Shown: one piece after another, positions 1-53,482 of the stretch
Layout of the letters: the number at the start of each line of letters is the position of its first letter
Position numbering within the stretch: the first letter of the stretch is position 1
From: Verrucomicrobiota bacterium
GTDB taxonomy: Bacteria; Verrucomicrobiota; Verrucomicrobiia; Limisphaerales; Fontisphaeraceae
Reading direction: 5' to 3'
NCBI GenBank assembly: GCA_037139415.1
Contig: JBAXGN010000023.1
Location: 1-53,482 of the forward strand
DNA: 53,482 bases
Program-made: the position numbers and the translations under genes
Notes under the pieces: model-generated
The model's input: only the letters and a program-made list of their open reading frames with translations
What the model was told of the DNA's origin: nothing
Databases searched by the model: none

Positions 1-503
1 TGCAAAAATGCAGGTGTTCCCTCTCCTATATTCATCCGAACGTCCCAACCCAAGGGCCACCCACATCCAGTGCTGTCCAGGTCAACCTCGGGAATTTCGG
101 TTACTGTCACCAACCAAGTCCCTGCTAACCGAGTTAGGTCCGCGACTGCTTCCAGCGATGTCGGGAAGAGGCTGATCGAGGGGCGATGGTCGGCATATAT
201 CCAGGTCTTTCGCGTGGCTTTGCCAGCCCCGTTTGACGAGTACGTGGTCGCCCTTGATCACGTTTGGCAAGGGGCAGGGGAAATGGCTAGGTTCGCGCTT
301 GGCGGCGCGACTTGTTGCCGGGGCGGAGTTTGCCCGGAAAACACAGTGAATGTATGGAAACGTGTCATGCGTCTCGTTAAGTCAGTGTGCGAACCGCTGG
401 GAAATTAACCATACACGTTTTTCGTGGCAATCGAAAAGTTTGGAAAAATGGTGGATTAAAATTTGCTGGACGAGTTGGCGCGGGAGCGTCAGCGTGTTTG
501 GCC
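1..503. other. No confident gene
   Basis: Short open frames exist on both strands here, but none shows a recognisable domain, signal peptide or start context. I treat the stretch as intergenic or as the eroded edge of something outside the window. I see no tRNA, terminator or repeat in it. Confidence 0.4.
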
Positions 504-1451
504 ATGCAGATTGAATTGAATCGGATGAGTATCGGACGGTTTTTAATGGCGGCTCTGGTTGGCCTCGGTTGGCTGGCGGGGCATGCGCGCGCGGCGGAGC
601 GTCCGGGCGCAAAGCCGGCCCCGGATTTGGCCAATGAACCGTACGGGCCGCATGCGCGTAATGTGCTGGATCTCTGGAAGGCCAAGAGCGAGTCGCCCAC
701 GCCGCTGGTGGTGTACATTCATGGCGGCGGCTTCAGCGCGGGCAGTAAGGAGACGCTTTCGCCCACGATGTTGGAGGGGCTGTTGCAGGCCGGGATTTCG
801 GTCATGGCCATTAATTACCGGTTGTCGCCGGAGTTCCATTTCCCGGCGCATTATCTGGATTCCGCGCGGGCCATTCAATATGCCCGGCTGCACGCGAAGG
901 AGTGGAATCTGGACCCGCGCCGTGTGGGCGCCACGGGCGGTTCCGCTGGAGCAGGGATTTCGCTGTGGATTGGTTTTCACGATGATCTGGCTGATCCCGC
1001 GAATGCAGACCCGGTGTTGCGCCAATCCACCCGCCTCACTGGCATGGCGGTCATGGGGGCGCAGAGCACGTATGATCCGCGCAAAATCCGGGAATGGGTC
1101 GGCGAGGCGGCGTCGAAGCATCCCGCGCTACCCGGTTTCTATGGCCTTACTTTGGCGGAGACGGAGACGGAGAAAGCGTACCAGCTTTATGAAGCCGCCG
1201 CGCCGATCACGTATCTAACCCGCGATGATCCGCCGGTGATCGCCTTCTATTCCGAGGGGCGCGGGCCGCTCCCCGCCAACGCCCGGCCCGGCACGGGTAT
1301 TCACCACATTAACTTCGGCTTGAAGTTGAAGGAGCGCATGGACCCGCTCGGCATCGAGTGTACGATTCGCCATAGTGACGAAGGCGGGAACATCACGAAG
1401 GATACGGTGGCGTTTTTTGCGCGGCATTTCAAGCTGACGCCCGCGCCTTAA
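504..1451 (+). CDS. Exported alpha/beta hydrolase (esterase/lipase-like)
   Basis: A 315-residue protein with an N-terminal signal peptide (hydrophobic [14 protein letters not shown], then an ARA-like cleavage site) and an alpha/beta-hydrolase core. The oxyanion-hole motif HGGGF is at residues 73-77 and the nucleophile elbow GGSAG at 145-149 (Ser147), the pattern of the hormone-sensitive-lipase/BD-FAE esterases. A C-terminal His near residue 293 (in HSDEGG) probably completes the triad. The frame stays open upstream to 387, but the signal peptide argues for 504 or 525; 525 gives the shortest n-region. No clear Shine-Dalgarno separates the two. It probably hydrolyses carboxyl esters outside the cytoplasm; the substrate is unknown. 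Confidence 0.8.
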
Positions 1452-1473
1452 AGTAAAGCCCAGAGACGGTAAC

Positions 1474-2145
1474 TTATTCCTTGTCCTTGTCCTTGTGCGC
1501 GGACTTCTTGTCCACCTCCAGGCACTCCACGGACCATTGTTCGTTGGAGCCGCGCTTGAGATAGGCGTCGTATTCGTAGAGGCGGGGTTCACCGGTCTTC
1601 TTGCCGATGGAATGCACGCGGCCATGCACCCGGAAGCGCCAATCCACACCTTGGATCGCGGTTTTTTCATACGGCTCAAACACGGCGGCTTCCGGCACGT
1701 TGAGCGCTGGCCCGACGAAATTCGTCGCGACGTGGTAGGCGGTCTGGTGCAGGTTGCGGCCCAACCGTTTTTCCCAGGCGGTCAGCGGCACGTCCAAGGT
1801 CAGGTTGGCGGTCTTTTGCCATTTCTTATAGGAGACGTTGGGGGGCGGCGGTTCCGCGCTCTTGGGGGTGCGCGGAAGGCTGAAATACACTCCGGCGGCC
1901 AACCCGGCCACCAACAGCAGCGCGCTGGCCAAGGCCACAGTTTTCCAACGGTGGCCGTTGCCGGCCGGTGCCGGTGAAGCCGCCGACAATAACTGCGAAA
2001 CCGGTCGCCACTGCTGGTGTCCCGGCTCGGCATACAACGTGGTGAGCGCGATTTCCTGCCGGTCCACCATGGCCTGAATTTGTGGCTGGGTGTAAGGCCC
2101 GGTCACTTGGTCGTTTAGCAATAAAACGTAGAGGAGCACTTTCAT
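1474..2145 (-). CDS. GYF_2 (DUF4339) domain membrane protein
   Basis: A 223-residue protein. Residues 3-53 match the GYF_2/DUF4339 fold: a short strand, then GPYTQPQIQ and a W-x-P-V block near residue 46. A proline/alanine linker leads to one membrane helix at about 69-88. The remaining C-terminal part, after an SLPRTPK stretch, is an extracytoplasmic domain I do not recognise, ending in a charged KDKDKE tail. GYF_2 domains are thought to bind proline-rich peptides or tether proteins at the membrane. The gene is convergent with the hydrolase at 504-1451, about 20 bp between stops, and divergent from the nuclease at 2269. Function is not established. Confidence 0.75.
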   Translation of the reverse strand: MKVLLYVLLLNDQVTGPYTQPQIQAMVDRQEIALTTLYAEPGHQQWRPVSQLLSAASPAPAGNGHRWKTVALASALLLVAGLAAGVYFSLPRTPKSAEPPPPNVSYKKWQKTANLTLDVPLTAWEKRLGRNLHQTAYHVATNFVGPALNVPEAAVFEPYEKTAIQGVDWRFRVHGRVHSIGKKTGEPRLYEYDAYLKRGSNEQWSVECLEVDKKSAHKDKDKE

Positions 2146-2268
2146 ACTGGACGTAACGCTTGATTCATTTCAGAGCGTCGAGCGTACTGGCTGCGCCGGG
2201 GTTTGGCGAGTGCAGATTTCTAAGTTTTTCTGTTACGTTGAACCGATTTGTGCCATATTTGATCAGTC

Positions 2269-3645
2269 ATGAAGATAACTAACTTGAATCCCAAGCCGGA
2301 TATTGGCGCCAGCGCCTGGTTCGCGGACCTCGAAGGGCACGGCCTGTTGATGGATGCCGGCACCCATCCTAAATATGATGGGACCGAATCCCTGCCCCTG
2401 TATAACCTGATTGAGCGGCAGGACGTGGATGCCATCGCGATCTCCCATTGCCACCATGATCATATCGGCTCGCTGCCGATTGCTATGCGGCAGTTCCCCA
2501 AAGCCCATGTGTTGCTCAGCGAACTCAGCTATTTCCTGGTGGAGCGGGTGCTGCACAATTCGGTCAACGTGATGACCCGGCAACGCGACGAATACGGCAT
2601 CAAGGAATACCCGTTCTACTCGCACGATGAACTGGATGACCTGGCGCCGCGCTTCCAAGGGTTCCGCTACAACCGGGAGATCGAGTGGGGCTCGTTCAAG
2701 AAGGCCCGCATTGGGGTGCCATCGCCCACGCTGGAGTTCTTTGACGCCGGACACGCGCTGGGATCGGCAGGCCTGATGGTGCGCGGCGAAAAGCAGACGC
2801 TGTTTTACACGGGCGATGTGTGTTTCCACGACCAGACGATCCTCAAGGCGGCCCGGTTCGAAGACGTGCAGGCGGATGTGTTGCTCATGGAAACCACGCG
2901 CGGCAACCGGGCATCGCAACCGGAGTTCAGCCGGGACAAGGAAGTGGAGCGCTTCTCCGCCGCGCTCGAAGCGGTGATCCAGCGCAAGGGATGCGTGCTC
3001 ATTCCCACGTTTGCGCTGGGGCGCACCCAAGAGGTACTGGCCATCCTCAGCCTGCTGTTAAAATCCGGGCGGCTGAAACCGCAGCCGATCTACATTGGCG
3101 GACTGGGACGCGTCTTTACGGAGATTTACGATTTGCAGGCGCATCGCACCCATCGTCAGCACAGCAACCTCCAGCTCCATGAGGCGCTGAATCTAACTGT
3201 GCTGGAGAAGAAGCAGGCGGAATCCATGAAGCTCACGGGCGGGCGCATCTTTGTGCTCACCGCCGGAATGATGTCCGAGCACACCTCCGCGCACGACGTG
3301 GGCATGCGCATGATTAGCGATGAACGCCAGGCGATTTTCTTTGTGGGCTACACCGACCCATCCACCCCGGGAGGGGCGTTGCGTCAGGCGAAACCGGGGG
3401 AGACCTTCCGCTTCAGCCCGCTGGCCGGCGAGGTGACGCGGCGCTGCGAAATCCAGGATTTCGATTTCACGGCCCACGCGCAACGGGAGGACTTGCTGGA
3501 ATTTGTGGGGCGGGTAAATCCGCGCACGGTGTTGCTGGGACACGGCGATGATTCCGCCCGGCAATGGATGGAAGAGCAGATTCGCGTGCGCTGGCCCAAG
3601 ATGAAGGTGATTCAGCCGAAGCCAGGTGAGACAGTGGAAGTGTGA
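2269..3645 (+). CDS. Beta-CASP metallo-beta-lactamase nuclease
   Basis: A 458-residue protein of the metallo-beta-lactamase/beta-CASP superfamily (CPSF73/Ysh1-like RNA processing nucleases). The zinc motif HxHxDH is at residues 60-65 (HCHHDH). Further metal ligands are the His in GHALGSAG (about 163), the Asp in the TGDVCF block and the C-terminal LLGHGDD. The beta-CASP insert holds TFALGRTQEVL and the LTAGMMSEHTS segment. A FDFTAHAQ segment matches the KH/RMMBL-like end of the family. It is likely a cytoplasmic endo- or exoribonuclease. It stands alone with its own start 6 codons into the conserved fold, so the start is well constrained. Confidence 0.88.
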   Translation: MKITNLNPKPDIGASAWFADLEGHGLLMDAGTHPKYDGTESLPLYNLIERQDVDAIAISHCHHDHIGSLPIAMRQFPKAHVLLSELSYFLVERVLHNSVNVMTRQRDEYGIKEYPFYSHDELDDLAPRFQGFRYNREIEWGSFKKARIGVPSPTLEFFDAGHALGSAGLMVRGEKQTLFYTGDVCFHDQTILKAARFEDVQADVLLMETTRGNRASQPEFSRDKEVERFSAALEAVIQRKGCVLIPTFALGRTQEVLAILSLLLKSGRLKPQPIYIGGLGRVFTEIYDLQAHRTHRQHSNLQLHEALNLTVLEKKQAESMKLTGGRIFVLTAGMMSEHTSAHDVGMRMISDERQAIFFVGYTDPSTPGGALRQAKPGETFRFSPLAGEVTRRCEIQDFDFTAHAQREDLLEFVGRVNPRTVLLGHGDDSARQWMEEQIRVRWPKMKVIQPKPGETVEV

Positions 3646-3668
3646 ACGAGAAAACCGAATACCGAAAG

Positions 3669-3811
3669 AAATCCGAATACCGAATCGGAAGACTTTTGCA
3701 GGAAAATTTATGGGCATAAAAATGGCAGGTAAAAAATGATACGAAGAAGATAAAAGCCAGGAGTTGGAATCCGGTAGCTTGTGCCCGCTTCGGACTTCGG
3801 TATTCGGATTT
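3669..3811. repeat. 16-bp perfect inverted repeat downstream of the nuclease gene
   Basis: The arm AAATCCGAATACCGAA at 3669-3684 is exactly complementary to TTCGGTATTCGGATTT at 3796-3811. Extra degenerate copies of the CCGAATACCGAA core sit beside the left arm at about 3654-3668. The pair lies between two convergent genes. The spacing of 111 bp is too long for a simple terminator, so it is better described as an intergenic repeat pair. Confidence 0.6.
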
Positions 3812-3828
3812 CGGATTTAAGGTCCACG

Positions 3829-5955
3829 TTATTCGTGCCGCAAAGCCTCAATCGGATTCATCGCAGCGGCGCGTTGAGCAGGGTACATGCCAAACACAAC
3901 CCCCACGGTCATGGCGATAAAGAACGCCAGTGGGATGGACCACGGCACAATCAAGGGGACGACATTCTGGATGGAGTCAGGCATGGCCTTCATCATGCGG
4001 GGGAAGAGTTGTTCCAGCAAAAAACGCAGTCCGCTCATGGCCGGCGAGCAGAGTAATCCCCCCAGGATGCCGGTGATGCCACCCACTGTGGCCAGTGAAA
4101 GCGTCTCCACCAGGAATTGCACCGTGATATCGTGGCGGCGCGCGCCGAGGGCGCGGCGGATGCCGATCTCCCGGGTGCGCTCCGTGACCGTGGCGAGCAT
4201 GATGTTCATGATGCCGATGCCGCCGACCACCAGCGAGATGGCGGCGATCAGCCCCATCATGGCAATGAACATCAGGCGGGTGTTGCGGGCCTGCTCCAAT
4301 AATTCCAGCGGCACCGTAATGCGGTAATCCTCCTGCTCATGGGTTTTGGACAGCATCCGCCGAATCATTTCCGCCGTCTCCATCACTTTATCCTGCTCGC
4401 GCACTTTGACCGTCACCTGGCTGGCAATGGGCACACCGTCCGAGGTGCGCGAATAAAAATCGCCAATGCGCGCCCACAAGGTCGAGATGGGGATATAGAC
4501 ATCGCGCGAAAAGTCCTGGCCGCGCACCACGCCCGGTATGGCACTGGCCACCGCGCGTTCCTTCATCACACCCACCACCCGATAATAGTCCCCTTCGATA
4601 TGGATGGAACAGCCCAGCGGGTTCTGATGCATGAACAACTCGTGTGCTATTCCAACGGCCAGCACGCACACTTTCAGGTTCTGCTTCACTTCGGTATCCG
4701 TGATGAAATGCCCTTTATCCACCTCCATGCGGTTGAGATCAAGGTACGCGGGAGACACCCCCACTACACGGCCCGAAACCGAGTGTTCGCCATAGCGCAG
4801 TTCGCGGCGGTAAAGCTCCTTGATCGGCACGCATTTTTCGATGGTGGGAATCGTGGCCTCCATGTGGCGAAAATCATCCAGCGTGATGCCATAGGGTGCG
4901 TAACTGACGCGGCGGGTGGTCTGGCCAGCCGAGGGCGGCGAGGAGATCAGCAGGATGTTATTGGCGCCGAGTTCGGCGATTTGTTGCTGCGCCTTGTAGC
5001 TAATGCCCTCCCCGATGGCCAGCAGCCAGATGACGCTGGCCACCCCGATAAAAATGCCTAAAATGGTCAGCAGCGAGCGCAACGGATGCAGCGCGAGACT
5101 TTTAATGCCCATCTGCCAGACGCGCAGGCGCGCTTGAAGCCAGGCGGCCAAACCACCTTTCTCCGCCAGCCCTGACGCTGCTTCCGCTGGGGCGTGATCC
5201 GCCAGACGGGTGCCCTCCTTTCCCGGTCCAGACACGGTGACCGGCGGACGCACCCGTTCATCGGTTTGAATCGTACCATCCCGCAAACGCACAATGCGGC
5301 GGGCACGGCGGGCAATGTCCTCCTCGTGGGTCACCATGATGATGGTTCGGCCCTCGTCGTTCAGCCGATCGAGGATGTTTAGAATTTCATGCGAAGTGAC
5401 GGTATCCAGGTTACCAGTGGGTTCGTCCGCCAGGATGAACTGGGGATGATTGGCCAGGCTGCGGGCGATGGCGGCGCGCTGCTGTTGCCCGCCGGAAAGT
5501 TGCATGGGCCGGTGTCCCAGGCGGTCGCCCAAGCCCACCTCTGCGGCGAGTGCGCGGCACCGGTCGCGATCCGCACCAGTGATATTCCCTTGGTAATAGA
5601 GCGGGGATTCGATGTTTTCCAGGACCGTGAGCTGCTGGATCAAATTGTACGATTGAAAAACAAAGCCAATGTGCGACGCGCGAATCAGCGACAACCGGTC
5701 GTCCTCAAGTTGCGCCACATCCTCGCCTGCGAGAAAATAATGACCGGAGCTGGGTTGATCCAGGCAGCCCAGCACATTCAGCAGCGTGCTCTTGCCGGAG
5801 CCAGAGGGGCCCATGATGGCGACATAATCCCCTTGCGGTACCTCCAGGTTCACCCCGCGCAACGCGCGCACAATCTCCCCGCCCAGCCGGTATTCCTTAT
5901 GCAGGTTTTCGATGCGCACCGCAAAACCGTGGGTCGTTGGGGTTGGCTCAGTCAT
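3829..5955 (-). CDS. macB: MacB-like ABC transporter, fused ATPase and permease
   Basis: A 708-residue fusion. Residues 10-235 are an ABC ATPase with Walker A GPSGSGKST (49-57), signature LSGGQ (153-157) and Walker B ILADEP (about 174-179). A linker leads to a membrane half with one helix near 290-310, a large periplasmic MacB_PCD domain, and three C-terminal helices with the FtsX motif (GIGIMNIMLATVTERTREIG). This is the MacB arrangement, which powers tripartite efflux of macrolides, peptides or lipids. The frame is open further upstream, but that part is an arginine/proline-rich overlap with the preceding gene. The start at 5955 lies 4 bp after the stop of the adaptor gene, so the two are translationally linked. 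Confidence 0.92.
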   Translation of the reverse strand: MTEPTPTTHGFAVRIENLHKEYRLGGEIVRALRGVNLEVPQGDYVAIMGPSGSGKSTLLNVLGCLDQPSSGHYFLAGEDVAQLEDDRLSLIRASHIGFVFQSYNLIQQLTVLENIESPLYYQGNITGADRDRCRALAAEVGLGDRLGHRPMQLSGGQQQRAAIARSLANHPQFILADEPTGNLDTVTSHEILNILDRLNDEGRTIIMVTHEEDIARRARRIVRLRDGTIQTDERVRPPVTVSGPGKEGTRLADHAPAEAASGLAEKGGLAAWLQARLRVWQMGIKSLALHPLRSLLTILGIFIGVASVIWLLAIGEGISYKAQQQIAELGANNILLISSPPSAGQTTRRVSYAPYGITLDDFRHMEATIPTIEKCVPIKELYRRELRYGEHSVSGRVVGVSPAYLDLNRMEVDKGHFITDTEVKQNLKVCVLAVGIAHELFMHQNPLGCSIHIEGDYYRVVGVMKERAVASAIPGVVRGQDFSRDVYIPISTLWARIGDFYSRTSDGVPIASQVTVKVREQDKVMETAEMIRRMLSKTHEQEDYRITVPLELLEQARNTRLMFIAMMGLIAAISLVVGGIGIMNIMLATVTERTREIGIRRALGARRHDITVQFLVETLSLATVGGITGILGGLLCSPAMSGLRFLLEQLFPRMMKAMPDSIQNVVPLIVPWSIPLAFFIAMTVGVVFGMYPAQRAAAMNPIEALRHE

Positions 5956-5959
5956 GCCC

Positions 5960-7543
5960 TCATGGCCGGGAGACGGCTGCCGGGACAGGTTTTTCGGTCG
6001 CCGAGGCCACCGCGGCCTTGGGCTTGGCGGGCGACGGCACCGTGGTCTTGGCGGGTAATGGCGCAACGGGTTTAACCGGCGGCGGAGCGGGCGGCGGCGT
6101 GATCGCTGCCGGAAAGACCACTTCATTTTCAAAGCGTTGCGGGTTCAACACCACCTGGTCTTGGGCCTGCAATCCCTGGCGGATGATTACGGATTTGTCA
6201 TTGGCCGCACCCACCCGGACTTCGCGGGCCTCGAGGAATTCACCCAGCACTTGCACGAGGCAAAACAGCCGGCCTTTGCGTTCAAACACGGCGGGCAACG
6301 GCACATGGATCGCGTTTTCGTAACGGGCGACCTGAATGGACACTTCCGCCGTCATGCCGGAGCGCAGGCCAAGCGGCGGCTCAACAATGTCCACCTCGGT
6401 GGAATACTCCTTGATGTGCGCCGTGAGCGTGGAAGCGGGCGGCAGCGGGTATTCCCCCACGCGCACCACCTTGCCAGTCAAATCATGGTTGGGCAGCGCG
6501 TCTATTTTGATATAGGCGGTCATACCGGGCTTCACCCGATTGATGCGAGACTCATTGATCTTGGCCACCACCCGCATGCGCTTGGGATCCGGCAGACGGA
6601 ACATGATCTGGCGCTCGCGCACCGTGCGGCCTTCGCCGATGAGCACGTCGCTGGCCATACTGCGGGACCGAGAATCATTGGCATAGACGACCTGGCCGGT
6701 AGCTGGGGCGCGAATGGTGCATTTCTTGATCTGATCCTCAATCTGGTCCTGTTTCAATTGATCCAGCTTATAGGTGCTTTCGCGCGAGCGCAGGCGCGCC
6801 TCGGCGGTCTCCACGTCCACCTGCAGTTTGCTAAGGGTGCGCTGCTTGGTGAAATTACGCAGCGTCTGGAGCCGGACCTGGGCGGAATCGAGATCCTTGC
6901 GGGCCTTTTCCACTGCGAATTTATCCGCCTCCACCTGGGTATCCGAGACATAGCCGCGGGCCACCATGCGCTCGCTGTACCGCAGGTATTCCTCGGCGCG
7001 CCGAACGTTTTCACGGGCGACAAATTCCGCGCTTTCCAAGCCGTCCTCCTCCTGGCGGTACAGGTTTCCCTCATATTCTTTCAATACCATTTTGGCAGAT
7101 TCCACATCCGCTTGGGCTTGGATGAGATACGCCTTGCTGTTGTACACAACGATCTGTTGCGCCAGCAGGTCACTTTGCAAAACCGAATCATCCAAGCGGG
7201 CCAGCAAATCACCTTTTTTCACATACGAACCCTCCAACACCAGTTCCAAAATGAGGGTGCCGCCGATGGCGCGGGATTGCACTTCGCAACGGATTTCGAT
7301 GCTGCGCGAGCTTTCCACTTCGCCCGGCTCAACCACTTCCTCCAGGAAAAGTCCCTTTTCCACCGGGGCCAACAGCGGTATGCCCGCATCCCCGCCAGCG
7401 GTGGCGGGTGAGCGCCATTTGATAATCCCCCAACTCAGCAGCGCCACCCCGAGGAGCCCCGCGAGCCACAGGCGGCGCCGCGATTTGCGGCGCGGTGGCA
7501 CGGATGCTCCACTCGTCTCAATGGTGTTTTTTTGCTTATCCAT
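5960..7543 (-). CDS. macA: MacA/HlyD-family periplasmic adaptor
   Basis: A 527-residue membrane-fusion protein. After a basic N-terminus (SRRRLW) comes one membrane anchor (LAGLLGVALLSWGIIKW, about 27-43). The biotinyl-lipoyl half-motifs flank a long alpha-hairpin of coiled coil (about 125-270). Then come the beta-barrel and membrane-proximal domains, which contain GMTAYIKIDALPNHDLTGKV and GMTAEVSIQ. The tail after about 475 is an Ala/Pro-rich low-complexity extension not needed by the family. It links the inner-membrane ATPase downstream (4-bp gap) to the outer-membrane channel upstream (12-bp gap). Substrate cannot be read from the sequence. Confidence 0.9.
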   Translation of the reverse strand: MDKQKNTIETSGASVPPRRKSRRRLWLAGLLGVALLSWGIIKWRSPATAGGDAGIPLLAPVEKGLFLEEVVEPGEVESSRSIEIRCEVQSRAIGGTLILELVLEGSYVKKGDLLARLDDSVLQSDLLAQQIVVYNSKAYLIQAQADVESAKMVLKEYEGNLYRQEEDGLESAEFVARENVRRAEEYLRYSERMVARGYVSDTQVEADKFAVEKARKDLDSAQVRLQTLRNFTKQRTLSKLQVDVETAEARLRSRESTYKLDQLKQDQIEDQIKKCTIRAPATGQVVYANDSRSRSMASDVLIGEGRTVRERQIMFRLPDPKRMRVVAKINESRINRVKPGMTAYIKIDALPNHDLTGKVVRVGEYPLPPASTLTAHIKEYSTEVDIVEPPLGLRSGMTAEVSIQVARYENAIHVPLPAVFERKGRLFCLVQVLGEFLEAREVRVGAANDKSVIIRQGLQAQDQVVLNPQRFENEVVFPAAITPPPAPPPVKPVAPLPAKTTVPSPAKPKAAVASATEKPVPAAVSRP

Positions 7544-7555
7544 GGTGTGCTTTAA

Positions 7556-10081
7556 TCAAGGAGCTTCTGGAGTTAAATGATCGCGGGCCATGATCGCAAT
7601 CTTTTCCTTGGCCGGCGCCAGCGTGTTCAGCGTCAGCGCGCCGGGATCCTGCCAGAGCCCCGCTTGGTTGAGCTTCATGGTGCCCAGTTCAAAGTCCAGC
7701 AGCATCCGCAATACATAATAATTTACCCAGCTCTTCAGGAAATCATTCTGCGCATCCAGCAGATCGCTCAAGGCGCTCAGCAAGTCGCGCGCGGTGGTGG
7801 CGCCAAATACCGCTTGCACCCCCGGCCGCGGCGGCTCGGTAAGGCGCAGCCGCGCCAGGTCCACCTGGCGGATGGCGGATTCCACGGCGGCACGGCGGAT
7901 TTCAAAATTGACCAGGCTAAGATCAACCAAGCGCACCGTGTTGCGCAGGCTCTGCGTGATACGATCTTCAAACAGGAGGTAATCCCGCCGGGCTTTCTGG
8001 AACTCGATGAGCGTCTGCCGGTAGGTGTTGCGCTCCGCTTGGCGGATAAGCGGGGTGTCAAACGTCAATCCCAGGCGCAGCCGGGCGGTTTTCTCATCGA
8101 AGTGCGCAGGGTTGTTGTCCGTGGTACGCAGGTCGCCATTCATGGTGATGGAGACATCGCCTCTCAACGCGTCGGCATCGGTCTCCACTTTGCGCCAGGC
8201 GTCCACCAACTGGGCACGGGCATTGCGCCAGTCCAGCCGGTTTTCGCGCGCGACGGCCAGGGCGGATTCCATGGTGACCGCCACCGGTTCCAGCATCATC
8301 TGTTGCAGCCGGGCCGACGCCTGGCTCAGGGATAACTCAAGCAGCAGGCTGGATAGTTCAGAGGTGGCGGATGACACGCTGTCGCGGGCCTCCTCCACAT
8401 TCATTTGGTCCAATTGCCCGCTGAGATGTTCGAGGACGGATAGGGCGCCATCCAACTGTTTCTTAAGGCGGGTCATGTTTTGCTCCACCAGTTTAAGATC
8501 GTCATCCAAACTCTCCGCCTGAAGCACCTTGGGATTCAACCCCGCTTCGGCCACCTCCGGCCGGTTTTGCAGCGTTTTCATCTGGGCTTTGCGTTGGGCA
8601 ATGACCGCGCGGAAATTGGCCAGATCCTGCTGCGCCTCGTCCCATTGTTGCATGATGGCGGGCCGGATTTTTTCCAGCGGTTGCAGCAAGGTTTTAAGCT
8701 GGGGAATGGTGCGGACCCGGTCGCGATCACGGGAGTGCTGGGCGATGGCATCGGCATCCGCTTGCAAACGGGTGATCTCCGGATCCATCAGGGTGAACCG
8801 CTCGATCAATGGATCTTTGACCGAGACCTCGATTTCCGGCGGAAGCCCCAGATACATTTTGAACGCCTCCACGCGCGCCTTGTAAGCCGCGCGGGCGGAA
8901 AGCAGGCTGCTTTGGCCCCGATACAGCGACACCAGCGCCTGGTCCACTTGCAGGCGGGAAGACAGGCGCCCGGCCTCAAACGCGGATTGCAATTGCTCGT
9001 GCGTGGTGCGTAGCGCCGCCACGTTGGCCTCGGTGTTCAAGACCAGTTGCTCCTCTTGCAACATCCCGAGGAAACCGCCGGCATCGGCGGTGGCCGAACG
9101 TCCAGTGGGGGTTCCCGCGAGCAACCCAAGCCCGGCGGATCCAATCGCGCCCGACCGCGTCGGCCCTTCTCCCGGGTAGCGTCCGGTCACCAGTTCCACC
9201 ACGAAACCCTGCTGGTACTGGTACATCTGGCGCACGTTATCCAGCAGCCGCCGCTCAGAGAGCGTCAGCCGCTCCAACACTTTGGCCCGACTCGCGCCCC
9301 GTAACAGCGGTTGCACCACGCTGAAATTGGCCACGCTGGAAAACGTATCTTCACCCGGCCCCTTGATGTTCCATACCACATCGTTGGCCAAACCGATTAG
9401 CAGTTCTCCGCCCGTGGCGGCGATGCGGTCCGCCTGGGTGTGGGAAGCGGTGTCCGCTTTCTTCAACGTCATGCCGGCAGGTTTAGCCCCGGTGGACGCG
9501 TAGTATTCCGGACGGGTTTCCGTGTAAAGCGTGGAACTGCCAAAGCCAAATTGCACATCAAACCGAAACCGCTCAAACGTCACGTCCAGGGCCGCGAGAT
9601 ACAAATCTTCTCGCTCCTGCTGGAACGCCCGCGAATTCAGCAACCCGATATGCATGGCGTTGGTGATGTCCAGTCGCACTCGGCCCTTTTCATCATAAGG
9701 CAGATATTTTCGCCATTGACCATCATCCACCGGCACCGGCTGACCGCGTTTTTCCCAGACGCGTGCGCCTTTTTTTCCATCCACCACCTGGAGATAACGA
9801 TGGGCGTCAGGATCATCCGGCGGGGGTGGGGGCTTGTCCTTGTCATTGGGATCGTGCAGCCGTGAGCTGATGGGTGGTTCCACGGAAAAGTTAGTCAGCG
9901 CAACCCGGGCATCCGTGTTTTTTTCGCGGATCAACGCATAGACTTCCTGATCGGCCTGTTGCCGATAATGGGCACGGGTACATCCGGCGAGGAGAACTGC
10001 CAGTAGCAGGCAGCCAAACGCGATGCCACCCGGAAGGACTTTCCGGGCGGCACGGGCGGACGCTCTGTGGCCATGCGACAT
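7556..10081 (-). CDS. Large TolC-family outer membrane efflux lipoprotein
   Basis: An 841-residue protein with a lipoprotein signal (LLAVLLAGC, lipidated Cys34). The body resembles TolC/NodT outer-membrane efflux proteins: long amphipathic helices with repeated coiled-coil stretches, TE and QVDLARLRL-type signature segments, and two halves. Typical TolC proteins have 430-500 residues. The excess here comes from an N-terminal extension (about 35-150) and a mid-protein coiled-coil insertion (about 440-560, rich in DDLKLVEQNMTRLKKQ-like heptads). It is first in the minus-strand operon and followed by the adaptor and the MacB-like pump. A longer periplasmic tunnel is one possible meaning of the extra coiled coil; that is inference. 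Confidence 0.85.
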   Translation of the reverse strand: MSHGHRASARAARKVLPGGIAFGCLLLAVLLAGCTRAHYRQQADQEVYALIREKNTDARVALTNFSVEPPISSRLHDPNDKDKPPPPPDDPDAHRYLQVVDGKKGARVWEKRGQPVPVDDGQWRKYLPYDEKGRVRLDITNAMHIGLLNSRAFQQEREDLYLAALDVTFERFRFDVQFGFGSSTLYTETRPEYYASTGAKPAGMTLKKADTASHTQADRIAATGGELLIGLANDVVWNIKGPGEDTFSSVANFSVVQPLLRGASRAKVLERLTLSERRLLDNVRQMYQYQQGFVVELVTGRYPGEGPTRSGAIGSAGLGLLAGTPTGRSATADAGGFLGMLQEEQLVLNTEANVAALRTTHEQLQSAFEAGRLSSRLQVDQALVSLYRGQSSLLSARAAYKARVEAFKMYLGLPPEIEVSVKDPLIERFTLMDPEITRLQADADAIAQHSRDRDRVRTIPQLKTLLQPLEKIRPAIMQQWDEAQQDLANFRAVIAQRKAQMKTLQNRPEVAEAGLNPKVLQAESLDDDLKLVEQNMTRLKKQLDGALSVLEHLSGQLDQMNVEEARDSVSSATSELSSLLLELSLSQASARLQQMMLEPVAVTMESALAVARENRLDWRNARAQLVDAWRKVETDADALRGDVSITMNGDLRTTDNNPAHFDEKTARLRLGLTFDTPLIRQAERNTYRQTLIEFQKARRDYLLFEDRITQSLRNTVRLVDLSLVNFEIRRAAVESAIRQVDLARLRLTEPPRPGVQAVFGATTARDLLSALSDLLDAQNDFLKSWVNYYVLRMLLDFELGTMKLNQAGLWQDPGALTLNTLAPAKEKIAIMARDHLTPEAP

Positions 10082-10337
10082 GAGTTATATTATAAAGTCA
10101 TGCATCCTTTAACGGGTGCGACCCCGCGACCTTGATCGCGCGCCGCCGGGTTTGAAACACCACGTGGTTGCAGTGGTTGGACGGGCTGGAGCGGGGGTGA
10201 AATTCAGAAAATTTTAATTTGGCGTTGGGCTTGCAGCGAAGCGCCATGTCTGGCATAAATGCTGCAAAATAAACGGTCCAGTCGGTTTAATCGTGTTTGC
10301 GATCAACCCGGCTGGCCAAACTGGAAAGGCAAAACGT

Positions 10338-10592
10338 ATGTCATGGTGGGGCTTTTTAGGTTGGCTGGTGATGAGCGGGATATTTTTCGTCGCCGGCGCG
10401 CAAGTGGAGCAAAAATGGCGTCCGCCGATATTGGTGGTAGCCCTGCTGTTTGGGTTGTTTGCCATTCAAGCGCTGATTTTCCCCTATATTTACGACTCCA
10501 CCTTCCTGTGGATCCTGTGGCAGTATATCGTCAAGGGCGCCGTCATCATCGTTTTCCTGTACAAATTGTATAACGCCTGGCAGCAGAAGTGA
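10338..10592 (+). CDS. Small membrane protein
   Basis: An 84-residue protein with two or three hydrophobic segments (FLGWLVMSGIFFVAGA, ILVVALLFGLFAIQALIF, ILWQYIVKGAVIIVFLY) and a charged end (KLYNAWQQK). The start at 10338 is chosen because GGAAAGG lies 8 bp upstream, one of the better ribosome sites in the window. Earlier in-frame ATGs give a non-hydrophobic, unlikely N-terminus. I recognise no family. It is divergent from the efflux operon, so it might be an integral inner-membrane accessory, but nothing shows this. Confidence 0.6.
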   Translation: MSWWGFLGWLVMSGIFFVAGAQVEQKWRPPILVVALLFGLFAIQALIFPYIYDSTFLWILWQYIVKGAVIIVFLYKLYNAWQQK

Positions 10593-10682
10593 GGCAGATT
10601 GCGCCGAGTTCAGTTGGATGGCCCAGCGAATAAAAGACATTGCTTCGCTTAATAAAGTTCCAAGCAATGAAATTTATCGTTT

Positions 10683-10778
10683 TCAAAAAGCTCGAAAATC
10701 AGGACGGCATTGAAACGAAAAATCAGCAAGCTGCCTGCAAAGATGGCGGCTGAGATTTTGGTCGAACAACAGTTTCAC
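10683..10778 (-). pseudogene. Truncated DUF5615 (PIN-like) toxin remnant
   Basis: The reading frame starts with GTG at 10778, overlapping the stop of the DUF433 gene as GTGA. It encodes 31 residues beginning VKLLFDQNLSRHLCRQLADF, which is the typical start of DUF5615 PIN-like toxins (first catalytic Asp in LLFDQNLS). After LADF the similarity ends and a stop follows at 10683. Full-length members have roughly 110-120 residues, so about three quarters, including the remaining acidic residues, is missing. It cannot be an active nuclease. The missing part is not visible in the next 150 bp. Confidence 0.7.
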
Positions 10779-10999
10779 GCGGCGGGACCGATCAAATTAT
10801 GCTCGCGATCTGCGGCAAAAGACAGTGCCGCCACTACATCCTCCTGCGTAAGCTCCGGATACTCTCGTAAAACCTCCGGAACCGACATGCCGGCCGCCAA
10901 CCAGCCCAGAACATCATAGACGGTAATCCGCATACCTCGGATGCATGGGCGCCCGCCACGCTTATCCGGTTCGATGGTAATAATCTTTCGATAATCCAT
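10775..10999 (-). CDS. DUF433 antitoxin-like protein
   Basis: A 74-residue protein matching DUF433 over its whole length: an initial strand (YRKIITIEPDKRGGRPCIRG), the IRGMRITVYDVLGWLAAG helix-turn-helix, and an EVLREYPELTQEDVVAAL helix pair. DUF433 proteins are winged-helix antitoxins that pair with a DUF5615 PIN-like toxin encoded directly downstream. Here the downstream toxin is present only as a 31-codon remnant overlapping by 4 bp, so this antitoxin is orphaned. It may persist as a DNA-binding regulator. Confidence 0.85.
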   Translation of the reverse strand: MDYRKIITIEPDKRGGRPCIRGMRITVYDVLGWLAAGMSVPEVLREYPELTQEDVVAALSFAADREHNLIGPAA

Positions 11000-11082
11000 A
11001 GGCTTAAGTTATGCCGTCTTTCACCCTAATTCAAGCGTGAATTCACCCGGATTAGCGCCAATTCTATTCCTGCCCGTCCACC

Positions 11083-12081
11083 TCACGCAAACCAGGGGCG
11101 TGCGCGCTTCTGGGCGTTGCGGACAGCCTTGACCACGGTGTCACAGTTTTCCTTGATCTGAAAATCGAACATGCCCACGGCAATGAAATCGGCCCCGTTA
11201 TCGAACGCATAGGAAAACGCCTGGCGGGGATAAATCGCGCCCGCCGCCAAAACCTTGAACGCCAGCCACGGCTTCGTGACCGTCTTCATGAAGGCAATGG
11301 TTTCCTCGGGGTTGATGCACCACATGTTGTCGTACCAACCTTCGCCGCCGCCAATCCAGATGAACTCTTTGCGCTGGGCCTTCGGTGTCGCGGAAGGATA
11401 GGCGTCGCTGTGGAAGGTTTTGACGTAGAAATCGCACGGAATCTTGTGCTTCTCACAGGTCATCGGCACCTCAAGCGAGTGCCCGCCCACCCCCACCGGT
11501 AGCCCGTGAGTTTTGGCGATCTCCACCGCCTTGGCCAGTTGTTCCACCGCGCCCGCCTGCACCAGTTTATCCCCTGCCACTCCCCACACGTACAAGGCCA
11601 CTGCTCCCGTGTCCACCTGCCGCTGGATATGGTCGCTGAGCGCGCTATCTTTCTGTCCTGCCTGCACCTCGATGTGCGGAATAAATTGCATGTGTCCGCC
11701 AAAATCCTTGTTGTACTGCTTGACGTAGTTTCCGCCGGTTTCAAACACGGTGTTGATGCCGTGCTGCTCGGCCAACTGCAACGTCTCCATCAGTTTCTTC
11801 TCATTCACATAGGCGCGGAACAGCGGCCCCACATATTTCAAATCCCGGGCGTGCATGTAGCCGGAGATCAGGTTTCCACCCAGGAGCATGCGGCTGATTT
11901 TCACTTTGCCGAGCGTACCCAGCGGCATATTGGCCGGGTTGGCGGGAGTGGCCGGGGTTGCGGGCGGAGCATCCGCAGCGGTGACCGATGAAATAACGGC
12001 CACACTGGCCGCCGCCTGCGCGGCGGCATGGATGAAACTGCGGCGACTAAAATTTTCCGATTGTGACACTGGCATTTTCAT
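11083..12081 (-). CDS. Tat-exported TIM-barrel protein, aldo/keto reductase-like
   Basis: A 332-residue protein whose N-terminus carries a twin-arginine signal (FSRRSFIHAAAQAAASVAVIS, residues about 9-30), so it is folded in the cytoplasm before export. The part after the Pro/Ala-rich linker begins LGTLGKVKISRMLLGGN, which resembles the start of aldo/keto reductases (GKTGLKVS-LGLGG), and continues as an alpha/beta pattern compatible with a TIM barrel. The catalytic tetrad of classical aldo/keto reductases is not obvious. The start at 12081 is preferred because it places the RR motif close to the N-terminus; a further Met sits 2 codons later. Substrate and partner are unknown. Confidence 0.7.
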   Translation of the reverse strand: MKMPVSQSENFSRRSFIHAAAQAAASVAVISSVTAADAPPATPATPANPANMPLGTLGKVKISRMLLGGNLISGYMHARDLKYVGPLFRAYVNEKKLMETLQLAEQHGINTVFETGGNYVKQYNKDFGGHMQFIPHIEVQAGQKDSALSDHIQRQVDTGAVALYVWGVAGDKLVQAGAVEQLAKAVEIAKTHGLPVGVGGHSLEVPMTCEKHKIPCDFYVKTFHSDAYPSATPKAQRKEFIWIGGGEGWYDNMWCINPEETIAFMKTVTKPWLAFKVLAAGAIYPRQAFSYAFDNGADFIAVGMFDFQIKENCDTVVKAVRNAQKRARPWFA

Positions 12082-12160
12082 AAAATAATGGCTTAACGGC
12101 GGCCACTGTAACGACACCATGAAAAGATGCCAGTGATTTTTTATGGACGTCACCCAGCCC

Positions 12161-12387
12161 CAGGGCTGCATCAAGCTCGGTTTGGTTCAAGCTGAAAGCG
12201 GCGGTTCGGGGGGGGGGCCATGGCCGCGGAATCACCCGAAAGAAAGTGAAACGATTAAGCCGATTCCCTCAGCCGGATAATGCAATCCTCTCCCCGAGGG
12301 AGAGGAAACAGGTGAGGGGGTACGGAACCACAGACCCTGCCCACCTCGTAGTATTCGTAACGCACCAACGCGCTGGATGCTGCTCCC
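12161..12387 (+). mobile_element. MITE-like element, copy 1
   Basis: About 227 bp, starting with CAGGGCTGCATCAAGC and ending in a degenerate complement of it (GCTGGATGCTGCTCCC). It is collinear over its length with the inverted copy at 29355-29580. Inside is a hairpin-forming CTCTCCCCGAGGGAGAG block. It encodes no protein and lies 80 bp upstream of the Tat-exported protein gene. Confidence 0.7.
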
Positions 12388-12757
12388 ACCCAGCCCAACC
12401 GCAAACGCAGGTGACGAGTCTCAAACAGGACGGCGCGGGAAAATTTGGAGAGTGCGGTGGCAACTGCCGGGGGAAAAGGGGCGGCAGGCGACACCGCTTT
12501 GGATATTCCGCAATCCGCAATCCGCATTCCGAATTCAAAATGGGCTGGTTTTCATCCGTACCATCCGAGTTATCCGTGGTAAAATAACGGAGAATAAACC
12601 ACGGATAAACACCGATGGACACAGAGAATACCATACACCGGCCCGTTATTCCGCAATCCGCAATCCGCATTCCGAATTCGAGGGTTCCACCTTGCCGCCG
12701 CACTCCAAAAAATGCGGCTCCCGCGATTCCTTGTGGCAAGCACCACCCGAAGAGCCC
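12388..12757. repeat. Intergenic stretch with short boilerplate repeats
   Basis: No gene is visible. The segment ATTCCGCAATCCGCAATCCG followed by CATTCCGAATTC occurs twice, near 12506-12537 and 12648-12680. Between them lies an ACCACGGATAAACACCGATG repeat near 12598, with an inverted partial copy (TTATCCGTGGT) near 12570. Similar sequences recur near 40857, 41109, 42084 and 50813. Confidence 0.6.
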
Positions 12758-13498
12758 TTATTTGGTATAGGGATTGGCAGCCATCTGCCCCGGTGGCCCT
12801 ACCCGGATCGCCTGCACGTGCCCATCAAAGAAAAGATAATTGCGCACACTGCCATGCACAGGATTGGCCGGAATATTATCCTGCCAAGTGTTGGCGGTGT
12901 TGGTGATTCCCACTTGGTCCGGTTCAGCTAAATAATACATGGCCGACGCTGAATACACAGCATCCACGGCTGCCATTTTCATGGACGGGTAATTTCCTCC
13001 CCCGGTTGTTGTGTTTGTAGGGTAACCAAACGCACGAATTTGTACGCCGTTGACTGTTGGGTTAATAATGTAAAAGTGCTTAATGTCGAGGGGATACGTA
13101 TCGGGGGCCTCGCGCAGAACGCCTGGACAGGAGAAAGCTGCGACGAATACCCGGGTGCCTGAAGGTACGGGGTAACCCATATACGGGCCAACGTAATAGG
13201 AAAGACAGTCTTTTGATCCGCTGGTGTACCACTGCTGTTGGCCGCTGAGAAGTCCGCAGCCTATTGTGGGCTGGCCAGGCAGGTAATCCTCAAAATCATC
13301 AGCATACAGCCGCACAGCTGTCCCTATTTGTCGCATATTGGACATGCATTGTGCTTGCGTGGCCTTGCGTTTGGCGTTGGCCAAAGCTGGCAATAACAGG
13401 CCGGCGAGGATGGCGATGATCGCTATGACCACTAACAACTCAATCAAAGTAAAAGCCAATGACTGCTTGGCATGACGCTTCAATATCTTTCGTTTCAT
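12758..13498 (-). CDS. Pseudopilin with C-terminal DG block, module copy A
   Basis: A 246-residue protein with a type II/IV prepilin leader: a basic N-terminus ending in A, then [20 protein letters not shown] with Glu at +5, followed by [11 protein letters not shown]. The leader would be cut by a prepilin peptidase and the helix packed into a pseudopilus. The C-terminal [15 protein letters not shown] block is the H-X9-DG signature common in Verrucomicrobia, Planctomycetes and Lentisphaerae. It follows the lipoprotein gene by 22 bp and has a close paralogue at 14233-14982. No assembly ATPase or secretin is nearby, so it probably uses a machinery encoded elsewhere. Confidence 0.88.
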
Positions 13499-13520
13499 AT
13501 AACTTGAGTGATTTTGGCTA

Positions 13521-14003
13521 TTACCGTTTTTTTATCACGGATCGCAGCTCCACGGTCTTCTCTTTCTCGTTAATTACCCATTCCTTTCCGGACGGGACAG
13601 GTGGCATCTCATCCATTTTTCGTGACATCAAAGCACGGAAGCTTCTTGGCAATTTTCCTTCTTCAGTAATATATTGTCGCAGCCATTGGGTATAAAGTTC
13701 GGATCGTTGCGCAGCTTCCTCCTCAGTCGTTGACTGTGAAACTGTTGGGGTCGGCACGGGCGCGGCGGCAGGCACTGGATTATTGGGGGTTGTCGGCAAG
13801 GGGGCAAAAACAGAGCGCTTTGATGTCGGGGTTGTTTCCGCTGGAGCCGCAACGATGTTTTGCGCCGGTTCCGCTGCTTCTGCAGCCGCTGCTGGTGCAG
13901 GCGGCTGCGCCTCAGTTTTTTTGACTGAGTCATCACTTTTGCTGCAGGCAGCCAGTAAAGCAATACAGGCGATGCCAAGCATCACTAATTTTCCCATAGC
14001 CAT
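13521..14003 (-). CDS. Small lipoprotein, module copy A
   Basis: A 160-residue lipoprotein. The start [20 protein letters not shown] gives a lipobox LAAC near residue 20. Next come a low-complexity Ala/Pro/Glu linker, [19 protein letters not shown], a helical segment about 100-140, and a C-terminal [14 protein letters not shown] that is nearly the same in the paralogue at 15005-15478. The frame is open further upstream but lacks a signal there. The 22-bp spacing to the pseudopilin suggests co-translation. Its role is unknown; tethering or chaperoning of the pseudopilin is a guess from context. Confidence 0.75.
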
Positions 14004-14232
14004 GTGAACAATATACCCGTCGGCTCCGACTTTTGCAAGTGCTAAACGGGATGAGTAAAAGGGGTTATGCTTCAACCATTTCCCGAGACAAGGCGTTAAA
14101 AAGAAACGCAAACAGTGTTCGACAAAACCAAGTTGGCCGGTAAGGCCTGAGCGACGACAGGGAACCGTACAAGACCATTCTCCAATCTGGGTGTCATGGC
14201 ACCGCAAGCGGATCTTGGCCTTAATGACCTGC

Positions 14233-14982
14233 TTATTTCACTACCGGATTCGTTGACATCTGGCCGGGAGGGCCGACTCGTATCGCCTGCACGTGACCGT
14301 CAAAAAACAAGTAGTTGCGCACGCTGCCATGAACCGGTTTGGGAGGCAGATCCGCCCACCAGCCGGTGGCAGCGGTAACCCCTACTTGATCCGGCTCAGC
14401 CAGGTAGTAGGCACTGGTGGGCGAGACCAGCCCCTCAACTGCGGACATCTTCATGGGAGCGGCATTGGCGACTGCCGGAATGGCCGTGGCGTTACCGGGA
14501 TAACCGAACGGTTCCATTTGCTTGCCCGTGGTCGGGTCCTTCACATTGGGATTCATGATGTAATAGTTCACGTCGTTGCTCACGTCAGGTGAATCCTTCC
14601 AATTTCCAGGGCAAATAAAAGCTTTGATGATCACCTTGGTGGCGGTGGGCGCGGGATAGCCCATGTAGGTGGAGATGAAGTATGAGAGATGAGTCAGGTC
14701 CCCGGCAACGTAATAGGGGACTTGTCCGCTCCAAAGGCCCTTCTTGTTCGCTACATCGCCTGGCAAGTACTCATTATCATCCGCATACATGCACACGGCC
14801 ACACCCACCTGGCGCAGATCCGACATGCACTCGGCCTGCTGAGCCTTGCGTTTGGCGTTAGCCAGCGCTGGCAGCAGCAGACCCGCTAAAATGGCAATGA
14901 TGGCAATCACCACCAGGAGTTCAATCAAAGTAAAAGCGTTTCCCCGGCAGAGACGTCGGACAAGTTTGAATGCTAGTTTCAT
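14233..14982 (-). CDS. Pseudopilin with C-terminal DG block, module copy B
   Basis: A 249-residue paralogue of the pseudopilin at 12758-13498. It has a basic leader ([16 protein letters not shown]), then the same FTLIELLVV helix with Glu at +5 and [19 protein letters not shown]. The C-terminal [20 protein letters not shown] is identical to copy A, while the central region differs (for example [18 protein letters not shown]). The conserved ends with a variable middle suggest the two are distinct subunits of one fibre or are exchanged between surfaces. It is 22 bp downstream of its lipoprotein partner. Confidence 0.88.
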
Positions 14983-15004
14983 AACACGAAGGGATGGGCT
15001 GATG

Positions 15005-15478
15005 TTATCGCTGCTTGCGCAATTCCACGGTTTTATTTTTTTCGTTGATTACCCATTCCATGCCCGGCGGCTTGCTGGGCAAGGTATCCATGTGCCGCAC
15101 CATTTCCCGAAAGTTCTTTGGCATGCGTTTTTCGCGGGCGATGAATTCGTTTAGCATGCCGGTCAATTCAGCCGAAATACCCAGATAGGGATTGGCGTCG
15201 TCCGGCGCTTGGTTGACGGTGGGCACGGCGGCGGGCGCAGGGGCAGGCGCTGGATTATCTGTAGCCACCGGCAAGGGAGCAAAGACGGAACGCTTTTGGG
15301 TCGGCGCCGATTCCACCGGCACCGCAGCCGTGTTTTGCACCGGTTCTGTCGATTCAGCCGAAGGTGCTGGAGCAGACGGCGGCGTCTCAGTTTTTTTAAC
15401 TGAGTCGCTACTCTTGCTGCAAGCAGTCAATAAAGCGATGCAAGCGCTGCACAGCATCACTAATTTTCCCATAGCCAT
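15005..15478 (-). CDS. Small lipoprotein, module copy B
   Basis: A 157-residue lipoprotein ([20 protein letters not shown], lipobox LTAC) with the same layout as copy [19 protein letters not shown] linker, [19 protein letters not shown], and a C-terminal [17 protein letters not shown]. The DNA just upstream of the start (to about 15510) is also similar to that before copy A, so the duplication took the promoter or leader with it. An alternative start lies at 15499. It is divergent from the large surface protein at 15563. Confidence 0.75.
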
Positions 15479-15562
15479 GCGAACAACATACCCGTCCATA
15501 CCGACTTTCGCAAGCGTAAAAGGTTGAATGAGTCCGCACCCTGGTGCCGTCTAAACAGGGCA

Positions 15563-18500
15563 ATGCATTCGCTTTCGTGTCCGAGGTCCGGGAGAACATT
15601 CCGGCGCATTTGGGTTTTGCTTTGGTGTGCCGGGCTGGCGTTGGCCTTGGCTGGAAACCGGGCGGAAGCCGAACAGGTGGTCATTTCCAAGATCATGTTT
15701 CGCCCGCCCGCCGGGTTGCCCGCCTATATTGAACTCTGCAACCACACCAGCCAGCCAATGGATATGGCCCAGTGGCGACTCTCTGGCGGTGTCAAATTCG
15801 AGTTTCCCGCGTACTCCGATGGCAATCCGCGCGCGACCTTTTTGCTTCCCAAAGAACGGATCGTGATCACGGAAGGGCACGCGCTCAAAGCCCGGACGGC
15901 CTACCAGATTCCCGCCGGGGTGCGCATCTTTGGACCGTGGAAAGGGGAGCTGGCACCCGAGGGGGACAAGCTCAATCTCAAGGACAAGAATGGCCTCACG
16001 TTGTGTACGGTCAGTTATGGCAGCGGTCGGCATTGGCCGGTCTCAACGCGCGGTGCCGGACATGCATTGGTGCTGAAAAATCCGGATGGCACCGTGGATG
16101 ACTGGCGCAATTGGACCGCCAGCGACCTGCCGGGCGGAGCACCGGGAACGGAATTGCCGAGAACCAATACGGTGCCCACGGCCCCGCGCTTGAACGAAGT
16201 GCATTTTAAGAATCGGACCACCCTGGATTGGATTGAACTGTATAACCCCACGCCCACCAAACTTTCCCTGGACGGGATGTTTCTCGCCTCGCAACCGGCC
16301 TTCGCGGATCGGGTGCCGTTAAAAGGCGAGTTGGCTCCCGGCGCGGTCTTAGCTTGGAAGGTCGCTTTCAAGGTTGGCGCCCAGAGTGTCCCCGTATTTC
16401 TGGTCGGGACTTCCAATGTCGTGGTGGATGGCCGGGCCTTCACCTTTTCCCCTTTTGGCGATACCTATCAAGCCTATCCGGATGGCGGCCAGGAATGGTA
16501 TTTATCCAAGAACCATACCCGCAACGACCCCAATCAACCCGCGCGCAATCTGGATATTGTCATCAACGAAATCATGTGTGAACCGCCTTCCGTGCTCACC
16601 AACGCGCCGCAGTATGTGGAACTATATAATCGCGGAAAATCCACTGTGAACCTTTCCGGCTGGTCGTTTGCGGAAGGCATTGATTTTGTATTCCCACGCG
16701 GCACAAAAATTGCGCCGGGCGGTTACCTGGTCGGCGCCTCAAACACCAACCGGATGCGGGAGATATACGGGAACATTCCGGTGGTGGGCAATTTCAAAGG
16801 CAAACTGAGCCATCACGGGGAACTCCTGCGCTTGGTGGACGCCTTGGGCAACCTCGCCAACGAGGTGGACTATCATACCGGCGGCGACTGGCCCGCGCTG
16901 GCGGCGGGCGGCGGCAGCAGCCTTGAACTGATGAATCCCTGGCTGGATAACCGGCTGGCCTCCGCCTGGCGGGACAGCGATGAAAGCCGCAAATCGGTCA
17001 TGCGCGAATATCGCGGCTCGGCAAAATACGAACAACTGAATACGATGGGCGGGCCAACCGATTACAAGGAACTGTATTTCCACCTGGTGGGCGAGGGGCA
17101 TCTGTTGCTCGAAAACGTCTGGCTGGGCAAACCCGGCGGCACCAATTTCCTGGTCAATACCGACCGGCTTTCGGATGACGGACGCAGTGCCAAAGGCTGG
17201 CTGGCGCAAGGCACCCATGCGGACACTTTTATTACCAACGGCCAGTTGCATATCATTGCCGATGGCCACGGCGATAACCGCCCCAACCGCGTGGAATTGG
17301 ATGCGCTGGGTTTGACCAAGGGGGAAATGTGCGAATTGCGATTCAATGCGCGCTGGATTTCGGGGTTGCCCCGGCTGATTGCCTCCACGTGGGAGCACAG
17401 CCTTACCGCTTCGTTTCTGGTGGATCTGCCGTTGAATCTGGGTACCCCGGGCAAACCCAATTCCCGATTGGTGGCGCAACCGCCCCCGCAGGTGGACGAC
17501 TTGCGACACCGCCCGGTGGTACCGCGTAGTAAAGACGATATCCAGATCACCGCGCGCATTACCGCCGCCACCACGCCCGTTACCGTTCAACTGTATCACC
17601 GGCTGGATACGGAATCAGGTGCCAATGCCTGGACCAAACTGGTCATGCGCGATGACGGACCGGCCAGCGGCGGCCTTGCGGGCAGCCACTGGTACACCGC
17701 CATCCTGACCAATTATCACCGATCGGGTGCCGTGGTGCAGTTTTACGTCGCTGCCACGGGACCAGCCGGGCAAACCTGTCTGCAACCTCGGGCCGGATCA
17801 GACCGCCCCGCGCTGCTGATCGTGGATGACCAATCCATCCCGCGCGATTTGCGGAACGTGCGCTTTATTGTCTCGGCGTATGATGCGGACTCGATGCAAC
17901 GGGGAAATACCGCCAAATACGGGTATCGCTACCCGCGCCTGTCCAATCATCACCTCAATGCCACGATGATTGTGAACGAAGAGGAAATTTTTTACGGAGG
18001 CGAAATCCGCAATGCGGGCAGCCCGTTCTGCCGGGCCGAGGGACTGCAACGACCCAAATTCAAACTGCCGGGCGACCAGTCGTATCGCGGGCGACGCCAT
18101 TATTATTTTGATAACGATCCCCAAGGGAACAATTTCCATAACGAGGTCTGCCGGTACTGGCTTTACCTGTCGGGCCTGCCAGCGTCGGAGAGCGAGGTGG
18201 TCCGGGTAAAAGTGAACCAGAATGGCCCGGAGCTGTTTGATGATACGGAGACCATGGGGTCTGAGTTTCTAAACCGTTGCTTCAAACACGGATCGCGCGG
18301 GCAACTTTTCCGGATTGATGATGAATGGTGGTTCACCGACGATTGGACGCCGCAAAATCGCGATGCCGATTGGCAATACAAAGGCACCGACAACCCCGGA
18401 CGCTACCGCACCGAATGGATGAAGCGCACGAACGAGGTGGAAGATGATTACACCAGCCTGATCCGGTTCTTCAAACTGATGAGCGGCGATAAATATACCC

Positions 18501-19201
18501 AGGAGGAAATGGAGCAGGTCATGGATGTGGAGGCCGTCATGAAGCTGGCCGTCGTCCGCGGGTACACGGCCGATTATGACAACTTTACCATGGACCGCGG
18601 CAAGAATGCCTTCTTTTATGAGAAGACCGATGGCCGTTTCATGTTCCTCCAGTGGGATAGTGACCTGGGTTTCGGCGATCCCAACATGCATTTCTACGGG
18701 GAACGCGTGCGGGTCTGGATGGAAAAACCGTGGAACCGGCGGTTGTTCTCTTATTATCTGGACCAGTTTGAAAAAAGCCTGAAAACCAACCAGCGGTTTC
18801 GTACCTGGCTGGAACTATTCCGGGAAAGCGGGAGCAAGAAGTTCGACGTAAACCAGCAGTTCTATCTCGACTTTTGCAACCAACGGGGTGGAGCCGTCAA
18901 AAACACGCTGGGATCTGAGTGGACCGCCCCGCTGCAAATCACTCCCTTGAACGCCACCAACACTGTCACCAACGCCACGGTGACACTCACCGGAACAGCG
19001 CCATCCGCGTACTTTGCGCTGCAACTGGTGGAAGCGCCCAAACTGCGGCCGGCGTGGAAGGATCAGGTCAAATGGGAATTTCGCGATCTGCCGGTGCGAC
19101 CGGGGGAAAACCGGTTTACGGTGCGAGGCTTGAGCCATACCGGCGAGGTGCTGGGTGAACAAAAGGCCGTGGTCCAGCGACTTTCCGACCATCCGCATTG
19201 A
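15563..19201 (+). CDS. Lamin-tail-domain and CotH-kinase surface protein
   Basis: A protein of about 1212 residues (1225 if started at 15524) with a signal peptide (IWVLLWCAGLALALAG, then AEA). Three lamin-tail domains follow at roughly 40-155, 180-300 and 330-470, each with a VxxKI/NEVH/NEIM strand and YIEL/WIEL/YVEL-N core. A beta-rich region and an Ig-like segment near 640-700 come next. A CotH domain lies at about 780-1120; its WDSDLGFGD motif matches the metal-binding DxD region of CotH kinases, which phosphorylate spore-coat or secreted proteins in Bacillus. The last 80 residues form another beta domain. It is probably secreted or surface-bound and may modify extracellular substrates. 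Confidence 0.85.
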   Translation: MHSLSCPRSGRTFRRIWVLLWCAGLALALAGNRAEAEQVVISKIMFRPPAGLPAYIELCNHTSQPMDMAQWRLSGGVKFEFPAYSDGNPRATFLLPKERIVITEGHALKARTAYQIPAGVRIFGPWKGELAPEGDKLNLKDKNGLTLCTVSYGSGRHWPVSTRGAGHALVLKNPDGTVDDWRNWTASDLPGGAPGTELPRTNTVPTAPRLNEVHFKNRTTLDWIELYNPTPTKLSLDGMFLASQPAFADRVPLKGELAPGAVLAWKVAFKVGAQSVPVFLVGTSNVVVDGRAFTFSPFGDTYQAYPDGGQEWYLSKNHTRNDPNQPARNLDIVINEIMCEPPSVLTNAPQYVELYNRGKSTVNLSGWSFAEGIDFVFPRGTKIAPGGYLVGASNTNRMREIYGNIPVVGNFKGKLSHHGELLRLVDALGNLANEVDYHTGGDWPALAAGGGSSLELMNPWLDNRLASAWRDSDESRKSVMREYRGSAKYEQLNTMGGPTDYKELYFHLVGEGHLLLENVWLGKPGGTNFLVNTDRLSDDGRSAKGWLAQGTHADTFITNGQLHIIADGHGDNRPNRVELDALGLTKGEMCELRFNARWISGLPRLIASTWEHSLTASFLVDLPLNLGTPGKPNSRLVAQPPPQVDDLRHRPVVPRSKDDIQITARITAATTPVTVQLYHRLDTESGANAWTKLVMRDDGPASGGLAGSHWYTAILTNYHRSGAVVQFYVAATGPAGQTCLQPRAGSDRPALLIVDDQSIPRDLRNVRFIVSAYDADSMQRGNTAKYGYRYPRLSNHHLNATMIVNEEEIFYGGEIRNAGSPFCRAEGLQRPKFKLPGDQSYRGRRHYYFDNDPQGNNFHNEVCRYWLYLSGLPASESEVVRVKVNQNGPELFDDTETMGSEFLNRCFKHGSRGQLFRIDDEWWFTDDWTPQNRDADWQYKGTDNPGRYRTEWMKRTNEVEDDYTSLIRFFKLMSGDKYTQEEMEQVMDVEAVMKLAVVRGYTADYDNFTMDRGKNAFFYEKTDGRFMFLQWDSDLGFGDPNMHFYGERVRVWMEKPWNRRLFSYYLDQFEKSLKTNQRFRTWLELFRESGSKKFDVNQQFYLDFCNQRGGAVKNTLGSEWTAPLQITPLNATNTVTNATVTLTGTAPSAYFALQLVEAPKLRPAWKDQVKWEFRDLPVRPGENRFTVRGLSHTGEVLGEQKAVVQRLSDHPH

Positions 19202-19300
19202 CCAGCGTACAACCAGGCCAAGGCAGTTCAGGGGGCAAAGAGCGAAAATCTTTTGTTCGGGGAAGTCTCCCCATGCAGTCTCCCCCCGACCATCGCCTGC

Positions 19301-19505
19301 TCACAACCAGGTGAACGGCAGGCCAACCAAATTCTCCTCATACTGTCGCGCCTGGGTGTCGTTGTTAATCACCACGCCCAAGCGCGCTTTGTGCTCAGTC
19401 ACGAAATCCCGCAACCCGCCCAAAGTTCCCCTCCACCACCAAATCCACTTCCGCGCCGGCCCCCGTCCGGTAATACACCGTTTCATACCAAGCATTATCA
19501 AACCA
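19301..19505 (-). pseudogene. 3' fragment of a DUF4143-type ATPase, frameshifted
   Basis: Read on the minus strand, one frame gives WFDNAWYETVYYRTGAGAEV and then DLVVEGNFG. A second frame takes over at a G-run near 19432 with GLRDFVTEHKARLGVVINND and ends in ARQYEENLVGLPFTWL plus stop. The pattern matches the C-terminal end of DUF4143 proteins (YYRTxxGxEVDLVVE ... LPFTWL). The upstream ATPase and most of the gene are absent. This is a decayed remnant, not a gene. Confidence 0.6.
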
Positions 19506-19560
19506 ACACTTTCATATTGCAGGGTATAAATTTGCAGAAAGTCATGGCCTTACGTTCACC

Positions 19561-19604
19561 CAGCGCCGCTTCCTGGGTTTCCGCCATGCCCAGGACGAAA
19601 TCCA
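19561..19604 (-). pseudogene. 44-bp fragment matching the glucan synthase gene
   Basis: The reverse complement matches 52739-52782 in the large glucan synthase gene with two mismatches by eye, and keeps its reading frame (DFVLGMAETQEAAL against DFVLGVAETREAAL). It lies beside the DUF4143 remnant. It is a stray copy of a coding segment, from this gene or a relative. Confidence 0.55.
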
Positions 19605-19647
19605 TTCCATGCTTGATTGCCGCGCTGGAACCCGATATGGTACGGCC

Positions 19648-20481
19648 ATGCCTGCGGTCAACAAGCAATGCTCCCTAACTGCCTCGCGTCAAGTTGCGGG
19701 GGTGCCAGCCGTCCAAAAAAGTAAATTCCTGCTATCACTTCACTTATTGGTCACCCTCCTCTTGGCTGCTGCTTCTGCCTTCGCCCAGCAACCTTCCGTC
19801 TGGCCTTTTCCGCCGCTCCCTGCTGTTCCGGCAGGAACAAATCCGGCGGCGTATCCCATGCCAAGGATGGATTGGTTTAAGCGCGTGTCGCTCAACAACG
19901 AAAACGCCAAAAAGGAGGGTGACGCCATCCAGCTTATTTTCGACGGTGACTCCATTACCGATTTCTGGGCAGGTAGGGGAAAGGCGATCTGGACTGAACG
20001 GTATGGTAACTATCACGCTTTCAATTTCGGCATTGCCTCAGACCGCACAGAACACGTTCTCTGGCGGCTTTCGCAGGGCCAGGTGGATGGCCTTCATCCC
20101 AAGCTGATCGTCCTCTTGATCGGAGCGAACAATGTTTTCGCCAACCCCCCCGAGCAAATTGCGGAAGGTGTGAAAGCGATTGTTGCGGATTACCGAAAGC
20201 GGTGCCCCAACAGCTCGATTCTCCTCCAGGGCATCTTTCCAAGTGGTGCCAGTTCCACGAGTCCCCGCCGCGCTCCGACTAAAACGGTCAACGATATTAT
20301 CTGCAAATTGGCCGATGGCAAAAAAGTGATTTATATTGATTTTGGCGAGAAATTCCTGAGTCCCGACGGCTCACTGAGCGCGGAAATCATGCCCGACTTC
20401 CTGCACCCTTCGACCAAGGGTTATCAGATCTGGGCGGACGCGATCCAGCCAATCATTGATCAACAGCTTGGGGCGAAATAG
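19648..20481 (+). CDS. Exported SGNH/GDSL hydrolase
   Basis: A 277-residue protein with a signal peptide (FLLSLHLLVTLLLAAASAFA). The SGNH blocks are visible: block I FDGDSITD with Ser102, block II Gly in NFGIASDRTEHVLWR, block III GANN (VLLIGANNVF), and block V DFLHP with Asp250 and His253. This is the PAF-acetylhydrolase/acyl-ester hydrolase layout often found beside glycoside hydrolases, where it may remove acyl groups from polysaccharide. The first ATG in frame is at 19609, but 19648 gives a normal-length leader. The early codons overlap a repeat element copy (19666-19738). Confidence 0.85.
   Translation: MPAVNKQCSLTASRQVAGVPAVQKSKFLLSLHLLVTLLLAAASAFAQQPSVWPFPPLPAVPAGTNPAAYPMPRMDWFKRVSLNNENAKKEGDAIQLIFDGDSITDFWAGRGKAIWTERYGNYHAFNFGIASDRTEHVLWRLSQGQVDGLHPKLIVLLIGANNVFANPPEQIAEGVKAIVADYRKRCPNSSILLQGIFPSGASSTSPRRAPTKTVNDIICKLADGKKVIYIDFGEKFLSPDGSLSAEIMPDFLHPSTKGYQIWADAIQPIIDQQLGAK
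19666..19738 (+). repeat. Island repeat element, divergent copy inside a gene start
   Basis: The stretch with AATGCTCCCTAACTGCC, GCGTCAAGTTGCGGGGGT and CCAAAAAAGTAAATTCCT aligns with the element copies near 33186, 36973 and 42004. It makes up the n-region of the SGNH hydrolase, so the element has been captured into a coding sequence or lies over it. Confidence 0.5.
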
Positions 20482-20569
20482 CGCCAAAGTGCTTTCAATC
20501 AAAAAGCGAATTTTCACCAGTGACCGGCTGAATTCGCAGGGAAAATCCCTATTTAACCAAAGAAACATC

Positions 20570-23236
20570 ATGCGTTGCAGTGCTAGAAATTGGGGAAGAA
20601 TCGCAGGGCTGGCCTTTACCGCAGGGGTGATGGCGCTCGCCGTTCAGGTTAATGCCGCGCAGAACAAAACAGCGCAAGCGCCAGAAGCCACCGCAAAAGG
20701 GATTAGCGACGCAGACGCGCGTTTCTCGTTTCTGACGCCATGGGACGATGCGAAGGCGAACTTCGTGGACGTCAGCAGTCTCAACAACGGCCCGGCCGGA
20801 TCGCACGGGTTTATTGTCGTTAAGGACGGCCATTTTGTCGAAAGCAATACCGGCCGTCGGGTGCGCTTTCTGGGTGCCAATCTCTGTTTTGACGGATTGT
20901 ATCCCGCGCATGAAGACGCGGAAAAAATTGCGGCCCATCTCGCCAAGTACGGCATGAATGCGGTGCGCTTCCACCACCAGGACACCACTTTCAAGTTTCC
21001 AGGGGTGGAAGGTCGCCTGTGGGATCCCAAGTATCCCGACAGCCGTCACATTGATGCCGGCCAACTGGAAAAGATGGACTACCTGGCGGCTCAACTCATA
21101 AAACGCGGCATTTACATTGATATGTGCCTGCACGTATCGCGTAAGTTCAAACCGGCGGACGGTTTTCCCGAAGGCGTGAGCAAAATCCCGTTCGACTTCG
21201 ACAAGCGCGTTGACATTTTTGATTCGCAGATGATCGCCGTTGACAAGGAGTATTTCCGCGACCTGCTCACCCACGTTAATCCTTATACGGGCAAGACCTA
21301 TGCCGCCGACCCCGGCCTCCTCAACGTGGAGATCAATAATGAAAATTCTCTGCTGGGCCTGTATGGCGAAACGCTGGGGATGGGCCTTTACGCATTGCCT
21401 GCTCCCTATCACAAAGAATTGACCGACCTGTGGAACGCTTGGCTCCTCAAAAAGTACGGAACAACGGCGAAGCTGGCCGCCGCGTGGGCTTCGGCCGACC
21501 AGACAACAGGCTCAAATCTATACCCGCCTTCAAACGATCCCGCCAAGTGGACTCTGGAAATCCAGCCGGGTAATGAGGCCACCATCAAGAGTGATGACGG
21601 CGGAGTGCGGGTGGATGTTCCCAAGGCAAGTGGCACGGACTGGCAGTTACGGTCATACCAAAAGGGGCTGGGCATCCTGGAGAATGGCAAGCGATACACC
21701 ATCACCATGGAAATGAAGGCGGACACGGACTGCGTCCTGGGAGTCGGGGCCTATCTTGATGATCCGCTTCCTCCAAAGCAAATCCAACTCGGCCTGTTCG
21801 GGCGAGTGAATTTGACCACGCGATGGGTGACTCGCTCGTTGGAATTCAAAGCAATCAAGGCGCGGGATGGCCACAATCTCCTGCCAGTCCTGAACCTGGG
21901 CACAAGGACCGGCTCGACGTGGATTCGCAATATAACTCTCAAAGAAGGAACTGGTGGGTTCAGCCTTTCAACGGACCAGACACTGGAGGCTGGCACTGTG
22001 CTCCTGGATCCTTCCGGCAACCTTGCTCCGCGCGCGGATTGGCTTCAATTCTTGGCGGACACGGAAATGGCCTATGTCAACGATATGCGCTCTTATCTCC
22101 GTAAGGACCTGGGAGTAAAACAGTCCATCTTCTGCTCGCAGTTGGGCTACGGCGGTCTCTGGGCCAACTACCGCGAGGCGAGCAGCGATTACATTGACAA
22201 CCACGGTTATTGGGAGTGCCGCAATTCCCTATCCGAAATTGTCAAGAACCAGCCCATGGTGCGGACGCTGGCTACCCGAAATACCTTGAGCCGAATGGCC
22301 ATGGACATGAACGCAGGTCAGCCGGTGTCCGTTACGGAATTCAACCATTGTTTCCCGAACGAGTTCCGGGCGGAGATGATGCCGGGCTATGCGTCCTTGG
22401 CCGCGTTTCAGGATTGGGACGCCATTTTCGTCTTCTGCCACCAGAGCTACGGAGCCAAAGGGGCGAAAAACGGCCAAAACGATCGGATGCGGTTTCCATT
22501 GGAAGCGTCCGCTGACCCTGCCGTTTGGGGCTTCATGCCGTCTGCGGCAATGATGTTCCGCAGCGGGCTGGTGCCAGTCGCCCCCACCGAACGAATCCTG
22601 GCCATGCCTGCCAAGTTCCCCGCCGATAAAGTGGCGAAAGGACTTACCATCGCCAAAGCATGGCAGGATAAAGGCGTGGTCCTCCTGGACGCGTTCAAAT
22701 ACCGCCTGCGACTGGGGATCGGTTTGCCGGACGTGCTCCCCAACCCAAGTGCCCCTGAGGGCGTCCTCAAGGTGGAGGTCACAGACCCGCAGACGGCCCG
22801 GTATGTGGTGGACGCTCCGGCTGCAAAATCGGTTCACGGGTTTGTGGGCGGACAAACCGTGTCCTTCTGCGGTGCCACGGTTGTGTTCGGTCAACTCACA
22901 CACAATTTCGGGGCTCTGACGCTGGTAGCGATGGATTCCAAGCCGCTGGCGCAGTCCTCCCGGATCCTGCTAACCATGGTGACCCACACGCAAAACAAAG
23001 GCCAGACGTGGAACGAAGCGCATTCGATGTTAGCCAAGGTTGGTGATGGTCCGCCCCAGGTGGACGCAGCGTCGGCAACCGTCTCCATTGCCGCCGACGG
23101 CCCCCGCAAGGTATTCACCCTGGACGGCTCTGGAGAAAAGCAGGACCCTGTTCAATCGGCCTTTAAGAACGGGCAAGTTTCCTTCGCCATCACGCCCGCT
23201 CAGAAAAGCATCTGGTTTGCCATCACCAAACCTTAA
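20570..23236 (+). CDS. Exported glycoside hydrolase with carbohydrate-binding domain
   Basis: An 888-residue protein with a signal peptide (GLAFTAGVMALAVQVNAA). Residues about 80-300 are the first half of a TIM barrel with a NAVRFHHQD strand and the likely acid/base Glu in VEINNENS. A jelly-roll domain at about 325-490 (KRYTITMEMKAD, LTTRWVTRSLEFKA) resembles CBM4/9 modules. The barrel then resumes with the likely nucleophile Glu in VTEFNHCFPNEF, and the end is beta-rich. This resembles GH5/GH-A clan cellulase-like hydrolases. The start at 20570 gives a clean leader; upstream codons do not. It lies 89 bp after the SGNH hydrolase and probably acts with it on a polysaccharide. Confidence 0.8.
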   Translation: MRCSARNWGRIAGLAFTAGVMALAVQVNAAQNKTAQAPEATAKGISDADARFSFLTPWDDAKANFVDVSSLNNGPAGSHGFIVVKDGHFVESNTGRRVRFLGANLCFDGLYPAHEDAEKIAAHLAKYGMNAVRFHHQDTTFKFPGVEGRLWDPKYPDSRHIDAGQLEKMDYLAAQLIKRGIYIDMCLHVSRKFKPADGFPEGVSKIPFDFDKRVDIFDSQMIAVDKEYFRDLLTHVNPYTGKTYAADPGLLNVEINNENSLLGLYGETLGMGLYALPAPYHKELTDLWNAWLLKKYGTTAKLAAAWASADQTTGSNLYPPSNDPAKWTLEIQPGNEATIKSDDGGVRVDVPKASGTDWQLRSYQKGLGILENGKRYTITMEMKADTDCVLGVGAYLDDPLPPKQIQLGLFGRVNLTTRWVTRSLEFKAIKARDGHNLLPVLNLGTRTGSTWIRNITLKEGTGGFSLSTDQTLEAGTVLLDPSGNLAPRADWLQFLADTEMAYVNDMRSYLRKDLGVKQSIFCSQLGYGGLWANYREASSDYIDNHGYWECRNSLSEIVKNQPMVRTLATRNTLSRMAMDMNAGQPVSVTEFNHCFPNEFRAEMMPGYASLAAFQDWDAIFVFCHQSYGAKGAKNGQNDRMRFPLEASADPAVWGFMPSAAMMFRSGLVPVAPTERILAMPAKFPADKVAKGLTIAKAWQDKGVVLLDAFKYRLRLGIGLPDVLPNPSAPEGVLKVEVTDPQTARYVVDAPAAKSVHGFVGGQTVSFCGATVVFGQLTHNFGALTLVAMDSKPLAQSSRILLTMVTHTQNKGQTWNEAHSMLAKVGDGPPQVDAASATVSIAADGPRKVFTLDGSGEKQDPVQSAFKNGQVSFAITPAQKSIWFAITKP

Positions 23237-23456
23237 ACACTGCCATGACACCGGTCGGCGATTTCAAGGTGAGAATTCCCCGAAACCAGATTTCGCTCTT
23301 TGAACTCATAATCCGGTTTGGATGCGGGAGGTACCGCCATCCACATGCCGAGCAGGGCCGAAAATTCGCCCTTGATCCGCAGCCTGGGATGGCCGGAAAA
23401 ACAGACGTGGAAACAGGCTGGACAAAGGCCGTCCGTTGCGATTATGTTTTCACCGT

Positions 23457-24092
23457 ATGCAAGACGTAAAGCCATTATACGATGCCATTGTGACCGGCGA
23501 CGCTAAGGCCGCCCGGAGTTTCACTGAAACTGCCATTGCCGCAAACTGGGACCCCATCCGACTCGTCAACGAGGCCATGATTCCCGCCATGGATGAAGTG
23601 GGACGCCGTTTCGGCTGCAACGAATATTTCGTGCCGGAATTGTTGCTTGCCGCCCGCGCGATGAAGGGCTCGCTGGAGCTGATCCGCCCGCTCCTGATCG
23701 CCAGCGGTGTCCAACCGATTGGCCGCGTGGCCATCGGCACCGTCAAAGGTGACCTGCATGACATCGGCAAGAATCTCGTGGCCGCCATGTTCGAGGGCGG
23801 CGGCTTTGAGGTCATTGATCTCGGCGTGAATGTGCCGCCCGAAAAATTCATTGAGGCGGTCAAAAACAAAAACGCCAATATCGTCGCCATGTCCGCGTTG
23901 CTGACCACCACCATGCCGTCCATGAAGAGCACTATTGACGCCTTCAAACAGGCCGGCCTGCGCGACCAGGTGAAGTTTCTGATCGGCGGCGCGCCCATCA
24001 CGCAAAAGTACGCGGATGAAATCGGCGCCGACGGCTACAGCGACAACGCGGTGGGCGCGGTGGCGCTGGCCAAGAAAGCGCTTGGTAAATAA
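23457..24092 (+). CDS. Corrinoid (B12)-binding methyltransferase subunit
   Basis: A 211-residue protein with a four-helix cap (residues 1-85; MDEVGRRFGCNEYFVPELL) and a Rossmann-like B12-binding domain. The cobalamin-ligand motif DxHxxG is at 99-104 (D99, H101, G104), followed by VIDLGVNVPPEKF and GGAPITQKYADEIGADGYSDNA. The family (MtaC/MtbC-like) carries a methyl group on cobalt between a donor-specific methyltransferase and an acceptor. The downstream homocysteine methyltransferase-like gene (45 bp away) is the likely partner. The donor-specific enzyme is not in the window. Confidence 0.9.
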   Translation: MQDVKPLYDAIVTGDAKAARSFTETAIAANWDPIRLVNEAMIPAMDEVGRRFGCNEYFVPELLLAARAMKGSLELIRPLLIASGVQPIGRVAIGTVKGDLHDIGKNLVAAMFEGGGFEVIDLGVNVPPEKFIEAVKNKNANIVAMSALLTTTMPSMKSTIDAFKQAGLRDQVKFLIGGAPITQKYADEIGADGYSDNAVGAVALAKKALGK

Positions 24093-24137
24093 GGCGCGCG
24101 CACCCAAAACGCCGAATCATCGTTTTCCATTTTTGCC

Positions 24138-25013
24138 ATGCATCCAGTGCTTGACTCGCTGCTCGCCCAAGGCCCCGTGCTTACTGACGGTGCATGGGGT
24201 ACCCAATTACAGGCTCGCGGACTCGCCGTGGGCGATTTTCCGGACGCTTGGAATTTATCCCGCCCGGACAAGGTGGGCGAAGTTGCCAAGGCGTATGTGG
24301 ACGCCGGCAGCCGGGTCATTCTGACCAACACCTTTGGCGCGAATGCCATCCGGCTCGGTGAAAATCAACTGGCGGATAAAATGGCGGAGATCAACCGGCG
24401 CGGCGTGGAAATCTCCAAACAAGCCGCCGCTGGCAAAGCCCTGGTGTTTGCCTCGATCGGGCCGACCGGCAAGCTGCTGATGAGCGGGGAAATTACCGAA
24501 GAGGAATTGCTGAAAGCCTTTGCGGAACAAGCCGCAGCCATGGCCGAGGGGGGCGCGGACGCTCTGGTGGTGGAAACCATGGGTGATCTTCTGGAAGCTC
24601 AAACCGCCGTTATTGCTGCGAAGCGCACCGGGCTGCCGGTGGTAGCGTGCATGGTCTATGATGCCGGCAAAGACAAGGATCGCACGATGATGGGCGTCAC
24701 GCCCGAACAAGCCGCCAAGGGTTTGGCGGAGGCGGGTGCGGATGTCATTGGCGCGAATTGTGGTCAGGGAATTGCCGGGTTTGTGGCCATCTGCCGCCGC
24801 TTGAAAGCCGCAACGGACAAACCCATTTGGATCAAAGCCAATGCCGGTCTGCCGGAAATGGTGGACGGCAAAACCATATATCGCACCACGCCCGCCGAGT
24901 TTATTTCGTATCTACCCGCCTTGATGCAGGCCGGTGCCGCGTTTGTTGGCGGCTGCTGCGGGACCAGTCCGGACTTCATCCGTGCGGCCCGCCAGCAACT
25001 CAACGCCCGATGA
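24138..25013 (+). CDS. Homocysteine S-methyltransferase-family protein
   Basis: A 291-residue TIM-barrel protein. It begins with VLTDGAWGTQLQARG and shows ILTNTFGAN and VETMGDL strands. The zinc-binding cysteines are C208 (GANCGQG) and C273-C274 (GGCCGTSP), as in the homocysteine domain of MetH, MHT1 and BHMT. Together with the upstream corrinoid protein it makes a stand-alone equivalent of the first two MetH modules. It may transfer methyl from a corrinoid to homocysteine or another thiol. Confidence 0.88.
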   Translation: MHPVLDSLLAQGPVLTDGAWGTQLQARGLAVGDFPDAWNLSRPDKVGEVAKAYVDAGSRVILTNTFGANAIRLGENQLADKMAEINRRGVEISKQAAAGKALVFASIGPTGKLLMSGEITEEELLKAFAEQAAAMAEGGADALVVETMGDLLEAQTAVIAAKRTGLPVVACMVYDAGKDKDRTMMGVTPEQAAKGLAEAGADVIGANCGQGIAGFVAICRRLKAATDKPIWIKANAGLPEMVDGKTIYRTTPAEFISYLPALMQAGAAFVGGCCGTSPDFIRAARQQLNAR

Positions 25014-25040
25014 TTTCTTCATTGAGGCACGTGCGTTCCA

Positions 25041-26441
25041 ATGGCTAATCCAGCCGCTGATAAACTGGTCCGTTGGCTGCCGGTGGGCATACTGGTCACC
25101 GGCGGTGTAATTTTATTGTTCGGTCTTCACGCCAACCGGCACGGTTTGAGCGAACGGGCGCCGGGTGCCGACTTGGTGGAAACCACGAACGGCCCGGCTG
25201 GTATCGGAAAATGGGAGGGCAAAGTCGTCACGGGTACCGGTGTCGCCTCCAAGCTGGCCGGCGAGTGGCCACGGTTTCGCGGTCTCCAAGGGAATGGTAT
25301 AAGTCCCGAGTCCACCCCGCTCCTAAAAGCCTGGCCTGCCGGTGGCCCCAAGCAACTGTGGAAAGTGGACGTGGGTGAAGGGTTCGCGGCAGCAGCGGTT
25401 TCAAAGGGCCGGGTGTACGTCATGGATTACGACCGGGCCAACCAGTCCGATGCCTTGCGCTGTCTCTCCCTGGATGATGGCGCGGAAATCTGGCGCTACA
25501 CGTATCCCTCAAAGGTCAAGCGCAACCATGGCATGTCGCGCACCATCCCCTTTGTGGCGGACCAATACCTCATCGCGCTGAGCCCCAAATGCCAGGTGCT
25601 CTGCGCCGATCCGGTGCGTGGGGAACTGAAATGGAAAATGGATTTGGTCCGGGAATTCAATGTGGAGGTCCCGCCTTGGTACGCCGGCCAGAATCCGTTC
25701 GTGGAAAATAACCGGCTTATTTTGGGCACCGGCGGAGACGCCTTGCTGGTGGCGGTGGATTGCCTTACCGGCAAAGTCCTCTGGAAATCGCCCAACCCAA
25801 ACAAATGGCAGATGACCCATTCCTCGATCGCAACGCTGGAGTTCGCCGGGCGCAAGCAGTACGTGTATTGCGGCAGCGGTGGCGTGGCGGGTGTCTCGGC
25901 GGACGATGGCACGATCCTTTGGGAATACCTGGATTGGAAAATCAGCATCGCCAATATTGCCACGCCGGTGCCGGTCGGAGACGGACGCATCTTCTTTTGC
26001 GGCGGTTATAATGCCGGCAGCGCGATGATTCAGCTCAAGGAGCAGGCGGGAAAAATTACTGTGGAAACGTTGTTCCGCCTCAAGCCCGCGATTTTTGGTT
26101 CCACCCAGCAGACCCCGATTCTCCACAAAAAGCACCTTTTTGGCGTGCGCCCGGATGGACAATTGGTGTGTCTCGATTTGAATGGCAAATCGGTTTGGGA
26201 AAGCGGCCCCACCCGTCGGTTTGGCAGTGCTCCGTATCTGATCGCCCAGGATATGATTTACGTGCTGGACGATGACGGCACGCTCACGTTGGTTGAAGCC
26301 GCGCTGGATGGTTACAAGGAACTGGTCCGCGCCAAGGTGCTCGAAGGACCGGATGCCTGGGGGCCTATCGCCCTGGCAGGCGGACGGTTGATTGTCCGTG
26401 ACAACAATAAAATGGCCTGTCTGGACGTTGGGGCGAAGTGA
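25041..26441 (+). CDS. PQQ-like beta-propeller protein, membrane-anchored
   Basis: A 466-residue protein with an N-terminal membrane anchor (WLPVGILVTGGVILLFGL). It continues with repeated WRY/WE-type propeller blades (for example DGAEIWRYTYPSKV, GKVLWKSPNPNKW, DGTILWEYLDW), as in PQQ-like/quinoprotein beta-propellers of Planctomycetes and Verrucomicrobia. Such proteins are usually periplasmic; many bind no PQQ. It starts 27 bp after the methyltransferase and may share its transcript, but I see no functional link. Confidence 0.82.
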   Translation: MANPAADKLVRWLPVGILVTGGVILLFGLHANRHGLSERAPGADLVETTNGPAGIGKWEGKVVTGTGVASKLAGEWPRFRGLQGNGISPESTPLLKAWPAGGPKQLWKVDVGEGFAAAAVSKGRVYVMDYDRANQSDALRCLSLDDGAEIWRYTYPSKVKRNHGMSRTIPFVADQYLIALSPKCQVLCADPVRGELKWKMDLVREFNVEVPPWYAGQNPFVENNRLILGTGGDALLVAVDCLTGKVLWKSPNPNKWQMTHSSIATLEFAGRKQYVYCGSGGVAGVSADDGTILWEYLDWKISIANIATPVPVGDGRIFFCGGYNAGSAMIQLKEQAGKITVETLFRLKPAIFGSTQQTPILHKKHLFGVRPDGQLVCLDLNGKSVWESGPTRRFGSAPYLIAQDMIYVLDDDGTLTLVEAALDGYKELVRAKVLEGPDAWGPIALAGGRLIVRDNNKMACLDVGAK

Positions 26442-26442
26442 A

Positions 26443-26474
26443 CAATAAAAAGTCCGTGGGGGTTACCCACGGAC
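26443..26474 (-). terminator. Intrinsic terminator between convergent genes
   Basis: A perfect 9-bp stem GTCCGTGGG/CCCACGGAC at 26452-26460 and 26466-26474, loop of 5. On the minus strand it is followed by TTTTTATT. It fits as the terminator of the cytochrome c gene (stop 26498) and lies directly after the beta-propeller gene stop (26441). Confidence 0.7.
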
Positions 26475-26497
26475 ATTGCTCGGAAATATGGAACGCG

Positions 26498-26887
26498 TTA
26501 TTTGGCGCCCTGATCAATCCACGCGCGCAGGAGACCCACTTCGTCTTTGGTAAACGGATCCGCCTTGCCTTTGGGTGGCATGTTCTGGTCTTTATCTTTG
26601 CACACCCCGGCTGCGCATTGCACGATTTTGCTGGTCTCGCTCTGGCCCGGAGTGATCACCTTCTTGCGGCTCTTCAAAAGCTGGTCCAGCGCATCCAGGC
26701 GCACGCCCGCCTTGGCCTTCTCCGCATTATGGCATTTGACGCAGGAACGCTCGAACAATGGTTTAATGTCCGTGGCATAGGTGACCCCGGATTTGTTCGC
26801 TGGCGGGGGGAGTTCCGCAGCCGACACAGCCAACGCGGTCAGCGTGATGGCCGCGCATCCCAGGAATAGAGCCCAATTTGTTTTCAT
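26498..26887 (-). CDS. Small exported cytochrome c
   Basis: A 129-residue protein with a signal peptide (ALFLGCAAITLTALAVSAA). A single haem-binding motif C49-VK-C52-H53 follows TDIKPLFERSCVKCHN, the pattern of the planctomycete-type cytochrome c. A MPPKGKADPF segment near residue 100 supplies the likely axial Met. The start at 26887 is favoured over 26941 because it gives a normal signal peptide. It is periplasmic or outer-surface; no associated Psd1/Psc oxidase-like protein is next to it. Confidence 0.85.
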   Translation of the reverse strand: MKTNWALFLGCAAITLTALAVSAAELPPPANKSGVTYATDIKPLFERSCVKCHNAEKAKAGVRLDALDQLLKSRKKVITPGQSETSKIVQCAAGVCKDKDQNMPPKGKADPFTKDEVGLLRAWIDQGAK

Positions 26888-26903
26888 AGTTTTATTTAAA
26901 ATG

Positions 26904-26930
26904 ACAGGGATGGTGAGTAACCATCCCTGT
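26904..26930 (-). terminator. Hairpin after the Gfo/Idh operon
   Basis: A 10-bp perfect stem ACAGGGATGG/CCATCCCTGT with a 7-nt loop. On the minus strand it is followed by CATTTTAAATAAAA, a weak U-rich tract. It lies between the Gfo/Idh stop (26976) and the cytochrome c start (26887), so it would end the operon transcript. Confidence 0.6.
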
Positions 26931-26975
26931 GTCGCGTTCAAACTAGATGCAAAATCATTTTTTGCAAGTACCCGG

Positions 26976-28124
26976 TTATTTTACTTTCTTCACCTTTTCC
27001 CAACGATCGGTCTTGGCGGACTTGAGCACGGCGTCGCAGACATATTGGGTTTCCAGCGCCTCTTTAAAGGTGGGGCTGGCCGGTTTGCCGCTGGCCACGC
27101 CTTGCAGGAAATCCGCCAGTTGATGCACAAAGCTGTGCTCGAAGCCGATGATCAGGCCAGGGACCCACCACTTGTCCATGTACGGATGCTCGCCGCCATG
27201 ATCGGTGACGTGGATGGACCGCCAGCCGCGCAGCTTGCTCTCGTCCTTGTGACTGAACCATTGCAGGCGGTGCGGGTCGTGCAAATCCCAGGCGATGGAG
27301 CCAAATTCGCCGTTGATTTCAAAGGTGTTGAGCGCCTTGTGTCCGCGCGCGTAACGCGTGGATTCAAACGTGGCCAGCGAGCCGTTGCTGAACCGGGCCA
27401 GAAACGCGCAGGCATCATCAATGCCCACCTTCTCCATCTTGCCAGTAAGTTGGTGCATGCGCTCTTTGACGAAGGTTTCCGTCATGGCGGTGACCTTATC
27501 TATGCTGCCATTCAGCCACAGCGCGGTATCAATGCAGTGGGCCAGCAAATCGCCGGTGACGCCGCTGCCCGCCGCTTTCACATCCAGCCGCCAGAGCGCA
27601 TCGCCACCCTGCGGCACATCCTTGGAGATGGTCCAGTCCTGGAGGAATTTGGCGCGGTAATGGAAGATTTTCCCGAGGCGTCCCTCATCAATCAGTTGCT
27701 TGGCCAGCGTGACCGCCGGGATGCGCCGATAATTGAACGATATCAGATTGGGCACGCCCGCCTTTTCGACGGCTTTGACCATCGTTTCCGCTTCCTTGCC
27801 GTTCCGGGCCAGCGGTTTTTCGCAGATGATCATCTTGCCGGCCTTGGCGGCGGCAATGGCGACTTCGGCGTGCAGGTTGTTGGGCAGGCAGATGTCCACC
27901 AGATCAATGTCCTTGCGCGCCAGGAGTTTGTGATAATCGGTCTCGAACGATTCAAAACCCCAGCGTTCCGCAAAAGCCATAGCCTTTTCCCCATTGAAAT
28001 CGCAAATCGCCTTCAAGACCGGCTGATATTCCAGGTCGAAGAAGTTCCAGACTTTGCGATGCGCGTTGGTGTGCGTGCGGCCCATGAAGCCGCACCCGAT
28101 GACTGCTACGTTGAGTTTTTTCAT
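26976..28124 (-). CDS. Gfo/Idh/MocA-family oxidoreductase
   Basis: A 382-residue protein with the N-terminal Rossmann motif [13 protein letters not shown] and the family EKP motif in [13 protein letters not shown], which holds the catalytic Lys. The C-terminal half is the alpha/beta sugar-binding domain. Members oxidise or isomerise sugars and inositols using NAD(P). The gene lies 17 bp downstream of a sugar isomerase-like gene, a pairing common in Verrucomicrobia and Planctomycetes in sugar or inositol breakdown. The exact sugar is not readable. Confidence 0.9.
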
Positions 28125-28141
28125 AAGCTTTATTCGTTTGA

Positions 28142-29194
28142 TCAGGCTTTCCATCCGTGGTTGTCGCGCACCTGGATCATCGCCGCGAGGATGTCGTTCC
28201 AGGTTTGCGGTTTCATCATCACATCATTCGGGAACATGCAGCCATCCCAGCAGATGTGCTTGAATTTCTTTGTCACTTTGCCGCTGTCATCCCGCATCCA
28301 ATAGCCCGCGTCGCGCGCGATGTTCAGCTTGCCGTTGGGGTCCGTCGCCAGGCAATGGCGTCCGGTCTTGTCATGCGAGCCGCTGCCCTTGACCGTGGCG
28401 TCGTTTTGCGCCACGTGGAAATCAATCGTCCAAGGACGTAGCGCCTTGGTGAGCTTTTTCATCCCGGCGTGGAACTGGCTGGGGTCCCAGGAAAACTTCT
28501 CCGGCACCAGACGGTGTTCGGGGGCATTGTAGCCCAGCATGTAAAGCAGCGTGTGGGCCATGTCAGCCTGGAAACCCAGCAGCTTAGGCTGGTTCACCCC
28601 TTCGAGCACTTGCAGCATGTATTTCCACGAATGCATGGAGCCCCAGCAAATTTCGCCTTCTGCGGCGAGCTTCTCGCCGAAGCCTTTGGCGACCTTCGCG
28701 GCTTCTTTGAAGGTTTCAATGATGCGTTTGGTGTTGCCCTTGGGGTCCTTGTCCCAATCGGTGACGCTGGAGGCGGTGTCAATGCGCACCACGCCGTGCG
28801 GGCGGATGCCCAGTTCGCGCAGTTTGGCGGCGATACGGCAGCCTTTCTTGACCTGCCCGACAAATTTCTGCCGGTCTTCCGCGCCGCCCATGGCCGCGCC
28901 GCCGCCGGTGGGCGGCCAGATGGGGGCCACCACCGAGCCGACCACCAAATTCTTGGCGGCGATTTTGTCCGCGATCTTTTTCAGATCATCGTCCGAGGAA
29001 TCAATATTGATATGCGGCTCGAATAGGAAAATATCCACGCCATCGAACTTGATCCCGTCGACCTCGGCGGCGGCGGTCAGGTTCAGCATGGTATCCAGAT
29101 CAATGCAGGGTTCGGCGCCGGGGCTGCCTTTGCCCACCAGGCCGGGCCACATTGCGTTGTGTAATTTGGGATAATTATTGGGGTGAATGCTCAT
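28142..29194 (-). CDS. Sugar phosphate isomerase/epimerase (xylose isomerase-like)
   Basis: A 350-residue TIM-barrel protein of the AP-endonuclease-2/xylose-isomerase-like family. Visible features include [13 protein letters not shown], a [11 protein letters not shown] strand with likely metal-binding Glu, and a [15 protein letters not shown] segment with Asp and His ligands. The long [20 protein letters not shown] region follows. Start at 29194 ([11 protein letters not shown]); one more Met lies 7 codons upstream. With the Gfo/Idh gene 17 bp downstream it forms a two-gene operon of sugar conversion. Confidence 0.85.
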
Positions 29195-29354
29195 AACGTT
29201 GTCTCGCAAATGCAAAGCCCGGCGTTAGCCTTGCCAGGCAAGACCCGCAGACCTTTTTGGCTGGGACTCGTTTGCATCATGCTATTGTGCTGAGCACCTT
29301 ATCCATCCGTAGCCGCCCGCGCAATAATAATTTGGCCCGGCTTACAATAATCAG

Positions 29355-29580
29355 CAGGGCTGCATCAAGCGCGTTGGTGCGTTACGAATACTACGAGGTG
29401 GGCAGGGTCTGTGGTTCCGTACCCCCTCACCTCTTTCCTCTCCCTCGGGGAGAGGATTTTCATTATCCGGCTGAGGGAGCAGGCATAATCGCTTTACTTT
29501 ATTCCGGGTGATTCCGCTGCACTGGGAACACCCGAACCGCCGCTTCCAGCTTGAACCAAACCGAGCTTGATGCAGCCCTG
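29355..29580 (-). mobile_element. MITE-like element, copy 2, with perfect terminal inverted repeats
   Basis: 226 bp bounded by CAGGGCTGCATCAAGC (29355-29370) and its exact complement GCTTGATGCAGCCCTG (29565-29580). It matches copy 1 at 12161-12387 in inverted orientation, including the CTCTCCC/GGGAGAG hairpin. It encodes no protein, and I see no clear target-site duplication. It fills most of the gap between the isomerase operon and the terminase gene; the rest (29581-29667) has short GAGCACC repeats. Confidence 0.75.
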
Positions 29581-29667
29581 TGGGGCAGGTGATTGGGGGT
29601 GGGAGAGCACCAGAAAGCACCCGCGAGCACCCAAAAGCACTCAAAATGAAAATTTTGCAGTTGTTCC

Positions 29668-31170
29668 TCATGCACCGGTGAGTTTCCTAACGTAAATTTG
29701 CGGGGAGCGGCTGGCGACGAGATAGCGCAGGGCGTCGGCGGCATCATCCCCACCGGTCCCTTCCTCGTTGACATTGGTTTTGAGGACATCGCCGGGGCGG
29801 TCCGGGTCGTGCTGCACATAGGGCAGGCAGGCGAGCAAGTGCTGGCAGCGTTTATGGATGAAGAGGGTGGGTGGAATGCCGTGATCGGGATCGCCCAAGC
29901 GGTCCAGGATGGCAGACCAGCCGGCCATCCGGTCCATGTAGGCGGGGCGCAGATTCAGGCCGTGTTTGCGGTATTGTTCGGCGGTGGATTCGCCGTTACT
30001 TTCGCGACTGAACAGGTCCGCACCGGCCACGAACCAGGAAAGGAGTTTTTTCTGGCCCCGGCACCAAAGCATTTCCCGCGCCTGGCAATGCTCCGGGTAT
30101 TGAGCCAGGAGGCTTTCCCGCAAATGATCTTCGCTGAGATAGATGCCGTGTTGGGCGATCATGGCTTTGATAGCCTGTGCCTGCCGTTTGGCAATCCAAA
30201 GACGCTCGGCGAGTTCGTCCAGCACATACAGGTTATCAGCATGGTCAAAACCGCCCAGCAGGACGACGTTACGGTGAGTGTAGCCGTAGTCCATGGCGGC
30301 AAACCATTTGACGATGAGGGATTCCTTGAACTGGTCGTCGAGGATGTGCACCTCGGGACGAAAGTTTTTGAAGTACTGACCGGCGGAAATGTCCCACTGG
30401 CCCTGATACCAAGCCGCATACTGCCAGCCAGTGCGGCTGGCCAGATGAACTTTGTATTCCGGGTTAATAAAGGCGTTGTCGTCCACGCGGGCCGGAATGA
30501 AGCGGGTAGCGGATTCGGTGCCGCACTTGGAAGGCACGATAAACTTCTCGTAGTACCACTGGTGGCCGATACCGCCGGGATTGGTGGTGGAATACATGCG
30601 CGGATGCCAGTTAGGCTTGGAGGTGCGGCAGCAGGAGGAGATGTCCTCGTACTTGCGCAGGGTAAGCTGGGTGGCCTCCTCGATGGCGATGACGTCATAT
30701 TCCAAGCCAAGATAGGCATCAATGTCCTTCTCGCACTGGTAATGGCCGAGGACAATGCGGGAGCCGTTGGCAAAGGTGAGCAGGCCACGGGAGGCGTTGA
30801 ATTCGTGGGGTAACCGATGGAAGAGCCGCCGGCGGAGATCTTCAAAGTTTTCGAGGTTGGATTTGCCGACCTTGCGGAGCAGCAGGCATTTGAGGCCGGG
30901 GATGCGCTGGCAGTCGTCGGCCCCGAGCTGGGCGAGGAGCCAGTGGGATTTGCCGCCGCCGCGCGCGCCGCCGTAGCCAATGGCCTTGGGGCCACCGGGT
31001 TGATCGCAGAGCCGGGCGGCGGCACTGGCGGCGAGCTGCCGGGTCTGGAGGACGATGCCGGCCTTGGCGAAGTTTAGGAGCTGATCCTTGGGACAGCCTT
31101 GCTGCAAGCCGAGCTGGAACACCTGTTTCAGCTTGGCTTGGGCAGCGGGAGCGAGGGATTGGGGATTCAT
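29668..31170 (-). CDS. Phage-type terminase large subunit
   Basis: A 500-residue protein. The ATPase half has Walker A YGGARGGGKS (about 66-75) and Walker B with VIAIEEATQ. The C-terminal nuclease half includes MDYGYTHRNVVLLGGFDH with the first catalytic Asp, and ends in GGDDAADALRYLVAS with the last acidic cluster. This is the full layout of a DNA-packaging terminase, so the protein appears intact. It is preceded by a small-subunit-like gene but no portal, capsid or tail gene is nearby. It may be a domesticated phage remnant or part of an unknown element. Confidence 0.88.
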   Translation of the reverse strand: MNPQSLAPAAQAKLKQVFQLGLQQGCPKDQLLNFAKAGIVLQTRQLAASAAARLCDQPGGPKAIGYGGARGGGKSHWLLAQLGADDCQRIPGLKCLLLRKVGKSNLENFEDLRRRLFHRLPHEFNASRGLLTFANGSRIVLGHYQCEKDIDAYLGLEYDVIAIEEATQLTLRKYEDISSCCRTSKPNWHPRMYSTTNPGGIGHQWYYEKFIVPSKCGTESATRFIPARVDDNAFINPEYKVHLASRTGWQYAAWYQGQWDISAGQYFKNFRPEVHILDDQFKESLIVKWFAAMDYGYTHRNVVLLGGFDHADNLYVLDELAERLWIAKRQAQAIKAMIAQHGIYLSEDHLRESLLAQYPEHCQAREMLWCRGQKKLLSWFVAGADLFSRESNGESTAEQYRKHGLNLRPAYMDRMAGWSAILDRLGDPDHGIPPTLFIHKRCQHLLACLPYVQHDPDRPGDVLKTNVNEEGTGGDDAADALRYLVASRSPQIYVRKLTGA

Positions 31171-31180
31171 AATTTTAGTA

Positions 31181-31341
31181 ATCAGTAATCAGTAATCAGT
31201 AATCAGTAATCAGTAATCAGTTATCAGTTATCAGTTATCAGTTATCAGTTATCAGTTATCAGTTATCAGTGACCAGTGATCAGTGACCAGTGATCAGTGA
31301 TCAGTGATCAGTGATCAGTGATCAGTGATCAGTGATCAGTG
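31181..31341. repeat. 23-unit tandem heptamer array between the terminase genes
   Basis: Twenty-three uninterrupted 7-bp units in one phase: five ATCAGTA, then seven ATCAGTT, then eleven ending in G (nine ATCAGTG and two ACCAGTG). The units are sorted in three blocks by last base. The array lies in the 215 bp between the small and large terminase genes. Shorter stretches of the same core appear near 32188-32240, 38420, 41245-41275 and 41400. Confidence 0.92.
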
Positions 31342-31350
31342 ATCAGGGCG

Positions 31351-31397
31351 TTGCACTTTTTTACACCTTTTTGCACTTTTCTGCACTATTTTGCACC
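31351..31397. repeat. Short spaced TGCAAAA repeat at the end of the terminase small gene
   Basis: Five near copies of TTGCACTTTT-like decamers (read on the plus strand: TTGCACTTTTTTACACC, TTGCACTTTTCTGCAC, TTTTGCACC) run through the last codons and the stop of the small subunit gene at 31386. It looks like a second, more eroded tandem repeat beside the heptamer array. Confidence 0.5.
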
Positions 31398-31961
31398 AGT
31401 TTTGGCAGGGCTTTCGGCGCAGGCTTGATCGAGGAGGGCCGTGAGTTGATCACCCAGGCTATTCGCCAATGCGGCAGGGTCCTCGGCGACACTGCGGGCG
31501 GCTTGCTGGCCAATTCGGGAAGCGACTTCCAGCGCTTTGCAGGCGTCTGCAAAACTCATCAGGTCCACGTCGCCGTCCACCATGCGTTCAAGATAGCGCT
31601 CGGCGGCATCGAGCATGGCTTCGGCCACGGCGTATTGGCGGTCGCGGAACGCCTTGGCGCGGGCGGCGGCATCGAGGCAATCCTCGCGGTGGGTGGTAAT
31701 TTCGGTTTCGGTGTATTGTTCCGCACACTGAGCGGCGTGGGTTTTGATGCGACCGCGCCAATCGAACTCAAGCGCCCAGCCTTTGACGGTGCGCAGGGAA
31801 GCGCCGATTTTATCAGCCACCGCCGCATAGCGGCGTTGGGGGCCGAGTTCCAGGTAAACGCGGAAGGCCTCGGCGGCACGGGCGGATTCGCCAGCCGGAC
31901 GGGCGGGTTGAGCGATGGGCTCCGGGTTCAGGGAGCCGGGTGTCGGTAACGGATCATTCAT
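31386..31961 (-). CDS. Terminase small subunit-like DNA-binding protein
   Basis: A 191-residue protein. A Pro-rich start (PLPTPGSLNPEPIAQPARP) is followed by a helix-turn-helix like the phage small terminase DNA-binding domain (RRYAAVADKIGASLRTVKGW, residues about 42-61). A long helical, Ala/Arg/Glu-rich region (DCLDAAARAKAFRDRQYAV ... DLMSFADACKALEVAS) makes up the rest and may oligomerise. It is directly upstream of the large subunit gene, separated by the heptamer array. Small terminases recognise packaging sites; the array might be such a target or a spacer. A decayed copy of its first codons lies at 32240-32308. Confidence 0.7.
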   Translation of the reverse strand: MNDPLPTPGSLNPEPIAQPARPAGESARAAEAFRVYLELGPQRRYAAVADKIGASLRTVKGWALEFDWRGRIKTHAAQCAEQYTETEITTHREDCLDAAARAKAFRDRQYAVAEAMLDAAERYLERMVDGDVDLMSFADACKALEVASRIGQQAARSVAEDPAALANSLGDQLTALLDQACAESPAKTGAK

Positions 31962-32239
31962 ATAATGCCTTTCATCTATGCAAAGTTTCGTTTTGCACCA
32001 CCCAGACTAACACGTTTTTTGAGGCCGCCAGGAGAGGGAGCAACGCGGGTGCGGCGAATTGCGGGTAGGTGCAGGTGGATTCGCGAAGGTGCGCGAGGAG
32101 GACGTATGGATTTTAATAAAAAAGTATTTGACAGGGTTTTGGCGGGCGGTGAGCCGGTGCCAAGCAGCCAGTGACCGAGAAACCAGTGATCAGTTATCAA
32201 TAAACAGTGATCAGTTATCAGTAAACAGTGATCAGTGAC

Positions 32240-32308
32240 CATTGCAAATTTGGGAACCGAACCAGGCACCGTCGCCAGGGTGCCGGGCGTTGTTTTATCA
32301 TCAGTCAT
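32240..32308 (-). pseudogene. Second, decayed start of the terminase small subunit gene
   Basis: On the minus strand a frame beginning MTDDKTTPGTLATVPG parallels MNDPLPTPGSL at the start of the intact gene. The 180 bp upstream of both starts are alignable. The rest of the coding sequence is missing and replaced by ATCAGTN repeats. It looks like the left-over 5' end of a duplicated gene. Confidence 0.55.
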
Positions 32309-32755
32309 ATATTACCTTTCATTTACGCAAAGTTTTTCTTTGCAATAACCACGGTAACACATTTTTTAAGACAGCCAGGAGCGGGAGCAACCCAGACGCA
32401 GCAAATTGCAGTCCGGCGCAACATGACGCAACGTGGTGAAACAATATGAACATCAAATATTTTTAAAATAGTATTTGACAGGTTTTTTGGGGAACTCGAA
32501 GTTGAGATAAAGCAGAGAAGAAAGGGAAACCATGGCAAAAAGATAAGCTGGCAAAAATATGGGGAACAAATTCATTTTGCAGAAAGATGAACTGGCAGAA
32601 AAATGAAGACTGGGAAATAGAAAGCCGGGGAGCGGATTTTGCAAAAAAATGCCGTCGCATGCAAACGGAGGATGGACGGAATGGGGCATTGCAAATTGAA
32701 AATTGTAAATTTCAAATTGGAGGGCCGAGCGGATGGGAGTTATGGGACGGATGGC

Positions 32756-32808
32756 CTACCGCAACGCAACAAGTGAAGGCAGAAAATGCGCTAAAAAGCA
32801 AAGTCCAG
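32756..32808 (+). repeat. Island repeat element, copy a
   Basis: Carries ACCGCAACGCAACAAGTG and GCTAAAAAGCAAAGTCCAG. It is a partly diverged copy of the element seen at 33186, 36738 and 36973. Confidence 0.6.
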
Positions 32809-33036
32809 CTAACAATAAACGAAAGGAAAAACCAGATAAAACCACTGATTGCTATAATGCTCCTTCTCGATTCAAAAGGAGGCATCATGAAAACAGGAAA
32901 TCCTATGAATGCCCCCCTAAATCTAAAACGACCTTCAGGTGTTTGAGCAGAAAATCGAACAGCAGTTTGTTGTGCCTCCACTGAGCCGCCGAGATATTCA
33001 GGGGGGCGGAACCGTCTCCCGGAGTACTGTCCCGAT

Positions 33037-33243
33037 CAACCGTCTGCTCATTTTCGTCCCCTTCCAGTTTGCAGCCCCGCGCCAGCCTGATTTATGCGCT
33101 TGCTTCGCCTCCGCGATGGGGTTAAGCTCCGCATATGAATGCAAAACGTGAAAAGAAACGCAGGCGGGCCAAAACCAATGCTCCCTTACCGCAACGCGAC
33201 AAGTGAAAGCATCCAATGTGCCAAAAAGCAAATTCCTATCAGT
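33037..33243 (+). repeat. Long direct repeat, left copy
   Basis: About 205 bp that reappears at 36843-37030. From GCGCTTGCTTCGCCTCCGCG onward the two are almost identical, with a few substitutions in 150 bp; the first 50 bp contain an indel. It holds a conserved micro-frame (33135-33206) and ends in the element copy at 33186-33243. The two copies flank the helicase-associated-repeat gene. Confidence 0.85.
33135..33206 (+). CDS. Possible 23-residue basic peptide (left direct repeat)
   Basis: ATG-initiated frame encoding MNAKREKKRRRAKTNAPLPQ plus RDK. It matches the copy at 36922 except Ala3/Thr3 and a silent change at a proline codon. The peptide is highly basic. There is no good ribosome site, so whether it is expressed is unknown; it may just be conserved with the repeat. 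Confidence 0.3.
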   Translation: MNAKREKKRRRAKTNAPLPQRDK

Positions 33244-33433
33244 GACCAGCCAAAGAGCGCGACTTTTGGGCTCTCCAAGGCTTTTGTTCCATTCCTGCGC
33301 CTTGCATTATTAAGGTTCCTTCTTTACTGTTTGCCCATGGCCATTCATCACCCGGTCATGCGTTCAGGTCACATGGACTTGGTTTTCAATGGCAGAGCGG
33401 GATTTCACACGTCATAAGCGATTACCAGATGCC

Positions 33434-36400
33434 ATGACCGCAAACATTCATCGCGCCAAGCCAGCCCCCCGCGCCAAACGGTCCGCCGCCCGGACCCGCC
33501 GAAATGCTCGGTCTGTGCCACCGCCTCCTGTGAAGATCGGCTCCTGGGAATACATGTTCCGCATGCTGACGGTTTTCCAGCGAACTCACCAGCATTGCAA
33601 CGTGCCCTTTGAGGAGCGTCCGGGCAGTCTGGGCCGTTGGCTTCACGACCAAATTGCCGATGCCAAGGCCAGCCGACTGCCACTGAAGCGATGCCAGCGC
33701 CTCGCCACCTTGGGCGTCGTGTTGGACATCGCGCTCTCCCCCTCACCCCAGCATCTGCACTTGGAGGTTCTCTGGGAAAAGCGCTTCACGGAACTCCTGG
33801 CGTACCAGAAGCGGTTTGGCCACACCTGCGTTCCCTCCAAGTGGAGCGAGAACCCGGCCCTGGGCGCCTGGGTGCATTGCCAGCGTGCCTACCGTAAGAA
33901 GAACCTGCTCGCCGCCAACCGCATCGCCCAACTCAGCCAAATCGGGTTCGCGTGGTCCGCCCCTGACCGCTTAAACCCCATGCGTGAGGAAAACCGGGAT
34001 AAACTCTGGCGCCACATGTTCGACCAACTCCAGCGCTTTCGGCAAGGCCACGGCCATTGCCGGGTGCCCTCCGATTGGCCCGAGAATCCGGGGCTGGGCC
34101 AGTGGGTCCAGAGTCAGCGACTCGCAAACCGCAAAGGCCGGTTGCGACCCGACCGCAAAGCGCTCCTCGAAGGCTGTGGCTTTGCCTGGCAGGACGATAA
34201 CCATGTCAGCAACGAACGCTGGCAGCGTCAGTTCGATGCCCTCCTTGCCTTCAAGGCTCGGTTTGCCCATACCCTGGTGCCTTCCAACTGGGCCGAGAAC
34301 AATTCCTTGGGCGCTTGGGTCTATATCCAGCGGGCTTACCGCCGGAAAAATTTGCTTAGCCCCGACCGCATCGCCCGCCTCGACGCCATCGGGTTCACCT
34401 GGAGCGGTCCCGGCCGCCTCGGGCCGGCACGAACCGAGGATTACCGGCTGCGTTGGGAATTAAAATTTGAACAACTCCGCCAATTTAAGGAATCCCACGG
34501 ACACTGCCAGCCCGCCGCATCCATTTTGAAGGAGCGCTCCCTGGCTGATTGGGTTAAAACCCAGCGCGCCGCTCAGCGCGCCGGCCGACTTGATCCCGCT
34601 CACAAGGAGCGCCTCGACGCCATCGGGTTCTCCTGGAGCGTCCCCGGCCGCCTCGGGCCGGAACGAACTGAGGATTACCGGCTGCGTTGGGAATTAAAAT
34701 TTGAACAGCTCCGCCAATTTAAGGAATCCCACGGACACTGCCGGCCCGCCGCATCCATTTTGGAGGATCGCTCCCTGGCTGATTGGGTTCAAACCCAGCG
34801 CGCCGTCCAGCGGGCTGGCCGACTTGATCCCGCTCGCAAGGAGCGCCTCGACGCCCTTGGCTTCGACTGGAAACCAGCCCCGGGCGGCAGAGTTGTCGGC
34901 CTTACGCCCGCAGAACACGCCCGGTTGTCCGAATTGCACCACGCTCAGCGCGAACGGCTATGGGGGCAGCGGCTGGCCGAACTGGCCGCCTTCCGTGAAC
35001 AGCACGGACACATCTGCGTCCCCGCAGAGTCGCCGTTGGGGACCTGGCTCGCCCAACAGCGCAAAGCCGCTTCCCGAGACCAACTCGTGGCGGAGAAACG
35101 CCAGCGCCTGGCCAACCTGGGCGTGAACTGGCTGCCCCTCGAATCCACGTGGGAGCGCCACTTCCAAAACCTCTGCGATTTTCATCGTCAACACGGCCAC
35201 TTTCACGTGCCCAGCGGCTACGCTCCCGATCCCGATCTGTACGATTGGCAGTACCGCCAGCGCTATCTCCATCGTCATGGCAGCCTGCGTGAAGACCGGA
35301 AGCAGAAATTTGAGGCCCTGGGCTGGACCTCGAGTCCGGGGCCAGACTCTGATCACGAGGCGAAGTGGGAAAAGCGTTTCGCCGAACTCCTCGCCTTCAA
35401 AGAGCGCCATGGCCATTTCCGGGTCGCCACTCGTCATGGCAGAACGTCGCTGGGTATTTGGCTTGGCAACCAGCGCCAGCTAGCCGCCCAAGGCAAGCTC
35501 TCCCCCGACCGCCGCGAACGCCTCGTGGCTGCCGGCGTGCAATTCGGGCGCTTTGCCCCGGACAAGTGGCAGTCGCGTTACGAACAACTCGTCGCTTTCA
35601 TCGCCCGGCATGGTCACTGTCATGTGCCGTGCGACGACCTGGCTCTCGGCAAACTTTTCAACTGGATCTCCGTCCAGCGCACGGTTAAGCGCCTTGGTAA
35701 ACTTGGCCCCGAGCGCCTCCGGATGCTCGAAGCCATTGGCTTCGAATGGAACACCAGCGCCACGCGCATTAACCCTGGCAAGCTCGCCCACTGGGAGCGC
35801 ATGTATGCCGCCTTGGTTGAATACCAGAGACAGCACGGCCATACGCTCGTTCCTTTTGATTGCGAGGTACCTGCTCCGGTCGGGGCCGCGGCGCCTGCCA
35901 GCCCCCTGCAACTGGGCCGCTGGGTTGCGATGCAGCGCCAGGCTTTCGGACTAGGTAAAATTAAACCCGAGCGCCAGCGCCGGCTTAATGACCTGGGTTT
36001 TGTTTGGAATACCCTTGAGGCGGGATGGAAATTAAACCTCCAGGCGTTGCAAACCTTCCGCCGCGACCATGGCCACTGTCAGGTCTCCCAACGGTTGAAC
36101 CCGGAACTCGCCGTCTGGGTCTTCACCCTCCGTCAGCAGCGCAAAGACGGCAAACTTTCGGCGGAGCGGATACGCCAGCTCGACGAGCTGGGCTTTGCTT
36201 GGCAGGCCCGCAATCTGCGATGGGAACACCGCTTTGCCGAACTGCTCCACTACCAGCAAACCAATGGCCACTGCAATGTGCCGGCCCAATGGAAGCCAAA
36301 CCCCGCGCTGGCCGGCTGGGTCGATCGACAGCGACAGGGGCACGCGCGCGGCACCCTTGGCGCCGAGTTCACCCAGCGGCTCGAAGCCATTGGGTTTAGT

Positions 36401-36646
36401 TGGAAACGCTCCTTCCGTCACAACCCGGAGGCCGACGCCCGCTGGGAAAAAGAATTCCAAGCGTTGGCGAATTACCAGCGCCGCCACGGCTCCCTCCGCG
36501 TGCCCCGCCTGTCACCGAAGTATTCCGCCTTGGCCCGCTGGATCTATTGCCAGCGCCGGATCTACCGCCAGAAACTATTGCGCCCCGACCGCCAGCGCCG
36601 TCTCGAAACCATTGGCTTCTTCGCCGCCCCCGCTCCCGCCGCCTAG
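33434..36646 (+). CDS. Protein of 14 helicase-associated (HA) repeats, no helicase domain
   Basis: About 1070 residues, made almost entirely of HA domains (PF03457-like) after a basic N-terminal tail (AKPAPRAKRSAARTRRNA). Each unit of about 65-78 residues has W(x)3(F/L)xxLxxFxxxHGHCxVP, then LGxW(V/L)xxQR and RxxRLxxLGFxW. I count 14 units by eye. Units 5 and 6 (DNA 34381-34614 and 34615-34848) are almost identical. In known proteins HA repeats sit behind a DEAD/DEAH helicase core; here no Walker A or DEAD box is present. HA repeats resemble Myb-like DNA-binding folds, so it may bind DNA along its length. Start 33434 chosen over 33389 without strong evidence. Confidence 0.8.
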   Translation: MTANIHRAKPAPRAKRSAARTRRNARSVPPPPVKIGSWEYMFRMLTVFQRTHQHCNVPFEERPGSLGRWLHDQIADAKASRLPLKRCQRLATLGVVLDIALSPSPQHLHLEVLWEKRFTELLAYQKRFGHTCVPSKWSENPALGAWVHCQRAYRKKNLLAANRIAQLSQIGFAWSAPDRLNPMREENRDKLWRHMFDQLQRFRQGHGHCRVPSDWPENPGLGQWVQSQRLANRKGRLRPDRKALLEGCGFAWQDDNHVSNERWQRQFDALLAFKARFAHTLVPSNWAENNSLGAWVYIQRAYRRKNLLSPDRIARLDAIGFTWSGPGRLGPARTEDYRLRWELKFEQLRQFKESHGHCQPAASILKERSLADWVKTQRAAQRAGRLDPAHKERLDAIGFSWSVPGRLGPERTEDYRLRWELKFEQLRQFKESHGHCRPAASILEDRSLADWVQTQRAVQRAGRLDPARKERLDALGFDWKPAPGGRVVGLTPAEHARLSELHHAQRERLWGQRLAELAAFREQHGHICVPAESPLGTWLAQQRKAASRDQLVAEKRQRLANLGVNWLPLESTWERHFQNLCDFHRQHGHFHVPSGYAPDPDLYDWQYRQRYLHRHGSLREDRKQKFEALGWTSSPGPDSDHEAKWEKRFAELLAFKERHGHFRVATRHGRTSLGIWLGNQRQLAAQGKLSPDRRERLVAAGVQFGRFAPDKWQSRYEQLVAFIARHGHCHVPCDDLALGKLFNWISVQRTVKRLGKLGPERLRMLEAIGFEWNTSATRINPGKLAHWERMYAALVEYQRQHGHTLVPFDCEVPAPVGAAAPASPLQLGRWVAMQRQAFGLGKIKPERQRRLNDLGFVWNTLEAGWKLNLQALQTFRRDHGHCQVSQRLNPELAVWVFTLRQQRKDGKLSAERIRQLDELGFAWQARNLRWEHRFAELLHYQQTNGHCNVPAQWKPNPALAGWVDRQRQGHARGTLGAEFTQRLEAIGFSWKRSFRHNPEADARWEKEFQALANYQRRHGSLRVPRLSPKYSALARWIYCQRRIYRQKLLRPDRQRRLETIGFFAAPAPAA

Positions 36647-36842
36647 TGAGCCCCTCACGCCCCAGCCTCCGCCGGAACTTTTTTCTTGCTCGCTGAGTCC
36701 GCGTCACTTGGGGTATGGTTTCCCATATGTACTAAACTTACCGCAACGCGACAAGTGAAGGCAGAAAATGCGCTAAAAAGCAAATTCCTATCAGTTGCGA
36801 CCACTGCTACAGGGTGGTGGGACCAGGCACGCAGCCTGCCGC

Positions 36843-37030
36843 CAACCGTCTGCTCTTTTTGCCTACCTCCAGCCTGCTTTATGCGCTTGCTTCGCCTCCG
36901 CGATGGGGTTAACCTCTGTATATGAATACAAAACGTGAAAAGAAACGCAGGCGGGCCAAAACCAATGCTCCTTTACCGCAACGCGACAAGTGAAAGCATC
37001 AAACGTGCCAAAAAGCAAATTCCTATCAGT
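36843..37030 (+). repeat. Long direct repeat, right copy
   Basis: The partner of 33037-33243, in the same orientation, 3.6 kb apart. It abuts the start of the SWIM protein gene at 37033, so its end may provide that gene's leader. The element copies c and d share the ending CAAATTCCTATCAGT. Confidence 0.85.
36922..36993 (+). CDS. Possible 23-residue basic peptide (right direct repeat)
   Basis: MNTKREKKRRRAKTNAPLPQ plus RDK and stop, the counterpart of the frame at 33135. Conservation of the frame in both arms is what makes it notable. Confidence 0.3.
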   Translation: MNTKREKKRRRAKTNAPLPQRDK

Positions 37031-37032
37031 TT

Positions 37033-38265
37033 ATGGCTCAGTCTCCCACAGATTTATTCATAAGTGAACTTCGTAAGGTCACCAGCGACGGATATTTGTC
37101 CGGCGATGAAGTCTGGCAGCTGGCTAAATGGCTGAATGAACATTCCGATGCCATGAAAGTTTGGCCTGGGAGCCTCTTTGTGGAACCCCTGAACGAAGCG
37201 TTTGCGGATGGCATTCTTGACAACGATGAAATGGTTCGTATCGGTACGCTAATACGGGAGGTGGAGCGTGAATGGTCACTTCAGTCCGCCCCCGTCCAAG
37301 AGGACACTTCGCTCGTTACCGAGGAAACCGAAATATCGGTACTCGAACTGCCCGTCATCGATAGTTCGGTAATGGTCCCATCAAGCAGCCGCCCCATTTC
37401 ATATAAAGTCGATTTATTTGACAATTCCTGCACCTGTGAAGATTGGCGCAAAAACCGATCAGAAATCCCGGTAAACAACTTGAACCGTTGCTGCAAGCAC
37501 ATTGCGCAAGGCCTGCTTGAGGTCGAAGCTAAAGGTGTCTTCCTCATGCCCGATTACCTGCGTGCCATCGCCGAGGAGTGTGTCCAACGAGATCGCGGCA
37601 TTAACCCCCGCAGCCAATGGGTCGTGATTAATCTTCCCGAATACAGGAAGGAAGACCCTGTGCTGGTGTCGTGGGATAATTCCCCTTGGTGCAACGTGTA
37701 TGCCCCTGCGGGCGTCAATTATGAACGCTACGGTTACAATTGCTCGGAGGTCCGCTGGGCTTATGGCCTTGCTCCAAACCGAGGCCGTCGAATCGCACGG
37801 GCGATCCATCAATTGCTTAAACCCGCTGGCGACCTCGATTACAGAATTTCGAGCCAACAACTCTCTCCTGAGGAGCAGTCGGGCTTCCTTCATCAGTTCG
37901 GATTCGACACCTCGGACATGTCTCCCTTTGAGACTGAACTTTTATTCACGCGGGTATTACGCCCAGTCACAAACGCGATTTCAAAAACGTTTAAACATGT
38001 GCATGCAATCGAGGAGCGCCATAAGGAAACCCTTCAGAATGCGATTCTGCGCTCCGATTTCTGCCGTTCATTGCCAAGGTACGGTCCCTACTCCAAATGG
38101 GAAGAAATGGAAATTCCTGATCGGTCGCTGACGAAGGAAGAGCGCATGAAGATCACCGACCTCGCCTTCGGTGTGCTCCCGCCAGAAGTCTTCCTGGCAT
38201 TGGAATCAAACGGCATCAAGAAATACAAAGCCGATTTGGACGTAAAATTGAAGGACAGTTACTGA
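37033..38265 (+). CDS. SWIM zinc-finger protein
   Basis: A 410-residue protein. Residues 1-85 are a helical domain (SGDEVWQLAKWLNEH, PLNEAFADGILDNDEMVR) of the sort seen ahead of BRCT or exonuclease domains; I do not name it. A SWIM zinc finger follows: YKVDLFDNSCTCEDW with C133 and C135, then CCKHI with C154 and H156, the CxC...CxH pattern. Residues about 165-410 are unrecognised. SWIM fingers bind DNA or protein and occur in SWI2/SNF2 ATPases, transposases and DNA-repair regulators. Its leader is repeat copy d. The C-terminal part could be catalytic, but I see no motif. Confidence 0.7.
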   Translation: MAQSPTDLFISELRKVTSDGYLSGDEVWQLAKWLNEHSDAMKVWPGSLFVEPLNEAFADGILDNDEMVRIGTLIREVEREWSLQSAPVQEDTSLVTEETEISVLELPVIDSSVMVPSSSRPISYKVDLFDNSCTCEDWRKNRSEIPVNNLNRCCKHIAQGLLEVEAKGVFLMPDYLRAIAEECVQRDRGINPRSQWVVINLPEYRKEDPVLVSWDNSPWCNVYAPAGVNYERYGYNCSEVRWAYGLAPNRGRRIARAIHQLLKPAGDLDYRISSQQLSPEEQSGFLHQFGFDTSDMSPFETELLFTRVLRPVTNAISKTFKHVHAIEERHKETLQNAILRSDFCRSLPRYGPYSKWEEMEIPDRSLTKEERMKITDLAFGVLPPEVFLALESNGIKKYKADLDVKLKDSY

Positions 38266-38305
38266 TAAGAATTTTGTGTTTTTTTAGCCATTGCTTTTAT
38301 CAGTT

Positions 38306-38655
38306 GGGACCGATGGGACGCAGGGAGCTATGGGCGGGTGGTCACCATGCTTGAACAGGATGGGGCATTGCAAATTGAAAATTGTCAATTGCAAATTGGG
38401 GAGCCAAGACGGAAGACAGTAAACAGTGATCAGTCGGGGCTTGAAAGGTGGGACGGATTGAGGCATGAATGGAGTCGTAGCCCGATATTGATGAACGGGA
38501 ATTCCCTGCCGCATGGGGCGGCCGGGCGTGGCATCCGGGTCGGGCATGAAAAGCGTATGAATCCTGAGATTCGTGAATTTATTGGGCGGTCGGCTTATTG
38601 CCAACGCGAAGTGCGCACGCTGGCAGGGATGTTGCCCGCAGACAATGCGGCGCTG
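38306..38655 (+). repeat. 350-bp repeat covering the SEC-C gene start, copy 1
   Basis: Aligns with 41286-41638 in the same orientation (offset about 2980 bp), most bases identical. It includes an AT-rich near-palindrome (GCAAATTGAAAATTG ... GCAAATTGG) and ACAGTAAACAGTGATCAGT. It ends inside the first 33 codons of the SEC-C gene. Confidence 0.85.
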
Positions 38656-40647
38656 GACGCTTTGATTGGAGAGACGGTTGTGACGAGCGATCAACGGGAG
38701 TTTCTGTTCCTTGTCATGGCCGCCTTGTCCGCCGGGCGGCCGGTGTCAGCACGGCATCTGGCGCTTGGGACGGTGCTGATCCCCGACCCGTGGACTTTGG
38801 GAGGCATCGTCACTCACATGCAGGGGGACATCGCCACACCACTGGTGGAGGCGGTGCGGAATGTGTTTTTACCGCCGAATATCGTGGCGAATGCGTTGTT
38901 CCTGGCGGCACACTGGCATGAGGAGCACAGCGGTGGAAAGCTGCCAGGGCCGCTGATCGGGGCGGCGCGCGTAGCGGTGCGGAACAAGACCAACGGGCAG
39001 GCGGACTGGGCACTGCTGCACGCGGTGGCATTGATCAGTGGGGATGAGGGACTGTACACGCTGGTTTTGGAAAATCGGGGTTTGAAGAAAGGTGACGCAA
39101 CGCTGGAGGAATGGAATAAGGGGGTGAAAAAGCTGGGGGACAATACGCTCGATATCTGGCGCAGAGATCCGATCGGGCTGGTGCCGGAAAAGCATCAAGC
39201 GGAACTGGCGACCGCAAATACCATGCGGCGGGCGGTGTCGCGCATTGGCCGGAATGAACCCTGCCCCTGCGGGAGCGGGAAAAAGTACAAGCACTGCTGC
39301 ATTGAAAAGGATCAGGAGCGCCTGCGGCACTCCACGGAAATCGCGGGGATGACCGAGGCGGAATTACACGCGAACCCGGAGCCGTTTTTAACGGCGGTCA
39401 GGATTGAACAATACCAAGGTCACGAAGTGGCCCGTTTCGACCCGCGCAAGATTGCGCCCGGCCTGCACGTTGATTTTCTGGCCAAGCTCTGCCGCTGCAA
39501 GTTGCTTGATGCCGTCGTGGAAGCGATGGAGAAACTTGGCTACCGCGATGAGCTCAAAGAGCCGTGGGAGCAGATTTCATTACGCGTGGCACGCGCGGGA
39601 CGGAAGGACCTCGTGGAGCGGATGATGAAGTTGAATCCGGAAGGCGGGACGAAAACCCATGACGGCCACCTGCTGCTCATGATGGCAGAAGCCGACCCTG
39701 TGGCGCTGAACAATCATCTCATGGAGTCAGTCCAGCGAATGCTGGCCGATGACGAAGTCAAGGAACTTTCCAACTTTGCCTGGGCACTGCTTCAGTCGAG
39801 GCTCTGTCCACTGGGCATCCTGGTGGCGCGGAGCCTGATTCCCATTCTTCCCCAGCAGGATGCCGCCCGGCTGTTGACCGATATTTTGGTGGCGCGCGAT
39901 TTATTGCTGCTACCACCGGACGAGCCGTTCAGCGACATCATGGACAAACGGTTTCTGGACCAGCGCCCGGATGAGGGCAAGGATGCCGAGGCATTGCGTG
40001 AAGCGCTACGGAAGCTCGACGCAAAGGTGCAGGAGGTGCAGCGGTACAAAGAATCTGTTCAGCGCCTGCAAAAGGAGGTGGCGCGCCGCGAGCAACTGGC
40101 AACGACTTCCGCCACGACGGTGATCGCGCCCAAAGCACCCGTGGACGCCAAGGCGCTGGAAGAATTGCGCCAGAAGGTGCAAACGCTCAAGTCATCACTC
40201 AAGGAGCGGCACCAGGAGCGGAATACATTACGGCAGGAATTGCAAAAAGCGCATACCGACTTGGATTCGTTACGCCAGAAAGCGGCAGCACCGGTTCCCG
40301 CTGGGAACGGGCCGGAAACGGATCGCGAAGAGGATTGGTTACTGCCGCAGGACGCGCCGGAAAACCAGCCGGTGCGGGTCATCGAGTTTCCGCGCAATTT
40401 TCAGGATTCATTGGCAAGTTTGCCACGCTCAGTCGCGCGGGGAACGTTGACGATGCTGGGTCGGCTGGCGGCGGGCGAGCCGGCGGCATTTGTGGGCGCG
40501 GTGCGACTCAAGGCGTGCCCGGGCATCATGCGGCATCGAATCGGGATTGATTTCCGGCTGTTGTTCCGGCTGCTGCCGGATCGGGTGCAGGTGGTGGATT
40601 TGATTCCCCGGCAGGATTTGGAGCGAAAGATCAAGACGCTGGTGTGA
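38557..40647 (+). CDS. SEC-C protein with C-terminal RelE-like domain
   Basis: A 696-residue protein. A helical N-terminal region (1-225) leads to a SEC-C zinc motif, [17 protein letters not shown] (about 229-247), typical of SecA C-termini and many accessory proteins. Helical regions follow (250-480), then a coiled coil (about 485-590, heptads in [19 protein letters not shown]). The last 90 residues (605-696) read like a RelE/ParE mRNA-interferase fold: [15 protein letters not shown], then [20 protein letters not shown]. The start at 38557 follows the repeat and is the first ATG of the conserved part; the frame is open further upstream through repeat DNA. Role unknown; the RelE-like end may be a regulatory or toxin module. 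Confidence 0.75.
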
Positions 40648-40687
40648 TACGGAAAATCCGATTTTGCAGAAAGATGGAAAAAGGGAC

Positions 40688-41232
40688 ATGGCAGAAAAAT
40701 TAGCTGGCAAAAATATTAGGACAGGATGGACAGGATGAACAGGATGGGGATTGCAAATTGTAAATTTCAAATTGGTGAGCCGAGACAGGCTGGAGGCGGG
40801 AGAACCAATGAGCACCGAAGGCCCGATTTTGCAGAAAAATGAAGACCGGGAATTTTAACCACGGATGACACGGATGGCACGGATAAGACCGAAGCGCGAC
40901 ATCCGAAAGAACTTTTGCAGGAAGATGGGGGAACCGGACATGGCAGAAAAATTAGCTGGCAAAAATATTAGGACAGGATGGACAGGATGAACAGGATGGG
41001 GATTGCAAATTGTAAATTTCAAATTGGGGAGCCGAGACAGGCTGGAGGCGGTAGAACCAACGAGCACCGGAGGCCCGATTTTGCAGAAAAATGAAGACCG
41101 GGAAATTTTAACCACGGATGACACGGATGGCACGGATAAGACGGAAGCGCGACATCCGAAAGAACTTTTGCAGGAAAATGGGGGAATCGGACATGGCAGA
41201 AAGATTAGCTGGCAAAAATATGGGGAACAGAG
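40688..41232. repeat. 252-bp tandem repeat, two units plus a part
   Basis: Sequence starting ACATGGCAGAAAAATTAGCT begins at 40686, 40938 and 41191, so the period is 252-253 bp. Each unit holds AGGACAGGATGGACAGGATG, an AT-rich GCAAATTGTAAATTTC palindrome, CCGATTTTGCAGAAAAATGA and TAACCACGGATGACACGGAT. The third unit stops after about 40 bp. No protein fits. Confidence 0.85.
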
Positions 41233-41285
41233 ACGGAAGACAGTAAACAGTGATCAGTTATCAGTAAACAGTGAGCCGAGAGGAT

Positions 41286-41638
41286 GGGACTGATGGGACG
41301 CAGGGGAGCTATGGGCGCGTGGTCACCGTGCTTGAACAGGATGGGGCATTGCAAATTGAAAATTGTAAATTTCAAATTGGGGAGGCAAATACGGAAGACA
41401 GTAAACAGTAATCAGTCGGGGCTTGAAAGGTAGGGTGGTTTGTGGCACGAATTGAAGCGTAGCCCGATATTGATGAACGGGAGTTCCCTGCCGCATGGGG
41501 CGGCTGGACGTAGCATCCGGGTCGGGTCGGAAAAGAGTATGAATCCTGAGATTCGTGAATTTATTGGGCGGTCGGATTATTGCCAAGGCGAAGTGCGCAC
41601 GCTGGCAGGGATGTTGCCTGCGGACGATGCGGCGCTGG
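41286..41638 (+). repeat. 350-bp repeat, copy 2 (truncated SEC-C start)
   Basis: The second copy of 38306-38655. It ends within the gene-start region, where unrelated sequence follows. Confidence 0.85.
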
Positions 41639-41655
41639 CGGCCAGACGCGTTTGA
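41539..41655 (+). pseudogene. Truncated copy of the SEC-C gene start
   Basis: [20 protein letters not shown], then [13 protein letters not shown], matches the first 33 residues of the SEC-C protein, then ends in AARRV and a stop. The remaining 660 residues are missing, so this is a relic of the duplication. Confidence 0.75.
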
Positions 41656-41986
41656 GGCCGCCAAGCGCGAGGCCGCCAACCTGCCACCCACTCTGAAAGT
41701 GCCGGTGAGTGCCGCGCGCATCGGCCCGCTGGCAATTGCGACAAACGCTGGAGAACTCTTCGTGGAGTGGGGGCTGTCCATAAAGAAGCGCTCGCCCTTT
41801 CCCCACACCATCGTGAGCGAACTCACCAACGACTGGGTCGGTTATGAACCCACAGCACAAGCCTTCGAGCACGAGGGGTACGAGACTCTAGCTGGCGTGG
41901 ATTTTGTGTCACTTCAGGGAATCCAAATGCTGGTGGATACGTCGGTTGAGCTGCTGCAGCAACTGGCGGCCGAGGATCGCCAATGA
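41642..41986 (+). pseudogene. C-terminal fragment of a ceramidase-like protein
   Basis: About 114 residues in a frame different from the SEC-C relic: DAFEAAKREAANLP, then IGPLAIATNAGELFVEWGLS, then IKKRSPFPHTIVSELTNDWV and GYEPTAQAFEHEGYE. This is the C-terminal region of neutral/alkaline ceramidase-like proteins (GELFVE-GL-IK-SPF pattern), where the upstream catalytic domain should be but is replaced by the SEC-C relic at 41638-41645. A frame starting at 41555 could translate both as a chimera, which I think is accidental. Confidence 0.6.
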
Positions 41987-42301
41987 GCGCGACCCAATGG
42001 CAGAACCGCCCTGCGTCAAGTCGGGGGTGGCGGTAACGTCCCCCAAAAACAAATGCTTATGAGTTCAACTTAGAAAAAGCAGTTTAACCACGGATGGACA
42101 CGGATAAACACGGATTAAGAGGCCGTTACAAATGCCAAGGTGTTCGCCAAACGAGGGAACTGATCGTCGGGTTTTGAATCCGTGTTCATCGGTGTTTATC
42201 CGTGATTCTGTAGGGCAACTGCCGTTTTTAGGATGAATGATGAATCCGCGCAGTGGAAAAACCTCGCTTGCATAGCAAACTGAAAGGAGTAAATTGCCGC
42301 C
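41987..42301. repeat. Repeat-bearing gap before the antitoxin gene
   Basis: Contains a divergent element copy (42004-42064; GCGTCAAGTCGGGGGTGG, ending AAAAACAAATGCTTATGAGT). An imperfect inverted pair of ACCACGGAT-type repeats follows (ACCACGGATGGACACGGATA near 42087 and CCGTGTTCATCGGTGTTTAT near 42181). No gene is visible. Confidence 0.6.
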
Positions 42302-42526
42302 ATGAGCAGGACGGAAATTCTCGAAGAACTGCGCCGGATGCCTGAACCGGAGCGACGCGAACTCGTTGAAACCAGCGAAATGGAATTTGGTGATTTCGAC
42401 GACACGCTCGCGCCGGAGCAAATCGCCGAACTTGACCGTCGTGCAGAAGACGCTTTGAAAAACCCCGGACGCGGCATCCCGTGGGAACAACTGCGGGACG
42501 AAACTCTGGCCAAATACAAGAAATGA
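42302..42526 (+). CDS. Addiction-module antitoxin (PF09720-like)
   Basis: A 74-residue acidic/helical protein: [20 protein letters not shown] opening and a C-terminal [17 protein letters not shown], matching the putative addiction module component family that pairs with RelE/ParE toxins. A GGAG lies about 15 bp upstream. The downstream toxin frame overlaps as ATGA but is only a remnant, so this antitoxin is orphaned. Confidence 0.75.
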
Positions 42527-42586
42527 GTTTTCGGGTCATCCATGATTCCGAAGCCGTGTTTGATTGAGGAGGCGGTGGCTTGGTAT
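42523..42586 (+). pseudogene. Remnant of a ParE/RelE-type toxin
   Basis: The frame [14 protein letters not shown] starts at 42523, overlapping the antitoxin stop. In the +1 frame IEEAVAWY continues the typical ParE start (xxVxxxxEAExExEEAVAWY). A stop in the first frame and the frame change show decay. Similarity ends at about 42586, exactly where the 3' end of the oppositely oriented REC-PAS gene begins. Confidence 0.6.
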
Positions 42587-43705
42587 GTCGGTGTTGATGG
42601 CCAGGACTTTCTCGGGCTGCCCTTGCTCCTCCCGCAGCAAGGTCCAACGGCATAGGCTGACCAACGACTGTTCTGCCTTGTTGAGCTGCTTTAGTTCACC
42701 CGTCCAGGCGCCCTCTTTCAACAGCGCGGCGTGGGCCAGCTCAAACGCCGCCAACTCCATGATCACAAGGTCGGTGAACTTGCGGCCCAGCGCCTCCGCG
42801 CTGGTCCAACCGTAAAGCCGCTCGGCGCCCCGGTTCCAGTACCGTACCGTGTGGTCGAGCGCGCAGACGTAGATGGCGTCGTTGGTCGCGTCCAGCAGCG
42901 CCGCCTGTTTGCGAATCTGTTCCTCCGCCTGCTTGCGCTTGGTGATGTCGCGGAAGTTCCAAACGCGGCCGTAGTAGTGACCGTCCGCGCCGACCATCGG
43001 CGCCGAGTAGCGGTCGAACACCCGGCCGTCCTTGAGGATGAGTTCCTCCCGGCTGGTGTCCTGCTGATGCGCGTTGAGGTAGCGGACGCGTTCGAGAAAC
43101 GCCGGGGGATCGGCCAGCTTGGTCGTCACAAACTGCAACACGGGTTTGTCATCTTTCAGTGCGACCAACTCCGGCGGGACTGCCCACAGTTCGATAAAAC
43201 GGCGGTTGTACGACACGATCTTGTCGTCCGCATTGACCACGAGGATGCCATCAATCGAGGTTTCCTGTTGGGTGGCCAGCATGGCATTGCTGAATTTCAG
43301 ATCCTCATCGGCCAGCTTGTGCGCGCGCCGATCAACGGCCTCGCGCAATTCCCGTTCGACGACGGGGCCTAACCGCGCCAGCTTGTCCTTCATGACATAG
43401 TTGCTCGCGCCGGCTTTCATGGCGGCGACGGCGTTGTCTTCGCCGAGGGTCCCGGAGACGAGGATGAACGGGATGTCCAGCCCGCGCTCCCGCAACAACT
43501 CCAACGCCTGCAAGCCATCGAATAGCGGCAGGCTGTAATCGGCCAGGACGATCTCCCAGCCTTGATTGAGTTCAGCCAGGAAATCCGCCTTGGTCTCGAC
43601 CCGCTTCCACTCCGGCTCGTAGCCGCCGTGTTTCAGCTCATGCAGGACCAATTCCGCGTCGGCGGGGAGGTCTTCCAGAATCAGGACTTTGAGTTTCGTT
43701 GACAT
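42536..43705 (-). CDS. REC-PAS-PAS signalling protein, 3' end lost
   Basis: A 389-residue protein: receiver domain 5-125 (phospho-acceptor D56; K107 region SNYVMKDK), PAS at about 145-260 and a second PAS/PAC at about 270-374. Relatives continue after INTDIT into a histidine kinase core (HisKA/HATPase). Here the conserved text stops at INTDI and the last 15 residues (PSHRLLNQTRLRNHG) are toxin-remnant DNA read backwards. So the protein is a truncated receiver-sensor with no kinase. The promoter side is 18 bp from the Rcp gene, so it is the last gene of the signalling cluster. Confidence 0.8.
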   Translation of the reverse strand: MSTKLKVLILEDLPADAELVLHELKHGGYEPEWKRVETKADFLAELNQGWEIVLADYSLPLFDGLQALELLRERGLDIPFILVSGTLGEDNAVAAMKAGASNYVMKDKLARLGPVVERELREAVDRRAHKLADEDLKFSNAMLATQQETSIDGILVVNADDKIVSYNRRFIELWAVPPELVALKDDKPVLQFVTTKLADPPAFLERVRYLNAHQQDTSREELILKDGRVFDRYSAPMVGADGHYYGRVWNFRDITKRKQAEEQIRKQAALLDATNDAIYVCALDHTVRYWNRGAERLYGWTSAEALGRKFTDLVIMELAAFELAHAALLKEGAWTGELKQLNKAEQSLVSLCRWTLLREEQGQPEKVLAINTDIPSHRLLNQTRLRNHG

Positions 43706-43723
43706 CGGTTTATCGCTCCTTTC

Positions 43724-44170
43724 TCAGAGGATGGGCGGCTGGTTCAGCAGCAGCCAGTAATAGCCCACCTGGCGCACGGACTCGCTGAACTGGTCGAAGT
43801 CCATGGGCTTTACAATGTAGCTGTTGACCCCCAGCTTGTAGCTTTCGATCACGTCGCGCTCCTCCCGCGAGGAGGTCATGATCACCACCGGCAACAACCG
43901 CATCCGCGCGTCACCGCGGATTTGCCGGAGCACTTCCATACCGTCCACCTTCGGCAACTTTAAATCGAGCAGGACCACTTTGGGCGGGTGGTTGGGACTC
44001 CGGCTTGCATACGCGCCCCGGCAGAAGAGGAAGTCGAGTGCCTCCGCGCCGTCGCGGACCACGTGGATGTTGTTGGCGAGGCGATTTTTCTTCAGCGTGT
44101 GCAGGGTTAACTCGACGTCGCTGGGGTTGTCTTCCACCAGCAGGATTTCGACTTCGTTTTCGGTTTTCAT
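43724..44170 (-). CDS. Rcp-type single-domain response regulator
   Basis: A 148-residue CheY-like receiver: acidic pair ED13-14 in LLVEDNPSD, phospho-acceptor D69 (VLLDLKLPKVDG), Thr/Ser in VIMTSSREERD and Lys in YIVKPMDFDQF. This is the response-regulator family often partnered with phytochrome-like or PAS kinases (Rcp1). It overlaps the kinase stop by 4 bp and lies 18 bp before the REC-PAS gene, so the three are co-transcribed and it is probably the direct target of the kinase. Confidence 0.9.
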   Translation of the reverse strand: MKTENEVEILLVEDNPSDVELTLHTLKKNRLANNIHVVRDGAEALDFLFCRGAYASRSPNHPPKVVLLDLKLPKVDGMEVLRQIRGDARMRLLPVVIMTSSREERDVIESYKLGVNSYIVKPMDFDQFSESVRQVGYYWLLLNQPPIL

Positions 44171-45744
44171 GGTTTGCGAGGTTCGGGGTTCAGCGTAAAA
44201 TAAAAGGTCGCGCCGTGATCCACTTCGCCTTCGGCCCAGACGCGCCCGCCGTGGCGGTGGACCATCCGTTGCACGATGGCCAGGCCAATGCCGGTGCCTT
44301 CATACTCTTCCGCCCGGTGCAAGCGTTGGAACACGCCAAACAGTTTGTGGACATAGCGCATGTCAAAACCCGCGCCGTTATCGCGCACAAAGAAGACCGC
44401 CTCGCCGGCCTGGCAGCGGCATCCGATTTCAATGATCGCCGGATCGCGTTGGCGGGTGAATTTCAGCGCGTTGGAGATCAGGTTGACGAACACCTGTTTG
44501 AGCAATCCACGGTCGCCCCGGCAGGTGGGCAGCTCGCCCACTGTGATCGTGACGTGCCGCCCCGCCTGCTCGCCGCGCAGGAGTTCGAGCGCCGCTTGCA
44601 CCAGCTCCGCCGGCGCAATGGTCTCGGCGGTCATCGCCTGCCGGTTGAGCCGCGATAGCGCCAGCAGATCGTCCACCAGATGGCCCATTTGCAGCGTGTT
44701 CGAGCGGATCAAGCCAAGGTAGCGTTGCGCTTCAGCCGGCAGTTGGGGCGCGTATTCATCCACCAGGATGCGCGAAAAACCGTCCACGGCCCGCAAGGGC
44801 GCGCGCAAATCATGCGAGACGGAATAACTGAACGCCTCCAGTTCTTTGTTGGCCGTTTGCAGTTCGGCGGTGCGGTCCTGGACGCGTTGCTCCAGTCCGG
44901 CATTGAGCCGGTGGACTTCCGCCTCGGCCCGCTTGCGCTCGGAGATGTCACGGATGTTACACTGGATCACCCGGCGGTGGTTCACCACATAGACGTTGCT
45001 GACGAATTCGACCTCGATCCGTCGGCCGTCAGCGGTTTCCAACGGTTTATCTTCGTAACGGATATATTCCTTTTGCTGGAGTTCCGCAAAGTTGTCCTGG
45101 TTGGCGACGATGTCTTTGAAGAAGCCCAGTTCCCAGATTTTCTTGCCGAGAAATACCTCGTGCGAAAAACCCAACATCTCGATCAAGAATGGATTCACAT
45201 CCACAATCATCCCGGTCTCGGCATCCAGAATCAAGATGCCGTCGCGCGCCGCCTCGAACAACCGGCGATAGCGGACCTCCGAAGCGCGTAACGCCTCCGC
45301 GCTCCGTTTGCGCTCGGAGATGTCGCGGATATTGCACTGGATGACCTTGTGGTGATTTACCAGATAGACGTTGCTGACGAATTCGACCTCGATGCGCCGG
45401 CCGTCTTCGGTTTGCAACGGTTTGTCTTCGTAACGGACGTATTCCTTTTGTTGGAGTTCCGCGAAGTTGGCCTGGTTGGCGACGATGTCCTTGAAAAAGC
45501 CCAGTTCCCAGATTTTTTTACCCAGGAATTCCGCGTGTGAGAAGCCCAGCAGCTTGATCAAGAACGGATTCACATCCACGACCATCCCGGTGACGGCATC
45601 CAGGATCAAAATGCCGTCTTTGGCCGACTCGAAGAGCCGGCGATAGCGGACCTCCGAGGTGCGTAGCGCCTCCGCCGTCCGCTGGCGCTCCGTGACGCCG
45701 AGATTATGCCCCTCTTCAGCCGGAGGAATTTCGTTGCTTGTCAT
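44167..45744 (-). CDS. PAS-PAS sensor histidine kinase
   Basis: A 525-residue cytoplasmic-looking kinase. Two near-identical PAS/PAC units (33-157 and 158-275; period 125 residues) lead to a coiled linker, HisKA with phospho-His311 (YSVSHDLRAP), and HATPase with N-box FVNLISNALKF, G1 box DNGAGFD and G2 box GTGIGLAIVQ. No membrane segment or chromophore Cys is seen, so the ligand is unknown. The start at 45744 precedes SNEIPPAEEG; the first in-frame Met fits the family. The intergenic 173 bp carry a 14-bp inverted repeat. Confidence 0.9.
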   Translation of the reverse strand: MTSNEIPPAEEGHNLGVTERQRTAEALRTSEVRYRRLFESAKDGILILDAVTGMVVDVNPFLIKLLGFSHAEFLGKKIWELGFFKDIVANQANFAELQQKEYVRYEDKPLQTEDGRRIEVEFVSNVYLVNHHKVIQCNIRDISERKRSAEALRASEVRYRRLFEAARDGILILDAETGMIVDVNPFLIEMLGFSHEVFLGKKIWELGFFKDIVANQDNFAELQQKEYIRYEDKPLETADGRRIEVEFVSNVYVVNHRRVIQCNIRDISERKRAEAEVHRLNAGLEQRVQDRTAELQTANKELEAFSYSVSHDLRAPLRAVDGFSRILVDEYAPQLPAEAQRYLGLIRSNTLQMGHLVDDLLALSRLNRQAMTAETIAPAELVQAALELLRGEQAGRHVTITVGELPTCRGDRGLLKQVFVNLISNALKFTRQRDPAIIEIGCRCQAGEAVFFVRDNGAGFDMRYVHKLFGVFQRLHRAEEYEGTGIGLAIVQRMVHRHGGRVWAEGEVDHGATFYFTLNPEPRKP

Positions 45745-45775
45745 GGCATTGAACCATAACGAGTAAACGGGCGGA

Positions 45776-45843
45776 TCGCTATGGGGTGTTTACCCCATGG
45801 CAAAGAGTCGTCGAAAGGGAAGTAGGGTTACACCCCATAGCGA
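45776..45843. promoter_or_regulatory. 14-bp inverted repeat in a divergent promoter region
   Basis: TCGCTATGGGGTGT (45776-45789) and ACACCCCATAGCGA (45830-45843) are exact complements, 40 bp apart. A nested ATGGGGTGTTTACCCCAT palindrome (45781-45798) overlaps the left arm. The position between the kinase start (45744) and the BON protein start (45917) suits an operator for a dimeric regulator acting on one or both genes. Which regulator is unknown. Confidence 0.55.
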
Positions 45844-45916
45844 AGGGCCAGTCGCCAGCGTACCCTGTTGGTGGCGTTAAAACCAACCGCGCCAATACAA
45901 AATAGAAAAGAACAAA

Positions 45917-46693
45917 ATGAAAAAAAACAACCTGCTCGCGCTACTCGTAGCCTCGAGCGTCCTGTTAGTCAACCCGGCGTCCCTGCGCGCCTCCGACACC
46001 GATGACCGCATTGAGTCCTCGTTCGGAAAAACCCATGTGTACAAAACGTACCTCAAGCATGATTCGATCAAGGCCGAGTCCAAGGACGGAGTCGTCACCC
46101 TGACCGGAACGGTCGCCAAGGATTCCCATAAAACCCTGGCCGAAGACACCGTGGCAGGCTTGCCCGGCGTCACCAGTGTGGAAAATCGTCTGAAGGTCAA
46201 AGGCGAATGCCCAGCGGAACACTCGGACGGCTGGCTCGGCCTCAAAGTGGAAACCGCGCTCCTATTCCATCGCAACGTGAGCACCACGAAGACCGATGTG
46301 GATGTGAAAGACGGCGTCGCCACCTTGACCGGCGAAGCCACCAGCGAAGCGCAAAAGGAACTGACCGGCGAATATGCCAAGGATGTCGAGGGTATCAAAG
46401 AGGTGAAAAACAAGATGACGGTGGTGGCGTCCCCGGCCAAACCGGCTGAGACAATCGGCGAGAAGATTGACGACGCCTCGATCACGGCACAGGTCAAATC
46501 CTCATTGGTGGCGCATCATTCCACGAGCGCGATGAAAACCAAGGTCACGACGACGGATGGCGTGGTCACGGTGAGCGGTGTCGCCAAAAATGACGCCGAA
46601 AAGAGCTTGGTCACCAAGCTTGTCACGGACATTGACGGCGTGACTAACGTGATTAACAACATGACCATCGCGGTACCGGTGGCCAGCAACTGA
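45917..46693 (+). CDS. Exported protein of three BON domains (OsmY-like)
   Basis: A 258-residue protein with a signal peptide (LLALLVASSVLLVNPASLRA). Three BON domains follow (about 35-105, 115-180, 190-255), each with DGVVTLTG-type strand and a helix ending in GVTSVENRL, GIKEVKNKM or GVTNVINNM. BON domains bind phospholipid or attach to the envelope; OsmY-type proteins protect against osmotic stress. The next gene, 84 bp on, is a small membrane protein; the pair looks like an envelope stress unit. Confidence 0.9.
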   Translation: MKKNNLLALLVASSVLLVNPASLRASDTDDRIESSFGKTHVYKTYLKHDSIKAESKDGVVTLTGTVAKDSHKTLAEDTVAGLPGVTSVENRLKVKGECPAEHSDGWLGLKVETALLFHRNVSTTKTDVDVKDGVATLTGEATSEAQKELTGEYAKDVEGIKEVKNKMTVVASPAKPAETIGEKIDDASITAQVKSSLVAHHSTSAMKTKVTTTDGVVTVSGVAKNDAEKSLVTKLVTDIDGVTNVINNMTIAVPVASN

Positions 46694-46696
46694 ACT

Positions 46697-46743
46697 GGCG
46701 GATTGCGGTTGCTGGCGCGCTAGCACCAGCAACCACAATCGCC
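46697..46743 (+). other. Strong hairpin between the BON and DUF3185 genes
   Basis: Arms GGCGGATTGCGGTTGCTGG (46697-46715) and CCAGCAACCACAATCGCC (46726-46743) pair with a few mismatches around a 10-base loop. No U-tract follows on the plus strand, so it is more likely an mRNA-stability or attenuation structure than a terminator. Confidence 0.5.
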
Positions 46744-46776
46744 CAAACCAACAAACCAACAAACTGGAGAAATACC

Positions 46777-46992
46777 ATGAATCCCAAGACCATTATTGCC
46801 GTCATCCTGGTGACGCTCGGCATTGTGGTGCTCGCTTATTCGGGCATCACCTTCAAGACTCCGGGGAAACCGATTGAGTTCCTCGGTATGCATGTGGAAA
46901 CCACCCACAGCCACTTTATCCCGCCGGTCGTCGGCGCCTTGGCGCTCGTTGGCGGGATCGTGTTGCTGGTGGTGAAACCCCGGCAGATCTAG
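46777..46992 (+). CDS. DUF3185-type small membrane protein
   Basis: A 71-residue protein with two membrane helices (IIAVILVTLGIVVLAYSGI and VVGALALVGGIVLLVV) around a short loop with a His-Ser-His segment. The layout (N-terminal MNPKTIIAVILV, then TYK/FKTPG-like turn, PPVVGALALVGGIVLLV) matches DUF3185. It is preceded by CTGGAG, a fair ribosome site. It probably sits in the inner membrane. Confidence 0.8.
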   Translation: MNPKTIIAVILVTLGIVVLAYSGITFKTPGKPIEFLGMHVETTHSHFIPPVVGALALVGGIVLLVVKPRQI

Positions 46993-47081
46993 CCCGCCCG
47001 GCACCTTAACGGTTGCCACCGCCTTACCTCGGCGGCCAGGTTAAACCATACCCTGGCTCAGTGGTGTACTGCGGTGGAGCG

Positions 47082-50000
47082 ATGAACATGCGGAACCCCA
47101 TACAAATGGCAGCGCGACAGTTGCGGGATTGGATGGCGCAGCAGGCGCGTCCGCATCCCGTCGCGAGCGACCCGCCATTGCGGGCGGAGTTGTTCAGCCT
47201 CGAACAACTGGGACGTCATGCCCAGGCGCTGGCGGCGCAGCATCAGGTCGTCCTGCGGCGCGGCTCCCATACCCTGCTGGCCCGGCTGGACCAAAACGAG
47301 CAGATCCTTAAAAACTACAACCGCTCGACCTACGCCGCCGATCAAACCCGGCGCGTCACCCACGCCGCCGAGTGGCTGCTGGATAACTTCTACCTGATCG
47401 AAGAGCAGATTCAAATGGCCCGGCGGCATCTCCCCCTGGGCTATAGCCGGGAGCTGTCCCGCCTCCTGACCGGCCCTTCCGCCGGCCTTCCCCGCGTGTA
47501 TGACTTGGTGCTCGAGTTAATTTCGCACGTGGACGCGCAGATTGACGCCGAATCGTTGCGCGCCTTCGTCGCGGCTTACCAAACGGTGTCCGCCTTGAAA
47601 ATGGGCGAGCTGTGGGCGGTGCCGATTATGCTGCGGCTGGCGCTGATTGAGAATCTGCGCCGGGTCACCGCCCGCCTGGTGGTCGCCCGGCATGATCGCG
47701 ACCTCGCGGACTTGTGGGTGAACCGCTTGCAGGACATGGCGGAGAAGCATCCGTCGCACCTCGTCGTCGTGGTGGCGGATATGGCGAAGGCGGAACTGTC
47801 CCTGTCCAGCGCATTCGTCGCGGAGTTCTGCCAGCGCTTATCCCGCCAAAACCCGGTGGTCCACCTGGCGCGGAGCTGGCTCGAACAGCGGCTCACGGAG
47901 CAAGGGCTGTCCATCGAGGCGCTCGTGCATCAGGAGAGCCAGAACCAGGCGGCCGACCAAGTGTCCATCAGCCACACCATTATCAGCCTGCGCTTCCTCG
48001 GCGCCCTGGATTGGCGGGATTTTGTGGAGGAGCTGAGCGTGGTGGAGCAGACGTTGCGCACGGATCCGGCGCGGGTTTATGGCACGATGGATTTTGCCAC
48101 ACGCGATCGCTACCGTCATGCAGTGGAGGCCCTCGCCCGGCATAGCCATATATCCGAGACCGACGTCGCGCGTCGTGCCATCGGATTCGCCGAGGACGCC
48201 GCGCGGGAGCACGGGCGCGCGGCGCGCACCGCCCACGTGGGCTACTACCTGATTGACAAAGGGCAGGCACCCTTGGAGCGCGCCATCGTCGTGCGCTGGC
48301 CGTGGCGGACTGGCCTTGAACGTGGGGTGCGCCGGTTCCCGATGGTCGTCTATGCCGGCGGCATCAGCCTGCTGACCGCGCTCGGGACGTTCGGGTTGGT
48401 GCAGCAGGCCCTGGCTCTGGAGGTCGCGGGCTGGCGGCTCATTTTCTTCATCCCCATCTTCCTGCTGTGCGCCAGCCAACTGGCAGTCGCGCTGCTCAAT
48501 TGGCTATCCACGCTGCTCGTGCTGCCCCACCTGCTCCCCCGCCTGGATTACTCCGCCGGCATCGCGCCCGAATGCCGCACCATGGTGGCCGTGCCCACCC
48601 TGCTGACCAGTGCCAGCGGCATTGCCCAGCTCATTGAAACCATCGAGATTCATTACCTGGCGAACCGGGATTCAAACCTGTTCTTCGCGCTGCTGACGGA
48701 TTTCCGCGATGCGCCGGCGGAGAGCATGCCGGAAGACGGGGCGCTGCTGCAGCGGGTGCAGGCCGGCATCGAACTGCTGAACCAAAAATACCAATCCGAC
48801 CGACCCGGCATCTTCTTTCTGTTCCACCGGCCGCGCCGCTGGAACGCGGTGGAAAACCTTTGGATGGGTTATGAACGCAAGCGGGGCAAGCTGACGGAGT
48901 TCAATGCGGTGCTGCGTGGCGGAGCGCGAGACTGCTTTTCGGTGATCATTGGTGATCCGGCACTCTTTCCGGGCATTAAATTTGTCATCACGCTGGACAC
49001 GGATACCCAACTGCCGCGCGAGGCCGCCCGTCAGTTGGTGGGGACGATTGCCCATCCGCTGAACCGGCCCCAGTTCGATGCGGTGCGCGGGATTGTCACC
49101 GAGGGCTACAGCATTTTGCAGCCGCGCGTGGGCGTGAGCCTGCCCAGCGCCGGTCGCTCCTGGTTTGTGAAACTGTTTGCGGGCGACGTCGGCATTGACC
49201 CCTACACGCGGGCGGTTTCGGACGTCTATCAGGATCTGTTCCAGGAAGGCTCCTTCATCGGGAAAGGAATTTACGATGTGGACGCGTTCCAGCAAGCCTT
49301 GCGGGGCCGCTTTCCGGAAAACGCGGTGCTGAGTCACGATTTGATCGAAGCGTGCCATGCCCGCTCGGCGCTCGTCAGCGATGTGGAGTTTTACGAGGAA
49401 TATCCCGCGCGCTACAACACCGACATCAACCGGCGGCACCGTTGGATTCGCGGCGACTGGCAGATTGCCCAGTGGCTGTTGCCCCGGGTTCCGGGGCCGG
49501 ATGCCCGGCGCATCGCCAACCCGCTCTCCGGCCTGTCGCAATGGAAGATTTTCGACAACCTGCGGCGCAGCCTGATCCCGGCGGCGCTGATGCTTTTATT
49601 GCTCGGCAACTGGATGTTGCTGCCGGAACTGGGCGGCATCGGGCCGCTGCTGGTGCTGGTGATCGTTGGGCTGCCCGGCGTGTTATCGTCGGTCATCGAA
49701 GTGTTTCGCAAGCCGGAGGAACTGCCGCTGCGGCTGCATCTGCGGGGCATGGTCGGATCGTGCGGCCGCCAGCTCGGTCAGGCATTGCTCACCTTCGCGT
49801 TTTTACCGTACGACGCGTTTATCAGCCTGGATGCCATCGGGCGGACGCTGCTGCGGTTGTTCATCACCCGCAAACGCCTCCTGGAATGGCAAACGGCCGG
49901 CGATTCTGAACGCGCGGCCGGCGCGGATCTGAAGGCGTTTTGTGTGACCATGTGGATCGCACCGGCCGTCGCGCTGGCGAGCGGGTGTTTCCTGGCCGTA

Positions 50001-51761
50001 ATGCAGCCCGGCCAGTTGCTGCTGGCGGCGCCCATCCTGGTTCTTTGGCTGAGCGCGCCGTGGATCGCCTGGCGGATCAGCCAGCCGATCACCCCGCTGG
50101 TGCCTGTGCTGAAGGCCGAACAATGGGCGTTCCTCGGCCAGACCGCGCGCAAGACCTGGCGTTTTTTTGAAACCTTTGTCTCCGCCCGGGAAAACTGGCT
50201 GCCGCCGGACAACTATCAGGAAGAGCCGGGGCCGGTCATTGCCACGCGCACTTCGCCCACGAACATGGGGCTGGCGTTGCTGGCCAACCTGGCGGCCTGC
50301 GACTTCGGCTATCTGCCGGTCAGCCAACTGCTGTTGCGCACCCGGAACACCTTCGCCTCCATGCAGCGCCTGGAGCGGTACCGAGGCCATTTCTATAACT
50401 GGTATGAGACGCGCCAACTCAAGCCGCTGCTCCCGCTCTACATCTCCAGTGTGGACAGCGGCAATCTCGCGGGGCATCTGCTGACCCTCGGCGCCGGCTT
50501 GGGAGAACTCCCTGGCCAGCCCATTCTCCCGTCCCGGCTTTTTCCCGGCCTGCGCGACACCGTGTCCATTCTGCGCGAACTGGATGGCAAAAATCCCGCG
50601 CTGAAAAGTCTGGACGCCGAGTTGGCGGACGCGCCGGCCACGCTCAGCGCCGGGTTTGCGTTGCTGCGCCGGGTGTCGGACCAGGCTACCCGGATGGCCG
50701 CCGCCCTGAGCCCCGAAGCGGGAGACGAATTGCAATGGTGGGCCCAGGCCCTGGCGCGGGATTGCCGGGAGCATTTGGAGGATTTGACCTTCCTGGCGCC
50801 GTGGCTGGCTTCGCATTGCGGAATGCGGAATGCGGAATGCGGAACTAACAGGCAACACCTCACGCCGCCGCCTGGCAGTCTCGAGGAAAAGCTCGCCGGG
50901 CTCAACCAGCACCCCACGTTGCGCGAGGTGGCGGAGTTGGACCGCACATTGAGTCCCTTGATCGAAGCGGCGCTGCAAGAGAGCGCCGGGGGCGTTTCCC
51001 CCTCTCCCGATGAGGCGAGCGCCCGGCTCGCGGAATGGTTGCGCTGTTTGCGCGAAGGCGGCGACCATGCCCGCCAGCGCCTGCTCGCGTTAACGGCCTT
51101 GGTCAAGCAATGCGGTGAGTTGGCGGCGATGGATTTCACCTTTTTGTTCGATCCGGTGCGGGATTTGTTTGCCATCGGATACAACGTCACCGAACGCCGA
51201 CTCGACCCGGGTTTTTATGATCTGTTGGCTTCCGAGGCGCGGCTGTGCAGTTACGTCGCCATCGCCCAGGGACAGGTGGCGCAAAAGCACTGGTTCTCGC
51301 TGGGCCGGCTGTTGGTCGCGGCACGGGGCGAGCCGGTGCTGGTCTCCTGGGGCGGGTCGCTGTTTGAATACCTGATGCCGCTGCTGGTCATGCCCAACTA
51401 CGAAAACACGTTGCTCGATCAATCGTATCAGGGGGCCGTGGCGCAACAAATCGCGTATGGTCGGCTGCACGGTGTGCCGTGGGGTGTTTCCGAATCCGGC
51501 TACAATCGGACAGACGTGGAACTGAACTATCAATATCGCGCTTTTGGAGTGCCGGGACTGGGTTTGAAGCGCGGCTTGGGGGAGGATCTGGTCATCGCGC
51601 CGTATGCTTCCCTGATGGCGCTGATGGTTGCGCCCCGGGAAGCGTGCGAAAACCTGGAACGCCTGGCCGCCGAGGGGCGCGCGGGCGCGTATGGTTTTTA
51701 CGAGGCGGTGGATTACACCCCGGCGCGTCTGCCGCCCGGCCAGACCAGTGTCACCATCTGA
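47082..51761 (+). CDS. ndvB: Cyclic beta-glucan synthase (NdvB family), up to an in-frame TGA
   Basis: A 1559-residue N-terminal part. It starts with an alpha-helical region (1-400), two or more membrane helices near 440-500, then a GT84 glycosyltransferase domain (FVITLDTDTQLPREAARQL, with DTD, near 640; RYNTDINRRHRWIRGDWQ near 785) flanked by more membrane helices (850-1010). A glucoamylase-like domain begins near 1080 (RGHFYNWYETRQLKPLLP). This enzyme makes cyclic beta-1,2-glucans in the inner membrane for osmotic balance. Reading stops at TGA 51759, within the conserved SFMAHHQGM segment, and the same frame stays open afterwards (see next entry). GGTGGAG upstream supports the start at 47082. 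A short GCGGAATGCGGAAT repeat is inserted in frame near residue 1250. Confidence 0.85.
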   Translation: MNMRNPIQMAARQLRDWMAQQARPHPVASDPPLRAELFSLEQLGRHAQALAAQHQVVLRRGSHTLLARLDQNEQILKNYNRSTYAADQTRRVTHAAEWLLDNFYLIEEQIQMARRHLPLGYSRELSRLLTGPSAGLPRVYDLVLELISHVDAQIDAESLRAFVAAYQTVSALKMGELWAVPIMLRLALIENLRRVTARLVVARHDRDLADLWVNRLQDMAEKHPSHLVVVVADMAKAELSLSSAFVAEFCQRLSRQNPVVHLARSWLEQRLTEQGLSIEALVHQESQNQAADQVSISHTIISLRFLGALDWRDFVEELSVVEQTLRTDPARVYGTMDFATRDRYRHAVEALARHSHISETDVARRAIGFAEDAAREHGRAARTAHVGYYLIDKGQAPLERAIVVRWPWRTGLERGVRRFPMVVYAGGISLLTALGTFGLVQQALALEVAGWRLIFFIPIFLLCASQLAVALLNWLSTLLVLPHLLPRLDYSAGIAPECRTMVAVPTLLTSASGIAQLIETIEIHYLANRDSNLFFALLTDFRDAPAESMPEDGALLQRVQAGIELLNQKYQSDRPGIFFLFHRPRRWNAVENLWMGYERKRGKLTEFNAVLRGGARDCFSVIIGDPALFPGIKFVITLDTDTQLPREAARQLVGTIAHPLNRPQFDAVRGIVTEGYSILQPRVGVSLPSAGRSWFVKLFAGDVGIDPYTRAVSDVYQDLFQEGSFIGKGIYDVDAFQQALRGRFPENAVLSHDLIEACHARSALVSDVEFYEEYPARYNTDINRRHRWIRGDWQIAQWLLPRVPGPDARRIANPLSGLSQWKIFDNLRRSLIPAALMLLLLGNWMLLPELGGIGPLLVLVIVGLPGVLSSVIEVFRKPEELPLRLHLRGMVGSCGRQLGQALLTFAFLPYDAFISLDAIGRTLLRLFITRKRLLEWQTAGDSERAAGADLKAFCVTMWIAPAVALASGCFLAVMQPGQLLLAAPILVLWLSAPWIAWRISQPITPLVPVLKAEQWAFLGQTARKTWRFFETFVSARENWLPPDNYQEEPGPVIATRTSPTNMGLALLANLAACDFGYLPVSQLLLRTRNTFASMQRLERYRGHFYNWYETRQLKPLLPLYISSVDSGNLAGHLLTLGAGLGELPGQPILPSRLFPGLRDTVSILRELDGKNPALKSLDAELADAPATLSAGFALLRRVSDQATRMAAALSPEAGDELQWWAQALARDCREHLEDLTFLAPWLASHCGMRNAECGTNRQHLTPPPGSLEEKLAGLNQHPTLREVAELDRTLSPLIEAALQESAGGVSPSPDEASARLAEWLRCLREGGDHARQRLLALTALVKQCGELAAMDFTFLFDPVRDLFAIGYNVTERRLDPGFYDLLASEARLCSYVAIAQGQVAQKHWFSLGRLLVAARGEPVLVSWGGSLFEYLMPLLVMPNYENTLLDQSYQGAVAQQIAYGRLHGVPWGVSESGYNRTDVELNYQYRAFGVPGLGLKRGLGEDLVIAPYASLMALMVAPREACENLERLAAEGRAGAYGFYEAVDYTPARLPPGQTSVTI

Positions 51762-53482
51762 TCGTTCATGGCGCATCACCAGGGGATGGGGCTGCTGGCG
51801 CTGGCGGATGTGTTGCTCAATCATCCCCTGCAACGATGTTTCCTGGCGTGTCCATTTTTCAAAGCGGCCGAATTATTATTGCAGGAACGCGTGCCGCATA
51901 CCGCTGCCCAGGTGCTTTCCGAAGCGGTGGGCTTGGGGGGATCGCGGAAGCTGGCTGGCGAAGGCGAAAGCAGCATGCGCATCTTTACCAATCCCGTCTT
52001 GCACGCACCCGAGGTGCATCTGCTGTCCAACGGCCGGTATCATGCGGTGGTCAGCAACGCGGGGGGCGGCTACAGCCGCTGGCGCGACCTGGCGGTGACC
52101 CGCTGGCACGAGGATGCCACGCGCGATTGCTGGGGGACGTTCATCTATTTGCGCGACGTGGATACGGGGGAATTTTGGTCGGCGGCGTATCAGCCCACCT
52201 TGCGCGCCATGAAGGGCAGCGAAGCGATCTTCACCCAGGCGCGTGCCGAATTCCGTCATCACCATGCCGGCCTGGAAATCCACACTGAAATCAGCGTTTC
52301 GCCGGAGGACGATGTGGAATTGCGGCGCGTGACGATTACGAATCACTCCCACGCAAAACGGAGCATCGAGCTGACCAGTTACGCCGAGGTGGTCCTGGCG
52401 CTCCCGGCGGCGGACGCGGCCCATCCCGCCTTCAGCAATTTGTTCGTGCAAACGGAATTCGTGCGGCCACATGCCGCCCTGCTGTGTACCCGCCGCCCCC
52501 GCTCGGAAGGCGAGCGGCCGCCGTGGCTCCTCAACTTGATGGTGGGGCAAGGCGGTGAACAGGGAACCCTTTCGTGGGAAACGGACCGCGCCCGCTTTAT
52601 CGGCCGCGGCCGGACTCTGGTCCGTCCGGCGGCCATGCTGGAGGCGGCACCGCTTTCCAACACTGCCGGCTCCGTTCTGGATCCCATTGTCGCGTTGCGC
52701 CGCACAGTCACGCTGGCACCCCATGAAACGGCCCGCGTGGATTTCGTCCTGGGCGTGGCGGAAACCCGGGAAGCGGCGCTGGTACTGGTCGAAAAATATC
52801 ACAACCCCCGCATGGCTGATCGCGCCTTGGACCTTGCCTGGACGCACAGCCAGGTCACCTTGCGGCACCTCAATGCCTCGGAGGCCGAGGCCCAGCTTTA
52901 TGCGCGATTGGCCGGCACGTTGATCTATGCCAACCCCGCCCGGCGCGCCACGCCCGGCGTGTTGCTCGGCAACCGGCGCGGCCAAAGCGGACTGTGGAGT
53001 TATGGCATCTCCGGCGACGCGCCGATTGTCCTGCTGCGGATCAGCGACCCGGCCAAAATCGAGATCGTGCAACAGCTCATCCAGGCGCACTCCTACTGGC
53101 GCATGAAAGGCCTGGCGGTGGAACTGGTTATTTTGAACGAAGACGTTTCGGTGTATCGCCAGCCCTTGCACGACCAGATCATCAGCCTGATCGCCTCGGG
53201 GATTGAAGCGCAGATGATGGACAAGCCGGGCGGGATCTTTGTCCGGCGCCTGGAGCAGGTTTCCAGTGCGGACCGCATCCTCCTGCAATCGGTGGCGCGG
53301 CTGATTTTGGTGGACGAACAGGGCACGTTGGCCGAACAATTGGAACGCCCCGGCAGCGCCGAACTGCTGATCCCGGAGTTGACGCCCACCCGGTCCACGT
53401 TCCGTGATTCCCATCAATTTGCGCCGCTGCCGCCGCGGGCGTTGCTTTTCCATAACGGCCTGGGGGGCTTCACGCCCGATGG
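51762..53482 (+). CDS. ndvB: Cyclic beta-glucan synthase, continuation after the TGA (partial at window end)
   Basis: Directly in frame with the preceding entry: the codons after the TGA read SFMAHHQGMGLLALADVLL, as expected for this family. The frame stays open to the window end (573 codons). This half covers the last part of the glucoamylase-like domain and the GH94-like phosphorylase domain (VHLLSNGRYHAVVSNAGGGY, ELRRVTITNHSHAKRSIELT, AETREAALVLVEKYHNP). The first ATG in frame is 51768, but the family would need the codons before it. The end of the gene is outside the window. Confidence 0.8.

Follow-up and report, generated by a model that had tools for sequence, protein, structure and literature searches.

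A single in-frame TGA in a predicted cyclic-glucan synthase gene of a Verrucomicrobiota bacterium is probably a recent nonsense allele

Introduction

What does a single in-frame TGA mean in a very large gene whose reading frame continues undisturbed beyond it? The question is raised by a locus on contig C23 of a Verrucomicrobiota bacterium; this whole contig, 53,482 bases long, is the window analysed here, and the genome comprises 7.9 Mb in 378 contigs (98.11% complete). An earlier note on the window had placed the TGA in a glucan synthase gene and proposed a nonsense mutation, a sequencing error or genuine readthrough, favouring error, recent loss or recoding over an old pseudogene.

Results

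The frame beginning at 47082 contains 1559 codons and ends with a TGA as codon 1560, as the earlier note had read it (Table 1). The base after the TGA is T, giving a UGA-U context. Directly after the stop, the same frame reads SFMAHHQGM and continues for 573 open codons to the contig end, again in agreement with the earlier reading. When the stop is read through, a PF10091 match covers 51219-51851 with one TGA inside, and the downstream part matches the GH94_b-supersand domain, indicating that the frame after the stop is not open by chance.

The missing C-terminus was located on contig C15, which opens with a 764-codon frame encoding the remainder of the second GH94 supersandwich domain, a complete GH94 catalytic domain and a GH65C-like end. 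No overlap was detected between the end of C23 and the start of C15, and the gap, measured on the two nearest full-length relatives, was ~22 residues (~66 bases). This spacing gives a full protein of ~2,919 residues with its only stop at codon 1560. No second stop or frame break was found over 2,896 of the ~2,919 codons, so the additional frame damage that had been named as a sign of ordinary decay did not appear there. The assembly itself breaks within the same gene, ~1.7 kb downstream of the stop.

Judged by its domains and homologues, the interrupted gene is a very large cyclic-glucan synthase, the enzyme for a ring-shaped sugar polymer. Its parts match PF10091 and GH94 families, the structures 8rf9/8rf0 (E 1.6e-174) and the cyclisation domain 8wy1. 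The GH94 families are PF06165 in the window and both PF06165 and PF17167 (1-420 of 420) on C15. In the glycosyltransferase region, PF13632 scored 20 bits, under the cut-off of 27, and full-length homologues align across this region.

Among known systems, the closest is Agrobacterium tumefaciens Cgs (PDB 8rf0, 8rf9), which is homologous over the 867-residue part tested, has the same order of a GH189-type cyclase followed by GH94 domains and is of similar size (2,799/2,818 residues deposited versus ~2,919 here). It differs in having a Tyr aligned to the residue where the TGA stands here. TiCGSCy, the cyclisation domain of Thermoanaerobacter italicus CGS (PDB 8wy1) and founder of GH189, aligns gaplessly across the stop in the part tested, and equivalents of its E1356, E1400, E1442, H1536 and H1537 are all in the window. 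The relevant passage of PMC10834661 describes E1356 as the acid/base, E1442 as the nucleophile and H1536/H1537 as a supporting His pair. From the positions of their equivalents (Table 1), the stop follows the catalytic glutamates and precedes the His pair, which distinguishes this gene from TiCGSCy; the GH189 domain is encoded in the DNA, but its His pair is located 3' of the stop. An order-wide search with the 867-residue query revealed no complementing paralogue, as the own genome returned only the C23 gene and its C15 continuation. The one other PF10091 match in this genome is on C127, in a 579-codon frame.

Table 1. Positions of features of the interrupted gene and of loci of the selenocysteine trait
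Feature	Position	Strand	Evidence or remark
Upstream part	47082..51758	+	Alternative start TTG 47013, where the ORF listing begins this part; PF10091 profile 4-183 of 221; 78-82% identity to full-length L013, L011
Four perfect copies of the 7-mer TGCGGAA, hypervariable linker of the glucan synthase gene	50817..50844	+	
Glu equivalent to TiCGS E1356 (acid/base, predicted)	51234..51236	+	Ungapped 8wy1 alignment, residue checked
Glu equivalent to TiCGS E1442 (nucleophile, predicted)	51492..51494	+	8wy1 alignment
In-frame TGA, then T (UGA-U), codon 1560	51759..51761	+	Homologous codon is sense in all 116 relative loci
Downstream part: end of GH189 domain and first GH94 supersandwich domain; 573 codons, open to contig end	51762..53480	+	PF06165 (GH94_b-supersand) 2e-87; 85% identity to L011, L013
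His-His of MAHHQGM, equivalent to TiCGS H1536/H1537; absent from terminated product	51774..51779	+	8wy1 alignment
Codons 1583-1586 (L, Q, R, C)	51828..51839	+	M1583L and R1586C, the only departures from residues that all 51 other full-length proteins share
Selenocysteine-trait loci	G000:C62:1001-1094 (L195); G000:C152:1770-3662 (L200); G000:C29:10293-11216 (L206)		

The comparison with close relatives that the earlier note had suggested showed no TGA or other stop at the homologous codon in any of the relative loci, which comprise 93 distinct sequences, and none of the loci compared was split there. The residue at this site was R in 86 loci, Q in 9, L in 8, K in 6, P, G and F in 2 each and C in 1; counting distinct sequences, R occupied the site in 66 of 93. 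The expectation of a basic residue before SFMAHHQGM thus held (R or K in 92/116). The description of the stop as lying in a conserved motif was right for SFMAHHQGM but not for the interrupted residue itself, which on these alignments is usually Arg or basic at a position tolerant of others. Descent from an ancestral CGA did not follow from the comparison. A codon one step from TGA occurs in 18 of the 93 distinct relatives, but not in the nearest ones (L092/L011, L093/L013 and L004/L012), which have CGG or CCA there. In the own genome, CGA accounts for ~7% of Arg codons (4.35 of 63.9 per thousand).

Two of these relatives, the intact Verrucomicrobiota metagenome-bin homologues L092/L011 and L093/L013, share 81-84% protein identity with our gene in the parts compared and are open over their full length (2,989 and 2,913 codons); they differ in lacking the stop, with CGG and CCA, respectively, at the site. 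The distribution of the gene is patchy: of 320 genomes searched within the order, 61 gave a match, and the two searched from the same family gave none. In 384 genomes of the class, PF10091 gave 86 matches, two of which had an internal stop: our TGA and a TAA in G514, the latter in a partial match. With the 867-residue query in the order, two of the matches listed contained a stop, namely our gene and a distant 800-codon frame (G204:C54).

Selection on the gene was estimated by dN/dS of the own sequence against L011 and L013, respectively, and between those two relatives. The values were 0.195 and 0.192 (0.189 between the relatives) for codons 1-1380, 0.100 and 0.078 (0.077) for codons 1380-1559, 0.154 and 0.117 (0.136) for codons 1561-2133 after the stop, and 0.115 and 0.104 (0.117) for the C15 part. 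In an alignment with the 51 relatives having frames of more than 2,300 codons, from which shorter or cut loci were dropped, the own sequence departed at 2 of 480 invariant columns (range 0-15 across the 52 sequences) and ranked 25th of 52 in mean per-site surprise. These dN/dS values and the small number of departures led us to reject an old pseudogene. Of the marks of a nonsense pseudogene, a disabling lesion absent from relatives was present (0/116 loci carry it), and relaxed selection or added damage was not detected, dN/dS being as in intact relatives.

Both departures, M1583L and R1586C, fall in the 26 codons that follow the stop, an arrangement with a chance of ~0.0009 by position, calculated post hoc. 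Among the relative loci, R1586 is Arg in 116/116 and M1583 is Met in 115/116. Only two of the 52 sequences are more unusual than our own over the stretch 1561-1599. The aligned A. tumefaciens sequence, on the other hand, has Leu at both positions, and the stretch is also variable among intact relatives. The cluster fits local relaxed constraint and a poor or mixed sequence patch equally well.

We also examined how UGA is decoded in this genome. The RF2 gene prfB is present (469 bits, above cut-off). Of 143 long training segments, 52 end with TGA, 61 with TAA and 26 with TAG, and four run off the end. Internal stops were absent from all 61 PF00005 (ABC) and all 80 PF01408 (GFO-IDH-MocA) domain matches in the own genome (0/141 in total). 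In 601 kb, 22 same-frame pairs separated by a stop were found, one being the glucan synthase gene; of the other 21, 20 were scanned (L173 was left out), with Pfam matches in 12 and a domain spanning the stop in none. A changed code with TGA as a sense codon was rejected on the presence of prfB, the use of TGA as a terminator and the uninterrupted domains. Given prfB, the UGA-U context and these domains, general readthrough is likewise disfavoured. A suppressor tRNA was not found: apart from tRNA-Sec, no UCA anticodon occurs among the 43 tRNA loci detected by ARAGORN, an incomplete list that lacks Ile(GAT), Ala(TGC) and Leu(TAA).

Sec-decoding machinery is present, with a tRNA-Sec with anticodon TCA (L195; 67.6 bits, cut-off 47), SelB (314.6, cut-off 242.25) and SelD (336.1, cut-off 125) all above their cut-offs, so UGA could in principle be decoded as selenocysteine. 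The one strong Fdh-alpha-like match, on C45 (580.7 bits, below the cut-off of 666.25), has no internal stop. The stretch after the stop folds more stably than that of most relatives: in a first comparison of 98 loci, from which 18 minus-strand loci of the 116 had been dropped, 8 were as stable, and when repeated on all 116 loci, 7 of the 93 distinct sequences were. However, 172 of 200 shuffles were at least as stable (z = +1.0), 42% of 2,112 codon positions in the gene fold as well, and 27% of gene positions reach the SECIS-like stem score of the site. Thus, by a simple home-made hairpin score with no known selenoprotein as positive control, no SECIS hairpin above gene or shuffle background was detected just after the UGA. 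A search of the window with Rfam found nothing.

The window contains several repeats. The TGCGGAA copies lie within the coding frame, in a linker where relatives carry other inserts. As each copy is 7 bases long, gaining or losing one would put the codons after it out of frame, which makes a phase-variation switch conceivable from the repeat sequence. Elsewhere, a 1085-codon ORF (33389-36646, +) contains 14 stretches of the helicase-associated domain PF03457 and, inside it, a 234-base tandem repeat (34376-34855). The 7-mer AGTGATC occurs in 24 tandem copies with 96% matches at 31177-31346. A region of ~1.9 kb (40648-42535) has one ORF of more than 150 codons, repeated short phrases such as GGACAGGAT, and a strong skew (GC skew 0.20, AT skew 0.21).

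Discussion

We consider the stop to be probably a recent nonsense allele of the cyclic-glucan synthase gene. As the gene shows no decay, the stop, if real, must be recent, and the earlier preference for error or recent loss over an old pseudogene is borne out by one stop, no other damage and normal dN/dS. RF2 would terminate at UGA-U, giving a product of 1559 residues. This polypeptide is predicted to retain the glycosyltransferase together with both glutamates of the cyclase, whereas the His pair, the last part of the GH189 barrel and the entire GH94 half would be absent from it. With these parts missing, the strain would make little or no cyclic glucan; if the product is indeed terminated, cyclic glucan synthesis has presumably been lost. 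The patchy occurrence of the gene across the order suggests that such a loss may be tolerated. In A. tumefaciens Cgs, the truncations 1-1540, 1-1587 and 1-1846 were detrimental or inactive, according to the passage of PMC10901819 that deals with them, and our stop aligns with approximately residue 1456-1475 of the deposited chains, ahead of all three published truncation ends. Against this reading, selection shows no relaxation and therefore provides no positive mark of gene loss, and a consensus error, too, would leave the rest of the gene intact, as observed.

An error of consensus, sequencing or strain merging in a metagenome-style assembly, with no stop in the true gene, is possible but rather unlikely. 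Such an error would produce what is seen here, one lesion at base level in a gene of 2,919 codons under normal selection. The gene is divided between two of 378 contigs with ~22 residues missing, and the nearby contig break could point to a local problem with the assembly. The clustering of both invariant-column departures close to the stop is also what a poor or mixed patch would give, but the Leu residues of A. tumefaciens and the variability of this region among intact relatives weaken the point. In addition, neither the domain matches nor the other stop-separated pairs give the genome any sign of a high error rate. The base call at the TGA rests on the assembly consensus, and only reads separate a nonsense allele from an error.

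The readings in which the stop is real but the full enzyme is still made fared worse, and the suggestion of genuine readthrough or recoding was not upheld: the TGA is unique among the loci compared, it stands in UGA-U in a genome with prfB, and the SECIS-like fold is ordinary. Neither a stop conserved among relatives nor a leaky context, both expected of programmed readthrough, was found. Reading of the UGA by a near-cognate or suppressor tRNA, yielding some full-length enzyme, is very unlikely. UGA is the leakiest of the stops, as stated in a passage of PMC5289835, and almost any inserted residue could work because the position is tolerant; however, the following U makes a low-readthrough context according to sources cited in that paper, the incomplete list of 43 tRNA loci offers no UCA anticodon other than that of tRNA-Sec, and relatives lack the stop.

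Still less probable is a gene of two polypeptides, in which termination at the TGA is followed by re-initiation at ATG 51768 and the halves assemble. This in-frame ATG lies 6 bases past the stop and both halves are under normal constraint, but the cut would divide the GH189 domain, separating its glutamates from its His pair, no Shine-Dalgarno-like stretch was seen by eye in the 30 bases upstream, and no relative is split at the site. We hardly expect that the UGA is read as sense, by selenocysteine or a near-cognate tRNA, to give full-length synthase only under some conditions, such as selenium or RF2 level; this would be regulatory recoding of a surface-sugar enzyme, for which there is no conserved precedent. 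The idea of an unusual selenoprotein is close to negligible despite the machinery and the relatively stable fold, since most shuffles and 42% of codon positions in the gene fold as well, only 1 of the 93 distinct relatives has Cys at the site, and we know of no redox role for it. Most selenocysteine families have Cys homologues and redox roles, as noted in the part of PMC1794560 that concerns them.

If the stop is an error, the case means that metagenome-derived genes need read support before claims of pseudogenes or recoding are made. Only the recoding reading, which is unlikely, would have broad importance. If the stop is real, it records the loss of a large surface-polysaccharide enzyme at a stage before decay set in, in a lineage with a patchy distribution of the gene.
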